From positions 1,240,001 to 1,304,000 of the forward strand of contig NZ_CP162005.1 in NCBI RefSeq assembly GCF_040822065.1: 64,000 bases of DNA, given 5' to 3'. Shown piece by piece: positions 1 to 64,000 of the stretch. The DNA is from Pedobacter sp. WC2423. GTDB lineage: Bacteria > Bacteroidota > Bacteroidia > Sphingobacteriales > Sphingobacteriaceae. Numbering within the stretch: the stretch's first letter is position 1; every line of letters starts with the position of its first letter. A program made the translations under genes and the position numbers. The notes under the pieces are model-generated. The model did no database searches and was not told where the DNA came from. It saw only the letters and a list, made by a program, of their open reading frames with translations.

Positions 1-1
1 A

Positions 2-691
2 GACTTGAAAAGAAGTATCCGTGAAACAGAGAACGCAATCAGCATATTACTGGCTGAAAATCCAGGATCTATAGACAGAAGTACTATGGAAGCACAAGCT
101 GTTCCTTCAGATTTAGCAACCGGTGTTCCTGCGCAGTTATTACAAAACCGTCCTGATGTTCAACAGGCAGAGCTTGCTTTCAGAGGGGCATTTGAGAATA
201 CAAATCTGGCTAAAACTTATTTCTATCCAAGTTTAACTTTAACGGCTTCTGCTGGTTTCTCAAATTTAACTTTGAAAGACTTTTTCGACCATTCTGTCTT
301 CTATAATTTAGTAGGAGGGCTGACGCAGCCAATTTTCAACCAGGGATTAAATAAAGCACGTTTAAAAACTGCTCAGTCGGCACAAATCCAGGCATTGAAT
401 AACTTCCAGCAAAGTTTGCTGGTTGCAGGACAAGAGGTTTCAAACGCACTTTATGCTTATCAGACGGCTGTTGAAAAGCAAGATTCAAGAGCTAAACAAG
501 TTGCAGCACTGGTTAAAGCAGTTGATTACACACAAGACTTGTTACGCTTTAGCTCTGCGACAAACTATACTGATGTGTTAACCTCAGAACAAAGCTTATT
601 AGCAGCACAATTGAGTGGCGTAAGTGATCATTTGCAAAAAATGCAAGCTATGGTTAATCTTTACCGTGCTTTGGGTGGTGGCTGGAAATAG
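2..691 (+). CDS. Efflux system outer membrane factor (OprM/NodT-like), C-terminal part
   Basis: The reading frame is open from the first bases, so only the last 230 or so residues of a roughly 470-residue protein are present; the TTG at base 5 is not a real start. The fragment carries outer-membrane efflux protein (TolC/OprM) signatures: RPDVQQAE, the beta-strand region ending QPIFNQG, the helical repeat NYTDVLTSEQSLLAAQL and the terminal LYRALGGGW. Such proteins form the trimeric outer-membrane duct of RND tripartite pumps. The membrane-fusion and RND genes would be expected upstream, outside the window. It converges on the Nudix-type gene with only 3 bp between the stop codons and no hairpin that I can see. 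Confidence 0.9.
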   Translation, partial: DLKRSIRETENAISILLAENPGSIDRSTMEAQAVPSDLATGVPAQLLQNRPDVQQAELAFRGAFENTNLAKTYFYPSLTLTASAGFSNLTLKDFFDHSVFYNLVGGLTQPIFNQGLNKARLKTAQSAQIQALNNFQQSLLVAGQEVSNALYAYQTAVEKQDSRAKQVAALVKAVDYTQDLLRFSSATNYTDVLTSEQSLLAAQLSGVSDHLQKMQAMVNLYRALGGGWK

Positions 692-694
692 CAC

Positions 695-1471
695 TTACCA
701 ATCGAGCCCTTGCAGGGACTCATGATATTTCAGAGGATCAAAGCTGTAAAGGTAGGGTGCTTTATGCGCCCCACCTTTACGCAGGTCTTCTTGTTTGATC
801 AGGATGTCAAAACGCATCATACGGCGGTAAAAATTACCTCTGTTTAATGGTTTCCCCAATATCGTTTCATACAGCTTTTGCAACTCCGGCAGCGTAAACT
901 TCTCCGGAAGTAAATTCAGGCCAATTGGTTTATAGCTTAGTTGTTGTCTTAATACAGTTAAAGCATTCGTATAGATTAATTGATGATCCATCGCTAATTC
1001 CGGCAAATCATCAATACTTCGCCATTCACAGGTTTCACTATATTCATCTGCGCTCACATTTACCCCGGTGTAATCTACCAGAGCATAGAACCCGGCAGAG
1101 ATAAAACGTTGTTTGTACCACAAATCATCCTCATAGCCTTCAAAGAATCCTTCAGAACGGTTTATTGCCCCAAATACACCAAATTCTTGCAAATAGACCC
1201 GTTCCGCACCTGTACGTTCAAACAAAACACGTTTCGCTGCATCTTGTAAACTTTCATTTTTAAGAATATAACCGCCTGGTAATAACCATTTCCGGGCAAC
1301 ATTCATTTTGAGTAATAATACTTTAAGCTGGTTTTCATGAAAGCCGAATACTACGCTGTCTACAGAGATATGAGGCAAACAATTTTCCCACATCCACTTA
1401 CTTTTCTTGATGATGCCCTGATCTAATTTCATGATGGGGCAATATAAGAATCTGTTTAAAAGATATTCCAT
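695..1471 (-). CDS. Nudix-domain transcriptional regulator (NrtR/AraR-like)
   Basis: The 258-residue protein has an N-terminal Nudix fold and a C-terminal winged helix with the segment FTLPELQKLYETILGKPL, typical of NrtR-type regulators. The Nudix box is degenerate: it starts GGYILKNE, but the RE pair is RV and the EE pair is ER, so hydrolase activity is unlikely and ligand sensing more probable. Family members in Bacteroidota include sugar-responsive repressors such as AraR of Bacteroides (known family fact). No sugar or NAD genes lie nearby, so the ligand cannot be read from context. A second methionine 13 codons in (base 1432) is an alternative start. It is divergent from truC with about 60 bp between the two genes. 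Confidence 0.82.
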   Translation of the reverse strand: MEYLLNRFLYCPIMKLDQGIIKKSKWMWENCLPHISVDSVVFGFHENQLKVLLLKMNVARKWLLPGGYILKNESLQDAAKRVLFERTGAERVYLQEFGVFGAINRSEGFFEGYEDDLWYKQRFISAGFYALVDYTGVNVSADEYSETCEWRSIDDLPELAMDHQLIYTNALTVLRQQLSYKPIGLNLLPEKFTLPELQKLYETILGKPLNRGNFYRRMMRFDILIKQEDLRKGGAHKAPYLYSFDPLKYHESLQGLDW

Positions 1472-1530
1472 AAATCAGAACTTTCATCTCCCGGAGAATT
1501 TATAAAAAGCTATATTCGCGAAAAAAATTA

Positions 1531-2208
1531 ATGCTTGAAATCGTATACCAGGATGATCATATCATTGCGATCAATAAACCACACGGACTACTTGTACATC
1601 GTTCCTCCATTGCAACCGATGCGAAAGAATTTGCCTTACAACTCTTAAGAGATCAGGTGAACAGACGCGTAAGTCCTGTACATCGTTTAGATAGAAAAAC
1701 AGGTGGTTTATTGTTATTTGCTTTCGGGAAAGATGTTGAAATTGCATTGCATCAGCAGTTTCAAAATGGAGAAATACAAAAGAAATACCTTGCAATTGTT
1801 AGAGGCTATGCACCTGACAGCCAGGATATCGATTACCCATTAGTGAAAGAAAACGGTGCAATTCAAGAAGCTTTTACTTCGTTTATTACCTTAAAAAGAG
1901 CGGAACTTGATATTGCTTTGGGTCAGCACCCTACTTCAAGATACTCTTTAGTAGAAGCAACCCCTGCAACCGGACGTATGCACCAGCTTCGTAAACACTT
2001 TGCACATATCTTTTACCCAATTATTGGTGACCGGAAACATGGGTGTAACAAACAAAACAGGTTCTTCAAAGAGCAGTGGGAAATGACAACGATGCTATTA
2101 CACGCTTCAGAACTCAGCTTCAAACACCCGGTTACCAAAGAAGATATTCATTTAAAAGCCGATATACACGAAGAGTTTAAAAGAGTGATGGATATCATGA
2201 GCTGGTAA
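1531..2208 (+). CDS. truC: tRNA pseudouridine(65) synthase TruC
   Basis: This is a 225-residue RluA-family pseudouridine synthase. The catalytic motif HRLDRKTGGLLLFAF places the nucleophilic aspartate at residue 54, and the later ATPATGRMHQLRKHFAHI motif is the second RluA signature. The short length, lack of an S4 domain and the INKPHGLLVHRS start fit TruC, which modifies U65 of certain tRNAs in the cytoplasm. RluA paralogues acting on rRNA are the alternative. The ATG at 1531 follows an AT-rich leader that contains TATATTCG, one mismatch from the Bacteroidota -7 consensus. Confidence 0.85.
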   Translation: MLEIVYQDDHIIAINKPHGLLVHRSSIATDAKEFALQLLRDQVNRRVSPVHRLDRKTGGLLLFAFGKDVEIALHQQFQNGEIQKKYLAIVRGYAPDSQDIDYPLVKENGAIQEAFTSFITLKRAELDIALGQHPTSRYSLVEATPATGRMHQLRKHFAHIFYPIIGDRKHGCNKQNRFFKEQWEMTTMLLHASELSFKHPVTKEDIHLKADIHEEFKRVMDIMSW

Positions 2209-2232
2209 TTATTAAAACACCACCACCCACAC

Positions 2233-2652
2233 TCAAATCAGGAATTTCTTTCTCATTTCCTGAGTCGGAACTACACAACTGTTCATTTGCCCAAACCAGG
2301 AATACCGGCGGCTGGCGAATAATGTATAACCATAATTCCGGACAGAACGCGGAATAAATTCAATCAGGAACAATAACCATGACCACCTGCTCTTTAAATG
2401 TTTAGCTATATGGATAATCCCATCAGAACGGGTAAGAACTCTTCTGTTGTTGATCACGACTATACTGTTCAGATCTAGCAGGTTGATATGGTGAATGGCT
2501 GATAATTCTTTGGCTACGTCACTTTGTAAAGAAGCAAAAACGAATCGGTTATGCTGATCGTGGCTAATCACATAATTGATATAACTGTTGCAGAAATTAC
2601 AAATTCCATCAAACAGTATGATATCTTTTTTTCCGGTTAAAGTTGATGACAT
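2233..2652 (-). CDS. DCC-family thiol-disulfide oxidoreductase
   Basis: The 139-residue protein belongs to the DCC (DUF393) family: the motif LFDGICNFCNSY gives the D-x-x-C-x-x-C signature with cysteines 18 and 21. The family is predicted to have a thioredoxin-like redox function and is often fused or adjacent to HTTM membrane proteins. I start it at 2652 because the ATG there lies 13 bp after the stop of the HTTM gene; an upstream in-frame ATG at 2700 would overlap that gene. It is the last gene of the operon running from 4412. Its redox substrate is unclear because the candidate precursor peptide has no cysteine. Confidence 0.8.
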   Translation of the reverse strand: MSSTLTGKKDIILFDGICNFCNSYINYVISHDQHNRFVFASLQSDVAKELSAIHHINLLDLNSIVVINNRRVLTRSDGIIHIAKHLKSRWSWLLFLIEFIPRSVRNYGYTLFASRRYSWFGQMNSCVVPTQEMRKKFLI

Positions 2653-2665
2653 TGTAATTTCCTGG

Positions 2666-3487
2666 TTAATACAAATAAGATTGAATCTGATAATTGACAA
2701 AAAATAAAGCAGGGTAAGCAGCCATAAAAGCCCAGAAGAATGAATTCAATCCCATAATAATAGCCGTAAACAAATGGAACAGAAAGCCCCAGATGATAAA
2801 AACCAATGCATAATTAAAAGGCAGAATCAGGCATAATGGAAATAAGGTTTCCATGATCATTACATTCCAGCACAAAAATACATTTAGCCCGGGATATTTT
2901 TTCATTAATAATGCAGCCCATTGTGAACCATAAGTCTTAGTGGAAAACACATCCTTAATCGCTGTAGAAGCACGCCATTCTGCTGAAGCCAGTTTAGCAA
3001 TACCTGCAACCGTGTAGGAAAGACAAGTTTGAAGTGCGATGAACCAAAGTCCTATGGTAGCTAAACGGGAACCTGTACCCAGCGGTAAATGACAAAGAAA
3101 AAGTGTGATAATAATCAGCATATTCATCTGATCTGAACCGTCACTTCCATAAAAAGTTATCATAGAACTTGCCAGCAAGCTACCACCTAATAATCCGACC
3201 AAGATCCAGCCATAAGTGCTTTCTAAAGGAAAAAATATCAATCCTAAAATAATAAAGCATCTCAAGCCAAAAATAACAGTCAGCCCTTTCTCATTAAATA
3301 ACTTAAACAAGGGGCTGAAAAATGAGTTGTGATCTTTATTTTCCCAACGTAACTGCATTACATTCCATGAAAGTAAGCCTGTCGAAGAGAAGATCTGAAT
3401 CTTTTTAATATACTCCATAGTGGAGATGAACAAGCCAATACTTAAAATGATTAAAATGAGCCGGTTGGTTTCTATAATAGATATCAT
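2666..3487 (-). CDS. SdpB-like / HTTM-domain multi-pass membrane protein
   Basis: The 273-residue protein is almost entirely hydrophobic, with about six to eight predicted membrane segments, and carries a polar GSDGSDQMNML stretch at residues 114-122 of the kind seen in HTTM proteins (the vitamin-K-dependent carboxylase-like membrane fold). SdpB of the Bacillus sporulation-delaying-protein system belongs to this fold (established knowledge) and is needed with SdpA to mature the SdpC toxin. The call of SdpB-like rests on the fold plus its position 9 bp after an SdpA-like gene and before a DCC gene. An HTTM protein of other function remains possible. It is translated from an ATG at 3487. Confidence 0.68.
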   Translation of the reverse strand: MISIIETNRLILIILSIGLFISTMEYIKKIQIFSSTGLLSWNVMQLRWENKDHNSFFSPLFKLFNEKGLTVIFGLRCFIILGLIFFPLESTYGWILVGLLGGSLLASSMITFYGSDGSDQMNMLIIITLFLCHLPLGTGSRLATIGLWFIALQTCLSYTVAGIAKLASAEWRASTAIKDVFSTKTYGSQWAALLMKKYPGLNVFLCWNVMIMETLFPLCLILPFNYALVFIIWGFLFHLFTAIIMGLNSFFWAFMAAYPALFFVNYQIQSYLY

Positions 3488-3496
3488 AATTCAAAT

Positions 3497-4039
3497 TTAT
3501 ATTTGGTGAAATACAGACAATAAAATAACAGAAGGTGGATTCTCTTTCAAATACCCTGAAGTTTCGGCAAGCATAAACTGCCGTTGTGCACTTCCTGCCT
3601 GGCATTCACAATGGCTTACCGCATGTAATACAATCAAATATGGCATAGAGAACATCAGCAGATCATATCCATTGTTACTTTTATAGTGTGGAATACTTGC
3701 AATTAAGCTTTGAATCACATCTGATAATATTTTTTTATCCCTTTTATCAGGATTCCAGCACCATGACCACAAAGAACGCTCTTCAGTGATGTCCATTTCT
3801 TCCCATTCACTATTACTCTCTTCGTCAATTTTATCTCTGTACAATAAATGATAATCACTTTTTCCAGGATTAGGTGCAAAAAACGTCCATAATGGAACCA
3901 AACCGAAAATATCAATCGTGTGTCTGATATAATTAGAAAATTTAGTACTTCTGAACTGGCATAAAACGGTGAGCAAAAACCATATGGCAAGAAAACTTGC
4001 GACTATAGCTTCATAAATAATATTGATATCTGTGGCCAT
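3497..4039 (-). CDS. SdpA-like antimicrobial peptide system protein
   Basis: The 180-residue protein has one N-terminal membrane segment (residues about 8-29) followed by the motif LWTFFAPNPGKSDYHLLYRD (50-69), then an acidic, tryptophan-rich region and a second hydrophobic segment near residue 130. A membrane anchor followed by a W-x-F-F-x-x-N-P motif is what I associate with SdpA-family proteins, which partner SdpB. Two cysteines (HCEC) sit near residue 145 and could be a redox partner of the downstream DCC protein (inference). It lies 58 bp after the precursor candidate, past a strong hairpin, and 9 bp before the SdpB-like gene. Family assignment needs an HMM test. Confidence 0.6.
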   Translation of the reverse strand: MATDINIIYEAIVASFLAIWFLLTVLCQFRSTKFSNYIRHTIDIFGLVPLWTFFAPNPGKSDYHLLYRDKIDEESNSEWEEMDITEERSLWSWCWNPDKRDKKILSDVIQSLIASIPHYKSNNGYDLLMFSMPYLIVLHAVSHCECQAGSAQRQFMLAETSGYLKENPPSVILLSVFHQI

Positions 4040-4055
4040 ATTGAAGAGGATTAAA

Positions 4056-4091
4056 TTTTAAAGGCGGGTGCAATCAGGCCCGCCCTTAAAA
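4056..4091 (-). terminator. Hairpin between precursor and SdpA-like gene (attenuator/terminator)
   Basis: Bases 4056-4068 and 4079-4091 form a 13-bp stem with one mismatch around a 10-nt loop; the core is GGCGGG/CCCGCC. Read on the minus strand, the stem begins 6 nt after the stop codon of the 104-residue gene and is followed by TTTAAAATTT. This has the form of a leaky terminator that would let the first gene be expressed far above the downstream genes, as in many bacteriocin operons. Confidence 0.75.
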
Positions 4092-4097
4092 CAGTAA

Positions 4098-4412
4098 TTA
4101 ATTAAACTTTTTACGAAGTTCTATTAGTTGCTGAACGTTGATACCAGCTTTAGCATGCTGTTCTAATGATTTGCTGGCTTCATCATGAGTTTCTTTACCT
4201 AAAATAGCAGTTGCTACTTCTACGATGTCAGTCACATAAGGAGTTGCTTTTACTGCAACTCTTGTAGCCTTGGCGGTTACTTTTACAACTGCGGTAATAA
4301 ATGCTTTAACATCTCCGATTTCCGCTTCGATCCCTTCGTGGCCACCTTGCATCTCTGCAATAAGGGCATCAAGTGCAGCTAATTCTGCGTGAGTTAATTT
4401 TAACTTTGCCAT
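4098..4412 (-). CDS. Small peptide precursor candidate with double-glycine motif
   Basis: I do not recognise this 104-residue protein from any named family. Residues 6-24 (LTHAELAALDALIAEMQGG) resemble a double-glycine leader: an amphipathic helix with hydrophobic residues at -4 and -7 before GG at 23-24. After that comes an alanine/valine/lysine-rich segment at about 35-71 (for example VKVTAKATRVAVKATPYV) that could insert in membranes, then a charged tail. There is no cysteine. It is the first gene of the operon, is followed by a hairpin, and precedes SdpA-, SdpB- and DCC-like genes, so it is the natural candidate for the product that they mature. No peptidase-containing ABC transporter is visible nearby, which weakens the double-glycine reading. 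Confidence 0.6.
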   Translation of the reverse strand: MAKLKLTHAELAALDALIAEMQGGHEGIEAEIGDVKAFITAVVKVTAKATRVAVKATPYVTDIVEVATAILGKETHDEASKSLEQHAKAGINVQQLIELRKKFN

Positions 4413-4508
4413 AATTTAATTTGTTAAATAAAATAGTTTTTTAGGTGCGTTAATTTGAAGCTTCATTGCACGATATAAAGGACGGAAGATCACAGGAAAA
4501 TAGCCATA

Positions 4509-4544
4509 GTAGATCTACGCAAAGAAAATAATGAGTAATTCTAC
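4509..4544 (-). promoter_or_regulatory. Paired palindromes upstream of the Sdp-like operon
   Basis: A perfect palindrome GTAGATCTAC (4509-4518) is followed after 16 nt by GTAATTCTAC (4535-4544), centre-to-centre 26 bp. The same arrangement occurs at 7219-7254. It lies about 100-130 bp upstream of the precursor start on the minus strand. It is a candidate binding site for the LuxR-type response regulator encoded next to it. Confidence 0.6.
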
Positions 4545-4556
4545 TTAGTTAAAGGG

Positions 4557-5204
4557 TTATATCAGCCCGTTTTTTACAGCGAATAATACAAGGCCGGCAG
4601 TATTGCGGACACCAATTTTATCAATAAGACGCTGTTTGATCCCTTCTACAGAACGCGGACTTAAAAAAATTGCCGAACCAATTTCAATGGCTGTTTTTTC
4701 ATCGCAAATTAATTGCAGGACTTCCAGCTCACGTTCTGATAAGGCAACTTTATTTGTAAATGCAGGTTTGAAGTTCCCTTTGTTAATCAACTTTTTGAGC
4801 AGTGCCTTATTCATCAGCTCATTAAAATAATAACCATGCAGGTGCACGGCGTATATGGCTTCCCTGATGTCAACAGGATCAGCATCTTTCAGCAAATAAG
4901 CATGTGCACCAATTTCCATCAGATGAACTACAAAACTATCTTCATCATGTAAAGTGACCGCAATGATCCGGATATGCTCATATTTCTTTCGTATTTGTTT
5001 GGTAGCCTCCATGCCATCCATTCCTGGCATCCTCAGATCCATCAAAATGACATCTACTTCATTTTGTGACAATCCATCCAGCAGATCGGCGCCATTTCCT
5101 GCTTCCAGGACTACCTCCATCGCTTTATCCTGGTTCAGACCTACTTTTAAGCCATCCCGGAATATTGCATAATCATCTGCTATTGCTATTTTTATTGTGC
5201 TCAT
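4557..5204 (-). CDS. NarL/LuxR-type response regulator
   Basis: The 215-residue protein has a receiver domain with the acidic pair D10-D11, phospho-acceptor D56 in LMDLRMPGMDG, T84 and K106, followed by a LuxR-type helix-turn-helix (residues about 150-210) with LSERELEVLQLI and LSPRSVEGIKQRLIDKIGV. All receiver residues needed for phosphorylation are present. Its ATG overlaps the stop of the kinase gene by 4 nt, so the two are translationally coupled. It is the last gene of its operon and sits immediately upstream of the Sdp-like operon, which it probably controls through the paired palindromes (inference). Confidence 0.9.
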   Translation of the reverse strand: MSTIKIAIADDYAIFRDGLKVGLNQDKAMEVVLEAGNGADLLDGLSQNEVDVILMDLRMPGMDGMEATKQIRKKYEHIRIIAVTLHDEDSFVVHLMEIGAHAYLLKDADPVDIREAIYAVHLHGYYFNELMNKALLKKLINKGNFKPAFTNKVALSERELEVLQLICDEKTAIEIGSAIFLSPRSVEGIKQRLIDKIGVRNTAGLVLFAVKNGLI

Positions 5205-6004
5205 GTATTTATCTGGTTAGTTGGAACGTGAATATTAATTTGATAACCTGTTTCCTGCTGGGAGAATATCAGTTTTCCATTCAGGGATATGGCTCTGTTT
5301 TGTATGTTCTTAAGACCCAGACCATTTTTCTCAAACCGCAATTCTTCAAAACGCTGCTGAGTCAGGCCCAGGCCATTGTGTGAAATTTTCATGATTAATT
5401 CCTGGCTTGTATACTCAGAAATGATATGAATTTTAGTAGCCTGTGCATGTGTAATAATATTATTGAGCAGTTCCTGAACAATACGATAAACGCTGATATC
5501 ATTTATCATAGGGTAGTGGTGTACATGATCAAGCTCAACTGTAACTCCAATCAGAGATTCATGCGAAATTTTTAAAGCAAACTGACTGATGGCTTCATTT
5601 AATCCAAACTCCTGCAAAATTGCAGAATGGAGACTGTGGGATATATTTCTTACCTTTTTGATCCCTTCGTCCAGTAACTCTTTGGCTTTAATATAGATGC
5701 TCTGATTATATTCTCCTGTGCTCAATTTGATGCTGCGAAAATGTAGTTTGGAAGCGGCTAGAATTGCACCTACTTCATCATGCAATTCTTCGGCTATACG
5801 ATGCCTTTCAGCCTCTTCACTTTTGATTGCCGCTTCTATCAGTTGATTCTTTTGCCGTTCATTTAAGGCCTGAAGAGCATTCTGATACTGTAATTTCTTA
5901 CGTTGTGTAAATATAAAAATCAGCAAAAAGCTAATAAACAGCAATAGCATTGCTGCAATACCTACTACAAGAAAAAGTCTGATATCAATGTTTACCAGCT
6001 GCAT
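5201..6004 (-). CDS. Sensor histidine kinase (HisKA_3/NarX-DesK type)
   Basis: The 267-residue kinase has one N-terminal membrane helix (about residues 10-33), a short coiled coil, the H-box HRIAEELHDEVGAIL with H75, the N-box VQELLNNIITHAQAT and a G-box NGLGLKNIQNR. It has no sensor domain of its own, so the multi-pass protein encoded just upstream may supply input. I prefer the ATG at 6004, which overlaps the last 20 nt of that gene; an in-frame ATG at 6058 would overlap by 74 nt. It couples to the response regulator by a 4-nt overlap. Confidence 0.88.
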   Translation of the reverse strand: MQLVNIDIRLFLVVGIAAMLLLFISFLLIFIFTQRKKLQYQNALQALNERQKNQLIEAAIKSEEAERHRIAEELHDEVGAILAASKLHFRSIKLSTGEYNQSIYIKAKELLDEGIKKVRNISHSLHSAILQEFGLNEAISQFALKISHESLIGVTVELDHVHHYPMINDISVYRIVQELLNNIITHAQATKIHIISEYTSQELIMKISHNGLGLTQQRFEELRFEKNGLGLKNIQNRAISLNGKLIFSQQETGYQINIHVPTNQINT

Positions 6005-6662
6005 AGAAACCTTTAGCAATGAAGAGGTTAAAAACGATATAAGAGATATTATGGACATTCCATAGGTTGATTGCGAAATTTATCATGTGTATAGTAAGTT
6101 CATTGTACAAAAGAAAAATAAAGAAATTAACAGCTACATACAAGCCAAGGCCGGTCGCAATCCAGAAGTCACTTGTGAATATATTCACATTCACGTTTTC
6201 GTGAACCTTAAATAAAAAATAGCTTAATGAGTAAAACAACAATAAAATTGCTTCAACTGATAATAATCGGCTGCTCAATCGCCAATGGTCAAAAAAGTTT
6301 TCGTAAAAAATAAAATTGACTAATAAAAAAACGATAAAGGCAAATTGGATTATCTTTTTTATTCTGACTATAAACGGTTGTTTAAGCCCAATAAAAAATG
6401 AACTGAACAAAAAGAACGTCACTACTGAGTGTAAATTATACAACCAGTTGTTTGAACTAAAGTTCATGGGAAGCGGGATTCTAAACTTCCAGATCATATC
6501 TATACAGCTATTGATGAGTAGCGCAATCCATATATAAAAAGCAACCGGCCGATGAATAGCCGGTTGCTTTTTATACAGCAAGACAGTAGCTGGAATCAAT
6601 AGCGCCCAGACTTCTGACCAATCCAGGATAACTTGTAGCATACGCAATAAATGAGGTAGCAT
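5985..6662 (-). CDS. Multi-pass membrane protein, putative sensor partner of the kinase
   Basis: The 225-residue protein has about seven hydrophobic segments with short polar loops and resembles small 7TM sensor-like modules. I recognise no family. It lies 9 bp after the 161-residue gene and overlaps the kinase start by 20 nt, so it is very likely co-translated with a kinase that has only one membrane helix. The simplest reading is that it is the input or receptor subunit of the two-component system, detached from the kinase. A transport role cannot be excluded. Confidence 0.7.
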   Translation of the reverse strand: MLPHLLRMLQVILDWSEVWALLIPATVLLYKKQPAIHRPVAFYIWIALLINSCIDMIWKFRIPLPMNFSSNNWLYNLHSVVTFFLFSSFFIGLKQPFIVRIKKIIQFAFIVFLLVNFIFYENFFDHWRLSSRLLSVEAILLLFYSLSYFLFKVHENVNVNIFTSDFWIATGLGLYVAVNFFIFLLYNELTIHMINFAINLWNVHNISYIVFNLFIAKGFYAAGKH

Positions 6663-6671
6663 TTCCCTGGT

Positions 6672-7157
6672 TTAGGTAGCAGGAGGAGACGGATTAGTAT
6701 CTTTAGGAGGTGGGCCGGACAAAGCCGGTTTCTGTGCATTACCAATTGTTGAAGCATCATTGTACTGCGCTTCTACACTGTAATACACATGTCTGTCTGA
6801 ACTTAAGTTCGGAACAAGAACTAAATAATCAGGTTTTTCAGGAATATCAATTAATTCCAGCATTTGAGCTAGTGAGAGTATATTATTACTCAATATTACA
6901 GGGCCACTAATTTCCTCAGTGTTGTTCTCATCAATTGTTAAAGTATCATAATAAGTACTATAGGTACCCTCAGGATAAGCAGCATTTACCATATGCGCAT
7001 AGGCAACTAATTGTAGCGGTTCACCTGCCTGATCAGTAGCTGGATAATAGTAAGAAAATACAAAGTTATCTATTCCATCAGAGCTGTCAATTAACTCTTC
7101 AATAGCGCTAACTTCATACCTTAACCAATAAAATTTGAGCGTTTGCAGATCTTTCAT
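6672..7157 (-). CDS. Uncharacterised acidic protein heading the two-component operon
   Basis: I do not recognise this 161-residue protein. It has no signal peptide or membrane segment, is acidic and rich in tyrosine, and ends in a proline-rich tail (SGPPPKDTNPSPPAT). Many aromatic and beta-branched residues suggest a beta-rich cytoplasmic protein. It is the first gene of the operon that encodes the membrane protein, kinase and regulator, 9 bp before the next start. Its promoter region carries an exact -7 box and the same paired palindromes as the Sdp-like operon, so it is probably under autoregulation by the response regulator. Confidence 0.7.
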   Translation of the reverse strand: MKDLQTLKFYWLRYEVSAIEELIDSSDGIDNFVFSYYYPATDQAGEPLQLVAYAHMVNAAYPEGTYSTYYDTLTIDENNTEEISGPVILSNNILSLAQMLELIDIPEKPDYLVLVPNLSSDRHVYYSVEAQYNDASTIGNAQKPALSGPPPKDTNPSPPAT

Positions 7158-7184
7158 TTTTTGAATATTTGGGGTTTAATGATC

Positions 7185-7192
7185 CAAATATA
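7185..7192 (-). promoter_or_regulatory. -7 promoter box of the 161-residue gene
   Basis: TATATTTG on the minus strand matches the Bacteroidota TAnnTTTG box exactly and lies 28 bp before the ATG. No good TTTG -33 box is found at the usual spacing. The paired palindromes start 27 bp upstream, near -40 and -70, where an activator would bind. Confidence 0.55.
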
Positions 7193-7218
7193 GAGTAGAA
7201 AAATATAGAACCCATAAC

Positions 7219-7254
7219 GTAGAACTACGCATTCTTTAATTCAGGTAGTTTTAC
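7219..7254 (-). promoter_or_regulatory. Paired palindromes upstream of the two-component operon
   Basis: GTAGAACTAC (7219-7228) is followed after 16 nt by GTAGTTTTAC (7245-7254), centre-to-centre 26 bp. The first 16-nt spacer begins GC, as at 4509-4544, and CCATA precedes both elements. The shared geometry makes a common regulator likely. Confidence 0.6.
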
Positions 7255-7283
7255 GTTTTGATTATTTAAACCAGCTTCTATTC

Positions 7284-7346
7284 CTATTTAAGTGCCTTTA
7301 TCGGATTAGCAATAGCTGCTTTACAGGTTTGCCAGCTTACAGTCAT
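7284..7346 (-). pseudogene. Remnant of an FtsX/MacB-like ABC permease C-terminus
   Basis: The minus strand encodes MTVSWQTCKAAIANPIKALK and then a stop. This matches the way many Bacteroidota MacB/FtsX-type permeases end (a TVSWQ segment, then ANPVK-L-R at the C-terminus). An in-frame stop lies just upstream, so only about 20 residues survive. It reads as scar tissue of a deleted transporter gene. The match is from memory of the family and is short. Confidence 0.4.
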
Positions 7347-7524
7347 GTCTCTTCATTTTTTAGTTTTTCTGAGTTTAAAGGTTATACTTCTTTAACGAAA
7401 GACGAAATGGAGACAGGATTGAAGTTGATTGGAAAAATGGATTAATATATATTATATCGTATGCATTAAATTTTAATATATTAGGGTGCTTAACCAACTA
7501 TAACCTTGACCTTAATTGTTACCA

Positions 7525-8793
7525 ATGACTGATAAAATCAAACCTCTCCATGAAGATTGGGCAGTAGTTATCCTGGGATCTCTTGTCATTCTCTTTTCTC
7601 TTATTTTTTATATAGTTCCTGTACCCGTCTATAAATGGAGCAGCCCTGCTGAACTTGGAACTGCTATTTTTAATACAGATAACCTAGCGACAATCTTCAT
7701 TCAGTTTGTTTTTGTACTGATAGTCGGTGCAATTGGTGCAAGGTTCACCGGCAAACCAGTCAGGAACTTTCTAATTAGTTTTCCTGCAGTATATCTGCTC
7801 ACCATTTTTGCCCTGATCGCAGCCGGAAATTCATTGATCAAATCAATTAACCTGGAAGCTGTGATCTTTAGCCTGGCTATCGGCCTGATTATCGGTAACC
7901 TGTTTAAACTTCCGCAATGGTTCAAAGACACGCTATCTACCGAGCTTTTTGTTAAAATTGGACTTGTACTACTTGGAACCACGGTTATTTTCTCAGATAT
8001 TCTTAAAGCAGGCTCATTAGGACTGATACAGGCATTAATTGTAGTACTCTCTGTATGGTATTTTGCATTCTGGCTTTGTAAAAAGCTGAAAGTAGACGAT
8101 GAACTGACTATGATGATCTCCAGTGCAGTCTCTATTTGCGGTGTTTCTGCTGCGATTGCTACTTCAGGAGCCATTAAAGGCGATCCTAAAAAGTTGTCTT
8201 ATGTGATTTCTATGGTACTCATTACTGCAATCCCGATGATGATCTTTATGCCTTATATCGCAGCTTATTTCTCTTTCCCGCAACAAGTAACAGGTGCATG
8301 GCTGGGTGGCAGTATAGATACTACAGGAGCCGTTGTGGCATCCGGGACTTTAGTAGGAGAGGAAGCGTTAAAGATCAGTACTATCGTTAAATTTTCACAG
8401 AATGTGCTGCTCGGAATTGCAGCTTTTGCCATTAGTATTTACTGGTCTTATCATAAAACTGCGAAGGGCAGCGATGTCGTAGAAAAACCCACTTTAAAAG
8501 TAATCTGGGAGAGATTCCCAAAGTTTGTGCTGGCTTTTATAGGCGCTTCGGTAGTTTTCTCCTTCTTTTTATCGCCAGCTACAGCAGCTCCGGTAAAGGA
8601 TAGTCTTAAAAACCTGCAAAATGCATGGTTCACGCTCGCTTTTACCAGTATTGGTCTGGAAACTAACTTTAAAGATCTTTTTAAGAACGAGAATAAGAAG
8701 CCATTGTATGCATTTTTATTGGCACAACTGTTTAACATTTTCATCACCTTAATTATTGCCTGGTTTCTTTTTAGCGATGCAGCGAAGATTTAG
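7525..8793 (+). CDS. Putative sulfate exporter family transporter (YeiH/UPF0324)
   Basis: The 422-residue protein has about ten to twelve membrane segments and the conserved features of the YeiH family: ICGVSAAIATSGAIKGDP in the middle, GSIDTTGAVVASGTL, and the C-terminal FTSIGLETNFKDL. Members are annotated as putative sulfate exporters, but substrate evidence is thin. I use the ATG at 7525 and not the TTG at 7516. It stands alone, with no sulfur-metabolism gene nearby. Its 3' end lies in a 22-bp tandem duplication, so the last residues (DAAKI) may be recent. Confidence 0.85.
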   Translation: MTDKIKPLHEDWAVVILGSLVILFSLIFYIVPVPVYKWSSPAELGTAIFNTDNLATIFIQFVFVLIVGAIGARFTGKPVRNFLISFPAVYLLTIFALIAAGNSLIKSINLEAVIFSLAIGLIIGNLFKLPQWFKDTLSTELFVKIGLVLLGTTVIFSDILKAGSLGLIQALIVVLSVWYFAFWLCKKLKVDDELTMMISSAVSICGVSAAIATSGAIKGDPKKLSYVISMVLITAIPMMIFMPYIAAYFSFPQQVTGAWLGGSIDTTGAVVASGTLVGEEALKISTIVKFSQNVLLGIAAFAISIYWSYHKTAKGSDVVEKPTLKVIWERFPKFVLAFIGASVVFSFFLSPATAAPVKDSLKNLQNAWFTLAFTSIGLETNFKDLFKNENKKPLYAFLLAQLFNIFITLIIAWFLFSDAAKI

Positions 8794-8814
8794 ATAAGAT
8801 GCAGCGAATATTTA
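8776..8814 (+). repeat. 22-bp tandem duplication at the 3' end of the YeiH-like gene
   Basis: GATGCAGCGAAGATTTA (8776-8792) is repeated as GATGCAGCGAATATTTA (8798-8814), 16 of 17 bases identical, period 22. The stop codon lies at the end of the first copy. Confidence 0.75.
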
Positions 8815-8859
8815 AAGAATAAGAAATACCTTAATCTTTTAAAAGGAGAATTATTGAGG

Positions 8860-10125
8860 CTAAAAACTGAACTCCTGATTAAACTTCAGTTCAATTTCTA
8901 CTTTTCCTACCTGATGATTTTGTTTAATCGCCTTCACCTTCAGCGAACTCAATTTTTTGATATAACTGTTAAACACAGGAAACTGGTTTTGCTTTCTGAT
9001 CTGATCAAAATCCAGTTCCGCAAAAAGGAAATAAGGAGTAGTTGGAACTGCAGAAATCATTGGTCTGGCTTTATTCGTACTGAATTGTAACACCCGGTTA
9101 TCATACTGACCATACACTTCATACAAAGGAAACAATTCTTTATTCAGCTGATTATCAGCCCCAATAACCCTTTGCTTTTGCAAGTAATGAACCAATGATG
9201 ACGTATTTCCATTTAAAGATAAGGTGATTTCCGGAACCTTAACCTCTTTCTGGACCAGCTGTTCGATCTTTTCAAATTCGTCGTTGTAAGTATAGCTGAT
9301 TACTGGCTGAGACTGATTTACCGTATTTCCAACTTCAATAGCCGCGTACCCTTTATAGTACTTTAATAAGGAGTCTTTGTTGAGTACATAATCTTTAAAC
9401 CTGATATCCTTCGTGAATAACCTGCTTAATCGCCCATTTACCCACGCATTCACACTTAATCCTTTAGTTACAGCAGCAGGGCGGTTCAAAGCATCCGTTA
9501 CGCCAAAATCCTCCACAGGAAATGTCCCATTTAATAAAATACGGTGATCAGCGAAGCTTGCCTGTCCGGAATAATTTTTGAAATCATAAACGACAGGGGC
9601 ATCTTCCTTTTTCAGCCTGGCAATTCTATCGGCTGTATCTGCCAGAAAACTTTTTCCCGCCAGCAGTTCTTCCATAATATCATTTACATTTTCCTTTACT
9701 AAAGAGTAACTGACCACTACGTTCTTGTCATTATAAGCTATCTTTATACTTTGATTCTGGTTATTTCCCCAAACTGACCCCTGTGTATCTACTATAAAAT
9801 GATTAATCTGAAATGATTTTTTAAGATAAGTCTTTAATTCGGCGGTATCGGTTACCGGTAAAGAGCAGAAAAAAGTCAGTGCTGATTTATTGCTAACCGT
9901 ATAAACGAAAATATTAGCGGGTACACCAAATCCACGAGAGTCACTTTTTAAGTTGCCCAAACCTCTCTTTTTCACGATATGGTCTACATTGATTTTAAAA
10001 ATCAGCGCAGCATGCTGATGAATCCTGTTCTGATAAGAACTGTACTGTCTATATTGAAGTAAGCCGTAAACAGCTAACAGCAACAGTAAAACTATACCTG
10101 TTGCTGTTATAAATATCTTCTTCAT
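8860..10125 (-). CDS. Uncharacterised membrane-anchored envelope protein
   Basis: I do not recognise this 421-residue protein. It starts with one hydrophobic segment (residues about 4-24) that is a signal anchor or uncleaved signal peptide, so the rest is likely periplasmic. The remainder is a mixed alpha/beta region with no cysteine-rich or catalytic motif that I can see. It begins 2 bp after the DUF4836 gene and is the last gene of a three-gene operon (12864 to 8860). Its repeated pattern of periplasmic domains loosely resembles the DUF4836 protein, so the two may be distant paralogues or partners (inference). Confidence 0.75.
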   Translation of the reverse strand: MKKIFITATGIVLLLLLAVYGLLQYRQYSSYQNRIHQHAALIFKINVDHIVKKRGLGNLKSDSRGFGVPANIFVYTVSNKSALTFFCSLPVTDTAELKTYLKKSFQINHFIVDTQGSVWGNNQNQSIKIAYNDKNVVVSYSLVKENVNDIMEELLAGKSFLADTADRIARLKKEDAPVVYDFKNYSGQASFADHRILLNGTFPVEDFGVTDALNRPAAVTKGLSVNAWVNGRLSRLFTKDIRFKDYVLNKDSLLKYYKGYAAIEVGNTVNQSQPVISYTYNDEFEKIEQLVQKEVKVPEITLSLNGNTSSLVHYLQKQRVIGADNQLNKELFPLYEVYGQYDNRVLQFSTNKARPMISAVPTTPYFLFAELDFDQIRKQNQFPVFNSYIKKLSSLKVKAIKQNHQVGKVEIELKFNQEFSF

Positions 10126-10127
10126 CC

Positions 10128-12167
10128 TTATTTTTCTACATCTTCAGCAATAGAGAACAAATATTTCAGCGCATTTTCCTGCTTCGCCGGGATATCCATG
10201 CTGATTTCACCAGAAAACACATTTCCTTTCATCTGGTTAGATTTCAGATAAATATCTCCTAAGGAGTTTAACAGTGTGTTCGTTTTAATCAACTGTTGAG
10301 GATTGGTCACTCCATTGGCAGGAATCTTTCCAGCCAGTCTTTTAGCACTGAAATAGGCAGAGAAGTTACTTTTCAGAATTGCATCCCTATGTTTAGCAGA
10401 AACCTTCGCCTGGTATTGATTACTTACAATCTGTTTAATCTCACCGGCATTTGTCCCCACAAAGATAATCCCGTCATGAACCGCAAAATAAAGAGGCATA
10501 GGTGTTTTTGGCGTAAAGATTTCATAATAACCATGCTGATCCTTAACTACGTTTTTCTTAACTCCATAAGCAATCAATTTATTTAATAACCTGGTGTCTT
10601 CTGTAGAAACCATGAACAGGAAATCAGGAGAGGTTTCTTTTTTAGTTTTGGTTACCGTGTCTTTCTCAAAATTATCTTCATTGTACTCATAAGTTTTATA
10701 AGTAACCTCATTTTGCTTTAGGCCGTTGAAAATGAAAAGCGCATCACCCTTAATTACTTTACTAACCGCTTCTTCATCCAGTAACAGTGAAAATAAATCG
10801 GTCGCCATATCAGCTTCATCCTTATAGATTGAACCGTACATGCGGTTGATTAACTTAGGATATTCCTGCAAATAAGCCTTAGTATCCAGTGCATAAGCCA
10901 TATAACCAGTAAGTTTATCCTCATTCACATAGTTCAGAAACTTCTTATTTACCTTTCTGTTATTGATTTTGATAAAGGCTTCTGCCATTTCGTTACTTAA
11001 AGTAATCGATGAACCAATTCTGATGGCATCCTTTTCCAGGTAAAGTTTCACATTTGCGCTTCCATAACCGCTCAGCACATTGATTCCTTTAAAAATTGCA
11101 GTTGGCATAAAATCCAGTACCGCTTTTTCAGTATTTGCAATCCATGCGGTAACTTCTGCTTTTTCATCTATACTTTTAACAAAATCTTTATTGCTTAAGA
11201 TAGAATTACGTTTATCCGTCACGAAGAAACCGGAAATCATCTTTTTTGTCCAGCTGGCTACCTCTTTATTCTTAATAGTTGCGATCCGTTTATTTGCATT
11301 TACTGTGGCGGTATCAATTTCAACATTTTGCGCGTAAGTAGCAGCACTATCCGTGTAAGCGGTGTCAACTATTACACAAGCCTCATCCATAACAGGTTGC
11401 TCATCAATGCTGATCGCTTTCTTTACCTTTTTTCCTTTCGGATATTTCTTTGACTTTTTATGCTTTGGAAGACTATGGTGCCCCGATTTATGTTGGTGAA
11501 CAGCAGCTTTCTTTTTCCTGGCCACCACTGGCTCTTCCGGATACGGTTCTGCGACTGTCACCGCAGCATCTGCGGTTGTGGCATAATCATTCCCGCCATA
11601 GACAGTATCAGTCGCCATGGTCACAGGATCTGTTAGTAAACTATAATCTGGTAAACCTAATCTTTTGCTCACCTCTGGTCTGGAAAAATAAGACTCTTTA
11701 CCGCTGCCCTTTACAAAGAGCAGCATTTTATCATTCCAGATCACCACTTCTGTAGAATCATGGTTATAAAAAGATCTCAATTGAGCATTTACCGTGAATT
11801 TCTTGTCAGACTGTTTGAATAAATCGTCTATCTGTCCTGAATTGCTAACAGGGGCAAGGACACAGTTATAACTTACACTATCATTACTTTGGTTATAATA
11901 GTAAAAAACTGAAGACAGGTTAATCCCAAAATCTGCGATAGTTTTAGTCTGGCCTTTTACAGATTCAGGCATTTTTCCGAGCATTTTTTTGCCCAGAAAA
12001 GTACTATTGAACTCTTTTACGGACATCAGTTCGATCAGGTTGTCCCCTTTAAGGGTAACCACAGCTTTGGCATCTGCCGGGATTTTACTGACCAGGTCTT
12101 GTGCATTTGCACCCAGTGCAACTAGAGAAAAAATAGCAGTAACGGCACATTTAGAAAAATGATTCAT
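10128..12167 (-). CDS. DUF4836 family exported protein
   Basis: The 679-residue protein has a signal peptide (residues 1-22, cleavage after ANA) followed by LVSKIPADAKAVVTLKGDNL, the usual opening of DUF4836 proteins of Bacteroidota. The middle (about 205-250) is a lysine/histidine/proline-rich linker with many KK pairs, which separates two halves of the protein. The function of the family is unknown; it is exported to the periplasm or outer membrane. It is 19 bp after a small lipoprotein gene and 2 bp before the next membrane-anchored gene, so the three products are likely to work together at the cell envelope. Confidence 0.82.
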   Translation of the reverse strand: MNHFSKCAVTAIFSLVALGANAQDLVSKIPADAKAVVTLKGDNLIELMSVKEFNSTFLGKKMLGKMPESVKGQTKTIADFGINLSSVFYYYNQSNDSVSYNCVLAPVSNSGQIDDLFKQSDKKFTVNAQLRSFYNHDSTEVVIWNDKMLLFVKGSGKESYFSRPEVSKRLGLPDYSLLTDPVTMATDTVYGGNDYATTADAAVTVAEPYPEEPVVARKKKAAVHQHKSGHHSLPKHKKSKKYPKGKKVKKAISIDEQPVMDEACVIVDTAYTDSAATYAQNVEIDTATVNANKRIATIKNKEVASWTKKMISGFFVTDKRNSILSNKDFVKSIDEKAEVTAWIANTEKAVLDFMPTAIFKGINVLSGYGSANVKLYLEKDAIRIGSSITLSNEMAEAFIKINNRKVNKKFLNYVNEDKLTGYMAYALDTKAYLQEYPKLINRMYGSIYKDEADMATDLFSLLLDEEAVSKVIKGDALFIFNGLKQNEVTYKTYEYNEDNFEKDTVTKTKKETSPDFLFMVSTEDTRLLNKLIAYGVKKNVVKDQHGYYEIFTPKTPMPLYFAVHDGIIFVGTNAGEIKQIVSNQYQAKVSAKHRDAILKSNFSAYFSAKRLAGKIPANGVTNPQQLIKTNTLLNSLGDIYLKSNQMKGNVFSGEISMDIPAKQENALKYLFSIAEDVEK

Positions 12168-12186
12168 GAGAATATATTATAGCAGG

Positions 12187-12864
12187 TTATTTAGACAGGA
12201 TAATTTGATTAGAGATATTGGTTTTACCATTAATCAGGCCCAGAATGCCTGTATTCAGTAAAATTGCTTTTTTAGATTTTGAAACTTTAGCCAGTGGATT
12301 AGTGGAACTGACAACTGGTTTTTCAAACCTGTAAATGCTGGTATAAGTGGCTTCTTTAAAGACGTTTTTCACTTCTGGCTTCAGCTTGTTATATTGTATA
12401 ACTGCTTCTTTAGTATGGGTATAATTGCGTTGAAAAGTACTGGTTGCTATAGAATAAGTGTAAGAAGAGTTATTTACCGCCTTGATCTTTAACTTCTTGA
12501 GCACGCTTTGGTTAATGTTGTTAATATTAGAAACCTGTTCAAAAGCGAAACTTATGCTCACGATATAATTATCAAAATCTACTTTCTTTTTGACGTTACT
12601 AATCCCTTTTGATTTTTTCAAATAGGCAACTATTTCGTCCATTTCTTTCTGAATAGTTTGTTTGGTCGGTACTTTATACCCATTGATACTATCTAAAAGC
12701 ATGATAGAGGCTACTTTAGATCTGCTCGCACTTAAATTCACTGTCAGATTCACTGTTCCTGAGCCATCATTGGCCATATTAATCTCTTCAATGATTTGGA
12801 AACAAGAAGAAAAACAACATAGAGTTAAAAGTAATACCAGGTATCTGAGCGCTTTGTTTTGCAT
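12187..12864 (-). CDS. Uncharacterised lipoprotein
   Basis: The 225-residue protein has a lipoprotein signal with the lipobox CFSSC near residue 21, followed by FQIIEEINMANDGSGTVNL. The rest shows alternating beta-strand patterns and no enzymatic motif. Its start resembles DUF-type lipoproteins in which the conserved N/DGSG turn follows the lipidated cysteine. It heads the operon with the DUF4836 protein and a membrane-anchored protein. No clear promoter box could be fixed in the AT-rich leader shared with the divergent aspartyl protease gene. Confidence 0.75.
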   Translation of the reverse strand: MQNKALRYLVLLLTLCCFSSCFQIIEEINMANDGSGTVNLTVNLSASRSKVASIMLLDSINGYKVPTKQTIQKEMDEIVAYLKKSKGISNVKKKVDFDNYIVSISFAFEQVSNINNINQSVLKKLKIKAVNNSSYTYSIATSTFQRNYTHTKEAVIQYNKLKPEVKNVFKEATYTSIYRFEKPVVSSTNPLAKVSKSKKAILLNTGILGLINGKTNISNQIILSK

Positions 12865-12952
12865 TTAAAAGGTATAATAATCGTTATATAATATTTTTTA
12901 AAGGTAGAGTTTTTTTTAAATCTTCTTTTGTATCTTCAACTTTCCATTTTTT

Positions 12953-13852
12953 ATGCCAAAATCAGCACGCTGCTACTTAAAACCTTTATTATTTCTGATT
13001 TTTATCGCATTAACCAGCGAGACATTACAAGCACAGACCACTGTTCCGATTACCATAACCAACCAGGGACATATAATGGTCAAAGCAAAAATCAATGGTG
13101 TGGAAGGCAATTTTGTATTCGATACCGGTGCGGGCTTAACGCTGGTCACCAAAAAGTTCTCAGATAAAATCAAAGGATTAAAAAAGCAGGATGGAGGTTA
13201 CACGGCCTTCAGGGCGACCGGAGAGAAGCTTGATGCTGATCTTTATGATGCCACTTCTTTGACTATAGGAAGTTTTACGGAAACACATCCGGTGCTGACA
13301 ATTTTCGATGTGGATTTTGGCCCGATAGACGGACTGATTTCTCTAATGAGCTTTAAAAAGCAGGTAGTGACCCTGGATTATGCCCATAAACAGCTGATTT
13401 TTGAAACGCCAAAAAGCTTTGATGCGCTGAAGGCCAGGGGTAAAACAGTTGCTTTACAACTGCAAATATCAAGAGATAAATCATTGGATATGTTCGCCTA
13501 TTTTACTATCAATGATAAATTGAACCTGCAATTTTCTATAGATAGTGGTTCGGGAAATAATGTTTACCGCATCAACTCTAAATATATGCCTTTACTGGGA
13601 ATCGATAGTACAGATACTGCAAAAGTAAAAGTGAATGCCAGACCAAGTGAATTTAATCCGGCAATATTAACCAGAATTTATACCACTAACCTGCAATCGA
13701 TAGCACTTAAAGACCTTCCTTCGGCAAAACTGGAAAATCAGAAAGCTTCTTTTGTAGAAGGGCTGATCTATGACGGTATCGTTTCACTCCGCTGGATCGG
13801 AAAAAAGATTACTATTGATGTAAATCATGCACAGCTGATTATCAATGAATAG
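12953..13852 (+). CDS. Exported aspartyl protease (retropepsin/pepsin-like)
   Basis: The 299-residue protein has a signal peptide (residues 1-28, ending LQAQ) and two aspartyl-protease motifs: FDTGAG with D57 and SIDSGSG with D197. Two D-T/S-G motifs in one chain suggest a bilobal pepsin-like arrangement built from two retropepsin-like halves, active as a monomer in the periplasm or outside the cell. Substrate is unknown. The gene stands between two minus-strand operons, and its stop is only 2 bp from the end of the convergent dnaE-type gene. Confidence 0.85.
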   Translation: MPKSARCYLKPLLFLIFIALTSETLQAQTTVPITITNQGHIMVKAKINGVEGNFVFDTGAGLTLVTKKFSDKIKGLKKQDGGYTAFRATGEKLDADLYDATSLTIGSFTETHPVLTIFDVDFGPIDGLISLMSFKKQVVTLDYAHKQLIFETPKSFDALKARGKTVALQLQISRDKSLDMFAYFTINDKLNLQFSIDSGSGNNVYRINSKYMPLLGIDSTDTAKVKVNARPSEFNPAILTRIYTTNLQSIALKDLPSAKLENQKASFVEGLIYDGIVSLRWIGKKITIDVNHAQLIINE

Positions 13853-13854
13853 TA

Positions 13855-16797
13855 TTATTCCAATACAGGATTGCCAAGGATAGGTAATTTGGCAAATTTG
13901 ATAACTTCTATACTCGGATAGCCAAAGTCTTCCACTACTTTACCTAAAATCAGGTAACAACCTGCTCCACGGAAAGGATAGGATGGAGTACTGCCTGAAA
14001 AATGGGTCGTATCAAAGAAATTGCCTTCTGCATCCAGGAAAGTACCAAACCACATCTTTTTATTATTCCTGGTATGCACGGTCTTTTCACACACATAAAG
14101 ACCAACCATTTTAACGATCTGCCCAACATAGCTGATCAGGTTGTTGGTTTGGGGATGCCCGCGGTAAACAGTTTGCAGCAGATCAAAAGGCGAAAGACTG
14201 AGTGGAAAGCCGAGTAATTCAAGTTCATGGTACGCATCTTCCAATGTGGTATTCACTAATTCAGGCAATTGATAATGTTTGTGTTCTGCTTCAAATAACT
14301 GTGCATGATTCAGGACTTTCACTTTAGAACCGAGTAAAGAATGGACATCCCAGAGCAGTTCTTTTTTACTGCGCCCGGTGAAACGTAAAGCTCCGGTACG
14401 AATCAGGATAATTGCCTGATCCAGGCTAATTGCTGTACGTTTTACAAAATCAGCTAAATCAAGGTAATCTCCATTTCTATGCCTTTCTTCAGGAATCTGT
14501 TCCATCAATTTTAACGTCAGTCCCAGTATCCCAATAAAGCCCAGGTAAGCATCAGCTCCACTTAAGGACACTACCGGGGTACTTTTATTCACGCAAGGCA
14601 GATGTACCCGGGCACCTGCTTTACGCAGCTCATGTACATATAACCAGCGTGGATAAAAACCGCCATAATTATTCAGAACAGCCACCATAAACTCTATCGG
14701 ATAATAAGTTTTCAGAAACAGACTCTGGTAACTTTCTACGGCAAAGCTTGCGGAATGTGCTTTAGAGAAGCTGTAACCTGCAAAAGAAGAAACTTGTCGC
14801 CACACTTCTTTAGTGGTGACCTCTTCGCGTCCCAGCCTGCTGGCACCTGCAAAGAATTTATCAATTAACTTATCAAACTCCATACGGGAACGGTATTTTC
14901 CACTCATTCCTCTGCGTAATATATCGGCATCACTGCCATTCATGCCCGCATAATGGATACAGACCTTGATCACATCTTCCTGATAGACCATCACCCCATA
15001 AGTTTCACGCATCTGTTCTTTCATCACGGGATGCAGGTATTTCACAGTTTCTGGTTGATGGTGATTCTGAATATAAGTCTTCATCATACCCGATTGTGCC
15101 ACACCAGGCCGGATGATAGAGCTGGCAGCAACCAATGTAAGGTAATTGCTGCATTTGAGTTTAGCCAGTAGCTGGCGCATAGCAGGTGATTCGATATAAA
15201 AACAACCGATTGTGTTCCCGGATTGCAGCCTGACATTCAGCGCCGGGTCTTTCATGAATTTCTTAACCTGGTGCACATCTATTTTCAAACCCAGATTCTG
15301 CTCCACCAGTCTTACGGCTTCTTTAATATGACCAATACCGCGCTGACTTAAAATATCATATTTGTCATAACCGATCAGTTCTGCTTCGTACATATCCCAT
15401 TGTACGGTAGCCATTCCTTTAGGGGGCAGATCCAGCGCTGTATAATAAGTGATGGGTTCTTCAGAAATCAAAACTCCGCCCGCATGGATACTGCGCTGGT
15501 TAGGCATACTGCTCATCAGACCGGAAACAGCCATGATCTTTTTGAAAGTAGGATTACTCTGGTTAGCCAGATCCTGTGTACGGTCTGTAAAGCTGTCAAT
15601 TTCTGCCTTGGGCAAACCCATCACCTTGCCAATTTCCCGGATCACAGAACGGTCTTTGAAAGTAGACATTGTGCCTAATAAAGCCGTATGTGCTGCACCG
15701 TACTTCTCAAAAATATACTGCTGTACATTTTCCCGTTCATCCCAGGAATAATCGATGTCAAAATCGGGAGGAGAAGTTCGCTGTGCATTAAGAAACCGGT
15801 CAAAGTAAAGGTCCAGCTCCAAAGGGTCAACATCAGTGATCCTCATGCAGTAAGCCACGGTACTGTTCGCTCCGGAACCACGCCCCACATGATAATAACC
15901 CTGGCTTACCGAGTACTGAATAATATCCCAGGTAATTAAAAAATAAGCACAGAAATTCAGGTCATGGATAATTTTAAGTTCATATTTTACTTTCTCCAAT
16001 GCCTTTTCATGACCTTCTCCATAGCGTTCTGCTAAACCTTTCATCGCCAGTTCTTCGAGCAATTCTTTGTCTCTGGCCATACTTCCGGTAAAGGTTTTCC
16101 GGTTCAGTTTGAGCTTACCCTGTTCATAATCCATCACACAGCTGTCCAGCAGCAGCCGCGTATTTTCCAGGATAAAAGGGTATTTGCTAAACCGGGCTTC
16201 CAGTTCTCCCAGGGGCAGGAAAGTATCCGAAGGACTGCATTTATCGGCTTTACTTGTTTTAGTTAAAAGTGTATTCAGATCAACGCTCCGCAGATATTCA
16301 TGTAAACGATAACCTATTTTGTCCAGAAACACGACAGGCTGTAAAACGACAAGTTTAGCTGCAAAACCGGTGATATCTTTCCCGTAAAACTGGTGTAATT
16401 CATCAAAACGAATTCCCAGGAACTCATTTTCTCTGAGTATTTTCCCCTGTACATAAGGATAAACGAGGAAACAATGCTTAAATACAGGCGGCTGATCGGG
16501 CAGTTCCTGCTGTTTCAGGTTATGAAAGGTCAGGAAATCATTTAACTCCTTCATGCCTTCTTTATTTCTGGCAATACCGATGTAGAGTAATCTTTTGTTT
16601 CTGCGGAATTCTAACCCGCCAATTGGTTTAATCCCATTGGCATTACATGCCCTCCAGAACTCCATAACCCCGGTAGAATTATTCAGATCGGTCAGTACCA
16701 TTTGAGTAATTCCTTTAGCCGCTGCTGCTTCGATCAGCTTAGGGATTGCGATTGTGCCATAACGCAGGCTATAATGAGAGTGGACGTTCAGATACAT
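13855..16797 (-). CDS. dnaE2: Error-prone DNA polymerase III alpha subunit (DnaE2-like)
   Basis: The 980-residue protein has an N-terminal PHP domain (NVHSHYSLRYGTI), the C-family polymerase core with HVGRGSGANSTVAYC and the catalytic PPDFDIDYSWDE motif, a helix-hairpin-helix region, and a C-terminal OB fold near VGLYVCEKTVHTRNNK. It is shorter than the replicative DnaE (about 1160 residues), as expected for the DnaE2/ImuC type. It starts 4 bp after the dinB-like gene, forming a mutagenesis cassette. Such cassettes perform translesion synthesis after DNA damage. No imuA gene is present next to it. A second replicative dnaE should exist elsewhere in the genome. Confidence 0.87.
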   Translation of the reverse strand: MYLNVHSHYSLRYGTIAIPKLIEAAAAKGITQMVLTDLNNSTGVMEFWRACNANGIKPIGGLEFRRNKRLLYIGIARNKEGMKELNDFLTFHNLKQQELPDQPPVFKHCFLVYPYVQGKILRENEFLGIRFDELHQFYGKDITGFAAKLVVLQPVVFLDKIGYRLHEYLRSVDLNTLLTKTSKADKCSPSDTFLPLGELEARFSKYPFILENTRLLLDSCVMDYEQGKLKLNRKTFTGSMARDKELLEELAMKGLAERYGEGHEKALEKVKYELKIIHDLNFCAYFLITWDIIQYSVSQGYYHVGRGSGANSTVAYCMRITDVDPLELDLYFDRFLNAQRTSPPDFDIDYSWDERENVQQYIFEKYGAAHTALLGTMSTFKDRSVIREIGKVMGLPKAEIDSFTDRTQDLANQSNPTFKKIMAVSGLMSSMPNQRSIHAGGVLISEEPITYYTALDLPPKGMATVQWDMYEAELIGYDKYDILSQRGIGHIKEAVRLVEQNLGLKIDVHQVKKFMKDPALNVRLQSGNTIGCFYIESPAMRQLLAKLKCSNYLTLVAASSIIRPGVAQSGMMKTYIQNHHQPETVKYLHPVMKEQMRETYGVMVYQEDVIKVCIHYAGMNGSDADILRRGMSGKYRSRMEFDKLIDKFFAGASRLGREEVTTKEVWRQVSSFAGYSFSKAHSASFAVESYQSLFLKTYYPIEFMVAVLNNYGGFYPRWLYVHELRKAGARVHLPCVNKSTPVVSLSGADAYLGFIGILGLTLKLMEQIPEERHRNGDYLDLADFVKRTAISLDQAIILIRTGALRFTGRSKKELLWDVHSLLGSKVKVLNHAQLFEAEHKHYQLPELVNTTLEDAYHELELLGFPLSLSPFDLLQTVYRGHPQTNNLISYVGQIVKMVGLYVCEKTVHTRNNKKMWFGTFLDAEGNFFDTTHFSGSTPSYPFRGAGCYLILGKVVEDFGYPSIEVIKFAKLPILGNPVLE

Positions 16798-16801
16798 CAG
16801 C

Positions 16802-17956
16802 TTAAATTTTCAAGTCCAGTACAGAGGCCATTGTTATTGCTTTTCCGCCAAAACGCTGACGTATTTTATCCATTGCCTGGCATAAATTATATTGCTCCTG
16901 TGAATTTTCATATAAATCAATCTGCTCAAAACCATTCACCAGGTTAGACAGGCGTACACCAACCAGGCGGATCAGCATGCGTTTCTGATATACTTGTTTG
17001 AATAGATCTTTGGCTTTGCGGATCAGCACTGCGTCCATAGAAGTATAAGAAATCGTTGCCTGTTTAGTCACGTCCTCAAAGTTGGAATAACGGATGGTCA
17101 CTGTGATGCAAGCGGCGATTTTCTGCTTTTGCCGGAGTTCAAAGCCCAGGTCCATCACCATGGAGGTAATGAGGTTATTAATCGTTTCCACGTCAATAGA
17201 ATCGGCTTTAAAAGTACATTGTGTCCCTATACTTTTTTGTTCCTGGTAAGGGATAACCTCAGACTGATCAATTCCTTTTGCCTTTTGTAATAAAGACAAC
17301 CCGTTTTTACCGAGTAAACTGACCATCTGATCCGGATGAATCTGTGAAAGGGTAAAAATCTTTTTAATCCCCATATCACTGAGTTTCATAAAAGTTTTTT
17401 CACCTAATCCGGGAATCTTTCTGATCGATAAAGGGTTGAGAAATGGCTGTACTTCATTTTGCATGACATCAAGTTCTCCATTCGGTTTACACTCATTGGT
17501 TGCCATTTTGGAAACCGTTTTATTGACTGATAAGCCAAAGGAGATAGGCAGCCCTGTTTCCCTGATCACGGTTTGACGCAATTCATGAGCATACTGAAGC
17601 GTACCATGGAAACGATCCATTCCGGTCATATCTATATAATGCTCATCGATACTTGCTTTTTCAATCAGCGGAACGCGGGATCTTAAAATCTCGGTAATTT
17701 CTTGTGAAGCTTCAGAATAAGCGTCCATGTTGCCTTTAATAAAAATAGCATGCGGGCAAAGCATTCTTGCCATACGGGAAGACATGGCAGAATGCACACC
17801 AAATTTACGGGCTTCATAGCTACAGGAAGCAACTACGCCACGATCAGAAATACCACCGATAATAACCGGCAGACCAGCTAGCTTTGAATCTTTCCGGACT
17901 TCGACAGAAACGAAAAAAGAGTCCTGATCCATGTGTATGATGTGTTTCCCTGCCAT
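16802..17956 (-). CDS. dinB: Y-family DNA polymerase (DinB/Pol IV type)
   Basis: The 384-residue protein is a Y-family polymerase: HMDQDSFFVSVE carries the first metal ligand D10, CSYEARKFGV is the fingers motif, and ASIDEHYIDMTG supplies D104 and E105. These catalytic residues are intact, unlike in ImuB, which is a catalytically dead partner of DnaE2. A thumb with PGLGEKTFMKL and a little-finger domain follow. It is transcribed with the dnaE2-like gene from a promoter at 17976-18008 that overlaps an inverted repeat, which suggests damage-inducible repression. Confidence 0.88.
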   Translation of the reverse strand: MAGKHIIHMDQDSFFVSVEVRKDSKLAGLPVIIGGISDRGVVASCSYEARKFGVHSAMSSRMARMLCPHAIFIKGNMDAYSEASQEITEILRSRVPLIEKASIDEHYIDMTGMDRFHGTLQYAHELRQTVIRETGLPISFGLSVNKTVSKMATNECKPNGELDVMQNEVQPFLNPLSIRKIPGLGEKTFMKLSDMGIKKIFTLSQIHPDQMVSLLGKNGLSLLQKAKGIDQSEVIPYQEQKSIGTQCTFKADSIDVETINNLITSMVMDLGFELRQKQKIAACITVTIRYSNFEDVTKQATISYTSMDAVLIRKAKDLFKQVYQKRMLIRLVGVRLSNLVNGFEQIDLYENSQEQYNLCQAMDKIRQRFGGKAITMASVLDLKI

Positions 17957-17975
17957 AAAACGGTTTATTTTTACA

Positions 17976-18008
17976 CAAATGTATGCTAAAAATAGTCGTT
18001 ATAACAAG
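17976..18008 (-). promoter_or_regulatory. Promoter of the dinB-dnaE2 operon
   Basis: On the minus strand, CTTG (18005-18008) and TACATTTG (17976-17983) are separated by 21 nt, one mismatch from the Bacteroidota TTTG/TAnnTTTG consensus. The start codon follows 19 bp after the -7 box. Confidence 0.6.
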
Positions 18009-18035
18009 TAATTTACTAAATATATTAGTAATTAC
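18008..18035. promoter_or_regulatory. Operator-like inverted repeat at the dinB promoter
   Basis: The arms GTAAT-T-TACTAA and TTAGTA-ATTAC surround a 5-nt centre (ATATA); apart from one bulged T the arms pair perfectly over 11 bp. The repeat touches the -33 box of the dinB promoter. It is a candidate site for a damage-responsive repressor such as LexA, but I cannot match it to a known box. Confidence 0.55.
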
Positions 18036-18050
18036 ATCTGGTGATAAAAT

Positions 18051-18093
18051 AAAAAAGGGGAATGAAACTTATATAGTCTCCTTCCCCTTTTTT
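18051..18093 (-). terminator. Terminator after the nuclease gene
   Basis: A perfect 12-bp stem (18051-18062 with 18082-18093) has a GGGG/CCCC core and ends in a run of A on one side and T on the other, so it can work in both directions. It lies 15 bp after the nuclease stop and shields the dinB promoter from read-through. Confidence 0.85.
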
Positions 18094-18108
18094 AAATCGC
18101 TGTTCAGG

Positions 18109-19491
18109 TTAAACGCCCGAATCGGTACGGTTTTCAAGAACCGTTTGTATGCTTTGACTCACGTTAGACATAATGTTAACACCTGCGGCAGTTTCAATAG
18201 ATTTTACAGTAGTCAGGTATTGTTTCCAGTCTGCATTAACTGTGCTTTGATCGTTTGGTGTATCTACAGCAATCACCCGTGTTGAAGAGGTAATGCGTGA
18301 AAGATCATTGTTACCATTAGGAATTACAACAATAACTTTCCAAACGCGGGAAGGTACATTTACTTTTCCACCATCAATTGTAGTCTGGAAGCCATTTGAA
18401 CCTGTACCACCAGATCCGTAAGAACCCATAACCACATAAACCTCATTACCAGCGGTCACTAAAGAACGCACGTAATTTTCAAGGTTTGCCCAGGTTTGCT
18501 GATTGTTTTTAGGTGCTTGCGGAATCATATTCGTCATTAAAAACGTAGCTGAATTCGCAGTGCTGCTTGAAGTCCGGTCACCTGAAGGACAGTTATGCCC
18601 ACGGTCAAAACCAGAACCAGAATAGCTTGTATTGCTTACACCGTACCAGCCAGAAGGCAGGTTAATATCTGCTCTGAAGTTATCAGAACGGGAAGTGCTG
18701 CCCAGATCAGCACTGCTGATATGCCATGATACCCAGTTAGGTGTACCTTTATCTTTATTGTAAGACTCGGTGAAATAAGTCTGATCCATCAGGTAATTCG
18801 CTGTTGAATTGATGCTTGGTTGTGCATTGCTTGGATTTCCCAGCAATAAGTTATTATTATCAGCACTGTTACCTGGAGTACCTGTACCTGGATTTGTGCC
18901 CGGATCGGTAGGAGTGGTGCTGCCACCTGTACTCAAACTGATATCATCGATGTTAATGCGCGCAGTACCACCTGATATTTTGCGGATTTCAAAGGTCAGG
19001 TTACCTGTTTTAGTAACTGCAAAAGTTGCAGTAGCCAATTGACTTGAAGAAGTAGTGATGGTGTTGCCTACCTGTGAATAAGTACTGCCGTTATCACCTG
19101 ATACCCATAATTGCCATGTAGAAGCATTATCAGTTCCATATACCGCATGTTTAACAGTGACTGAAGCTGGGCTGCTGACATTAAAATTCATACTCAGGAT
19201 ACCATTGTTGCGGATACGCACAGATTTTGTTCCTGATTTGACATCAGCACTTGCTGAACCGATCAATGCGTCGTTAAGGCTCCATGAACCAGTAGTTAGC
19301 GTAACATCTCCGGTAGCATAAGAACTTTTGTTTCCTGATTCAAAGTCTTCCGTGATGACAGTAGCGGTAGCTTGATTTGCAGCGCTTTGGCCTGACGGGT
19401 TTGACGGACTAAGGTCTTGCGTAGTGTTTTTCGAACACGATGCAAATGCCAGCGATAAGCAGCTGGCGAAAAGTAGATTTCTGAATTTCAT
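18109..19491 (-). CDS. DNA/RNA non-specific endonuclease, lipoprotein
   Basis: The 460-residue protein has a lipoprotein signal with lipobox LAFASC (cysteine 19), a jelly-roll or Ig-like domain (about 45-190), a P/T/G-rich linker (about 195-210) and a C-terminal NUC domain. The nuclease signature FDRGHNCPSGDR contains the catalytic histidine of the DRGH motif, and WANLENYVR supplies the metal-binding asparagine. It is a surface or periplasmic nuclease, probably for nucleic-acid scavenging. The N-terminal domain may bind substrate or cell-surface glycans (inference). It stands alone, with a strong terminator downstream. Confidence 0.9.
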   Translation of the reverse strand: MKFRNLLFASCLSLAFASCSKNTTQDLSPSNPSGQSAANQATATVITEDFESGNKSSYATGDVTLTTGSWSLNDALIGSASADVKSGTKSVRIRNNGILSMNFNVSSPASVTVKHAVYGTDNASTWQLWVSGDNGSTYSQVGNTITTSSSQLATATFAVTKTGNLTFEIRKISGGTARINIDDISLSTGGSTTPTDPGTNPGTGTPGNSADNNNLLLGNPSNAQPSINSTANYLMDQTYFTESYNKDKGTPNWVSWHISSADLGSTSRSDNFRADINLPSGWYGVSNTSYSGSGFDRGHNCPSGDRTSSSTANSATFLMTNMIPQAPKNNQQTWANLENYVRSLVTAGNEVYVVMGSYGSGGTGSNGFQTTIDGGKVNVPSRVWKVIVVIPNGNNDLSRITSSTRVIAVDTPNDQSTVNADWKQYLTTVKSIETAAGVNIMSNVSQSIQTVLENRTDSGV

Positions 19492-19644
19492 AGGTTGATT
19501 AATATTTAGGTAAATAAACTCATATCATATTAAAGTTATATTATTTAAGTGTTATTTAATTAAAAATATATCAATTGATATGAAAACAAAAATTACTGAT
19601 AAAGAAATCACTATACCACAAATACCTGGAATTCAGTAAAAAAC

Positions 19645-20904
19645 TTATACTATTACTGATACTTTCTCGGTTTGAGTTGTTCCGGTTTCCTTCAGCAGCA
19701 AACTCACCACAATTGCAATCACAATTCCTGCAATCCAGAACAACCCGGCAGACTGAAAATGACTGGCTTTATCTGTTGCCCCTGTTAATGTTTGACCAAA
19801 GAAATGACTAAACAACGGGCTCACCAGTGTAGTTACACTAAAAGTGATGAAATTAATTGCTCCGGTAGCACTTCCTTTTACATGGTCAGGATTAGATTCT
19901 TTGATAACCGAGTAGGGGATCATAGCAGCTCCTGAGGCTACACCTAGCACAAACGTACTCACATATGCGGGTACCAGATCTGGCAAAAACAATAATTGTA
20001 ATAAACTTAAAATCATCAGTACCGCGCCGCCAGTCAATACCGGTTTACGCTGACCAATTTTGTCGGTCAGATACCCCAGAAGCGGACAACCAAATACCCA
20101 GCCCATAGGGACCATGGCACAGGCAATGGTAGCCTCATGAAAGCTGAAAGCCCTGTCTTGCTGGAAAAACGCTACCCCCCAGGTCATCGCAAAAATAGTG
20201 GTTGGTGCAAATAAAAGGCCTGAAATAATACCGCAAAGCCACGATTGCGTATTAGAGAATACGATTTTATAAGGACTTAAGAATCCTTTTGAATGCAGTT
20301 GTCTGGTAGATTTCTGTTCTTCTTTAGCTTTAGGAATAACCAGTAATAACCCAAAAGCAACGAGGATGGTAAACATTCCTGCGCCAATCCAGAAAAATTT
20401 CTGGTCAACTCCTTTCTCAATCAAAGGGCCTATCACAAATTGTCCGGCAGAACCACCCAGCATCCCTATACATTGTGTAAAACCAATGGCTGTAGCTAAT
20501 GACTTTGGGGAGAACCCTTTTGTAGCCAGGTAAACACAGCCGGGAAAAGCAAATGCACAACCTGCCCCCTGCAATAAACGACCAGTATTTCCGGCAAATT
20601 CGCTGGAAATAACAAAAAGTAAAGCACCAATTCCAAGGATTACTGCGCCGGCAAACAAAGAATATTTAGCACCAAACCTGTCGAGTGCTACCCCTGCAAT
20701 CAAACTGCAGGTTGAATACGTATAATAATAAGTGCCTATAATAGAGACCAGGCCAATCGTAGAAACATTAAATACTGCTGATAATTCAGGGATCATGACC
20801 GCCGGAGCAGCTCTGATTACATAATCCAGAAAATAAAAGAGAAGGCCGAAAACCCAGGCAATAATATAATATTTTGTAGCAGATGATTTTTTGATGTGAT
20901 CCAT
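19645..20904 (-). CDS. MFS transporter
   Basis: The 419-residue protein has twelve predicted membrane segments. Between the second and third lies GVALDRFGAKYSLF, the MFS motif A region, with a second copy at GYLTDKIGQRKPV in the second half. It resembles the anion:cation symporter or nitrate/oxalate type branch more than drug exporters, but the substrate cannot be read. It follows the HxlR regulator by 7 bp in the same direction, so it is probably that regulator's target together with the divergent MFS gene. Confidence 0.82.
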   Translation of the reverse strand: MDHIKKSSATKYYIIAWVFGLLFYFLDYVIRAAPAVMIPELSAVFNVSTIGLVSIIGTYYYTYSTCSLIAGVALDRFGAKYSLFAGAVILGIGALLFVISSEFAGNTGRLLQGAGCAFAFPGCVYLATKGFSPKSLATAIGFTQCIGMLGGSAGQFVIGPLIEKGVDQKFFWIGAGMFTILVAFGLLLVIPKAKEEQKSTRQLHSKGFLSPYKIVFSNTQSWLCGIISGLLFAPTTIFAMTWGVAFFQQDRAFSFHEATIACAMVPMGWVFGCPLLGYLTDKIGQRKPVLTGGAVLMILSLLQLLFLPDLVPAYVSTFVLGVASGAAMIPYSVIKESNPDHVKGSATGAINFITFSVTTLVSPLFSHFFGQTLTGATDKASHFQSAGLFWIAGIVIAIVVSLLLKETGTTQTEKVSVIV

Positions 20905-20911
20905 AAGGAGT

Positions 20912-21298
20912 TTAATGTAGCTTAACTTTAGTCAATTGGCAATAGTTATCGCCCCAGTCTGACAAGACCTGCATAACCGGGATGAGTGTTTGCCCCAGTT
21001 CGGTGAGCTGGTATTCTACTTTAGGTGGTGATTCTGCATAAGCTTTTCTGGAAATGATGCCATCACGTTCCAGTTCCCGCAATTGTACAGTCAAGGTAGT
21101 TTGTGTAATATCCTGCATTTTTTTTCTCAGCTCTCCAAACCTTGCGGGGCATTCCTGACGGATCGCATTTAATAAAAGTAATTTCCATTTCCCGCCAATC
21201 ACTTTCCACGCGTTTGTCATTGAACAGTTATCTTCCGGCTGCCCGTAATTTTCTTGTTTTATAACCAGCTGAGGGTCATCATTAGTACTGTTTTCCAT
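20912..21298 (-). CDS. HxlR-family transcriptional regulator
   Basis: The 128-residue winged-helix protein carries the HxlR pattern CSMTNAWKVIGGKWKLLLL with the conserved N-terminal cysteine (residue 25), then RFGELRKKMQDITQTTLTVQ (recognition helix) and LTELGQTLIPVM. Family members often sense redox or aldehyde stress through that cysteine. I start it at the ATG at 21298, because the longer frame to 21400 would leave almost no leader before the divergent gene. It lies between two MFS genes, one downstream and one divergent at 110 bp, and probably regulates both. Confidence 0.85.
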   Translation of the reverse strand: MENSTNDDPQLVIKQENYGQPEDNCSMTNAWKVIGGKWKLLLLNAIRQECPARFGELRKKMQDITQTTLTVQLRELERDGIISRKAYAESPPKVEYQLTELGQTLIPVMQVLSDWGDNYCQLTKVKLH

Positions 21299-21408
21299 AC
21301 TTAGTATTGTCCGGTAAACTACTTGTTTAACTTCAATGGAGCTTCCATCTTTGGGCCTAAAGTTAACCATAATAGAGCGATCTACCCATAAAAAACACAT
21401 GAATAGCT

Positions 21409-22833
21409 ATGACTAAGCAGTCTTCCAAATGGATCATATTAATTATCCTGTCCTCTTCGATATTTTTATCTGTTATTGATATCTTCATAGTCAATATAGC
21501 TGTACCTGCTATCAAAAAAGGGATTCATGGTACAGATGGCGATATACAACTTGTGATTGCTTTATACCTGCTGGGTTATGCTGCGTTCTTAATTACTGGC
21601 GGCAGAGCAGGGGATTACTATGGTAAAAAAAAGGTTTTTATCGTGGCCATGCTATCCTTTACTTTCGCTTCGCTGTTATGCGGGATTTCTCAAACAGCTT
21701 TTCAATTGAACGCCGCCCGTTTCTTTCAGGGAATCAGTGCGGCATTCATGGTGCCCCAGGGGATTGCTTATATTCAGGTAATTTTCCCTTCTCCTGAGGA
21801 ACGTATTAAAGCAATGGGGATTTATGGAAGTATAGCGGGGGCAGCATCTGTGATCGGACAATTTCTGGGGGGCCTATTGCCAGATACCCATTTTTTTATC
21901 GCAGGCTGGCGATTGATTTTCCTGATTAATTTACCTTTGGGTATGGTCTCAGCCTTTCTGGCTGCAAAATTATTAAAAGATAATAAGATAGAAAAAACCG
22001 GCAGATTTGACTATTCGGGAGTAATCCTGTTAACGGTAGCCCTGGTCAGTTTGATTTATCCATTGATACGGGGAGCAGAAATAGGCTGGCCCTGGTGGAG
22101 TGTAGTGCTGATTGGATTATCAATTGTCCTGCTGTTTCTCTTTTTATATGATCAAAAGAGAAAGCTGCTGCAAAGAAAGGAACCCTTGATTAATGTCAGG
22201 TTGTTCGCTTATAAAGATTTTAATATAGGCCTTTGTGCAGTTTTGTTTTATTTCATGGCACAGGATTCCTATTTCCTGATCAATGCAATCCTGTTACAAA
22301 CGGGATTTGGGATCAGCTCTTCAGAAACGGGTATCTTTTTCGTCTTTCAGGGGATAGGATATGTGCTGGCTTCACTCATAGCCATCCGGCTGATCCCGGT
22401 TTATGGAAAAAAGGTTTTGCAGGGTGGCGTCCTGATTATGATAACTGCCTTAATTCTCCATATCGTGTTTTTTAAATCGGCAGCAGTAAGCAGGATGATA
22501 TTTTTACCCATTTTATTCATTTATGGTACAGGCTGCGGGTCTGTATTACCTTCTTTACTGACTATGGCGCTGAAAAGTATTCCGCCAAAATTTGCTGGTG
22601 CAGCTTCAGGAACTTTTTCGACTTTTCAGCAAACAGCAATTGCCCTGGGAATTGGCATTGTAGGAGGAGTCTTCTTTAAGGTACTCGGGAAATCCGGAAC
22701 GCCCCAGGCTTATTTATCCGCTTATCAAACAGCCACTATAGTCAATGTAATCCTTTTAGTATTGGTCGGCTTTTTCCTCTTTCTTTTACCAGAGAAAACT
22801 ACCACCTCCGGAAATAATCGTGTAAAAAAATAA
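21409..22833 (+). CDS. MFS transporter, DHA2 (14-TMS drug:H+ antiporter) type
   Basis: The 474-residue protein has about 14 membrane segments and DHA2 features: LSVIDIFIVNIAVPAIKKGI in the first helix, GRAGDYYGKKKVF (motif A) and ARFFQGISAAFMVPQGIAYI (motif B/C region). Such pumps export toxic compounds with proton uptake. It is divergent from the HxlR gene, an arrangement typical of a regulator controlling an efflux gene. A 10-bp terminator hairpin follows at 22857-22898. Confidence 0.86.
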   Translation: MTKQSSKWIILIILSSSIFLSVIDIFIVNIAVPAIKKGIHGTDGDIQLVIALYLLGYAAFLITGGRAGDYYGKKKVFIVAMLSFTFASLLCGISQTAFQLNAARFFQGISAAFMVPQGIAYIQVIFPSPEERIKAMGIYGSIAGAASVIGQFLGGLLPDTHFFIAGWRLIFLINLPLGMVSAFLAAKLLKDNKIEKTGRFDYSGVILLTVALVSLIYPLIRGAEIGWPWWSVVLIGLSIVLLFLFLYDQKRKLLQRKEPLINVRLFAYKDFNIGLCAVLFYFMAQDSYFLINAILLQTGFGISSSETGIFFVFQGIGYVLASLIAIRLIPVYGKKVLQGGVLIMITALILHIVFFKSAAVSRMIFLPILFIYGTGCGSVLPSLLTMALKSIPPKFAGAASGTFSTFQQTAIALGIGIVGGVFFKVLGKSGTPQAYLSAYQTATIVNVILLVLVGFFLFLLPEKTTTSGNNRVKK

Positions 22834-22856
22834 AACGTTTTAAAATATTCCATAAC

Positions 22857-22898
22857 AAAAAGGCTTATTATTCGTTAATCTTAACAACAAGCCTTTTT
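22857..22898 (+). terminator. Terminator after the DHA2 transporter
   Basis: AAAAAGGCTT (22857-22866) pairs perfectly with AAGCCTTTTT (22889-22898) around a 22-nt loop and ends in a T run. Confidence 0.82.
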
Positions 22899-23032
22899 GC
22901 TTGTCAGAACCATAAAATTAGAGTAGTTTGGCTCAAAGAAGCTGACAGTTTTATTAACCGCTGCAGCAGCTTCTTTTTCAATATTAAAATAACGGTGGGA
23001 TAAGGACCTGGAAATCCCTTTGTGAATTAAAA

Positions 23033-23554
23033 ATGGAGATCATTAAAAACATTTATAAGCTAGTAGGAATTGTAAAGCACATAGACCTGCTGAGGTTGGA
23101 AGAAGGCGCTAAACAATATTTGACCCGGTTTAATATTAGTTTTGAAATTGTCACAGCCAAACCTTCCGCATTAAAAGTGAAAACCCGGCAATGGAAATGT
23201 AAAACCGGTCACCTTTTAGAAATCCCAAAACTAATCTCCCTTACTCAGGATCTATTTGAAAGATTTATTACCGGCGTACCTGTAACGGTTCATCCTATAG
23301 CTTATACACCTACTGTAGCAGATAACGTTGAACCAGACTGGATCTGTAATAAAATGCTGAATATGGGGGTTAAACTGAAAGATATTCACCAGGATACGGG
23401 TGTCGACAGGTTAAACCTGTCTTCCTGGATCGAAGGACTTCAGCCGATGAGCCAGGATGTTAAAGCCATGTTCTTTTATTATTTCGAAAGCCTGCAGCTG
23501 CGAAAAGATTCACACCAAAGTCCCAGCGTATTTAACGAACCCTGTTACAATTGA
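23033..23554 (+). CDS. Uncharacterised protein with a possible HTH region
   Basis: I do not recognise this 173-residue protein. It has no signal peptide or membrane segment. The C-terminal part (about 105-155) contains MGVKLKDIHQDTGVDRLNLS and a following helix that could be a helix-turn-helix of the phage-repressor type. The central part has a histidine- and proline-rich stretch (VTVHPIAYTPTVADNV). It lies alone, 100 bp ahead of the sigma-factor gene, in the same direction. The role is unknown. Confidence 0.65.
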   Translation: MEIIKNIYKLVGIVKHIDLLRLEEGAKQYLTRFNISFEIVTAKPSALKVKTRQWKCKTGHLLEIPKLISLTQDLFERFITGVPVTVHPIAYTPTVADNVEPDWICNKMLNMGVKLKDIHQDTGVDRLNLSSWIEGLQPMSQDVKAMFFYYFESLQLRKDSHQSPSVFNEPCYN

Positions 23555-23604
23555 TTTCAACCCTTTAAAAAAAACAGGAACCTCTTGATGTAGTGCAGAA
23601 GAGA

Positions 23605-23635
23605 TTTGGATGGTATGGTTAATTTGTTAAATTTG
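23605..23635 (+). promoter_or_regulatory. Consensus Bacteroidota promoter of the sigma-factor gene
   Basis: TTTG (23605-23608) and TAAATTTG (23628-23635) are separated by 19 nt, matching both boxes of the housekeeping-type promoter exactly. The sigma-factor ATG follows 20 bp downstream. Confidence 0.75.
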
Positions 23636-23655
23636 AGTTAACCAAATATGTCCCG

Positions 23656-24222
23656 ATGCCTAAACCTGCTCCAGACCTATCCCATCTGATCTGTGATATA
23701 GCTTTATATGATAGTGAAAATGCCTATGAAAAGCTTTTTAAGAGTCTTTTTCCTGCATTATATCGCTTCTGTTATTATCTGTTAAAGTCAAGAGAACTGG
23801 CTGAAGAGGTTGCAAATGATGTCATGATTACGCTTTGGAAAAACAGGAAGAAATTACCTGAGGTACAAAACATTAAAGTTTACACCTTCGTCATTGCACG
23901 TAATCTTTGCTTAAATCTTTTAAATAAACATTCCAAAAGAGAACTCATCTTTTTGGAGGATATTGATGTGCAAATTGTACTGGACAGCCTGAATCCCGAA
24001 CAGATCCTGATCAATGACGAGCTGAAAAGGAAATTAGAGCAAGCTACTGAAGCTTTGCCTAATAAATGTAAACTTGTTTTTAAGCTGATCAAAGAGGATG
24101 GATTGAGTTATAAAGAAACAGCTGCTATTCTGAATATTTCCACAAAGACTGTGGATGCCCATCTGGTCACCGCTGTAAAAAAACTGACCACCGTTCTTAA
24201 GGCCGAATTTAACCTGATGTAA
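23656..24222 (+). CDS. ECF RNA polymerase sigma factor
   Basis: The 188-residue protein has sigma region 2 (AEEVANDVMITLWKNR and following) and region 4 with the helix-turn-helix SYKETAAILNISTKTVDAHL. Short length and the lack of regions 1 and 3 mark it as an extracytoplasmic-function sigma factor. It is followed by an anti-sigma FecR gene and a SusC receptor with an STN domain, the classic trans-envelope cascade in which substrate binding at the outer membrane releases the sigma factor to activate susCD. Confidence 0.92.
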   Translation: MPKPAPDLSHLICDIALYDSENAYEKLFKSLFPALYRFCYYLLKSRELAEEVANDVMITLWKNRKKLPEVQNIKVYTFVIARNLCLNLLNKHSKRELIFLEDIDVQIVLDSLNPEQILINDELKRKLEQATEALPNKCKLVFKLIKEDGLSYKETAAILNISTKTVDAHLVTAVKKLTTVLKAEFNLM

Positions 24223-24318
24223 TTTTTATTTAATTTTTTTTCATTCCGGACTAGGGAGTTTTCTGATATATATTGTCTTATCTGAACTAACCAATATAAA
24301 ACTCTTGCGGCGGTCTTT

Positions 24319-25371
24319 ATGAAAAGAAGCAGAATTATAGAATTATTAGCTCGTAAAATGGCTGGTGAGGCAACCCCATATGAATTGGAGGAGCTGAAAG
24401 TGCTGATTGATAGCTATCCTGACTCTGTTTATTATGAAGAAGTACTCAAACAAATCTGGCTCAACAATGAAGAGAACGAAACAGCTATCCCTGATGCAGA
24501 CCGTATTTATCAATGTCACAGATTACGGTTTTATAACGAGCTGACTACGCCTGTACCGGAAGAATCAATTTTATTCCTTCATCAGTATAAAAAACTATCT
24601 ATCGCTGTTCTTACTTTATGCTTAATTTTTTTTGCTGGCTTATTTTATCTCCACAGCCATGAACAGGATAATTTCAACACGCAGCTGATTGCAGGAAAAG
24701 GAGTACGCAAAAAGATGAAACTGCCTGATGGCACTTTAGTCTGGCTCAATTCGGACAGCAAATTAGCTTACCACTCAGACATCAATAAAAAAAAGGTACG
24801 TATTGTACATTTAACTGGTGAAGCTTTTTTTGATGTTGCCCATCATGAGTCGCAGCCATTTGTAGTCCGTACCGATAAAATTGCAATTAAAGTACTAGGC
24901 ACTGCATTTAATGTAAAGGCTTATCCTGTAGATCAGAAATCTGTAGCTACGCTATTACGCGGGTCCATTGAATTATCTGTCAATGAAAGACCTCAGCAAA
25001 AAATCATTTTAAATCCTTCGGAGAAATTTGTACTGCAAGATGGTCAGCAAGGAGTACTAAAAATGGATGCTCAGGATATCACCTTGATGATTGAACATAT
25101 TGTACCTATTCATATTGGAGGAAATGAATATATTGAAGAAGTTTCCTGGAAAAATAATACGCTGGTATTCCACAATGAATCATTTGCAGACTTAAAACCA
25201 AGGCTGGAACGCTGGTTTAATATTAAAATTTACCTGGGTTCATCCAGAGCAAAATCTTATCGCTTTACCGGAGTCTTTAAAAATGAGAATATTAAAGAAG
25301 CCCTGACAGCTATGCAGTTAATCAAACCCTTCACCTTTAATCTTAGCACACATGACGTGACCATCTACTAA
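24319..25371 (+). CDS. FecR-type anti-sigma factor
   Basis: The 350-residue protein has a cytoplasmic N-terminal helical part that binds sigma (residues 1-88), one membrane segment (about 91-111), and a periplasmic FecR domain with LPDGTLVWLNSDSKLAY and LTGEAFFDVAHHESQPFVV. A C-terminal DUF4974-type domain ends the protein. It transmits the state of the SusC STN domain to the ECF sigma factor. It stands between that sigma gene and susC, followed by a hairpin. Confidence 0.92.
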   Translation: MKRSRIIELLARKMAGEATPYELEELKVLIDSYPDSVYYEEVLKQIWLNNEENETAIPDADRIYQCHRLRFYNELTTPVPEESILFLHQYKKLSIAVLTLCLIFFAGLFYLHSHEQDNFNTQLIAGKGVRKKMKLPDGTLVWLNSDSKLAYHSDINKKKVRIVHLTGEAFFDVAHHESQPFVVRTDKIAIKVLGTAFNVKAYPVDQKSVATLLRGSIELSVNERPQQKIILNPSEKFVLQDGQQGVLKMDAQDITLMIEHIVPIHIGGNEYIEEVSWKNNTLVFHNESFADLKPRLERWFNIKIYLGSSRAKSYRFTGVFKNENIKEALTAMQLIKPFTFNLSTHDVTIY

Positions 25372-25372
25372 A

Positions 25373-25408
25373 AAAAGGGAGTAAATGCGCCAACATTCCC
25401 TCCCTTTT
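25373..25408 (+). terminator. Terminator between fecR and susC
   Basis: AAAAGGGAG (25373-25381) pairs with CTCCCTTTT (25400-25408) around an 18-nt loop and begins right after the FecR stop. It would separate basal regulator expression from the susC transcription unit. Confidence 0.75.
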
Positions 25409-25473
25409 CAACCTTCCAACCCGTAAGATAACAAACGGTTTATCAGATTTTTAACTTTGAAATTCACAAATCT

Positions 25474-28400
25474 ATGAAAAAAAAAGGACTGTGCAATAAA
25501 GTTCTATGCGTCCACTTTTCCCAAAAAAAACTAATATTAATGCTAAACTGGATCTTTGTTTTGTCTTTTCTCTTTTGTTTTCAGGTATCTGCCAGCAGCT
25601 ACTCTCAAAACAAAAAGATTGATTTAAACCTTCAGCGAATAAAACTAAAGGACGCTTTGGTTATTCTGGAGCGTAAAGGGAATTTTCGTTTGCTATACAG
25701 CGAAGAAGACCTCCCGCCGGATAAAGATATTACCCTGATGCAAAAGGACATCCTGGTCTTTGATGCGCTGAGTTTCCTTTTGAAAGGCACTAACTTGAAA
25801 TTTCAGTCTATGGAAGATGACCTGATCGTCATCAGGCCCAAAAACAGGGCTATTGCTGATATTGTGGTCAGAGGGATAGTTACCGATGAAAAGGGGAGCG
25901 GTATTCCCGGAGTCAGTATAAAACTTAAAGAAACGACTGCTGCTGCAACGACAGACGCATCAGGTAAATACAGTATTAAAGTTCCTGATAATGGGGTGCT
26001 GATCTTTTCTTATCTGGGTTATAATACGCAGGAAGTTCCAGTCAGTAACCGGCCCGTAATTAATGTCAAACTCCAGGAAAATAGCCAGGCATTGACAGAA
26101 ATAGTTGTGGTTGGTTATGGTACGCAGAAAAAAGCAGTGGTATCTGGTGCAGTAGCATCGGTGAAAGGTTCAGAACTGGCCAAAACACCAACCGTCAATT
26201 TGTCCAACTCTTTAGCTGGACGCTTACCTGGAGTAACGGCTTTACAATCCAGCGGGGAACCGGGGGCTGATGGCTCTACAATCCGGATTCGCGGGGTAAA
26301 TTCCTTAGGAAATAATGACGCACTGATCGTGATTGACGGGGTGCCAAACCGTGCAGGTGGTTTAGAAAGGATTAATCCGAATGATGTGGAAAGTGTGTCG
26401 GTGCTGAAAGATGCTTCGGCGGCAATTTACGGATCGCGCGCAGCGAACGGGGTAATCCTGATTACGACTAAACAAGGAAAGTCGGGTAAGCCTCAGCTTT
26501 CTTATGACTTCAGCTATGGTTTGCAACAGCCAACCAGAATACCTAAAATGTCCAACTCCACACAATATGCGGAGATCTTAAATGAGCTGAATATCTTTGG
26601 CGCAGATTTACCTGTTGACCAGTGGAGCGCAGCCTCGCAAGCATTTAAAGCTACAGGTTCTTATAAAAGAACGGATAATGGAAATGTATTGTCGGCCGTT
26701 TACCGTCCCGATGAACTGCAGAAATTAAGTGATGGTTCTGATCCTTTGCGCTATCCGAATACAGATTGGTTTAAGACAACTTTAAAAAACTGGTCACCTC
26801 AGCAAAGACACAATTTACAATTGACAGGTGGCGCAGAAAACATCAAATACCTGGTGTCTTTAGGCTATCTGGATCAGGATGGTTATTATAAAAAATCTGC
26901 TACAGGTTATAAGCAATATGATTTAAGGATTAACCTGGAAGCTGCAGTGAGTAAATATGTGACTTTAACTTTAGGCCTTACTGGCAGGGAAGAGGCCCGT
27001 AATTACCCAACTGTCGGTGCTGGTGATATTTTCAGGATGCTGATGCGTGGTAAGCCTACGGAACAGGAAGTCTGGCCAAACGGGCTGGCAGGACCGGATA
27101 TTGAATTTGGTTATAATCCTTACGTGATTACGACAGATCAGACAGGTTATAATAGAGATCAGCGTGATTATTTTCAGTCGACTGGTAAAATTGATATTAA
27201 AGTACCGGGTGTAGAAGGACTAAAAATTACAGGTACAGCTTCTATTGACAAGTTTGCAGGCAGACAAAAAAGATGGCAGACTCCCTGGACTTTATATTAT
27301 TGGGACAAAAAATCTTTTGAAGCTGATGGAGTTACGCCTTTGCTAACCGGATCTGTGCGCTCGGAACGTACTGATGCAAGTTTAGGTGAAACAGCAGGTG
27401 CGCAACTTGCCATTAACTTAATGGGAATGGCTACTTACGACAAAAAAATTGGAGACCATACTTTTAATCTGATGGCGGGGGTAACTAAAGAGACTGTTAA
27501 CAATGATGGTTTCAGTGCAACACGCAGGTATTTCCTTTCTACTGCTTTACAACAATTAGTAGCAGGAAGTGACAGAGAGCAAACTGTTGGCAATCCTGCA
27601 GATGCACCGAATAATTTATATAACAGGGCACGCTTAAGTTATTTTGGGAGAGCAGGTTATAATTATAAAGAAAAGTATCTGGCTGAGTTTTTATGGAGAG
27701 TAGATGGTTCTTATATCTTTCCGGAAAATAAACGGTTCGGATTTTTCCCTGGAGTTTCAGCAGGATGGAGGGTATCGGAAGAATCTTTCTTTAAAGACCA
27801 TGTGAAGTTCATCAATAACCTGAAAATCAGAGCTTCTTATGGGCAAATGGGTGCTGAAGCTTATTTTGGCGATGCCCTGGCTGAGTACCAGTATTTAAAT
27901 ACGATGGGCTTTGGAAATTACATCATTAATAATCAATACAGCCAGACCTTAGTAGAAAATCGTGTACCTAATTTAGATTTTGGGTGGGAAGTAGCGAACA
28001 ATGCGAATGTGGGTTTAGATGCTTCATTTTTAAATAACAAGCTGAGTTTTGAGTTTGATTATTTTTATAACAAAAGGACTAAAATCCTGATCAGCAGAGG
28101 AAGTTCTATTCCAGGCAGCTCTGGTATCACTGATAAGTTACCTCCTGTAAACCTGGGAAAGGTAAACAACAAAGGGTTTGAGTTTAAATTGAGTTACAAT
28201 GACCATGTTGGTGAATTGAACTATGGGGTAAGTGTAAATGGTGGATATTCTAAAAATAAGATCATTTTCTGGGATGAAACACCAGGTGCACCTTCATGGC
28301 AGCAGTCTACAGGAATGCCAACAGGTACGGACTTGATTTATGAGTATACAGGGGTATTCAGGGATGCTGCGGAAATTAAAGCTAATACGATTAATTACAG

Positions 28401-28986
28401 TGCATTAACTAACAACCTGCTTCCGGGCGATATGAAGTTCAGAGATGTAAACGGGGATGGTAAAATTGATGGGAATGACCGGATCAGGTCTGACAAAACC
28501 AGCACACCAACTTTTACAGGTGGTTTTAACCTGACTTTACAATATAAAAACTTTGACCTTTCAGCCTTGATACAAGGTGCGGGTGGCGGGGTTCAGATTG
28601 TAGGTTTAACAGAATCGGGAGATATTGGAAACTTCCTGGACTGGTCTTATCAAAACCGCTGGACAATTGATAATCCAAGCAGTGAGTTCCCTCGCTTGTC
28701 GAACCGTGGTAAAACGTATTATACAGATTTTAACAATGCAGGCAGAAACACCTATTGGCTGCGCAGTAACAATTATGTAAGACTGAAAAATGTAGAGGTG
28801 GGTTATACCTTGCCATCTGCCTGGTGTAAAAAAGCAGGCATTAGTGCGGTAAGAGTTTATGTTAATGGCTTAAACCTGATTACAGTAGACAAAATTGGAA
28901 TCTGGGATCCGGAATCAACCAATTCCAGTGCACAATATTATCCACAGGCAAGGGTGATCAATACAGGGATCAAGGCTACTTTTTAA
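25474..28986 (+). CDS. SusC/RagA-type TonB-dependent receptor with STN domain
   Basis: The 1170-residue protein has a signal peptide (about residues 20-46), an STN domain (about 50-125), a carboxypeptidase-regulatory-like domain (about 130-215), a TonB plug (VVVGYGTQKKAVVSGAVASV, then VIDGVPNR and GSRAANGVILITTKQGK) and a C-terminal beta-barrel. It imports glycans or other oligomers across the outer membrane with SusD as the lid. The STN domain contacts FecR, so it also signals. The -7-like box TAACTTTG (25452-25459) lies just upstream without a matching -33 box, which fits recognition by the ECF sigma factor. Confidence 0.95.
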   Translation: MKKKGLCNKVLCVHFSQKKLILMLNWIFVLSFLFCFQVSASSYSQNKKIDLNLQRIKLKDALVILERKGNFRLLYSEEDLPPDKDITLMQKDILVFDALSFLLKGTNLKFQSMEDDLIVIRPKNRAIADIVVRGIVTDEKGSGIPGVSIKLKETTAAATTDASGKYSIKVPDNGVLIFSYLGYNTQEVPVSNRPVINVKLQENSQALTEIVVVGYGTQKKAVVSGAVASVKGSELAKTPTVNLSNSLAGRLPGVTALQSSGEPGADGSTIRIRGVNSLGNNDALIVIDGVPNRAGGLERINPNDVESVSVLKDASAAIYGSRAANGVILITTKQGKSGKPQLSYDFSYGLQQPTRIPKMSNSTQYAEILNELNIFGADLPVDQWSAASQAFKATGSYKRTDNGNVLSAVYRPDELQKLSDGSDPLRYPNTDWFKTTLKNWSPQQRHNLQLTGGAENIKYLVSLGYLDQDGYYKKSATGYKQYDLRINLEAAVSKYVTLTLGLTGREEARNYPTVGAGDIFRMLMRGKPTEQEVWPNGLAGPDIEFGYNPYVITTDQTGYNRDQRDYFQSTGKIDIKVPGVEGLKITGTASIDKFAGRQKRWQTPWTLYYWDKKSFEADGVTPLLTGSVRSERTDASLGETAGAQLAINLMGMATYDKKIGDHTFNLMAGVTKETVNNDGFSATRRYFLSTALQQLVAGSDREQTVGNPADAPNNLYNRARLSYFGRAGYNYKEKYLAEFLWRVDGSYIFPENKRFGFFPGVSAGWRVSEESFFKDHVKFINNLKIRASYGQMGAEAYFGDALAEYQYLNTMGFGNYIINNQYSQTLVENRVPNLDFGWEVANNANVGLDASFLNNKLSFEFDYFYNKRTKILISRGSSIPGSSGITDKLPPVNLGKVNNKGFEFKLSYNDHVGELNYGVSVNGGYSKNKIIFWDETPGAPSWQQSTGMPTGTDLIYEYTGVFRDAAEIKANTINYSALTNNLLPGDMKFRDVNGDGKIDGNDRIRSDKTSTPTFTGGFNLTLQYKNFDLSALIQGAGGGVQIVGLTESGDIGNFLDWSYQNRWTIDNPSSEFPRLSNRGKTYYTDFNNAGRNTYWLRSNNYVRLKNVEVGYTLPSAWCKKAGISAVRVYVNGLNLITVDKIGIWDPESTNSSAQYYPQARVINTGIKATF

Positions 28987-29019
28987 GACTTATAATCTAT
29001 AGATCTAATTTCAATTAAT

Positions 29020-30903
29020 ATGAAAGCGATATTCAAAAATACATATATACTACTGACTACTGCACTGCTGGCTTCCTTTGCAAGCGGATGCAAGAAAGAT
29101 TTCCTGAGCGTTAAACCGCCTACTCAGATACCTTCAGAACTGGTTTGGAAAGATCCGGCACTGGCACAAGCTTTTGTAACCGAAATTTATAATGGTTTAG
29201 GGAATGGTGGGTTCCCGGAGCAAATGTTGTCTTCTGTGACTGATGAATCATTATTTACGCATCCAAACAGGGGGATTGATTTAGTGAATGCAGGAATTAT
29301 TAATCCTACAAATTTAGGCTGGGTAGACGATACCTGGGCTTATAATAGAATGTATAACCGGATCAGGTCTTGTAATATCACTATCGAAAAGTTATCCGGA
29401 GCGGATAATGGGATTACTGATAAAAACATAAAAGATCAGTTGTTGGGTGAAGCACACTTTTTAAGAGCTTATTTTTATCATCAGCTGACCCGTTTTTATG
29501 GCAGTGTACCACTGATCACTAAAGTTTATGCGCTGGATGAGGATTATGCTGTGAAAAGGTCTACCTATGAAGAATGTGTGAATTTTATAGTCAAAGATTG
29601 TAATGATGCAATTAAAGAGCTGGCAGGAAAGTCCACTCAAAAGGGAAGAACTTCTGCTTTAGCTGCAATGGCTTTAAAGTCAAGGGTACTCTTGTACGCG
29701 GCAAGTGATTTACATGATTCACCAACTGCAAGATCAAAATCCAAAGGAGTGATTTCAGGCTATGCCAATCCGGAATTTCTTGGTTACATCACGGGAGATC
29801 GTATGCAACGTTGGAAAGCAGCACAGGATGCAGCTAAAGCTGTAATAGACGCAGGTAGCGGTTACAAGCTGTCTCTCAGCGAAAAAGCATCTGTTAAGGA
29901 TGGGATCAGCAATTATAAAAGCATTGCAATGGGTGGAGAAAGTAAAGCACCGGGTATAGATCCTTCGGCAAGTTCAGAACTGATATTTGCGCGGTATTTT
30001 ATTGACCGGAGTGATAACCGTTATGCGCGTGCGAATGGCCCCAATGGATACCATAACTGGGCAGGTAATACACCAATTGGTTTAATGGTAGACGATTACG
30101 AAATGACAGACGGAACTAAATTCAGCTGGGCAAATACAGCGCAGAAAAATGCACCCTATCAGAATCGTGATCCACGTTTTTATGCTACCATACTCTATGA
30201 TGGCGCTGGCTGGAAGCCAAGGGACAAAGTTTCTGGAAATGTCGATCCTGCGAATCAGATTCAGACTGGTGAATATGATTTGAAAGAGGGTAATACTGTG
30301 ATTAATTTCAAAGGGCTGGATACCCGCGGGAGTTCTATTGAAAACTGGAATGGAAGCTGGACGGGCTATTATATGCAGAAATTTACAGATCCCGACCCTG
30401 CTATTGTAGATGCTTCCATGCCGCAATTTGTGCCATGGCCTTTTTTCAGGTATACAGAAGCAGTACTGAATTATGTGGAGGCGAGCATTGAGTTAGGACA
30501 AACTGACCAGGCTATCGTTTGGTTAAACAGGATCAGGTTCAGATCTGGTATGCCAGCTGTCAGTTCAACTTCCCAGGCTGAGTTAAGGAATATTTACCGC
30601 CACGAACGCCGGATCGAAATGGCTTATGAAGAACAGCGTTACCATGATGCACGCCGCTGGATGATTGCCGAAGAAACATTGGGCAGACAACCTACTTATA
30701 TCAAAGTTTCGGGCAAGTTTAAATCCGGACAAACCATGTCTGCGCCTTATCATTACGATACTTCAGTTTACGATTATACTTATACGCCAACAATTGAAAC
30801 TGCTCAGGAGAGTCGTTTATGGGCAGAAAAAGTATATTTCAGACCATTTGAGCGTGATGAAGTATTTAAAAACAAAGAGTTAAAACAGAACCCCGGTTAT
30901 TAA
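29020..30903 (+). CDS. SusD/RagB-type nutrient-binding outer membrane lipoprotein
   Basis: The 627-residue protein has a lipoprotein signal with lipobox FASGC (cysteine 24) followed by KKDFLSVKPPTQIPSELVW, the usual SusD start. An N-terminal TPR-like helical region contains GEAHFLRAYFYHQLTRFYGSVP and the C-terminal part has RHERRIEMAYEEQRYHDARRW. It sits on the outside of the outer membrane and hands substrate to SusC, 33 bp upstream. At 627 residues it is longer than typical SusD proteins of about 550 residues. Confidence 0.95.
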   Translation: MKAIFKNTYILLTTALLASFASGCKKDFLSVKPPTQIPSELVWKDPALAQAFVTEIYNGLGNGGFPEQMLSSVTDESLFTHPNRGIDLVNAGIINPTNLGWVDDTWAYNRMYNRIRSCNITIEKLSGADNGITDKNIKDQLLGEAHFLRAYFYHQLTRFYGSVPLITKVYALDEDYAVKRSTYEECVNFIVKDCNDAIKELAGKSTQKGRTSALAAMALKSRVLLYAASDLHDSPTARSKSKGVISGYANPEFLGYITGDRMQRWKAAQDAAKAVIDAGSGYKLSLSEKASVKDGISNYKSIAMGGESKAPGIDPSASSELIFARYFIDRSDNRYARANGPNGYHNWAGNTPIGLMVDDYEMTDGTKFSWANTAQKNAPYQNRDPRFYATILYDGAGWKPRDKVSGNVDPANQIQTGEYDLKEGNTVINFKGLDTRGSSIENWNGSWTGYYMQKFTDPDPAIVDASMPQFVPWPFFRYTEAVLNYVEASIELGQTDQAIVWLNRIRFRSGMPAVSSTSQAELRNIYRHERRIEMAYEEQRYHDARRWMIAEETLGRQPTYIKVSGKFKSGQTMSAPYHYDTSVYDYTYTPTIETAQESRLWAEKVYFRPFERDEVFKNKELKQNPGY

Positions 30904-30906
30904 ATT

Positions 30907-31866
30907 ATGCGCATTAAAGTATTATTTACAGTTCCATTACTGCTGAGTGCATTGCTTTCGTCCGGGCAAGAGAAATCTTATACGCAGCAAATTGAAGGCA
31001 CCAAACTAAGTTTCACTATGCAGGCTATTCCTGCGGGAGAATTCCTGATGGGGAGTAAAAAGGGAAAAACAGACGAGCTGCCTGTACACCGGGTAAAACT
31101 GGATGCTTTCTGGATGGCTGCTTTTGAGCTGACCTGGGATTTATATGAGCCTTTTTTGTATAAGGATTACGAAACTTCTCATAGTACCGGACCTGTACCT
31201 GCAAATGTAGATGCAGTAACCAGGCCTACCAAGCCTTACCTGGATATGACTTTTGGAATGGGAAAGGAAAACCATCCTGCGCTGGCGATGACACATTACA
31301 ATGCGATACAGTATTGTAAATGGTTATATGCCAGAACAGGGGTGTTTTATCGCTTACCTACAGAGGCCGAATGGGAATATGCCTGCAGAGCAGGAAGTAC
31401 TACTGAATATGCTTTCGGGGAAACTGCTGCCGGATTGAGTGACTACGCCTGGTTTAAGGAAAACAGCGGAGGTAAAACGCATGCTGTCGGACAGAAAAAA
31501 CCGAATCCATGGGGTTTGTTTGATTTATATGGAAATGTAGCTGAATGGACGTATGACCAGTATGCAGCAGATTTTTATGCGGCGCAGCAAAAAGGAGTTG
31601 CTGTTAACCCTGTGGCTGCTCCGGCTAAATTATATGCCCATGTGATCCGGGGAGGTTCTTATGAGGATACGTCGTCAGATTTACGTTCAGCAGCAAGACT
31701 GGCTTCAGACCCGGTTTGGAAACAGCTTGATCCTCAGATCCCAAAAAGCAACTGGTGGTTTCCTGAAGCTCCATTTATTGGGATGCGCCTGGTAAGACCT
31801 GTAAATGCGCCTTCTAAAGCTGAAATCACAGCTTATTATGATCAACCTGTGATTGCCGATTATTAA
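30907..31866 (+). CDS. Formylglycine-generating-enzyme-like (SUMF1) exported protein
   Basis: The 319-residue protein has a signal peptide (residues 1-20) and an FGE-sulfatase (C-type-lectin) fold: IPAGEFLMGSKKGKTDELPV, YRLPTEAEWEYACRAGS, NPWGLFDLYGNVAEW and VIRGGSYED. The cysteines used by true formylglycine-generating enzymes, found in a G-F/Y-R-C-A context near the end, are absent: the equivalent region reads RSAARLASDP. It is probably a binding or structural protein, not a sulfatase activator. No sulfatase gene is nearby. It begins 4 bp after the SusD stop, so it is part of the same operon. Confidence 0.85.
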   Translation: MRIKVLFTVPLLLSALLSSGQEKSYTQQIEGTKLSFTMQAIPAGEFLMGSKKGKTDELPVHRVKLDAFWMAAFELTWDLYEPFLYKDYETSHSTGPVPANVDAVTRPTKPYLDMTFGMGKENHPALAMTHYNAIQYCKWLYARTGVFYRLPTEAEWEYACRAGSTTEYAFGETAAGLSDYAWFKENSGGKTHAVGQKKPNPWGLFDLYGNVAEWTYDQYAADFYAAQQKGVAVNPVAAPAKLYAHVIRGGSYEDTSSDLRSAARLASDPVWKQLDPQIPKSNWWFPEAPFIGMRLVRPVNAPSKAEITAYYDQPVIADY

Positions 31867-31906
31867 ACACATGGAACAACCCAATAGAACCTAAAAATAT
31901 TTCACT

Positions 31907-33226
31907 ATGAACAATGAAGAATTGCGTGAGAAACGCCGCGAATTTTTAAAGTCTTCGGCACTGATTGCCGGAGGTGTATTGTTAAATCAATTCGCTTTTG
32001 CAGGTGGACATACTTCCACTGATGATACCATTAAGATCGCCTTGATTGGCTGCGGAGATCGTGGAACTGGCGCAGCTTTCCAGGCTTTGAGCACCACTCA
32101 GAATATAAAGCTGGTGGCTATGGCCGATGCTTTCCAGGATAGAATGGACAATAGTTATAAAGTCCTTTTTGATAAATTTAAAGACAAGGTTGATGTGCCT
32201 AAGGAACGTCGTTTTATAGGTTTTGATGCTTATAAACAAGCTATTGCCCTGGCAGATGTAGTTTTATTGGTGACGCCCCCAGGATTCAGACCTGGTCATT
32301 TTGAAGAAGCTGTTAAACAGGGAAAACATGTTTTTATGGAAAAACCTGTAGCGGTTGATGCGCCGGGAATCCGCCGCGTACTGGCAGCTGCAGAGCTTGC
32401 AAAACAGAAAAAGCTGAATGTAGTAGTAGGTCTGCAGCGCAGATATCAGGCCAATTACAGAGAAACAATGAAAAGGATACAAGATGGAGCGATAGGTGAG
32501 ATTTATAGTGGACAGGTATATTGGAATAGCGGCGGGGTTTGGGTTAAAAAACGTGAGCCTCAGCAAACAGAAATGGAATATCAGATGCGTAACTGGTATT
32601 ATTTCAACTGGCTATGCGGAGACCATATTGTAGAGCAGCATGTACATAATATTGACATCGCAAACTGGGTGAAGGGCGCTTATCCTGTTTCTGTTCAGGG
32701 AACCGGCAGCCGCGCCTGGAGAACAGGAAAAGATTATGGTGAAATCTACGATAACCATGCAGTAGAGTTAACTTATGCAGACGGAGCTGTGATTTATAGC
32801 CAGTGCCGCCATTTTGAAGGAACTGAAAACCGGGTGGATGAAACTTTCCAGGGCACTAAGGGCCGCACGTATTTATCAGCAGGAAATCATGGGGTATTAT
32901 GGGACCACAAAGGAAAAGAAATATTCAGCCATCCGGCTAAAGGAAATAAGAATCCTTATCAAACAGAACATGATGAATTATTTGCAGCAATTGCTAAAGG
33001 AGAATTTAAGTTCAGCGATGCAGAACGTGGAGCTAAAAGCTGCTTTACTTCAATTATAGGCAGGTATGCCACTTATTCCGGACAGACGATCAAATGGGAT
33101 GATGCTTTGAAGGCAGATAACAGTCTTTTCCCAGCTGAACTGAGCTGGACGGCCCATCCCCGGTTGATGCCCGATGCGCATGGATTGTATCCAATCCCAA
33201 CACCCGGAAAAACTAAAGTAATTTAA
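31907..33226 (+). CDS. Tat-exported Gfo/Idh/MocA family oxidoreductase
   Basis: The 439-residue protein begins with a Tat-type signal (KRREFLKSS with twin arginines at 10-11, then a hydrophobic stretch). An NAD-binding Rossmann domain follows, with IALIGCGDRGTG and FMEKPVAVD; the EKP lysine is the family's catalytic lysine. The C-terminal alpha/beta domain contains GDHIVEQHVHNIDIANW with histidines expected at the active site. Members oxidise sugar alcohols or glycosides; the GH109 branch of the fold cleaves glycosides through NAD-dependent oxidation, an alternative that I cannot exclude. Export together with its cofactor fits Tat transport. Confidence 0.87.
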   Translation: MNNEELREKRREFLKSSALIAGGVLLNQFAFAGGHTSTDDTIKIALIGCGDRGTGAAFQALSTTQNIKLVAMADAFQDRMDNSYKVLFDKFKDKVDVPKERRFIGFDAYKQAIALADVVLLVTPPGFRPGHFEEAVKQGKHVFMEKPVAVDAPGIRRVLAAAELAKQKKLNVVVGLQRRYQANYRETMKRIQDGAIGEIYSGQVYWNSGGVWVKKREPQQTEMEYQMRNWYYFNWLCGDHIVEQHVHNIDIANWVKGAYPVSVQGTGSRAWRTGKDYGEIYDNHAVELTYADGAVIYSQCRHFEGTENRVDETFQGTKGRTYLSAGNHGVLWDHKGKEIFSHPAKGNKNPYQTEHDELFAAIAKGEFKFSDAERGAKSCFTSIIGRYATYSGQTIKWDDALKADNSLFPAELSWTAHPRLMPDAHGLYPIPTPGKTKVI

Positions 33227-33232
33227 TTATAA

Positions 33233-34246
33233 ATGGTGGTTTTTATCCATAAAACTCTGGTAATCGTTGTATTGCTGTTGTTTTCCTTGTTTGCACAAAA
33301 GAAGGAACAACAGCAATATACTTTACGTGGTTATGCACAGGGAACTGATTATTCGATTAAGTATTTTGCTGAATCTCCTTTAGTCAGTGGAGCAGAGGTG
33401 GATAGTATTTTGTTAAAGATAGATTCATCCATGTCTTTATATAAGCCTTATTCTTTGATTAGTCAGTTTAACAACACCACCAGATCTTTCCGTATGGATC
33501 ATCATTTTTTACGCGTGATCAATAAATCATTTGAGATTTATGAGGCTACACAGGGCAGATTTGATATTACTGTAGCTCCGCTGGTTCAGGCGTGGGGTTT
33601 TGGGCCAAAACCCATTGCTGCGTTTCCTGATAGCACAAGGATTAAGGAATTGCTGAAAAATGTGGGAATGGATCTGCTCAGCATTCAAGGGAACGAACTC
33701 TTTAAAAAGCAGCCGGGTGTGCAGATTGACCTGAATGGAATTGCACAGGGCTATAGTGTAGATGTGGTTGCGGATTACCTGCTGCATAAGGGTATCCGGT
33801 GTTTTGTAGTGGAAATAGGCGGGGAGATCAGGATGAAAGGGCCAAAACCTGATGGAACTGCTATGCGGGTAGGTATAGAGGGGCCGGCTTTAAATGAGCA
33901 GTCAGAACCTCAGCTCAGGCACGTCATTAGTTTTAACGAAGGTGCAGTGACCACTTCTGGAAACTACCGGAAGTATTTACAGGCTGCTGGAAAAAAGATA
34001 GCTCATTTGATTAATCCAAAAACAGGTTATCCGCTGGATAATCGATTGATCAGTGTAACCATTTTTGCAAAAGATGCTTTGACTGCTGATGGGTATGATA
34101 ATGCAGTGATGGCGATGTCTGTAGAACAGGCCCTTGCCTTTGTAGGTGCAAATAAAAACATGGAGGCCTATATCATCTATCACCGCAAAAATGGTAGCGT
34201 TACAGACACACTGACTGCCGGTTTTAAGAAAATGATTGTAAATTAA
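33233..34246 (+). CDS. apbE: FAD:protein FMN transferase (ApbE)
   Basis: The 337-residue protein has an N-terminal signal peptide (about 1-21) and ApbE features: YAQGTDYSIKYF, FDITVAPLVQAWGFG, QIDLNGIAQGYSVDVV, VVEIGGEIRMKG, TTSGNYRKYL and LTADGYDNAVMAMS, which contains the metal-binding T-A-D. ApbE attaches FMN to threonine or serine of target proteins on the periplasmic side. It begins 6 bp after the oxidoreductase gene, so it belongs to the operon, but I see no D-x-x-S/T-G-A-T target motif in the neighbouring proteins. Confidence 0.88.
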   Translation: MVVFIHKTLVIVVLLLFSLFAQKKEQQQYTLRGYAQGTDYSIKYFAESPLVSGAEVDSILLKIDSSMSLYKPYSLISQFNNTTRSFRMDHHFLRVINKSFEIYEATQGRFDITVAPLVQAWGFGPKPIAAFPDSTRIKELLKNVGMDLLSIQGNELFKKQPGVQIDLNGIAQGYSVDVVADYLLHKGIRCFVVEIGGEIRMKGPKPDGTAMRVGIEGPALNEQSEPQLRHVISFNEGAVTTSGNYRKYLQAAGKKIAHLINPKTGYPLDNRLISVTIFAKDALTADGYDNAVMAMSVEQALAFVGANKNMEAYIIYHRKNGSVTDTLTAGFKKMIVN

Positions 34247-34270
34247 CAGGCTGTATTAATCAATTTTAAT

Positions 34271-35197
34271 ATGAACAGAATAGAATTTTTAAGAAATAGT
34301 GCAATCGCAACTGGTGCAATGATTGCAGGCTCTTCCGTGAATGCGCTAGCGGGCTCTTCAGAAAAAACACAGGAACTGGCTGGCAAAACATTCAACCTGG
34401 ATTACGCGCCTCATGAAGGTATGTTTGCGCAGCATGCCGGTAAAAGTTTTCTTGATCAGATTCAATTTATGTACGACCAGGGATTCAGATCAATTGAAGA
34501 CAATGGCTTTTTAGGCAGACCTGTAGCAGAACAAACAAAAATCGGTGATTTACTCGCTAAACTGGGCATGAGGATGGGCGTATTCGTTGTAGATGGGGGT
34601 GATAACTGGAAAATATCGCTGACTACCGGTCAAAAAGAATTCAAAGCTAAATTTGCAGAGACTTGCCACCGTTGCGTGGAAGCTGCCAAACGTTGTAATG
34701 CCAAATGGGTAACCGTAGTACCTGGGTTTTATGAGCGTAAACTTCCTTATGGAATTCAGATGGCAAATGTAATAGATGCTATGCGTGCAGGTGCTGAGAT
34801 TTTTGAGCCACATGGCCTGATCATGGTACTGGAAACTTTAAGTGACACACCAGAACTGTTTCTGCAACAGACACATGAAACTTATAGTCTTTGTAAGGCA
34901 GTCAATAGTCCATCTTGCAAAATCCTCTTCGATATTTATCATATGCAGCGAACTGAAGGAAACCTGATAGTCAATATAGATCGCTGCTGGGAAGAAATTG
35001 CCTACTTGCAGATTGGTGATAATCCAGGAAGAAAAGAACCGGGAACGGGTGAAATTAATTATAAAAATCTATTCAAACACCTGCACCAAAAAGGGTATAA
35101 AGGCGTAATGGGAATGGAGCATGGCAATTCCATCAAAGGCAAGGAAGGGGAGTTACGTGTTATACAGGCTTATAGAGAAGCAGACAGCTTCCTGTAG
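34271..35197 (+). CDS. Hydroxypyruvate isomerase-like TIM-barrel protein, exported
   Basis: The 308-residue protein has a Tat-like N-terminus (NRIEFLRNSAIATG), although it lacks the second arginine, and a TIM barrel of the hydroxypyruvate isomerase/sugar isomerase family: CKILFDIYHMQRTEGNL, LQIGDNPGRKEPGTGEINY and GYKGVMGMEHGN, with acidic and histidine metal ligands. Family members isomerise or epimerise keto sugars or act on oxidised sugars. It lies in the same operon as the Gfo/Idh/MocA protein, so the two may act in sequence on a sugar in the periplasm (inference). Confidence 0.84.
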   Translation: MNRIEFLRNSAIATGAMIAGSSVNALAGSSEKTQELAGKTFNLDYAPHEGMFAQHAGKSFLDQIQFMYDQGFRSIEDNGFLGRPVAEQTKIGDLLAKLGMRMGVFVVDGGDNWKISLTTGQKEFKAKFAETCHRCVEAAKRCNAKWVTVVPGFYERKLPYGIQMANVIDAMRAGAEIFEPHGLIMVLETLSDTPELFLQQTHETYSLCKAVNSPSCKILFDIYHMQRTEGNLIVNIDRCWEEIAYLQIGDNPGRKEPGTGEINYKNLFKHLHQKGYKGVMGMEHGNSIKGKEGELRVIQAYREADSFL

Positions 35198-35229
35198 GAA
35201 ATGTTCAGGTTTTAAAGTAATTTTGGCCT

Positions 35230-36051
35230 ATGGATTTTTTACACACGATTCTGGGACCGGATATTAAAGCTGGATTACTGATTATTTTAAACCTGATTGT
35301 TATAGAAAGCTTACTATCGGTGGATAATGCTGCGGTATTAGCCACCATGGTTATGGACTTACCTAAGGATCAGCGTAAAAGAGCCTTGAAATATGGAATT
35401 ATCGGTGCTTATGTATTTCGTGGAATTTGTTTATTCCTTGCGGCGTGGTTAGTCAAAATATGGTGGCTAAAACCTTTGGGAGGTCTGTATTTATTATACC
35501 TTGCTTTTGATTTTTTCAGAAAGAAAAGCGCAAAAAATAAGCTGCATCATCAGGAAGAACAAATTGATAAATCAAAAAGCTGGTTTTATAAAAACACAGT
35601 TGGTTTAGTTGGGACATTCTGGGCAACGGTAGCGCTGGTTGAGGTTATGGATTTAGCCTTTTCTATTGATAACGTTTTTGCGGCTGTCGCTTTCACAGAC
35701 CATATTTACCTGATTTATATCGGAGTATTTATTGGAATTTTAGCCATGCGCTTTGTGGCTCAGGCATTTGTCAGGTTAATGGAGAAGTTCACTTTTCTGG
35801 AAACTGCTGCATTTACTGTAATCGGCGTGCTGGGTATTAAACTGACCTCATCGCTTTTAACACATTTTTTTCCTGAATCACCAGTCACCCATTTAATAGA
35901 GAGTGAAAAGACAGATCTTTTTGTATCTATTTTTACCGTAGCTATTTTCGTTTTGCCAATTGCCTCATCTTTGTTATTTAACTTCCCTAAAAAGAGTAAA
36001 ACACAGGATGAAATTGAAAAAGACGAGCAATCAGCTCTTGATCAGGATTAA
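35230..36051 (+). CDS. TerC-family integral membrane protein
   Basis: The 273-residue protein has about seven membrane segments and the paired acidic motifs of the TerC family: IESLLSVDNAAVLATM near the N-terminus and AFSIDNVFAAVAF in the middle. TerC proteins are linked to tellurite resistance and to manganese or calcium export, which loads secreted metalloproteins. It starts 32 bp after the isomerase gene in the same direction, so read-through is possible, but a functional link to the sugar operon is not evident. Its 3' end overlaps the convergent 100-residue gene by 21 bp. Confidence 0.88.
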   Translation: MDFLHTILGPDIKAGLLIILNLIVIESLLSVDNAAVLATMVMDLPKDQRKRALKYGIIGAYVFRGICLFLAAWLVKIWWLKPLGGLYLLYLAFDFFRKKSAKNKLHHQEEQIDKSKSWFYKNTVGLVGTFWATVALVEVMDLAFSIDNVFAAVAFTDHIYLIYIGVFIGILAMRFVAQAFVRLMEKFTFLETAAFTVIGVLGIKLTSSLLTHFFPESPVTHLIESEKTDLFVSIFTVAIFVLPIASSLLFNFPKKSKTQDEIEKDEQSALDQD

Positions 36052-36333
36052 CAAGGCGACAAACAAGCTTAAATCAAAAGTGAAAGTACATACCCAGATA
36101 AAACGTCTGGACAATCCCAGATTACGGTAGTAGTAAAATTCTTTCTTTTTATAGTTACTTAAGTAATAGCCTACTATTCCAAGTGTAATAACTTTGAACC
36201 AGATAATCACAGGCTGGAATTCTACACCCATAAACTGGTAAGCTGCGACACCAATTAAAAAGAGAGTTAAAGTGGCGGCCATTAAGCCGAGATAAGAGGC
36301 CAGCAAAAGCCTTAAAATTTTCAGAGTTTTCAT
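36031..36333 (-). CDS. Small membrane protein
   Basis: The 100-residue protein has about three membrane segments and the central motif KKKEFYYYRNLGLSRRFIWV, a pattern I have seen in small membrane proteins encoded near ABC transporters in Bacteroidota. There is no ABC transporter here. The gene overlaps terC at the 3' end by 21 bp, convergent. The function is unknown. Confidence 0.65.
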   Translation of the reverse strand: MKTLKILRLLLASYLGLMAATLTLFLIGVAAYQFMGVEFQPVIIWFKVITLGIVGYYLSNYKKKEFYYYRNLGLSRRFIWVCTFTFDLSLFVALLILIKS

Positions 36334-36400
36334 AATAGAGAGGTATAGATGCTTAAATATATATAATTAAATAACTATCCTGACATTTATGAGCGTAATA

Positions 36401-36640
36401 TTAATGTGATTTCCTGATTTTTTTTCTGGGTGAAGGGACATGGTATTCTGCTTCCGGATAAATATTCCATTCGTCCAGTGCTTGTTGCAGGCTTCCCAGC
36501 GTAGATTCTTCCATATTGACCAGGGCGGTTTCAGGCCACAGGCTATTATCCAGTATCTGGACATGGTGGTTCTCCAGAATTGAACATACTTTTTCCAGGT
36601 TCGGCGCTTTAATCCCTTGGTATTTTATAATGAAATTCAT
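36401..36640 (-). CDS. Small protein with possible inhibitor I9-like fold
   Basis: The 79-residue protein has a strand-helix-strand-strand-helix-strand pattern ending with ALVNMEESTLGSLQQALDE and WNIYPEAEYHVP. This resembles subtilisin propeptides (inhibitor I9), in which strands and helices alternate and a V/Y-x-E-x-x-H tail occupies the protease cleft. A subtilisin-like protease gene lies at 37115-38626 on the same strand, so an in-trans chaperone or inhibitor is possible. The similarity is a fold impression and not a family match. Two 21-bp direct repeats touch its start codon. Confidence 0.55.
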   Translation of the reverse strand: MNFIIKYQGIKAPNLEKVCSILENHHVQILDNSLWPETALVNMEESTLGSLQQALDEWNIYPEAEYHVPSPRKKIRKSH

Positions 36641-36641
36641 T

Positions 36642-36677
36642 TTCGAGGTAACATTTAGATAATTCGAGGTAACATTT
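36642..36677. repeat. Tandem 21-bp direct repeats at the start of the 79-residue gene
   Basis: TTCGAGGTAACATTT occurs at 36642-36656 and again at 36663-36677, period 21 bp, about two helical turns. The first copy ends one base from the start codon on the minus strand. It may be an operator or a duplicated leader. Confidence 0.75.
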
Positions 36678-36837
36678 TAAATAAATTTAATCAAAATATT
36701 GATTAAATCGTATACTCAAATTTTTATGTGGTAATTGGCCGGATACGTATTTTCATCACATGGAAGTATATATACGTATTATACAACCGTGATTTATACC
36801 TATTGACGGGGCGTTGGCTAACAGATACTTTAGTATT

Positions 36838-37074
36838 ATGCAAAAATACACCTATATCGCGGACGTTAATGAAACGAAATTGACATTAACGATTAATGAT
36901 GCAACGGCTGTTGTGCCACTTTACCAGGTGTTTAGCAATGGTAAATTAGTGGGCTGTTTACTGAAAGAAAACATGGAAGATGATTTAGTCTGGAGCGGAA
37001 CAACGATGCTGACCCAAAAACTGGCCGCAGAGATTGGCGAGTTCATTAAAAGAACTGATGAATTTGTTTATTAA
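36838..37074 (+). CDS. Small uncharacterised protein
   Basis: I do not recognise this 78-residue protein, which starts MQKYTYIADVNETKLTL and contains LVWSGTTMLTQKLAAEIGEF. It has no membrane segment or signal. I use the ATG at 36838 rather than a TTG at 36814. Its stop codon is the first half of a perfect hairpin that ends at the stop of the convergent protease gene. The function is unknown. Confidence 0.6.
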   Translation: MQKYTYIADVNETKLTLTINDATAVVPLYQVFSNGKLVGCLLKENMEDDLVWSGTTMLTQKLAAEIGEFIKRTDEFVY

Positions 37075-37114
37075 AGAGGGATCACTATTGAATTGAATAA
37101 TGATCCCTCTTTAA
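37071..37114. terminator. Bidirectional terminator between the small gene and the S8 protease
   Basis: A perfect 14-bp stem (37071-37084 with 37101-37114) encloses a 16-nt loop. Each arm reaches a stop codon: TAA of the plus-strand gene at 37072-37074 and of the protease gene at 37115-37117. The ends are T- and A-rich in both directions. Confidence 0.88.
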
Positions 37115-38626
37115 TTATTTTGTGGCTGCTGGTGGTTGCAACATACCTTTACCTTCATATAGATTTCCGAATCCCAGCGCTTTGATATTGATAGACAGAT
37201 ATTTTACCATTTCATCTGCCCTGGTTTGATTTCTCGGTAAATTAAGCAGGTCAGGATTGCCCGCGAGTATTCTTGCCGCCATACCTGCTGCTGCGGGGCA
37301 GGCCATACTGGTTCCATCCATCACCGCATACAGATCATTCGGATAGGTTGAAATAATTCCAACTCCGGGTGCAGTTAAATCAGTTTCAGCGCCAATATTA
37401 GAAAAATCAGCGATGAAATTAGCTTTATCTGTACCATAAGGTTCTTGTACTGATCCGCTTTCAACACTATCGGGAGGAAAAGTATCCAGCCTGCCCATGG
37501 CCGAAACTGCAATAGAAAGGCTATCATTAGCCGGAAAGCTTACCGGGCTTCTGTTATCATTCCCATTGGCAGCAAAACAGACAATGCCGGCATTATAAGC
37601 TTCCTTGATATAGCTCGTGATCCCTTCATCAACCTGTGATTGTCCAAGACTCATGTTGATCAGATCACATTGGTCTGTTATAGCTTCGTTGATCGCTTTC
37701 ATGATGTCAAAATTAGAAGCTCCTCTTCCTTTTGGAAAAACACGGTAACTCATAATTTCCACACCAGCCGCTACACCATTCAACTTACCATAGGCACCAA
37801 TGATACCGCCAACATGTGTACCATGACCTTCTCCATTGTCCTGATAATCTGTTTCTTTTTCACCTCTGACCAGGTTTTTTCCACCTGCAACTTTCAGATC
37901 AAGGTGAGGACCAACGCCGGTATCAATAATTCCAACACGGACTTTTTGTGTAAGCTTAGGTAACTTATCGGTATCATAAAAATATCTTAAGCTGTCTTTA
38001 AAATCAAGCTGAATGGGTTCAAGCTGAATGTCGAGGGTGGAAGTCAATTGCACATCTTTCTTAAAATAACCCCAATAGCTATGGTCTGCATAAATATAAA
38101 TTCGCTCGGCAACACTCTTATCGAGATTTAAAGAGGTTGTTCCCTGTGCATTAGTCACACCGGAGGCTCCTTTACTTGCTTCGAAATCGGTAAACAGCAC
38201 TACTGTAACATTTGAAATCCCCTTGCCTTTGGGATCTTTAATGGTAACAGTTACTGCTGTCTTTATTTCGACCTGTTCGATCTGGATCAGTATTTTTTTC
38301 GGCGAACAAACCGTAGGGTCATAAAATTTCTCCTCAATAATCCTTAGTCCAGGATAGGAGAAGCGGAAATTAGCCAGCTCATCCGCATTGATCTGGATAA
38401 GTTTCGCACCTTGTTGTTCAATAGAATCCAATACCACAACAGGAATGTCATCACTTGATTTTTGGTGCATATTTCTGCTGGCCAGACTAACTGTAGAAGA
38501 ATGATCAACAGAATTACTAAGCATGGTCAGGAACCTGGCTACATTAGGGCTGTCTTGTTGGGTAATATTGGTACGGAAGACGGGAAGCAGGATGTAGTTT
38601 TTCGAAGCAAAATTGTTCTTTTTCAT
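37115..38626 (-). CDS. Subtilisin-like serine protease (S8) with extra N-terminal domains
   Basis: The 503-residue protein lacks a signal peptide. It has an N-terminal region that may be a propeptide (about 60-105), a carboxypeptidase-regulatory-like beta domain (about 122-195), then the S8 domain with D235 (GIIDTG), H268 (GHGTH), N354 (AANGND) and S440 (DGTSMACPAAAG). The catalytic triad is complete. It is the last gene of a four-gene minus-strand operon (40511 to 37115), and the lack of a signal peptide suggests it acts in the cytoplasm or leaves by another route. The other genes encode a small beta protein, an outer-membrane protein and a small membrane protein. Confidence 0.85.
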   Translation of the reverse strand: MKKNNFASKNYILLPVFRTNITQQDSPNVARFLTMLSNSVDHSSTVSLASRNMHQKSSDDIPVVVLDSIEQQGAKLIQINADELANFRFSYPGLRIIEEKFYDPTVCSPKKILIQIEQVEIKTAVTVTIKDPKGKGISNVTVVLFTDFEASKGASGVTNAQGTTSLNLDKSVAERIYIYADHSYWGYFKKDVQLTSTLDIQLEPIQLDFKDSLRYFYDTDKLPKLTQKVRVGIIDTGVGPHLDLKVAGGKNLVRGEKETDYQDNGEGHGTHVGGIIGAYGKLNGVAAGVEIMSYRVFPKGRGASNFDIMKAINEAITDQCDLINMSLGQSQVDEGITSYIKEAYNAGIVCFAANGNDNRSPVSFPANDSLSIAVSAMGRLDTFPPDSVESGSVQEPYGTDKANFIADFSNIGAETDLTAPGVGIISTYPNDLYAVMDGTSMACPAAAGMAARILAGNPDLLNLPRNQTRADEMVKYLSINIKALGFGNLYEGKGMLQPPAATK

Positions 38627-38662
38627 AGGGACAAGATTTAAAATTAGGTGAGGGAGTAATAT

Positions 38663-39034
38663 TTACCACCAGGTGGTATTGAAGCGTCTTTTCTTTGGAA
38701 TAGGTTGTCTGAAACCGGCCGTAACAGCGGCAGGAGGATCAGCCTTTGAACCCAATACCTGGTTAGTACCTGTTGCAGTAGCATAAATCAGAAAACCATT
38801 TAGCAAAGCAATAAAATATCTGGAAATCTCATTTCCTGCAGACTGTGTTAACAGAGCCGCCGCAAAAGAGATCAGAATAGAAACCAGCAGGGCAAGCCAC
38901 TTCGGGTTAAAATCAAAAACTTTCTGGATAGTACTGCAAATAATATAAACGGCACCAGTAGCACCTGCTAAAGTACTTAGACTGGCTGTGGTGAAAAAGT
39001 CTCCTGGAATACCTGTGGAATGTAGTTCTTGCAT
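38663..39034 (-). CDS. Small membrane protein of the S8 cassette
   Basis: The 123-residue protein has two or three membrane segments (about 17-36, 44-64 and 72-92) with the segment LAGATGAVYIICSTIQKVFDF in the first, and a basic tail ending RRFNTTWW. I know no family. It lies 36 bp before the protease gene and 30 bp after the outer-membrane protein gene. It may anchor or escort the protease or its substrate (inference). Confidence 0.65.
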   Translation of the reverse strand: MQELHSTGIPGDFFTTASLSTLAGATGAVYIICSTIQKVFDFNPKWLALLVSILISFAAALLTQSAGNEISRYFIALLNGFLIYATATGTNQVLGSKADPPAAVTAGFRQPIPKKRRFNTTWW

Positions 39035-39064
39035 AAATAAAGGTTTAGATAAAAAATCAGGTTT

Positions 39065-40141
39065 CTATTTGGCGAAATCTCTGGACATAATTGAGCTGAA
39101 TGAATATTTAGCGACAATGCCAAAAGAAAGCCGCTCATGAAACTGGTCTGTACTGTGCAGGCTGTTAAAAACATCATTTGACTGCAAGTAAAGGCCTCCT
39201 GCAAATTTGCCTTCACTTTTGTAAAAATTAATTGCTGTACCAGCCTGGAAGACCTTATTAATTTCTTTTTCCTGCAAAGGCAGAATGATCCGGGTATACA
39301 ATGTATTCCATACCAGGCGGTAATCGCTGCTGACACGACCATAGTAAAGCGCATCAGTTTTGATATTTACCCGGTTATAGGTCATGTAACCTCCTTGATA
39401 AGCATTGAATTTGGATTCAGTGGAGAGCTCTGAGTTATTCACTGTAGTGATGTTTTTCAGCGTATAACTCGTCAGCGCTAAAGAATCAAGGTTATTATAA
39501 TGTTCATAGCCCAATGCAATACCAAATACCCAGCGTGGGGCATATTCATAATTTAAGCCCAGATCTATAAAGCCACCCCGGAAGTTAACTTTTTTAAATC
39601 GTTTGGACAGGGAAGGGGCATCCTCTGGTTTATATAACCTGAAATTATCTGCATTAAGGCCTGCATTGATATAAGTTGTTAAAGATTGGGTATTCCTGGT
39701 TCTCCGGTTGACCTGGATTTGCTGATTCAATAGCTTAATGGCATTGATTGCTGTCTCATTTTTATCAGGATTTGCATCCTCAATCTCTTTAATCCTTTTT
39801 AACAATTCGAGCACCGTAGTCTGATAACTCTTCCTTAAACCAATGAAAATACCAAGTTTAGACTGTGGGGTTAGCTGGCCACCATTAAAAAGATCGGCTA
39901 TTCCTTCTCTGTTATTTCCACTGGCAGAAAGGCCCCAAACGATTTGTGAAGGTTTTTCTATAGCGAGTTTCCTGAAATTATTCCATGAAGCAGCTAAAGC
40001 GGCCTCATTCAAATTAAATGAAACATTTGAATTTTTAGTGATGATAGAAGATTCTCCTTTTGCATCTTCAGCAATAATTTGTGCGTTAGCCCCGCTACAC
40101 AGGACTATACCTAACAGTAACAGCAGATAAAACGTTTTCAT
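39065..40141 (-). CDS. Exported outer-membrane beta-barrel-like protein of the S8 cassette
   Basis: The 358-residue protein has a signal peptide (MKTFYLLLLLGIVLCSGANA, cleaved before Q21) and, in the C-terminal half, many alternating strands rich in tyrosine and aromatic pairs such as YEYAPRWVFGIALGYEHY. The N-terminal part (about 30-150) is partly helical. The upstream in-frame ATG at 40228 is rejected because it would put 29 polar residues before the signal peptide and overlap the upstream gene. It begins 4 bp after the stop of the 121-residue gene. Family unknown to me. Confidence 0.68.
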   Translation of the reverse strand: MKTFYLLLLLGIVLCSGANAQIIAEDAKGESSIITKNSNVSFNLNEAALAASWNNFRKLAIEKPSQIVWGLSASGNNREGIADLFNGGQLTPQSKLGIFIGLRKSYQTTVLELLKRIKEIEDANPDKNETAINAIKLLNQQIQVNRRTRNTQSLTTYINAGLNADNFRLYKPEDAPSLSKRFKKVNFRGGFIDLGLNYEYAPRWVFGIALGYEHYNNLDSLALTSYTLKNITTVNNSELSTESKFNAYQGGYMTYNRVNIKTDALYYGRVSSDYRLVWNTLYTRIILPLQEKEINKVFQAGTAINFYKSEGKFAGGLYLQSNDVFNSLHSTDQFHERLSFGIVAKYSFSSIMSRDFAK

Positions 40142-40145
40142 AGCG

Positions 40146-40511
40146 TTATTTAGTAAGTTGGTTATAATCCAGATTGCCTCTTGCATCTGTATAAACTTGG
40201 ATGGTATTTGCGGCCAGTGGTACACCATCTACCTGAATGTCTAAAGTCCAGAAATCACCAGACAGGCCACCGGCATATAAGGTCACCTGTAAGCCACCTT
40301 CTTCCAGCAGACATAAATACTTTTGAGAACCTTTGGTAGAGAAATGATCAGGGTTGCTATCCTGGTCGTGCGCAAGATCTATATGGGTATAGCCAATACT
40401 GAAACCATTTTCAAGAAAAGTTACGTTGGAAGACTTTTTCAGACTGTAAGTTACAGCAACAATTTTCCCAGATTTGCCCTTGGCAGTATGAGAAAGCTCG
40501 AAAAATTTCAT
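40146..40511 (-). CDS. Small beta-rich protein heading the S8 cassette
   Basis: The 121-residue protein has no signal or membrane segment. Its pattern of short strands (KIVAVTYSLKK, FSIGYTHIDL, LQVTLYAGG, FWTLDIQVDG) suggests a jelly-roll or beta-sandwich. It contains a single cysteine. It is the first gene of the operon with the outer-membrane protein, small membrane protein and S8 protease. No known family. It could be the substrate or a secreted product of the system (inference). Confidence 0.6.
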   Translation of the reverse strand: MKFFELSHTAKGKSGKIVAVTYSLKKSSNVTFLENGFSIGYTHIDLAHDQDSNPDHFSTKGSQKYLCLLEEGGLQVTLYAGGLSGDFWTLDIQVDGVPLAANTIQVYTDARGNLDYNQLTK

Positions 40512-40773
40512 AGAGTAAGTGATTAGTAGTCAGTATCAATATAGTGAATAATAAATATTAATTACACTAATTAGAAATAAATTTCTCCACTAATTTAATA
40601 GGTTATGCACCTTTTTGACGGATCGAAAAACATTCACATTAAACTGTCCGGCAGCTTAATAAACAATTGTTTAAAAAATCAAGAAAATTAAAACATTTCC
40701 CTAATCATTGGGTTTTTAGGGTATTCAGGCAAGAATAGCCTGATAAATTTTAACAGTTTAAAACAAATATCTT

Positions 40774-41355
40774 ATGAAAAAATTTACTTTATGCCTGCTA
40801 ACTGCAATCTTAGGAGTTGGCTTATCTGCAAATGCACAAATCCAGAAAGGTAACGTAATGGTTGGTGGTAATCTGGCTAACTTAGGCCTGGATCTGAACG
40901 GTTCTAAAAATTTCAGTTTAGATATTACACCAAAGGCAGCCTGGTTTATTCAGGATAATGTGGCCTTGGGTGGTTACGTGAATTTAGGATTAAGAACCGT
41001 TAAAGATGGCCCGACTACAACAAACTATGGTTTTGGTGGTTTAGGCCGTTATTATGCAGGTTCAGACACTGAAGTACTTAAACATGGTCGTTTCTTTGGA
41101 GAAGCTACTGTTGGTTTTGGTGGTACGAATACAAGTAACGGTGGTTCCAATACAAATGGTTTAGCCTTTAGTTTCGGTCCTGGTTTTGCCTATTTCATTA
41201 CACCTAACATTGGTTTAGAAACCTTGTTAAAATACAATGCAACAGCAGGATTTGGAAACACTGGTTACCAAAACAACCTTGGTTTGTCTTTTGGCTTCCA
41301 GATTTATCTGCCAGGTCAGCGTTCAATCAACAAAGTTAAAGGTGATGTAAAATAG
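40774..41355 (+). CDS. Outer membrane beta-barrel protein
   Basis: The 193-residue protein has a signal peptide (residues 1-21, ending SANA) and repeated strands with alternating glycine and aromatic residues, as in small OmpX/OmpW-like barrels of Bacteroidota. No binding motif is visible. Upstream there are two short inverted repeats (CCCTAA/TTAGGG at 40699-40721 and TCAGGC/GCCTGA at 40725-40743) in the probable leader. A strong terminator follows at 41372-41404, so it is a single-gene unit, probably abundantly expressed. Confidence 0.78.
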   Translation: MKKFTLCLLTAILGVGLSANAQIQKGNVMVGGNLANLGLDLNGSKNFSLDITPKAAWFIQDNVALGGYVNLGLRTVKDGPTTTNYGFGGLGRYYAGSDTEVLKHGRFFGEATVGFGGTNTSNGGSNTNGLAFSFGPGFAYFITPNIGLETLLKYNATAGFGNTGYQNNLGLSFGFQIYLPGQRSINKVKGDVK

Positions 41356-41371
41356 TTTAAACCCTATGCTG

Positions 41372-41404
41372 AAAAGCCCTGTTGTGAAATCAACGGGGCT
41401 TTTT
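41372..41404 (+). terminator. Terminator after the beta-barrel gene
   Basis: A 13-bp stem (41372-41384 with 41391-41404 region, one G-T pair) with core AAAAGCCC/GGGCTTTT and a 6-nt loop ends in TTTTT. Confidence 0.85.
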
Positions 41405-41429
41405 GTTTATAATGCAACGAGGCTTTTGT

Positions 41430-42044
41430 TTATAATTTTTGCAGACACCAGGTGGTCATACAGCGCATGTTCTGAACATTTGTAGTTTTGATGGGTTCAT
41501 ACAGATACCCACTGAGCTCTTTGGTATAATCCAGTAAAGTTTGTTCATTCACTAAAAAGCGTTCTGTTCCATCTGGCAACAAATACCGGCCGTTGCCTAA
41601 AGGACTGATCAGCTCTTCTATTCCGATATCAGAAGCCAGCCTGGCAAAAAAGAAACCGCCTGGCTTAATAACTTTCCACATCGCCAGCAGCATCTCTTTA
41701 AAATGCATTTCATTTTTGGCAAAATGCAGCACAGCACTGCAAATCAATAAATCAAAATATTCTTCGCCAAAAGGCATATCCTCTGCACTGGAAACTCTGA
41801 AATTAATTAATGGATGAGTGGGTGCCAAACTTTCGGCTAAGGTTTTAACCGTATTGATAGCGGCAGGATTAGGGTCTATTCCGTATACTTCAAAGCCGTT
41901 ATTGAAAAAGTATACCAGGTTACGTCCACCGCCACAGCCCACATCTAATACTTTTTGGCAATGGTTATAATGGCCTTTTAATAACTGATCAAAAAGATAA
42001 ATATCAATGTTACCGTAAAGATGCTGCAGAGAAGATGAAGTCAT
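41430..42044 (-). CDS. Class I SAM-dependent methyltransferase
   Basis: The 204-residue protein has the SAM-binding motif VLDVGCGGGRNLVYFF, then YGIDPNPAAINTV and DLLICSAVLHFAKN (motifs I, II and IV). The substrate is unknown. It lies alone between the barrel gene and the beta-glucan cluster. The size fits a small-molecule or tRNA-like methyltransferase of the methyltransf-11/25 group. Confidence 0.85.
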   Translation of the reverse strand: MTSSSLQHLYGNIDIYLFDQLLKGHYNHCQKVLDVGCGGGRNLVYFFNNGFEVYGIDPNPAAINTVKTLAESLAPTHPLINFRVSSAEDMPFGEEYFDLLICSAVLHFAKNEMHFKEMLLAMWKVIKPGGFFFARLASDIGIEELISPLGNGRYLLPDGTERFLVNEQTLLDYTKELSGYLYEPIKTTNVQNMRCMTTWCLQKL

Positions 42045-42078
42045 TGCTGTATATTATTTTATTGAAATATACACCAAT

Positions 42079-43002
42079 TTACAGATTTAAACCAATACCC
42101 GCAGCTAAACCAGCTCCTTGCCTTGTAGCACTGTTAAATTGAGATTGAACTTCTTTACCATCTGCCAGGAACAGTTCATCAGTACCTTTACCTGTATTGG
42201 AGTAGCTGTAATTACCTCTGGCAAAAACAGATAAAACAGAGGTGAAGTGAAAGTTTATTTGCAAAAGAACAGCTGTTCCATAACCGTTAGCAGTATGCCG
42301 GAAACTTACCGGATGTGCGAATGCATCAATCAGGTTCCAATCGGCTGTTGCGTTATATTTAAGTTGTTTATAATTCACCATGCTATGCAGTGAAAGCTGA
42401 TTGCTGAACCGGAAATCGGCTTCTGCACCAATCAGCGGGCCTGTCCAGTTAGCCTGGTAAGTACTGTTTAAATTTTTGATGGCAGGGTCTGTTTCTTCGT
42501 TGAAGTCTTTGAGGTGTAAATGCTGTGCGCTTTTCAGATAACCTGCAAATGGACTGAGCTTAAGAAAAGAGTTAATTTTAAATTCATAACCGCCAGCCGC
42601 CATATAAGTATAGGTAAGGCCTTCGTTGCTATTTAAACCAGCCTGGTAACTGGGATCAGTTCTATTGTCTGAAGCATAGTCTGTATCAGAGACTTTACCG
42701 CTTTTAATAAAATTACGTTGATAGCTTGCTTTCAAAAAGACAGGAGACCAGATATTCAAACGAATATCCAGTCCCATACCCGGGCCTTTTATATTTTTCC
42801 ATTTTACCTCTGATAATACATTGGGATTTTGCCCCATACTATTGCCAGCGATCGACCAGTTAAAATCTGCTGTCTGATAAGCGCCATAAAAATGGAGTGT
42901 TACCTTGTTTTTTTTATCATTGCCTTTTGAATAGACGCCCTTTGATTGCGGCCTGGCAGAAAACGAAATAGCAAACAGGAAAAAAAACAAGCAGAATTTC
43001 AT
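42079..43002 (-). CDS. Outer membrane beta-barrel protein of the glucan locus
   Basis: The 307-residue protein has a signal peptide (MKFCLFFFLFAISFSARPQS) and a barrel-like pattern of strands with aromatic girdles. I use the ATG at 43002; the longer frame starts with TTG at 43035. It follows the GH16 gene by 36 bp in the same direction, so it is likely co-transcribed with GH30 and GH16. It may pass glucan fragments or hold the enzymes, but no family is recognised. Confidence 0.7.
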   Translation of the reverse strand: MKFCLFFFLFAISFSARPQSKGVYSKGNDKKNKVTLHFYGAYQTADFNWSIAGNSMGQNPNVLSEVKWKNIKGPGMGLDIRLNIWSPVFLKASYQRNFIKSGKVSDTDYASDNRTDPSYQAGLNSNEGLTYTYMAAGGYEFKINSFLKLSPFAGYLKSAQHLHLKDFNEETDPAIKNLNSTYQANWTGPLIGAEADFRFSNQLSLHSMVNYKQLKYNATADWNLIDAFAHPVSFRHTANGYGTAVLLQINFHFTSVLSVFARGNYSYSNTGKGTDELFLADGKEVQSQFNSATRQGAGLAAGIGLNL

Positions 43003-43038
43003 AACATTTCCAGATAAGCGGAGGGCCCTTTTCAAAAA

Positions 43039-43854
43039 TTATGAACCTACAATTTTGTAAACCTTCACGTAATCTACATACATTTTTGCAGGTAATCTGC
43101 TCTCATCAATAGTTTGTCCCGGAAGATTACCCCCAACGGCCATATTTAACAGTAAGAAGAACGGACGGTGAAACTCATCAGTACCATTAATACTGTTGGC
43201 AATATTGGCTTCATGAAATTGTATATCATCTACATACCATTTAATTGCAGTTGGCGTCCAGTCTACGCGGTAAACATGATAATTCTGAGGACTGGTATTG
43301 GTGTTACCACCATAATAAGCATAAGCCTGATCGAACCAGTGAATAGTACCTAATACTTGTGAATTCGTATTTACATTTTCCATGATGTCGATTTCGCCGC
43401 ATTTTGGCCATCCTACGCTACCAATATTTGCCCCAAGCATCCAGAATGCAGGCCATTGTCCTTGTCCCTGAGGCAATTTGATTCTAGCTTCAAACCTGCC
43501 ATAAGTGTATTCTTTTTTACCTCTCGTAATCATTCTTGCAGAAGTATAGGGTGCTCCGCCTACACTCTGTTTCTTCGCAGTGATGATCAGGTTTCCATCA
43601 GCGACAGTCGCATTGTCTGGTTGATAATATTGCTTTTCATTGTTTCCCCAGCCGCCAGCGCCGGTTTCAAAACTCCAGTTTGCCTGATTTACAGAATTTC
43701 CATTAAAATCGTCAGACCATAAGAGCTGATAACTTACTGCCCGGGGGTCAGTATTAGTGGAAGAATCCGCTGAAGATGTATTCACATCCTTTTTACAAGA
43801 GCTCAAAAGTTGTGCGCCCGCAAGCAGGCACAGCATTAAATTAATTGTTTTCAT
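43039..43854 (-). CDS. GH16 beta-glucanase (laminarinase-type) lipoprotein
   Basis: The 271-residue protein has a lipobox LLSSC (cysteine 20) and a single GH16 domain with the catalytic motif GEIDIMEN: nucleophile E154, D156 and acid/base E159. The exact E-I-D-I-M-E sequence is typical of endo-beta-1,3(4)-glucanases. It hydrolyses laminarin or fungal-type beta-glucans and is probably on the outer-membrane surface. It lies 35 bp after the GH30 gene and shares its operon. Confidence 0.93.
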   Translation of the reverse strand: MKTINLMLCLLAGAQLLSSCKKDVNTSSADSSTNTDPRAVSYQLLWSDDFNGNSVNQANWSFETGAGGWGNNEKQYYQPDNATVADGNLIITAKKQSVGGAPYTSARMITRGKKEYTYGRFEARIKLPQGQGQWPAFWMLGANIGSVGWPKCGEIDIMENVNTNSQVLGTIHWFDQAYAYYGGNTNTSPQNYHVYRVDWTPTAIKWYVDDIQFHEANIANSINGTDEFHRPFFLLLNMAVGGNLPGQTIDESRLPAKMYVDYVKVYKIVGS

Positions 43855-43889
43855 AGGTGATAGGATTAGATTTGGTTATTAAGATTTGA

Positions 43890-45740
43890 TTAATTCAAGC
43901 TAAAAGCTTCCCATCCTGAGATAGCTGGCCTGGTGCAGGTCATTTCATTTACACCATTTTCTGAAGAAAGATATAAGCCATTATTGCCACGGAAAGAAAT
44001 TTTACCATCAGCATTAACTACCCAGTCGAATTTTTCCCATTCACTGATGGTCGCTCTGCTGCAAGTCACTGATGCGGCACCATTTTCGGAAGAAACATAT
44101 TTATTCATAGACATCAGGGCAATTTTACCACCACCTGCGTCTACAACGGTGAATTTTTCCCAGTCTCCAGGAGTAGCTCTGTTACACCACATGGATTTAA
44201 CTCCGTTTTCGCCACTCACAAACTGGTTGTTGAAACCTCTTAAACTGACTACCTGTCCGATAGGCGCTGTACCTGGGTTTCCGGTAGTAGAACCAGACCA
44301 TTTGAAGGTAGCTACTGCACCTGCAGGAAGGGTATAAGTGAAAGATTGTGCTCCCCATTTAACTTTAAAGGTATTGCTTGATGACCCGCTGTTAGAGGCG
44401 ATCAGCACTTTAGTACCATCGGTGTTTTTAAAGGTTACATTCTGGATGCTGCCAGCGATGCTGGAGGCAATCCTTACTGCTCCAGGTCTTACAAATTTAG
44501 AAGCGTGTGCAATAATATAATAGGATACATTTCTGGTAACATTGCTTCCGTTAACTGTTAAAGCACCTTCACAATTACTGCATCCGCCTTGCGTGTGCGG
44601 GCCATAATTTTGGTCAGCAGCAAGATTCCATTCCAATACATTACGGCTCCAGTTTCTTGTAGCACCTATAATCAGCGTATTCACATGCCATTGGAGATCA
44701 CCGGCGAAATTGCCTGGCCCGCCAACCCATTGCTCTGTGAAATAAATGTTTTTATCAGGATAAGCGTTATGTACATCAGTCAAGGCACCGATATTTCCAC
44801 TATATAAGTGAAAAGCTGAACCGTCAACGTAAGCATTTGCTGCAGCGTCATTCAGTACAGCCAGCGGGTAATCAGTACGATCGGTATTGTGATCATAAGC
44901 AATAATTTTGGTCTTAATCTGGTTTGCACTGAATTGTGGCCCAAGATTGTTTTTGATAAAATTAGCCTGGTCAGTAGCTTGCATCACCATACTTGGATTG
45001 TTATATGGGTTTAAAGGTTCATTTTGCGGGGTTATTGCATCAATAGTGATTCCCTGATCGCGCATCGCTTTAATGTATTTTACCAGATATCTTGCATACG
45101 CATCATAATATTCTGGTTTTAAACTGCCATTCACATAAGCTCCGTTTGTTTTCATCCAGATTGGGGCAGTCCATGGAGAACCCAGGATTTTAATATTCGG
45201 ATTGATAGCCAGAATACTTTTTAATACAGGAACCAGATCTGTCATTTCACGGCTGATACTAAAATTATTCAGGTTATTATCTGTCTGGCCAGCTGGAAGA
45301 TCATTATAAGTAAATGGCTGAGCACTTAAATCAGAGGCCCCGATAGAAATTCGTAAATAACTGATACCAATGCCGGATCCGGTTGTGGCGAATAATTCCT
45401 GAAGCAGGGTGTTTTTTTGTCCTGCGCCAAGTCCGTTAATTAAAGAGGCACTTGCTCCGGTTAAGGTATAGCCAAAACCATCAATTCCCTGGTAGGAAGT
45501 CGCTTCGTCCACGTTAATGGTTGATAGATTAGTTCCTGCATCTGGCGCGAAGGTTACATTGGCTTGTGTTTGCAATAACTTGCTTTTGTCGGACGTCGTT
45601 ATCCATACACTTACAGCTTCATTAGCACGTACAATTGTTGGCTCCGCCGCTGCTCCAGCGGATGAGAGATCCTTTTTACAGGAAAATAAGACGGCAAAGC
45701 ACAGGAGTGCACAGCCTGATAAAGACATGTTTTTGTTCAT
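43890..45740 (-). CDS. GH30 beta-glycosidase lipoprotein with C-terminal fascin-like domain
   Basis: The 616-residue protein has a lipobox (cysteine 21), a GH30 catalytic domain (about 65-475) with acid/base E241 in ITPQNEPLNP and nucleophile E336 in IYFTEQWVGG, then a fascin-like beta-trefoil domain (about 495-616) with three copies of a S-x-E-N-G...W-E-x-F repeat. GH30 enzymes include endo-beta-1,6-glucanases and glucosylceramidases; next to GH16 a beta-1,6-glucanase is most likely. The fascin-like domain probably binds the glucan. It is the first gene of the operon. Confidence 0.92.
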   Translation of the reverse strand: MNKNMSLSGCALLCFAVLFSCKKDLSSAGAAAEPTIVRANEAVSVWITTSDKSKLLQTQANVTFAPDAGTNLSTINVDEATSYQGIDGFGYTLTGASASLINGLGAGQKNTLLQELFATTGSGIGISYLRISIGASDLSAQPFTYNDLPAGQTDNNLNNFSISREMTDLVPVLKSILAINPNIKILGSPWTAPIWMKTNGAYVNGSLKPEYYDAYARYLVKYIKAMRDQGITIDAITPQNEPLNPYNNPSMVMQATDQANFIKNNLGPQFSANQIKTKIIAYDHNTDRTDYPLAVLNDAAANAYVDGSAFHLYSGNIGALTDVHNAYPDKNIYFTEQWVGGPGNFAGDLQWHVNTLIIGATRNWSRNVLEWNLAADQNYGPHTQGGCSNCEGALTVNGSNVTRNVSYYIIAHASKFVRPGAVRIASSIAGSIQNVTFKNTDGTKVLIASNSGSSSNTFKVKWGAQSFTYTLPAGAVATFKWSGSTTGNPGTAPIGQVVSLRGFNNQFVSGENGVKSMWCNRATPGDWEKFTVVDAGGGKIALMSMNKYVSSENGAASVTCSRATISEWEKFDWVVNADGKISFRGNNGLYLSSENGVNEMTCTRPAISGWEAFSLN

Positions 45741-46192
45741 AGGGCAGATTGATAATATTTGGTTTTTGGTTTAGGGAACGGCCGTAATGTGACTCAAATG
45801 AGAGAGAAAAGGGGATAACCCAGATAAAATATAGTTACAATATAATGCATTATTTAATAACATTTTGCTAATTAATTTAATATTTCATGAAAAATGTTTA
45901 TAAACTGTATTTATTGTTAAATAGAATTTCTTTCCTTTTATGGAAACAAGATTTTAAACATGAATCGTAATAGCGTTAATTTTACACTATGAAAAACAAT
46001 TAAACCTTTTAGTAAAAATATATTAGCTATTAAACCATTATTTATTTAACATAAAAAGCTTATTATGTTTAAATATTTAATCAGAAATTCTCTTACAGAA
46101 TAAAATTTGCTTAGAAACAAGTTTATTACACAAGCTTTGCAACAATTGAAATTCACCTGTGTCTTATCATCAAATTACCAACCTAAAACCAA
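45741..46192. other. Divergent promoter region of the glucan locus
   Basis: This 452-bp AT-rich stretch separates the GH30 operon (minus) from the TonB-dependent receptor gene (plus). I see no gene. It has a near-perfect 22-bp palindrome at 46048-46069, listed separately. No exact TTTG/TAnnTTTG pair could be placed. Confidence 0.6.
46048..46069. promoter_or_regulatory. 22-bp near-perfect palindrome
   Basis: AACATAA and TTATGTT flank a centre that contains AAGCTT; 20 of 22 bases are symmetric. It lies 123 bp upstream of the receptor ATG, between divergent genes, so it is a candidate operator for the glucan locus. Confidence 0.55.
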
Positions 46193-48625
46193 ATGACCAG
46201 GAACTACGCAACCTTATTCTTTTTATGCTGCCTCTCTATTTTTTTTACTTTACCTGCTGCCGCACAATCTCCAACAGGCACAATTAAAGGTTCGGTCATT
46301 GATTCTGCCACAAACAAACCGATCGATTTTATGACTATTGCGCTTAAAAGGGATAATACTGTGATTAAAACGATGGTCGTTAATGCCTCCGGAAACTTTA
46401 GTTTTGAGAAGATCGCTCCGGGAAAATATATGGTAACTGCAATGGCCATGGGTTATAACGCCAAAAACGTTTCAGTAACGCTTACAAACGGAGCTGCTGA
46501 TTTAGGAAGCATCCTGATGGTTTCCCAATCCAATAATTTAAAGGAAGTTTCAGTTACTGCTGACCGTCCTTTGATTAAACAGGAAATTGACCGGATTAGT
46601 TATGATATACAGGCAGATCCTGAAAGCAAAGGGCTTACGGTGCTGGATATGATGCGTAAAGTTCCCTTACTGTCATTAGATGCAGATGATAATATCAAAT
46701 TAAAAGGAAGCGGAAATTATAAGATACTGATTAATGGTAAGCCTTCTACGATGGTAGCCAGAAGTCCGAAGGATGTATTACGCAGTATGCCGGCTTCTTC
46801 TATTCTTAGAATAGAGGTGATTACTACGCCACCTGCTAAATATGATAGTGAAGGCTTATCTGGTATTATCAATATCATTACTTCAAAGAAAATTGATAAC
46901 GGCTATAACGGGAGTTTAAATTTACGTTATCAGGGGCCGGTTGGCGGGCCTGGAATGGGAAGTTTCGTTACTATTAAACAAGGTAAATTCGGAATGACAG
47001 CTTATGGAGGAACTGGTTTTTACAGTTCTCCAACAACAGCATCTTCTACAATTAGAACAACCACCGGAGATTTACCGACTACCTTAGTCAGTAATGGCAC
47101 ACGCAGATTTGATAACAATTTCCGTTATGGTGGTGTGGAGTTAAGTTATGAAATTGACACCTTAAATTTAGTCACGATGGAATTGAATCCTTACGGAGGC
47201 TATAATAAATCTTATACCGGTCAGTTATTCAGTTTAAAGGATGGTCATAACAGTATTGGTTACCATCAGCTGGGTACAAACAGATTCGGATGGAATGGTT
47301 TTGATGCGACACTGAATTACCAGCTAGGTTTCAAAGGCCATAAAGATCGTCTGCTGACTTTTTCTTATAAAAACGGTAATTGGGGAAATCCATTGGAAAA
47401 TCACCTGACTTTCCTGGACAGAGCTAATTTCACAGATCCGGACTTCAATCAGAAAAACAATAGCCGCACCAAAGAACAAACGTTGCAACTGGACTATATA
47501 CATCCTTTGAAAAATATTACTGTTGAGGGTGGGGTGAAAGGGATATTGAGAACAAACCAAAGTAATTTTGAGTACGAAAGCCTGAATAGTACAACCGGAG
47601 AATTTGAGACCGACCCTGCACGTACGAATAAATTCAACAATGACCAGGATGTTATTGGCGCTTACAATTCTTATGCTTATAAGCTGAAAGACTGGGGCTT
47701 TAAAGCCGGAATACGTGCTGAAGGGACTTTTGTAAAGGCAGACTTTATTAGTGCCGGATCTAATGTGAATACGAATTATTTTAATCTGATTCCTACTTTA
47801 TCGGTTAACCGTAAATTTAAAGACATGAGCAGTTTGAATTTTGGTTATACGCAAAGAATAGAAAGACCAGGTATTGATAATTTAAATCCCTTTGTAGATC
47901 GCTCTAATCCTAATTTCTGGGCTACGGGTAATCCTGACCTGAAAGCTGTGCTGAGTAATAATTTTGAATTGACTTACAGTAAGTTTAAAAAAGGATCAAT
48001 AAACGCAGGATTAAGTTACCGGTTTGCTAATAACACGATTCAGAATGTTGCAGTCTACAATGAGGAAGATAAAATTACCAGATCTGCATTTTTTAATATA
48101 GGTAAAGATAAAGCATTGAGCACTAACCTGAATATTAACTACCCGATTACTCCAAAATGGAATGTTGCTATGAATGGAAATATTGGTTATATCTGGATTC
48201 AGGGTACTATCGGTGGCCAGCTGACTAAAAATGATGGATTAACAGGACGTGCTTATCTAAATACAGGTTACAAATTTGAGCATGGATGGAAAGCAAATGC
48301 GAGCGCGACCTTTGAAGCACCAGAGATCCAGTTACAGGGACAGACCAGTGCTTTCTTCTTCTCGTCTTTTAGCGGAAGTAAAGAAATTATCAAAGATAAG
48401 CTTACGCTTTCTGCGGGTGTAAACAATGTCTTTTCAAAATTCAGATACTATACCAACGCTACCCAGGGAGCCAATTTTACGCAAAACTATCGTTCACAAA
48501 ATTATAACCGGTCTTTTAATGTGAGTTTGAACTGGCGTTTCGGAAAATTAAAGGATGCTATTAAAAAAAATCAGCGTGGCATTGATAACAGTGATGTGAA
48601 GAAAAGCAGTACTGCGGGAAGTTAA
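46193..48625 (+). CDS. TonB-dependent outer membrane receptor (outer-membrane beta-barrel family)
   Basis: The 810-residue protein has a signal peptide (residues 1-25, ending AAAQ), a carboxypeptidase-regulatory-like domain (about 28-115), a plug domain (about 130-235) with LLSLDADDNIKLKGSGNYKIL and SEGLSGIINIITSKK, and a C-terminal barrel. It lacks a SusD partner and has the shape of the OMP_b-brl_3 family, not SusC. It is divergent from the GH30 operon and may be its importer, but this type is also used for peptide or metal uptake. Confidence 0.85.
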   Translation: MTRNYATLFFLCCLSIFFTLPAAAQSPTGTIKGSVIDSATNKPIDFMTIALKRDNTVIKTMVVNASGNFSFEKIAPGKYMVTAMAMGYNAKNVSVTLTNGAADLGSILMVSQSNNLKEVSVTADRPLIKQEIDRISYDIQADPESKGLTVLDMMRKVPLLSLDADDNIKLKGSGNYKILINGKPSTMVARSPKDVLRSMPASSILRIEVITTPPAKYDSEGLSGIINIITSKKIDNGYNGSLNLRYQGPVGGPGMGSFVTIKQGKFGMTAYGGTGFYSSPTTASSTIRTTTGDLPTTLVSNGTRRFDNNFRYGGVELSYEIDTLNLVTMELNPYGGYNKSYTGQLFSLKDGHNSIGYHQLGTNRFGWNGFDATLNYQLGFKGHKDRLLTFSYKNGNWGNPLENHLTFLDRANFTDPDFNQKNNSRTKEQTLQLDYIHPLKNITVEGGVKGILRTNQSNFEYESLNSTTGEFETDPARTNKFNNDQDVIGAYNSYAYKLKDWGFKAGIRAEGTFVKADFISAGSNVNTNYFNLIPTLSVNRKFKDMSSLNFGYTQRIERPGIDNLNPFVDRSNPNFWATGNPDLKAVLSNNFELTYSKFKKGSINAGLSYRFANNTIQNVAVYNEEDKITRSAFFNIGKDKALSTNLNINYPITPKWNVAMNGNIGYIWIQGTIGGQLTKNDGLTGRAYLNTGYKFEHGWKANASATFEAPEIQLQGQTSAFFFSSFSGSKEIIKDKLTLSAGVNNVFSKFRYYTNATQGANFTQNYRSQNYNRSFNVSLNWRFGKLKDAIKKNQRGIDNSDVKKSSTAGS

Positions 48626-48751
48626 TTGCTATAAATTTAAATCAATTCGCTGACCTGGCTGTTGTTCTGTAAAAGACAATCTATAAATTGCCAATGCTCA
48701 ATAATGGTTCATTGTGGACTGATCAGCGGCAGGATTGTACGGAATAATCGA

Positions 48752-51313
48752 ATGACAAACAAGAAAGAACAAAAATTTACAGGCTTCGTCAAAATACGCG
48801 GAGCACGCGAACATAATCTCAAAAATATAGACCTGGAAATTCCCCGTGATGCATTAGTTGTATTCACGGGTGTTTCTGGTTCCGGCAAGTCTTCATTAGC
48901 TTTCGGCACCTTATATGCGGAGGCGCAACGCCGTTATCTGGAATCGGTATCACCTTATGCCAGAAGGCTCTTTAACCAGATGGCTATTCCCGAAGTTGAT
49001 GAGATAGAAGGTTTACCTCCGGCTATTGCTTTACAACAGCAGCGCGGATCGGGGACTACCCGTTCTTCTGTGGGTAGTGTAACTACTTTATCTAATTTAC
49101 TGAGAATGCTGTATTCCAGAGCCGGAGATTATCCCAAAGGACAAGCTATTATCTATGCCGAAGCATTTTCACCCAATACTCCCGAAGGGGCTTGTCCGGA
49201 ATGCCATGGTTTAGGCAGAGTTTATGAAGTCACTGAGCAGTCTATGGTTCCTGATGATTCTCTGACGATTCGCGAACGTGCTATTGCAGCGTGGCCTGCG
49301 GCATGGTTAGGTCAGAATTTCAGAGATATCCTGACCACATTAGGTTATGATGTAGATGTACCCTGGCGAGATCTTCCGAAAAAAGAAAGAGATTGGATTC
49401 TTTTTACGGAAGAAAAACCGGTAGTACCTGTTTATGCCGGATTTAATCCGGCACAGGTTAAAGACGCACTCAAGAACAAACTGGAACCCAGTTATATGGG
49501 AACATTTACTGGTGCTAAAAAATATGTACTTCATACTTTTGCCAATACGCAGAGCCAGCTGATGAAAAAAAGGGTGTCAAAGTATATGCTGAGTGGCGAG
49601 TGCCCGTTGTGTCATGGCAAACGTTTACGCCAGGAATCTCTCTCTGTGAAATTCGCTGGTCTGGATATTGCGGCGATGTCCAGAGTTACACTTTCTCGCT
49701 TAAATGAGATTTTCAGTCCTTATGTGGAAGAAAAAACCACACGTTTAACTAAAGCGGAAAAGGAGCACCCTGAAAAAGGAATGGTTACGCAGCGGATTGC
49801 TCAGGATTTAGTGGCGCGTATTGGCGTTATGCTGGACCTGGGCCTTGGATATCTGAATCTGGAAAGAAGTACGCCTACACTTTCACCAGGAGAACTACAG
49901 CGTTTAAGATTAGCGACACAGGTACGTTCCAATCTTTTTGGCGTTGTTTACGTATTAGATGAACCCTCAGCAGGATTACATCCGGCAGATACTGAAGCGT
50001 TGCTTCGGGCCCTGGATAGATTAAAGGATTCAGGAAACTCACTTTTTGTTGTAGAACATGAAGTTGATGTGATCCGGCATGCAGACTGGATTGTAGATGT
50101 GGGGCCTTTTGCGGGTGAAAAAGGAGGGCATGTTTTGTATAGCGGGCCGCCTGAAGGACTTCGTCAGGTTGAAAATTCTCAGACCAGGGATTACATTTTC
50201 GGCGCGCAGCATAGCAGTCCTGAAACAACGAGAACACCTAAAGCATGGCTTCGCTTAGAAAACATTACCCGTAACAATCTGAACAACTTAGCTGTTTCTT
50301 TTCCGCTGGGTGTATTTACAAGTGTAACAGGAATTTCAGGTTCTGGAAAAAGCAGTTTAGTAAGCCAGGCATTAGTTGAACTGGTAGCTGGTGAACTGGG
50401 TCAGGAAGCGGAACTTGTTTCAGAAGAAGAGACAGAGAACTTAGAGACTACAAAAGTACTCACAAAGGATGGAAAAATAACAGAGGGGATGGAGGCGATT
50501 AAACGTCTTGTCCGTGTAGATCAAAAGCCGATAGGCAGAACACCAAGATCAAACCTGGCTACTTATACCGGATTGTTTGATCAGGTCAGAAAGCTTTTTG
50601 CAGCAACCGAAATGGCAAAAAGCCGCCGTTATGATGCAGGGCGGTTTTCTTTTAATGTAGTGAAAGGCCGCTGCCCGCATTGTGAGGGTGAAGGGTTTGT
50701 GATGGTTGAGTTGTTGTTTTTACCCAGCGTATATACACCTTGTCCAACTTGTAAGGGTACCAGATATAATCCCAAAACACTTGAAATAAAGTATAAAGAA
50801 AAGAACATTGCCGATGTATTGGGAATGACTGTAGATGCTGCCTGTGAGTTTTTTAGTGCAGAGCCGCAGGTATTCCGCGCATTAGATGTAGTAAGGCAGG
50901 TTGGTTTGGGTTATTTGAGATTGGGACAGCCGGCAACGGAACTTTCTGGTGGTGAGGCACAACGGATTAAACTCGCTACCGAACTTCAGCGGGTTCAGCA
51001 TGGCAATACACTCTATATCCTGGATGAGCCGACCACAGGGCTGCATCCGTCAGATGTAGAGAAATTAATGGTGCAGCTGAATAAGCTTGTGGAACAAGGA
51101 AACACAGTGATAGTAGTAGAGCATGATATGCATGTGATTGCAGCAAGTGATTGGGTAATTGATATTGGCCCTGAAGCGGGTGAAAAAGGAGGGATGGTGG
51201 TCGCTTGCGGCCCTCCGGCACTAGTCGCGAAATCCAAAAATAGCCGTACTGCGCCTTATCTGAATAAATTTTATAATCCTGAACATACATGGAAAAGCCT
51301 GATGCCACTATAA
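48752..51313 (+). CDS. UvrA-like excinuclease ABC subunit (UvrA2 type)
   Basis: The 853-residue protein has two ABC ATPase modules with Walker [10 protein letters not shown] (40-48) and GISGSGKSS (about 527), zinc-finger CPECHGLGR and CPLCHGK in the first half and [17 protein letters not shown] in the second, and the signature [12 protein letters not shown] in the second. The first signature reads [12 protein letters not shown]. It is shorter than UvrA1 (about 940), so it probably lacks the UvrB-binding domain and is a UvrA2, a class linked to DNA-damaging drug tolerance. I start at the ATG at 48752; the frame is open 90 bp upstream. Confidence 0.88.
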
Positions 51314-51801
51314 GAATGAGATTACCACTTCCAATGGGTAAAGCACTGTTTGCAGGTGTATTGTTATTTATCGGATTTGTAGCTACCTTGATTGTATCTT
51401 TTGAATATCAAAATCAGCTGGAAGAGTTCATCGGAATAAAGCTTGTTCAGATATCAATTGTTACAATAATGATAGTAATGGCTATTCCATGGGTAATTAT
51501 TGCCTGGATACTGATCAGGAGATTTGCACATTACGGACTTTTAAGCTTATACAATGATTATTTAACGATTACGAGTATAGAAAACAGAAAACTAATTAAA
51601 AAATACCCTGCAAATGCAATTGCTTTTATAAAAATACAGCAATGGTCGTATCATTTTACTTTTAAAGGTGATTATAGTTTTAACAGCATAAACATGTCTG
51701 TAGATAAAAATTGTGAAAATCAACTCCAGGAATTCAATCCTGTTTTTCACGCTTTTATCCAGCGAAATCAAATACCTATACAAGAAGGATTGGTACTTTA
51801 A
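51289..51801 (+). CDS. Small membrane protein following uvrA2
   Basis: The 170-residue protein has two membrane segments (about residues 18-37 and 50-71) and a soluble C-terminal domain with beta-strand pattern FHFTFKGDYSFNSINMSV-like. The first ATG at 51289 overlaps the uvrA2 end by 25 nt; the ATG at 51316, three bases after its stop, is an equal alternative. No family is recognised. It may be co-transcribed with uvrA2. Confidence 0.65.
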   Translation: MEKPDATIRMRLPLPMGKALFAGVLLFIGFVATLIVSFEYQNQLEEFIGIKLVQISIVTIMIVMAIPWVIIAWILIRRFAHYGLLSLYNDYLTITSIENRKLIKKYPANAIAFIKIQQWSYHFTFKGDYSFNSINMSVDKNCENQLQEFNPVFHAFIQRNQIPIQEGLVL

Positions 51802-51837
51802 TTTTAAGAATGAACCGAATTAATAAAACAATATAAA

Positions 51838-52044
51838 ATGGAAACTAACCATGTGATACCAGCAGATTTGCAAAAACTGTTTGATCAGAAAGAAATAGCT
51901 TATAAAAACTTTCAGTCATTTTCAGCTTCTTCTAAAAGGATTATCCTGGAATGGATCCTTAAAGCAAAAAAAACTGAAACAAGGGAAAAAAGAATAGTTC
52001 ATACTGTTGAACTTGCTGAAAGAAATATAAAAGCTAATCATTAA
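51838..52044 (+). CDS. YdeI/OmpD-associated-type short protein
   Basis: The 68-residue protein matches the C-terminal OmdA-type module of YdeI-family proteins: IPADLQKLFDQKEIAYKNF, then SASSKRIILEWILKAKKTET-R-KRI. Full-length relatives are about 190 residues, so this is a stand-alone short form. The helical E-W-I-x-x-A-K pattern is the family hallmark. It lies after the small membrane protein gene in the same direction. Confidence 0.78.
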   Translation: METNHVIPADLQKLFDQKEIAYKNFQSFSASSKRIILEWILKAKKTETREKRIVHTVELAERNIKANH

Positions 52045-52142
52045 CAACTGAACTGATAAACCCCTGATTTTAAACATGGCCGGATATTTGATTCCTCTAT
52101 CAACGAATGGGTTTTTTAACCGAGCTACTCATTGTCTATCCT

Positions 52143-54017
52143 ATGTTTAAATTTCCTGTTCTCTTATTTATCCTCAGTATTTCTTTAGTTAATTATAATA
52201 GTGTATTTTCCCAGACTCACGAAATTGACAGGCTAGAATCAAGCATCCCGTTAATTAAAGACAGTATAAAATATGTAGATGTGCTGAACCGGATCGCGAT
52301 TTTATCTCATATGAACTATCGTGATTCCTGTAAGTTTTACGCACAAAAAGCCAAAGCAATAGCTATAAGGCTCAATTACAATAAGGGAATTGCTGATGCT
52401 TTAAATTGCGAGGCTATCTCCAACGTTTCGGTGAATAATTATCTCTCTGCAAAATATTTTAATGATGCACTCCGGATTTACAAATCAATCAATGATCAGG
52501 GAAATGTCTGCCATGTACTCATGAATATTGGTGTGCTGATGTCTGTAGACAAGGATGACAAGGCAGCTTTACGCTATATTTACCTGGCTTATGAAAAGAG
52601 TAAATCCCTGAAGAATGATTCTATCCGCGCGCTGATTATCAGCAATGTCATATCTATAGATCAGAATCTGAGTCAGAAAAAATCAATAAAGTTATTTAAA
52701 GAGGGGCTGGCTATTGCCCAAAAATATAAGGATGAAAGATTACTTTTATTTTACGAACAGGTACGCGCATTACAAATTTACAATGCTGGAGAAAAACAAA
52801 AAGGAATTGCAATACAAACCAGAATACTGCATAAAGCAGATAGTTTAGGTCTTCAATATACAAAAGTAGAGTCTTATATTGGCTTAGGTGATACTTTTCT
52901 TGACTCTGAAAATACACAAGCAGGTCTTGATTATTACAAAAAGGGATTAGATACTTCCAGAAAGTACGGCTACCCTGAATTTTATTTACTACTATCAGAG
53001 CGGTTGTATAATTTTTACAAATCACATAACCAGATGGATAGCGCTTACTTTTATATGTCGCTATTACTTGCTAAACGCGATATGATCAACAAAGCGACCA
53101 ATAAGTCTGGCTATAATTATATGAATTTTGCCTTGAATGAGAATGAAAATAAAGAACTCAGACTGAAGGAGAATTCAAATCTTAAAGTAATAGCTTTGCT
53201 TGGTTGTTTGTTTGCTGTAAGTATGGCTATGTTATTTGTTATTTATCGCTCCTTAAGAATCAAAAGGCAATATGGAGATGTTCAGCGCGAATTACATGAA
53301 GTCGCAATAAAACAAAATAAGGAACTACAGCAAACGAATCATTTTAACACGATGCTGATCTCTGTGATTGCGCACGATATCAGACAACCTTTCAGTACCA
53401 TTGTAATGCTTTCCAGCGTGTTTAATATGGATGTAGATTTGTTAACTGAAGAGGAAAAATTGGAGATCATGGCAGAACTGAGTGAAACTTCACAAAAAAG
53501 CCTCTCTTTCATGGACGGATTACTGGAATGGATTAAATCTCAGAAAAGCGGCTTTAAATACCAGCCTTCAAAACTTATCCTTAACGAACTGATTCCCGAA
53601 GCAAATTCCTTCTTTAAAATAGCTCAGGCCAAAAAGAACATTAAACTGGTTCTGGATATCCCTGCACAAACTGAATTCCATGCGCATCGGCATATGCTGC
53701 TTTTTATTATCCGGAATATGCTGAACAATGCAACTAAATATTCACCAGCAGACGGAATTATTCATATTTCTTCTTATTTAAAAGACCAGCATACTGTAAT
53801 TGCGATCAAGGATCAGGGAGCGGGAATGAATCAGGATAAAGTAGACCAGCTTTTTAAGTCAAATGCAAGTGACTGGGAAAACACAGACGATCAGGGGGCT
53901 GGCCTTGCTCTAAGTATCTCTTATGAAATGGCACTGATGATGGGTGTAAAAATATGGGCCACTAGTAAAATAGGGACTGGCACTACATTTTATCTGTCCA
54001 GGAGCTTAAAAGATTGA
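52143..54017 (+). CDS. TPR-containing sensor histidine kinase
   Basis: The 624-residue protein has a signal peptide, a periplasmic TPR region (about 30-350), a membrane segment near residue 365, a coiled coil and a kinase core: VIAHDIRQPFSTIVMLSSVF with H411, LLFIIRNMLNNATKYS (N-box), IKDQGAGMNQDKV (G1) and DQGAGLALSISYEM (G2). It has no response regulator next to it. The ATG at 52143 gives a better signal peptide than the one at 52107. The ligand is unknown. Confidence 0.88.
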   Translation: MFKFPVLLFILSISLVNYNSVFSQTHEIDRLESSIPLIKDSIKYVDVLNRIAILSHMNYRDSCKFYAQKAKAIAIRLNYNKGIADALNCEAISNVSVNNYLSAKYFNDALRIYKSINDQGNVCHVLMNIGVLMSVDKDDKAALRYIYLAYEKSKSLKNDSIRALIISNVISIDQNLSQKKSIKLFKEGLAIAQKYKDERLLLFYEQVRALQIYNAGEKQKGIAIQTRILHKADSLGLQYTKVESYIGLGDTFLDSENTQAGLDYYKKGLDTSRKYGYPEFYLLLSERLYNFYKSHNQMDSAYFYMSLLLAKRDMINKATNKSGYNYMNFALNENENKELRLKENSNLKVIALLGCLFAVSMAMLFVIYRSLRIKRQYGDVQRELHEVAIKQNKELQQTNHFNTMLISVIAHDIRQPFSTIVMLSSVFNMDVDLLTEEEKLEIMAELSETSQKSLSFMDGLLEWIKSQKSGFKYQPSKLILNELIPEANSFFKIAQAKKNIKLVLDIPAQTEFHAHRHMLLFIIRNMLNNATKYSPADGIIHISSYLKDQHTVIAIKDQGAGMNQDKVDQLFKSNASDWENTDDQGAGLALSISYEMALMMGVKIWATSKIGTGTTFYLSRSLKD

Positions 54018-54040
54018 GCATAAATTCATCATTATTGAGC

Positions 54041-54634
54041 TTATTTTTGATTTTTTAATACCATATCAATAGTAATCGCTGCTGACAAAATAGCTACTTT
54101 ATGTTTGCTTTGCGTATAATCAGGATTGATATGCACGTTGTATTTATCGGCATGTGTGAAAATCTCCCGCATTGCGCCAGCCCATTTTTTACTGATTGTA
54201 CCGATTTCAGTATCGTTGGTGTCCTTGATCTGAAATGCCCATGCTTTCCAATCCCCTTTAATCTCAGCGATTAACTGACCTGAAGTATCTAAAATCCTGA
54301 ATGTTGGCTTAAATAATTTATATTTCTGCTGAATAGACGCCAGTTCATTTCCATCAGGATCACTAACGCTAATTTTTGACATCAAAAATGTCCAGCCTCT
54401 GGAAATAGTAGCCTGCAATTCATCATCATTGTTTACAATTTCCAGTTTAAATGGTAAAACAGGTTTACCGATTAAAAGTATCAGCAATTTTTGCCCAAAT
54501 GAAACGGTTTGTTTGACTGCACCAATATTTTCGCCAGTTTCATTGAATATATTATAAACATTCCCGAACTTAAAAAAATGTATCTCTTCATCAATAAAAT
54601 AATCATGACCGTTAAAGAAATCTGTCTTACTCAT
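54041..54634 (-). CDS. LURP-one/scramblase-like protein
   Basis: The 197-residue protein has a single domain with the pattern NVYNIFNETGENIGAVKQ, SVSDPDGNELASIQQKYK and FRILDTSGQLIAEIKGDW, which matches the tubby-like LURP-one-related/phospholipid-scramblase fold. No signal peptide is visible. It ends near the TPR kinase gene (convergent). The function of bacterial members is not established. Confidence 0.72.
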   Translation of the reverse strand: MSKTDFFNGHDYFIDEEIHFFKFGNVYNIFNETGENIGAVKQTVSFGQKLLILLIGKPVLPFKLEIVNNDDELQATISRGWTFLMSKISVSDPDGNELASIQQKYKLFKPTFRILDTSGQLIAEIKGDWKAWAFQIKDTNDTEIGTISKKWAGAMREIFTHADKYNVHINPDYTQSKHKVAILSAAITIDMVLKNQK

Positions 54635-54769
54635 AAATTTGCATTAATAATGATTGGCTAATTTGTATCAAATAATTGGAAATTTACAATAAATTATAAT
54701 AATTATCATGCGAATTGTAACTAATTAAGGAATTAGCCATCTTAATTATAAATTATAAAAAAACACAAT

Positions 54770-55138
54770 ATGAACTTTTTAGGCAATATATTATGGATTA
54801 TTTTTGGTGGAATATTTATTTTCTTTGAATATATAATAGGAGGGTTGCTTCTTTGTCTTACCGTCATAGGAATCCCGTTCGGACTTCAATGTTTTAAATT
54901 TGCCATAGTCGGACTGGCACCGTTTGGAGTTAAGATTACGGACACTTCATCAAATACAGGCTGCCTGTCAACGGTGATGAATATTATCTGGTTTTTTTGC
55001 GGTGGTGTGTGGATTGCACTTACACACTTATTTTTTGGCATACTCTTATGTATCACTATTGTAGGTATCCCATTCGGAAGACAACATTTCAAGTTGATGA
55101 ACCTGGCATTTTCACCATTCGGAAAATCTATCAGTTAG
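54770..55138 (+). CDS. yccF: YccF domain-containing membrane protein
   Basis: The 122-residue protein has two YccF repeats, each a hydrophobic helix followed by a G-I-P-F-G turn: VIGIPFGLQCFKFAIVGLAPFG and VGIPFGRQHFKLMNLAFSPFG, with an NIIWFFCGG segment. Length and motifs match YccF. Function in the inner membrane is unknown. Confidence 0.9.
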   Translation: MNFLGNILWIIFGGIFIFFEYIIGGLLLCLTVIGIPFGLQCFKFAIVGLAPFGVKITDTSSNTGCLSTVMNIIWFFCGGVWIALTHLFFGILLCITIVGIPFGRQHFKLMNLAFSPFGKSIS

Positions 55139-55252
55139 CGCAAAATTATTCTGCCTGATTGCAAAGTAGTTAGGATTTTTCTCCTGAAAAAATCCATTTC
55201 ATATTTGCGGCTTCTGATTTTTTCTACTATCCTTGCGACCCTTAACAGGAAT

Positions 55253-55326
55253 GCATCCATAGCTCAGCTGGATAGAGCAACGGTTTTCTAAACCGTAGGT
55301 CATAGGTTCGAATCCTATTGGGTGTA
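55253..55326 (+). tRNA. tRNA-Arg (anticodon TCT)
   Basis: A 74-nt cloverleaf: acceptor GCATCCA/TGGGTGT (two G-U pairs), D-arm GCTC/GAGC, anticodon stem ACGGT/ACCGT with loop TTTCTAA giving anticodon TCT (reads AGA), T-arm ATAGG/CCTAT with TTCGAAT, discriminator A. CCA is not encoded. A terminator follows. Confidence 0.95.
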
Positions 55327-55351
55327 CGTATCGGATTGATGTCAGGTATTC

Positions 55352-55383
55352 GAAAGGGTTGCTCCAAAAACAGCAACCCTTTC
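55352..55383 (+). terminator. Terminator after the tRNA gene
   Basis: AAAGGGTTGCT (55353-55363) pairs with AGCAACCCTTT (55372-55382) around an 8-nt loop, extended by one G-C pair; TCTCTTT follows. Confidence 0.85.
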
Positions 55384-55526
55384 TCTTTGATTAGAACAAA
55401 GCAAAAATAAGGGGCTTGTTGCAAACCTGTTCCATCCAGAGCTGAAGGAGTTGGCAATTGGTACAGCAGATGAATAGGAGCAAAATCCTGATCGCGTAAA
55501 CATACTATTTGATGCAAAACCTGACC

Positions 55527-55548
55527 CCCCTGAGCCTTATGTCAGGGG
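55527..55548 (-). terminator. Possible terminator of the WYL regulator gene
   Basis: CCCCTGA (55527-55533) pairs with TCAGGGG (55542-55548) with an 8-nt loop, 11 bp after the stop of the minus-strand gene. On that strand a TTTT run lies about 10 nt further on. The region from 55384 to 55526 holds nothing else that I can see. Confidence 0.55.
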
Positions 55549-55558
55549 TGCAAAATAA

Positions 55559-56251
55559 TTAATAATATTTATCAAAATATTCTTGCAGGGTCATTTTATG
55601 GGGGCTAAATTTTTCGCCGGATACTTCCAGCCTTTTAATTCTATCTAGCCGGAAGTATCGAAAATCGTTACGCAACCGGCACCAGGCAACTAATAACCAA
55701 TTCTCTGTGGTACTCAGTAAAGCAAAAGGCTCTATCAATCTTTCACTATTCTGATTAGCTTCATTGAGATATCCGATTTTCACCACCAAATAATTAGTAA
55801 GTGCAAATTGCAAATCAGAAAGATTATTACTGTTCTTTTCACTGTTAATATTTTGACTAAATCGGGTACGTTCTGCAAGCAGGTTGGCTTTGTCTTTTAC
55901 CTGATGTCCCAATACCGCTTTAATCTTTTCAATAGCTTCAGTATAATCTTTAACAAACGAGGCGTCTTTGTTCTTTAATACTAATTGTTCGGCAAGAATT
56001 AATGCGTTAGCCTGTTTTTCGGTAAACATGACCGGCGGGATTCTATAGCCTTCCATCAAAGTGTAACCTTTGCCGTCTTGTGTTAAAACCGGTACACCTG
56101 ATTGCTCCAATGTCCTGATATCCCTGTAAATAGTCCTGATACTTACAGCGAACTTGTCAGCAAGTTCTGGTGCGGTCATTATTCTTTTTGTTTGAAGCTG
56201 AGTCAAAATTGCAGCCAGTCGGGAAAGGCGATTAGTATCGTTGTTATTCAT
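55559..56251 (-). CDS. YafY/DeoR-type HTH and WYL-domain regulator
   Basis: The 230-residue protein has an N-terminal HTH (LSRLAAILTQLQTKRIMTAP and ELADKFAVSIRTIYRDIRTL) and a C-terminal WYL domain (about 150-215) with LIEPFALLSTTENWLLVAW and RYFRLDRIKRL. WYL domains bind nucleotides or nucleic acids in regulators of DNA-damage or phage defence, and are also common in general regulators. The promoter has an exact -7 box TATATTTG at 56286-56293. No neighbouring gene is an obvious target. Confidence 0.88.
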   Translation of the reverse strand: MNNNDTNRLSRLAAILTQLQTKRIMTAPELADKFAVSIRTIYRDIRTLEQSGVPVLTQDGKGYTLMEGYRIPPVMFTEKQANALILAEQLVLKNKDASFVKDYTEAIEKIKAVLGHQVKDKANLLAERTRFSQNINSEKNSNNLSDLQFALTNYLVVKIGYLNEANQNSERLIEPFALLSTTENWLLVAWCRLRNDFRYFRLDRIKRLEVSGEKFSPHKMTLQEYFDKYY

Positions 56252-56285
56252 TATTTAATGAGCGTCAGAATTACCAACATCACAC

Positions 56286-56293
56286 CAAATATA
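56286..56293 (-). promoter_or_regulatory. -7 promoter box of the WYL regulator
   Basis: TATATTTG on the minus strand is an exact match to TAnnTTTG, 34 bp before the ATG. The -33 box is not a clear match. Confidence 0.5.
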
Positions 56294-56338
56294 AAGTTAG
56301 TCAAAACAACTACCTGTATTTTTGGCTAAATACTTAGC

Positions 56339-58936
56339 TTAAAAAGAAACCGGACATACTGGTAAACTAAACCAAAAGGTACTGCCTTCTCCAAATTCAC
56401 TTTCTACCCCGATTTTTCCCTGGTGTCTTTCTATAATCTCCGCACATAAGTAAAGACCAATACCAAAACCTGAGATAATATCATCATTGAAGACCCTGTA
56501 AAAGCGGTCGAATAGTTTGTCCTTATCCTGAGCCTTAATTCCTCTTCCCTGATCCTTAACCTGAACTAATAGCTCACCATTATTGATTTTACTACTGACC
56601 AGAACCAGACTTCCTTCAGGTGAATATTTGACAGCATTACTCACAAAGTTATGAATGACCTGACCCACTTTATCCCGGTCAGCATTTAAAATTGCTGATT
56701 CGGCTTCAGCGAAAATAACCTGATGGCTAAATATAGTAGATTGTGCTTCTTCGTCCGCCTCCTTAAAAAGAGAAGTAATATCAAAATCCCTTTTCTCTAT
56801 ATGAATTTTACCAGAATCTAAACGCGAAACGTTTAAGAAGCCATTGATCATAGTAATCATTTTTTTAACCTGGCTATTTGCTTTATCATGCATCAGTATT
56901 GAAGTACTTTCCTGTGCCTTTTTAGCCCTTTGCTCTAAAATCTGCAAATAGCCTTTGAGTGAGGTCAGTGGCGTTTTAAGTTCATGACTTACCATAGAAA
57001 TAAAATCATTCTTACGCTGTTCATCTTGCTTTTGCTCCGTAATATCTATGATCGCTCCGGAAAAGTAGATTTCTCCATCTGCTGTAAATTGATTTAGTTT
57101 TCCTACTGCTCTTACCCAGCGCAATTGCTGATCATGAAATCCCGTTAATGAATACTCTGTAAAATAATCTTCACCCTTAATAAACGCTGCCTCGACAGCA
57201 GCAAGTACACGCTCCCGATGCTCCTCAGAAATCTGTACCACAGCAGCATCATAAGGCATTTCTTCCTCAGGATAATAGCCAAAGATTTCTTTTAACCGGG
57301 GAGAGGCAACCATAACACGTGTGGTCTGATTAATGACAAAAGTTCCTATTTTGGCAGCTTCTACAGAAAAACGAAGCATATCCTCCGCTTTTTGTACCTC
57401 TTTTTTTGAATGTACCTGCTGGGTTACATCAGTCGCTACAATCAGAATTCCGGTAATAATTTCCTTATCATCCTTAATGGCCTGATAAGTTATATTAAAA
57501 TAGCCTTCAACAAGCTGACCATTATGGTCTACAATAGCCTTGGTTTCATTAAAAACATGTGTTGTTCCAGTAGTATACACGTCATCAAGCAGCTTTAAAA
57601 AAGGCTGTCCTTCAATTTCCGGGATAGCATCAGCAAAACGCTTTTGAACTATATCTGCCGACTTACCAATAATACCAAGCATAGTATCATTTACCGACTC
57701 AATAATCATTTCTCTGCCGTTACATACCATAATCCCCGCAGTTGCCTGTTGCAATATTCCACGGAACCTGGATTCACTTCTATTCAGATGACTGTTTACT
57801 TCAATCAGATAATCCTGAGAACTAATCAAATCTTCGTTTGAAGCTGTTAATTCTTCATTGATTACTGCTAATTCTTCATTCATTTCTGTCTCCCGCAGAC
57901 GACTCGCTATCTTTTCACTCACATCAATACCTAGAACGATTACTCCGGTTATATTGCCTAATTCATCTTTAAGGGCTTTATAAGTAACATCAAAATATTT
58001 TTCTTTCACTGATCCGTTGTCAATTACGGGTGCTTTGACTCCCAACCCTATATGATCTTCTCCTGATTCTAAAACATTCCTGATCACTTTCAGATAGGGG
58101 TGAGCAATCAGTTCCGGCCTTGCTATCAATAAAGGTTTTCCAATAATTTCAGCTGTCCTGCCCAGCATATTAAGCATAGAAGTATTTGCCTGTTCGATAA
58201 TTAATTCAGGCCCGCTATAAATAGAGATCGCTACCGGAGCCTGTTCAATAAGTTCACGAAAACGATTTTCGCTCTTTTTCAGATCTCCGTTCAGCTGCTG
58301 TAAATGTTCTCTGGACTCCTGCAGCTCTTCATTGATTACAGTGAGCTCTTCATTGATACTTTGCATCTCTTCCTGATGCTGAATCAATTCATTATTAATC
58401 ACTTGTTGTTTGCCAATCTCTTCTAATGCAGATAACCTCAATTCCAGCTGATCCATAACAGCCGTAGCGAGTCCTTTTAAAATTACTTCTTCCTGTTTAG
58501 AAAATACACGGGGCTGCTGATCGATAATACATAAGGTTCCAATCAGAAAGCCATCGTGCGTAATCAGCGGTGCGCCTGCATAAAATCTTAAACCGAAATC
58601 TCCTGCAACATTCGGGTTTGCGATCAGACAGGCTTCTTTTAAAGCATCTTCAAATATTGTTGGCTCCGGATTTAAAACAGCCAGCGCACATAAGCTCTTG
58701 CCCCGGTTTGCATCTTTGGCTTTCCCCATGCCTGCATTAGCCTTGAAGAATACCCTTTCCGCATCAACCAGTGATACCAGAGAAATCGGAACATTAAATA
58801 TTTGTGTACATAAGCGGGCAATATTGTCAAAAGAAGCCTCAGAAGGGCTATCCATAACCCTATATCGTTTAAGTGCCAAAAGCCTTTCGGAATCATTATC
58901 CGGAATAATATTCATGCCGAAAGTATTTTCAATCAT
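56339..58936 (-). CDS. GAF/PAS-domain sensor histidine kinase
   Basis: The 865-residue cytoplasmic protein has an N-terminal GAF domain (about 20-170, with SLVSLVDAERVFFKANAGM), a coiled coil, three PAS domains (about 225-345, 395-515 and 525-640) and a kinase core: FISMVSHELKTPLTSLKGYL with H651, an N-box VIHNFVSNAVKYSPEG and G-boxes. No membrane segment was found. The long linker repeats (EELAVINEEL and ESMQSINEEL type) are coiled-coil signal helices. It has no receiver domain and no adjacent response regulator, so it is an orphan kinase. Confidence 0.9.
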   Translation of the reverse strand: MIENTFGMNIIPDNDSERLLALKRYRVMDSPSEASFDNIARLCTQIFNVPISLVSLVDAERVFFKANAGMGKAKDANRGKSLCALAVLNPEPTIFEDALKEACLIANPNVAGDFGLRFYAGAPLITHDGFLIGTLCIIDQQPRVFSKQEEVILKGLATAVMDQLELRLSALEEIGKQQVINNELIQHQEEMQSINEELTVINEELQESREHLQQLNGDLKKSENRFRELIEQAPVAISIYSGPELIIEQANTSMLNMLGRTAEIIGKPLLIARPELIAHPYLKVIRNVLESGEDHIGLGVKAPVIDNGSVKEKYFDVTYKALKDELGNITGVIVLGIDVSEKIASRLRETEMNEELAVINEELTASNEDLISSQDYLIEVNSHLNRSESRFRGILQQATAGIMVCNGREMIIESVNDTMLGIIGKSADIVQKRFADAIPEIEGQPFLKLLDDVYTTGTTHVFNETKAIVDHNGQLVEGYFNITYQAIKDDKEIITGILIVATDVTQQVHSKKEVQKAEDMLRFSVEAAKIGTFVINQTTRVMVASPRLKEIFGYYPEEEMPYDAAVVQISEEHRERVLAAVEAAFIKGEDYFTEYSLTGFHDQQLRWVRAVGKLNQFTADGEIYFSGAIIDITEQKQDEQRKNDFISMVSHELKTPLTSLKGYLQILEQRAKKAQESTSILMHDKANSQVKKMITMINGFLNVSRLDSGKIHIEKRDFDITSLFKEADEEAQSTIFSHQVIFAEAESAILNADRDKVGQVIHNFVSNAVKYSPEGSLVLVSSKINNGELLVQVKDQGRGIKAQDKDKLFDRFYRVFNDDIISGFGIGLYLCAEIIERHQGKIGVESEFGEGSTFWFSLPVCPVSF

Positions 58937-58975
58937 TTGATCCTTTTAAAGAGGTTAAGAATTTTGTAAATATAA

Positions 58976-58992
58976 GTTATTCGCAGAATAAC
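58976..58992. repeat. Short inverted repeat
   Basis: GTTATTC and GAATAAC flank the trinucleotide GCA. It lies between the DUF2252 stop (59005) and the kinase gene start and may be the hairpin ending the DUF2252 transcript or an operator for the kinase gene. Confidence 0.5.
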
Positions 58993-59004
58993 AATTGCTG
59001 TATA

Positions 59005-60210
59005 TTAACTGTTGGCATAGATCCCTGAATCAAATCCAGACTTGAATAGCTTGAAATCCTTCTTCACTTTTTTTGCATAGTTAAAGGCATAGTTAATCAG
59101 TTCTTGCTGCCATTTTGTATCCTTACCAAATTCAATAAGTTCATCAGCGATAGCCGATCCTTTTCTACCTGAACTTCTGATATGAGCCGATGCGGTTAAC
59201 GCAGCCATATCATCAATAACCTGAAAGATATCTCTATACTGATCCTGAATCAACCTGAATTTGACCTTATCTTCAGATGGCTGCATTTCCTTAATAACAA
59301 AAGAATCGCCCTTAAATAAAGTGTGACTTAACAGTGAGCAGGGCATATGCTGAGAAAGTTCCTGCGCAAAAACCACACGTTCAGATTCAGTTTTCCATGG
59401 AGGTTGCGGAGCCTTAATATAGGGCATCAGTGCACTTGGTTGTGACTGCTTCATATCTACAATCAGGTATTTTCCTCTCTTAAGGACATTTTCCAATAGA
59501 AACATATAGCGTTTAGTACCTACACTTCCGGTGCCTGCAAGCCGGAAAACAACATCACGTACTTTATAATTGTAAGGACTTTTACTGTGGTTGTTTATCC
59601 AGTCTGTTAAGTGTTCAGTTAAATCCTTTCTTAAGTCTTTATTCAGCTCAAAATGTCTTTCATCCTGTAAAGAAAGTACGACTTTCCGTTTTCTGACTTC
59701 AGTACGCTTGTCCAGCAAACGGCTCTGTTTACGTTTAGATACCGCCATCAAAAAGGTACTGATGATACCTTTGGCAATCCTTGGTTCTATGGCAAGTGCT
59801 TTTCCCCTGGTTAAAACTGCACTATAATTTTTCAGAAAGACTGTTGCCATATTCATCGCCTTGAGATCTTCCAGTTCTAAAAAATCAAAACAAAGGAAAA
59901 TGCTGGTTAACATCCTTACCAATTCAAATGCTACTGGAGCGAGCAATGCTTCATCAAAATCATTCAGGTCAAAATAAACCTGCCCATCGTCAGACTTATA
60001 ACTGCCAAAGTTTTCTACATGAAGATCTCCGCATATCCAGCTTAAAGGAGAACCGGGCATTGATTTCCAAAGTGATAAGTCCTGATAAAAAATTTCACAT
60101 GTTCCTCTGAAAAACCGAAAGGCACTTTCTGTCATTGCCTGGTATTTGAGCTGTATCATATCAGCAAGCATACCCTTGTTAGAGGTAATAATTCGTTCCG
60201 CTAAACTCAT
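59005..60210 (-). CDS. DUF2252 family protein
   Basis: The 401-residue protein fits DUF2252, a kinase-like fold: WICGDLHVENFGSYKSDDGQ, FDLNDFDEALLAPVAFELVR (D-x-N/D metal-binding region) and VFRLAGTGSVGTKRY. The fold suggests a phosphotransferase acting on small molecules, but the activity is unknown. It is a single gene upstream of the PAS-kinase gene in the same direction. Confidence 0.88.
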   Translation of the reverse strand: MSLAERIITSNKGMLADMIQLKYQAMTESAFRFFRGTCEIFYQDLSLWKSMPGSPLSWICGDLHVENFGSYKSDDGQVYFDLNDFDEALLAPVAFELVRMLTSIFLCFDFLELEDLKAMNMATVFLKNYSAVLTRGKALAIEPRIAKGIISTFLMAVSKRKQSRLLDKRTEVRKRKVVLSLQDERHFELNKDLRKDLTEHLTDWINNHSKSPYNYKVRDVVFRLAGTGSVGTKRYMFLLENVLKRGKYLIVDMKQSQPSALMPYIKAPQPPWKTESERVVFAQELSQHMPCSLLSHTLFKGDSFVIKEMQPSEDKVKFRLIQDQYRDIFQVIDDMAALTASAHIRSSGRKGSAIADELIEFGKDTKWQQELINYAFNYAKKVKKDFKLFKSGFDSGIYANS

Positions 60211-60367
60211 GCCTGATCGATAGTATTATTAAACTTCATATGGAACAAATTTAGATTGGCGATATAACCGATAATAAAACAAATGGTTTTAATTTCTGAG
60301 CGTTTTATCCTATTTAATTATTAAAACTCTTTAAGCTATTTCTGCTACCTTCGTTTTTTATTAAATC

Positions 60368-60889
60368 ATGTCAATTTCAAAAGCCTCAATTGCTGATTTA
60401 TCAGCACTACTAACCTTAGTCAACACTACTTATCGTGGTGAAACTTCCACTAAAGGATGGACATCTGAAATTCTTTTATTAGCGGGCGAAATTCGTATCG
60501 ATGAAGAAATACTAACGGATTACCTGACAAATCTGAAGATTTCTGTATTAAAGTATACAAATCCGGAGCATCAGATTATTGGTTGTGTCTACCTGGAGCA
60601 GAAACAAGAAGCGCTCTATTTAGGTATGCTTGCAGTCAATCCTGAATTTCAGGACGGTGGTATTGGCAGAATGTTATTGCAAGGCGCTGAAGAACATGCG
60701 AAAAAACAACACAGCAATAAAATCAATATAACAGTCATTGAGGATAGAACTGAACTAATTGCCTGGTATCAAAGAAGGGGATATGTTATAACGGGTAAAA
60801 AATCTCCATTTCCGCTAGAATATCATAAATATGGCAAACCGTTAAAAGATATCATCCTGATTGAGATGGAAAAAGAACTTCATTTTTAA
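60368..60889 (+). CDS. GNAT-family N-acetyltransferase
   Basis: The 173-residue protein has a GNAT fold with the acetyl-CoA-binding motif LAVNPEFQDGGIGRMLL (Q-x-G-x-G) and the C-terminal WYQRRGYVITGKKSPFP. The substrate is unknown. It is divergent from DUF2252 and lies 110 bp ahead of the TPR gene. Confidence 0.88.
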   Translation: MSISKASIADLSALLTLVNTTYRGETSTKGWTSEILLLAGEIRIDEEILTDYLTNLKISVLKYTNPEHQIIGCVYLEQKQEALYLGMLAVNPEFQDGGIGRMLLQGAEEHAKKQHSNKINITVIEDRTELIAWYQRRGYVITGKKSPFPLEYHKYGKPLKDIILIEMEKELHF

Positions 60890-60929
60890 ATATATTAAGA
60901 CAAACGACCTTCTTTATTTCGTGTAATAT

Positions 60930-60937
60930 TATATTTG
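60930..60937 (+). promoter_or_regulatory. -7 promoter box and leader hairpin of the TPR gene
   Basis: TATATTTG is an exact TAnnTTTG match 63 bp before the ATG. A small hairpin CCGGC-TTTTC-GCCGG (60966-60980) lies in the leader. No good -33 box was found. Confidence 0.45.
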
Positions 60938-61000
60938 TCATTTAATCGAGCTTTTATGTTAGCAGCCGGCTTTTCGCCGGTTTAACAGGATAAATACAAT

Positions 61001-63265
61001 ATGACCACTATACAAGACTTACAATCCCTTTATAATCAAGGTGAACTCTCAAAATGCCTTGAATCTTTGAATCCCTTTCTCCTGGTAAATCCTGATAGCT
61101 TTGAGGCGCTGCTGCTTAAAGCTAAATGCGAATATCAATTGGCAAGTCAAAGTTTTAATACTGACCGGAATGATACTTCTTTATATGCAACTGCCTATCA
61201 TAGTTTTGAATATGTTTTAAAATTTCAGCCTGCACATGAGGAAGCAATGTTATACGCTGCTTATATTAACATTTTTGTCACACAGGATAATTTACCGGAA
61301 GCCCGGGTTTACTGTGACATCCTCGCCCTTTCAGAAAATGAAGATACCAGGCTAAAAGCAATCGGATACCGCCGCCAGGTTAATTTTATGCTGGATCATA
61401 TGGAACTGGTTCTGGAAGATATAGAGCTGATGATTACCCATTATAAAGCACTGTATCCTGCCAACAGAAGTATTCTTGACAAAGAATTAAGCTTATTATA
61501 CCTGGAAAAAACGAATATATATCTCTGGCATAAAGAAGACGCTTTGAAGGTATTTCAAACTTACAGAGAAGGCAAAGCATATCCACATCACAATTATCTG
61601 ACGCATAATGCAGTTGCATTACTTGCTCTGGATTATCAGCGGTTAGAATTGGCAGGAGAAGCGGCTTTTATGGCTTTTACTTATAGTGATGATCAACCTC
61701 ATCAGGAACTCATTGATCTGTATCAAAAAATCAATGAGTTAAATGACAAAAGTAAGCTGAATAAACTTTTAGTACACAGTTTAATCATAGCGCTAAGAAG
61801 GTTTTCAGAGCACCTGAAAGCAGATAAGATAGAAATATTAAGTCTTTCTCTAAGTTATATGAAGGTCTATCCTGATTGGGATGTTCCATACCATTTTGCG
61901 GGTACATTTCTATTTGATGAACAAAAGTATAATGAGGCTTTGCCTTATCTGAAAAAGAGCTTAGAAATGGGAGGTATGGCTCGTGGACTACGCCGTTATA
62001 TTGACGCGGCTTGCCGCGCTACAGGGCAGTTGCCAGGTATTGAATCTTTGCCTGCTGATTCTCCTGAAGCGTACTATGCCGCGGGTTGTGATTTTTATTA
62101 TGAATCCATTCCAAAAATCTGGACTGAAGAGCTGGCTGAGGAATTACAGGAACTCAAAATCAAGTTTTACGAGGTCTCTTATGAGGGCTTTTATGAATAT
62201 TTTTATGCTAATGCCGGCGAAAGTTTAGCCAATGAAATTCACACTTTTGCGATGTGCTGTAATAATTATGGCATAGCACTGACTGAGATTGGTAATTTTG
62301 AAAAAGCAGCTGAGGTACATGCTATTGGATATGCTCTTTCTCCTTTTTGGGAGCAGTTAAATAGCTGGGGGACGGCCCTTAAAGGATTAGAAAAGTATGA
62401 AGAGGCAATAGAAATATTTGAGATCGCTTCAACTTATAGCAGTGATTATTTATCTTTTTCAGATTATTTAAGAATCAAAGCCGAGATCCTGGACATGACC
62501 TATAAACTAGGTCGTAACGAACACACTTATGAGATTTTAGATGCTATAACTGAGGAATATGATTCTTTCCTGGAAAGTAACAAAAACGAACTTACAGAAA
62601 ACGAGTTGTTTGAATTAAGTGAGCAATACATTATCATCCAAAATGTCCGCCATGATTTATTGAGTAAAGGAAGCCCGGAAGATGCAATCAAAGCCTGGCA
62701 AAATGAGCTGGTTAAAAATCCCGATGATAATTCTGCGTGGTTTATGCTGATGCAGGAATATTATATCATTAAGGATTACAATCAGTGTATTGCTTGTGCG
62801 GATAACTATCAATCAGTAAAGAAGGATGCAATCCAGGATACTTCTCGTTGCAAAATTCATTATATGCGCGGATTATCTTATATGAACCTGGGCAATTATG
62901 AAATGGCCATAACAGATTTAAATGCTTTAATTGCACCACTTCAAGTAGTTTATCCTGACAATGAATATGAATTGAGCAGGGCCTATCTTCATTTGGCTGA
63001 TTGTTATTTTGAGTTAAAGAAATGGGATAATTGTAATAAGGCTGCTTTTGAGGCGATCCAATGTTATATCAGAAATAACTGGAGCTGGGATGAGGAATTA
63101 TTGAAAGTTAAACTTCAATATGCAGATGCTTTATATAGTACAGGAGCTAAAGGCGAAGCTCTGGAAAATGTAAAGAATATTTTAGAGGCTTACCCGGCTA
63201 ATGCTGATGCTCTTCAAAGGAAGAAAGAATGGAAAACAGGGCTATTCTCTTTTCTAAAGTTTTAA
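61001..63265 (+). CDS. TPR-repeat protein
   Basis: The 754-residue protein consists of many TPR units across its length, with segments such as NEALPYLKKSLEMGGMARGL, YGIALTEIGNFEKAAEVHAI and GLSYMNLGNYEMAITDLNAL. There is no signal peptide, so it is likely cytoplasmic. TPR proteins mediate protein contacts; no enzymatic domain is seen. It is followed by remains of an SMI1/KNR4 gene and by a convergent DUF4240 gene, a neighbourhood seen with immunity-protein families. Confidence 0.85.
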   Translation: MTTIQDLQSLYNQGELSKCLESLNPFLLVNPDSFEALLLKAKCEYQLASQSFNTDRNDTSLYATAYHSFEYVLKFQPAHEEAMLYAAYINIFVTQDNLPEARVYCDILALSENEDTRLKAIGYRRQVNFMLDHMELVLEDIELMITHYKALYPANRSILDKELSLLYLEKTNIYLWHKEDALKVFQTYREGKAYPHHNYLTHNAVALLALDYQRLELAGEAAFMAFTYSDDQPHQELIDLYQKINELNDKSKLNKLLVHSLIIALRRFSEHLKADKIEILSLSLSYMKVYPDWDVPYHFAGTFLFDEQKYNEALPYLKKSLEMGGMARGLRRYIDAACRATGQLPGIESLPADSPEAYYAAGCDFYYESIPKIWTEELAEELQELKIKFYEVSYEGFYEYFYANAGESLANEIHTFAMCCNNYGIALTEIGNFEKAAEVHAIGYALSPFWEQLNSWGTALKGLEKYEEAIEIFEIASTYSSDYLSFSDYLRIKAEILDMTYKLGRNEHTYEILDAITEEYDSFLESNKNELTENELFELSEQYIIIQNVRHDLLSKGSPEDAIKAWQNELVKNPDDNSAWFMLMQEYYIIKDYNQCIACADNYQSVKKDAIQDTSRCKIHYMRGLSYMNLGNYEMAITDLNALIAPLQVVYPDNEYELSRAYLHLADCYFELKKWDNCNKAAFEAIQCYIRNNWSWDEELLKVKLQYADALYSTGAKGEALENVKNILEAYPANADALQRKKEWKTGLFSFLKF

Positions 63266-63267
63266 GC

Positions 63268-63387
63268 ATGAAAGAAAGCGAAATAAAAACAATCTGGTCG
63301 GTCCCGAAATATTTGCCTTATGTTCCTTCGATAATAGCTAACGGATCTGGCAGGCTATATTTGATTTCATCCAATGTATTTATTTAA
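63268..63387 (+). pseudogene. Truncated SMI1/KNR4-like N-terminal fragment
   Basis: The 39-codon frame encodes KESEIKTIWSVPKYLPYV, which matches the N-terminal signature of many SMI1/KNR4 proteins of Bacteroidota (E-x-x-I-K-x-I-W-x-x-P-x-Y-L-P-Y-V), then diverges (PSIIANGSGRLYLISS) and stops. It starts 2 bp after the TPR stop. The rest of the roughly 200-residue gene is missing, so it is a remnant after deletion or recombination. Confidence 0.5.
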
Positions 63388-63388
63388 C

Positions 63389-63419
63389 GTTATTGTTCCT
63401 GATTTACAGGAACAATAAC
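63389..63419. terminator. Perfect hairpin between the convergent genes
   Basis: GTTATTGTTCCTG (63389-63401) and CAGGAACAATAAC (63407-63419) form a perfect 13-bp stem with a 5-nt loop. It lies between the TPR/SMI1 region and the convergent DUF4240 gene. No T run follows, so its termination strength is uncertain. Confidence 0.7.
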
Positions 63420-63444
63420 AGCTTGCATATGTATTCAAAAGTAT

Positions 63445-64000
63445 CTATGATGGTTTTCTGATAGCGACTATTTCTTCAACTAGTTTAGGATAGCGTTTAT
63501 GATATCCAGCTCCGCTTTCGGTTTCTCTGTTCATTTCTTCGGAATCATCATAATTCACTACATCAGGATATAATTCGGAAACAGCATCCCGGATTTCAGA
63601 TTCATCCTCGTTGTCGTGGTTAATGCCATAGGCTTCATCAGCAACATACAGTAACCCTTCTGCCCAGTCATTGCCAATGCTAAAGTCAAAATCAGGTGAT
63701 AAAAATGTATTGAGATCTTTTTTTAATCCCTCGAAGAATTCTTTCCCCTTTAAAAGCAACCAGCATCTGAAGTAAATAAATCCATCGCCAGAAAAAGAAT
63801 CTTCAAAGGTAATTACGCCATTTTTGGTTTCAAAATCATTATCCAGAATAACAAAGAGCTCTGCAATTTCTGCCGTATAGAGTTCATGAAGTTTTTCCTG
63901 CAAACATTTCTCAAATAAGATGAGCCGCTGCTTTCCACTTTTAGAAAGTAGTTCTGTCAAATTTTCTATATGTTCGTCAGGATCATAATCTTCCCAGTTT
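63445..64000 (-). CDS. DUF4240-like protein, partial at the window edge
   Basis: The frame is open to the window end (upstream residues read NWEDYDPDEHIEN), so the gene continues beyond base 64000; the TTG at 63960 is not a start. The visible 184 residues include LFEKCLQEKLHELYTAEIAE, then FSGDGFIYFRCWLLLKGKEF, a match to the DUF4240 pattern D-G-F-x-Y-F-R-x-W-L-x-x-x-G, and an acidic stretch. Members are often encoded near toxin or immunity genes, but their function is unknown. Confidence 0.72.
   Translation of the reverse strand, partial: NWEDYDPDEHIENLTELLSKSGKQRLILFEKCLQEKLHELYTAEIAELFVILDNDFETKNGVITFEDSFSGDGFIYFRCWLLLKGKEFFEGLKKDLNTFLSPDFDFSIGNDWAEGLLYVADEAYGINHDNEDESEIRDAVSELYPDVVNYDDSEEMNRETESGAGYHKRYPKLVEEIVAIRKPS

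Follow-up and report, generated by a model that had tools for sequence, protein, structure and literature searches.

A conserved pair of facing palindromes as candidate operator of a two-component operon and an SdpA/SdpB-type peptide operon in Pedobacter and related species

In the window, a stretch of 64,000 nucleotides from Pedobacter sp. WC2423, two neighboring operons are each preceded by a pair of small palindromes of the form GTAN4TAC. Comparison of sequences between species confirmed that these pairs are real and occur well above chance. Judging from this comparison, it is quite likely that the LuxR-type response regulator encoded at 4557-5204 would bind and control both operons via the paired boxes; that its effect would be positive at both promoters is probable, with somewhat less confidence. 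That a single regulator would serve both operons is unsurprising in kind, and is well supported by the sequences.

The locus consists of eight genes (Table 1). One operon contains hyp161 and the genes for a membrane protein, a kinase, and the LuxR-type regulator, while the other contains the genes for a peptide, an SdpA-like protein, an SdpB-like protein, and a DCC1 protein. Shared control of the regulator's operon and the peptide operon had been proposed in an earlier note on this DNA, and gains support from the conserved position of the pairs, their spacing, and their company with the regulator gene.

Table 1. Genes and candidate control elements of the locus (positions in the window).
Feature	Position	Strand	Remarks
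DCC1-like thiol-disulfide oxidoreductase	2233..2655	-	PF04134, E 5.8e-26
SdpB-like membrane protein	2666..3487	-	TIGR04033, E 8.6e-8, 32.1 bits against a cut-off of 178.4
SdpA-like protein	3497..4039	-	weak DUF5819, E 0.059, below cut-off; SdpB-like neighbor in distant loci
104-residue peptide precursor	4098..4412	-	no cysteine; no Pfam family
Candidate leader stem GTGC...GCAC	4445..4471	-	GAAGCTTC inside; directly downstream of peptide promoter box
Peptide promoter box TATATCGT	4470..4477	-	window's form of TANNYYGT; 31 nt from proximal box
Proximal box, peptide operon	4509..4518	-	GTAGATCTAC; pair in 24/24 species
Distal box, peptide operon	4535..4544	-	GTAGAATTAC on - strand; pair in 24/24 species
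Response regulator, presumed binder	4557..5204	-	Response_reg and GerE/LuxR HTH
Histidine kinase	5201..6058	-	HisKA_3 and HATPase_c
Membrane protein, probable sensor partner	5985..6662	-	about seven hydrophobic segments (by eye)
hyp161, first gene of two-component operon	6672..7157	-	no Pfam/NCBIfam family; conserved TNPSPPAT tail
-7 box TATATTTG, two-component operon	7185..7192	-	26 nt from proximal box
Proximal box, two-component operon	7219..7228	-	GTAGTTCTAC on - strand; N16 to distal box in 12/12
Distal box, two-component operon	7245..7254	-	GTAAAACTAC on - strand; pair in 12/24 species

Make-up of the palindrome pairs

The pair before the two-component operon consists of GTAGAACTAC (7219-7228) and GTAGTTTTAC (7245-7254), and that before the peptide operon of GTAGATCTAC (4509-4518) and GTAATTCTAC (4535-4544), with 16 nt between the boxes in both cases. 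The positions reported earlier for the two pairs proved exact, as did a centre-to-centre spacing of 26 bp in each. The pairs are 2.7 kb apart, each upstream of its own operon, at 61 nt from hyp161 and 96 nt from the peptide gene.

Within a pair, the boxes are for the most part inverted rather than equal copies. Their centres are asymmetric, the distal one tending to be GTANAAATAC-like and the proximal one tending to its reverse complement. Among 24 distinct box pairs, 17 were closer as inverted copies, 3 were closer as direct copies, and 4 were equal, with a test value of 0.001 that serves only as a guide because the species are related. The candidate operator is, by its sequence, two small palindromes facing each other inside a larger 36-bp inverted repeat. 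The 26 bp between centres correspond to about 2.5 helical turns, which would place two dimers on opposite faces of the helix. Such a placement is awkward for two touching dimers, and there is a phase difference of half a turn between the two promoters.

In the five closest species, variation per site was 0.03 for the GTA/TAC letters, a value that is partly built in because the search pattern demands these letters, compared with 0.13 and 0.25 for the box centres and 0.29 and 0.41 for the spacers. The flanking letters said to be common to both sites fared less uniformly. CCATA is kept upstream of the peptide gene in close relatives, but is absent before hyp161 in L039, L040, L042, L125, and L127; in the window, it abuts the box at 4509 and lies 2 nt off at 7219. 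The GC at the spacer edge holds for the close group (5/5 at the peptide gene, 4/5 at hyp161) and for the peptide gene of L040, but nowhere else.

Conservation across species

With the SdpA-like protein as query, 18 out of 301 genomes of the family yielded a match, and the full eight-gene locus was present in 15, including the window. Upstream regions of 180 nt were compared, and the pattern GTRN4YAC-N16-GTAN4YAC was fixed on these first 15 species, where it occurred before the peptide gene in 15/15 and before hyp161 in 5/15. A relaxed form of the pair never appeared in 300 rounds of shuffling these upstream regions. Nine species were added later: Pedobacter cryoconitis S3M1, a Mucilaginibacter MAG, M. 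lappiensis, and Pedobacter MAG UBA5917, and five more that came to light when 400 genomes belonging to the order were searched. Of 34 named loci, 13 belong to genomes already in the set, leaving 21. In this prospective test, the pair was found at all nine peptide genes and at hyp161 in seven of the nine. One of these seven, L128, has GTG for GTA in the proximal box, and the fixed pattern matches its other strand only.

Using a symmetric pattern on all species with the locus, the pair was detected before the peptide gene in 24/24 and before hyp161 in 12/24, always with N16. All 36 pairs found on both strands in the 331 kb of the 24 loci precede either the peptide gene or hyp161 (distances 52-127). 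The 16-nt spacing of these 36 pairs is fixed by the search pattern; every peptide gene yielded a pair at 16 nt, and no other spacing was needed. L126, L129, and L130 were left out of the count of 24, being the same as L039, L050, and L042, as were L132 and L133, which do not have the locus and are counted below among the loci lacking the two-component genes of this locus. Alignments A2 and A3 covered all 15 loci, A1 covered 12/15, A4 11/15, and A5 14/24.

In L033 and L034, of the Mucilaginibacter group, the order is reversed, with the peptide operon ahead of the two-component operon, and both retain their own pair. These two loci are near-identical, so the species are not independent events. 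Two observations run against a shared regulator: the regulator operon is without a pair in 12 of the 24 species, and these species are related to one another.

The presence of the pair before hyp161 coincided with the identity of residue 191 in the recognition helix of the regulator, which is glutamine in all 12 species that have this pair and methionine in all 12 that do not. By an alignment made by eye, we take this residue to correspond to a DNA-contacting lysine of NarL. The correlation may reflect one event in one clade. The peptide operators of the methionine clade end in CAC rather than TAC, and the same is true for L033/L034 and L128, which have glutamine.

A matrix was trained on 14 pairs, to which neither the methionine clade nor the peptide sites of L033/L034 contributed. 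The 13 peptide sites kept out of training all scored 16.2-22.7 bits, higher than each of 100 shuffles of the same region (maximum 13.2). Over all 38 regions, one training-region shuffle scored 18.1 bits, which exceeds 3 of these 13 sites. None of the 12 hyp161 promoters of the methionine clade fit the pair pattern. When the matrix was applied to 11 of them (L124 was left out), 10 did not reach the 95% level obtained by shuffling the same promoter; the hyp161 promoter of L025, at 7.8 bits, fell between its 95% shuffle level of 4.9 and the shuffle maximum of 8.9.

Promoters of the two operons

The -7 box that the earlier note had called exact is present at 7192-7185 and is kept across species: all 12 two-component promoters with a pair carry TAnnTTTG, at 25 nt in 5 species and at 26 nt in 7. 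TAnnTTTG is given as the sigma-A -7 box in PMC9723704, and all 12 of these promoters agree with a sigma-A promoter in this respect. Transcription of the two-component operon is predicted to start near 7180. The sites had been placed near -40 and -70, which is correct at the two-component operon: with the numbering of PMC9723704, where the box covers -12 to -5, their centres come to -43.5 and -69.5. At the peptide promoter, the operator centres lie at -48.5 and -74.5 in this numbering, and transcription is predicted to start near 4465.

The two promoters differ in geometry, as the peptide promoter box is 31 nt from the pair and of another type. TANNYYGT was found at this distance in all 24 species, 5 nt (half a turn) farther from the operator than the two-component box. 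It takes the form TAnnTTGT in 20 of them, TANNCTGT in 3, and TATATCGT in the window, the last four all belonging to the window's close group. Alternatively, NNCTTTAT, at 26 nt, may be the box of the peptide promoter, in which case the predicted start would be near 4470. On the - strand between 4412 and 4557, no terminator-like site was found, so part of the transcription of the regulator gene may continue into the peptide gene.

No conserved -33 element was evident by eye at the promoters. Operator centres near -44 and -70, upstream of the polymerase box, are in the usual placement for an activator. From this placement, and with no -33 element evident, we infer activation. The regulator could also bind the pair and repress one or both operons, or act in opposite directions on the two, in line with the differences between the promoters in operator distance (half a helical turn) and box type, and with the sign of control being something that cannot be read from sequence. 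Against this stand the position of the sites upstream of the polymerase box near -44 and -70, where activators usually bind, and the lack of a conserved -33 element (by eye), which together make this alternative unlikely.

The regulator as presumed binder

The regulator is the only recognized DNA-binding protein among the eight genes of the locus. It belongs to the NarL/FixJ (LuxR-type) group, with matches to PF00072 (8.8e-28) and PF00196 (1.7e-10) that both exceed the cut-off. Its best NCBIfam match, UvrY/SirA/GacA (PRK09483), reached 128 bits against a cut-off of 280, which falls short of membership. D10, D11, D56, T84, and K106, the phospho-acceptor and active-site residues of the receiver, are invariant in two alignments (15/15 and 14/14 sequences).

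In the loci examined, the pair travels with the regulator gene. It was absent (0 pairs) from 22 SdpA-type loci, spanning 400 kb, in which the two-component genes of this locus were not found, including that of L056 (Saprospiraceae), which has the peptide-SdpA-SdpB-DCC1 order. The genome of Pedobacter sp. WC2423 encodes 7 paralogs of the regulator (E < 1e-10, at most 43% identity), and no GTAN4TAC pair was found in about 3.6 kb around any of the 7.

These data bear on the idea that a different DNA-binding protein, encoded elsewhere, binds the pair, with the regulator serving other genes. Nothing points to such a protein directly, although half of the regulator operons do have no pair. We consider this even less probable than repression, as the pair occurred only alongside the regulator gene in the loci examined and was missing from the 22 related loci without it, and as the pair before hyp161 goes with the change in the recognition helix of the regulator.

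With the regulator as the binder, the kinase and its membrane partner would receive a signal and phosphorylate the regulator. The phosphorylated regulator would then bind the 36-bp element, probably with one dimer on each of the two 10-bp GTAN4TAC palindromes, and recruit RNA polymerase to promoters that have no evident -33 element. It would control the peptide operon (precursor, SdpA-like, SdpB-like, and DCC1) in all 24 species. In 11 of the 23 other species, as in this one, it would also raise the expression of its own operon, forming a positive loop. The autoregulation proposed earlier would in this way apply to the 12 species, including that of the window, with a pair upstream of the regulator's own operon, but not to the other 12, in which no such pair was found.

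A fuller scheme, which we regard as doubtful, would make the locus a self-contained circuit. Here, hyp161 would supply or present the signal, the membrane protein and kinase would read it, and the regulator would drive both operons via the facing palindromes, using a sigma-A promoter for its own operon and an SM5-like alternative promoter for the operon of a cysteine-free SDP-like peptide; one clade would have altered the recognition helix and given up this form of autoregulation. The TNPSPPAT tail of hyp161 is retained even in proteins without the middle part. Its predicted fold (mean pLDDT 72) had no PDB match with E < 0.001. No homologs were found beyond the family: the 2 hits among 395 sampled genomes of the phylum were the window's own and one Mucilaginibacter-group genome of the set.

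Occurrence in the Pedobacter genome

The palindrome pair is not over-abundant in the genome. Across all 5.98 Mb, GTAN4TAC-N14..18-GTAN4TAC had 3 matches, equal to the 3 of a reversed-pattern control, and two of these are the pairs described here, 2.7 kb apart and before neighboring operons. The third, at 1894748, was set aside, as by eye it seems to fall within a small reading frame in phage-like sequence. The genome is therefore free of the many randomly placed pairs that the earlier note regarded as damaging to its proposal. With one mismatch allowed at N16, there were 15 places, versus 17 in the control. A composite of the pair, N26, and TAnnTTTG, with at most 3 mismatches, gave 4+5 matches versus 5+8 in the control. 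The two-component promoter alone matched without mismatches; the other 8 had 3 mismatches each, and include the first pair read on the other strand as well as the promoter of the peptide operon. Neither the composite nor the one-mismatch scan of the genome gave any sign above control of a wider regulon of the GTAN4TAC form.

As the genomic count equals that of the control, the count alone is insufficient as proof, which comes from the comparison of species. A chance origin of the palindromes in AT-rich intergenic DNA, with which the 3 versus 3 count would agree, has a negligible probability and was rejected, given the conserved position and spacing in 24 species and the confinement of 36/36 pairs to the two expected sites.

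Relation to known systems

The precursor of an SDP-type toxin (SdpC) is secreted, and its mature part has a disulfide. The precursors found here differ from this type, with no cysteine in the matched stretch in any of the 24 species, so the product is not an SDP-type disulfide peptide. A predicted structure of the peptide was set aside (mean pLDDT 45). The SdpB-like protein scores below the cut-off of the SdpB family (TIGR04033), its best stretch covering residues 147-257. A search of plasmids gave no match. By analogy with SdpA/SdpB systems (PMC6818787), the peptide operon most likely makes a secreted antibacterial or signaling peptide.

The locus resembles sdpABC/sdpRI of Bacillus subtilis in having genes for SdpA- and SdpB-like proteins, the latter a membrane protein, beside a small precursor gene, with a dedicated regulator nearby (PMC6818787). 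In B. subtilis, the products of sdpRI, an operon that neighbors the toxin genes, are a repressor and an anti-toxin, and activation, direct or indirect, comes from Spo0A (PMC6818787). In contrast, the Pedobacter locus has a kinase together with a LuxR-type regulator, a precursor free of cysteine, a DCC1 protein, and an SdpB match below the family cut-off.

The combination of a receiver with a LuxR/GerE domain is shared with regulators such as UvrY/GacA, NarL, and LiaR/VraR. GacA has the site TGTAAG-N6-CTTACA, and NarL a 7-2-7 site; the half-site spacing of GTA-N4-TAC differs from both. PlnC and PlnD belong to the LytTR DNA-binding family and have direct-repeat sites, unlike the facing palindromes and the LuxR-type helix described here. 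In the plantaricin regulon, a quorum-sensing two-component pathway controls bacteriocins, and PlnC and PlnD bind DNA repeats as homodimers (PMC2714321). The Pedobacter locus is similar to this regulon in that a two-component pathway accompanies peptide genes.

The SM5 motif of Flavobacterium psychrophilum promoters is TAnnTTGY at -12 to -5 (PMC9723704). In 20 of the 24 species, the sequence of the peptide promoter box, TAnnTTGT at a constant position, agrees with this motif; the window's own peptide promoter has TATATCGT.

Significance

No paper on this locus, or on a link between SdpA/SdpB and two-component systems, was recognized among the open-licence papers searched. For Bacteroidota, the element described here offers a concrete and conserved candidate for the operator of a LuxR-type response regulator. 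The 24 variants form a natural series that includes two types of promoter, each at its fixed distance, and a change of residue that is paired with the loss of one site. Finally, the locus would link a peptide operon of the SdpA/SdpB type with a two-component system of its own.

Variation in the proposed operator regions

The promoters of the peptide operon carry additional GTAN4TAC boxes in two Mucilaginibacter-group loci with reversed operon order, L033 and L034, where such boxes lie both 5' of the standard pair and inside it. A different arrangement was seen upstream of hyp161, the first gene of the two-component operon, in the clade that has methionine rather than glutamine at regulator residue 191 and lacks the pair at this position. 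Among the 11 of its 12 species that were looked at, a separate conserved block, GTATT(C/T)(A/T)AA..TTTAC (for example in L032 and L035), is followed by a GTAT/ATGTTTTTA..TAC block, both being located 5' of TAnnTTTA. The block is perhaps the altered operator of this clade.

The leader of the peptide mRNA contains a short stem, mostly TTGTGC...GCACA enclosing GAAGCTTC, in all 19 species folded, with energies of -2.8 to -8.9 kcal/mol (raw values, no shuffle control). It may serve as a second operator, or as a hairpin that protects the 5' end.

Features in the window and in related loci
Feature	Locus	Position	Remark
Leader stem	window	4445-4471	around GAAGCTTC
hyp161 tail coding region	window	6672-6698	homologues compared
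Extra boxes	L033	~5804-5859	peptide promoter
Extra boxes	L034	~5337-5392	peptide promoter
Peptide operon	L056	9642-11761	Saprospiraceae MAG
Partial regulator	L022	3705-4120	two pieces, residues 1-139 covered

Gene content and the hyp161 tail

In L056, the gene order peptide-SdpA-SdpB-DCC1 is that of the window; neither the window's type of two-component genes nor a GTAN4TAC pair were found at this locus, and open frames, inspected by eye, place a different kinase/regulator pair immediately upstream. In L022, the kinase gene and the full-length regulator are separated by a second stretch that matches the response regulator.

Comparison of homologues showed that proteins of the hyp161 family end in TNPSPPAT, with the variant TNPCPPAT in L033 and L034 and an added I-S or I-N in some species. 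Pedobacter cryoconitis S3M1 (L039) retains the tail while the middle of the protein is absent, and the window's genome has a single stretch of DNA that encodes this tail. The sequence may act as a peptide signal or in docking.
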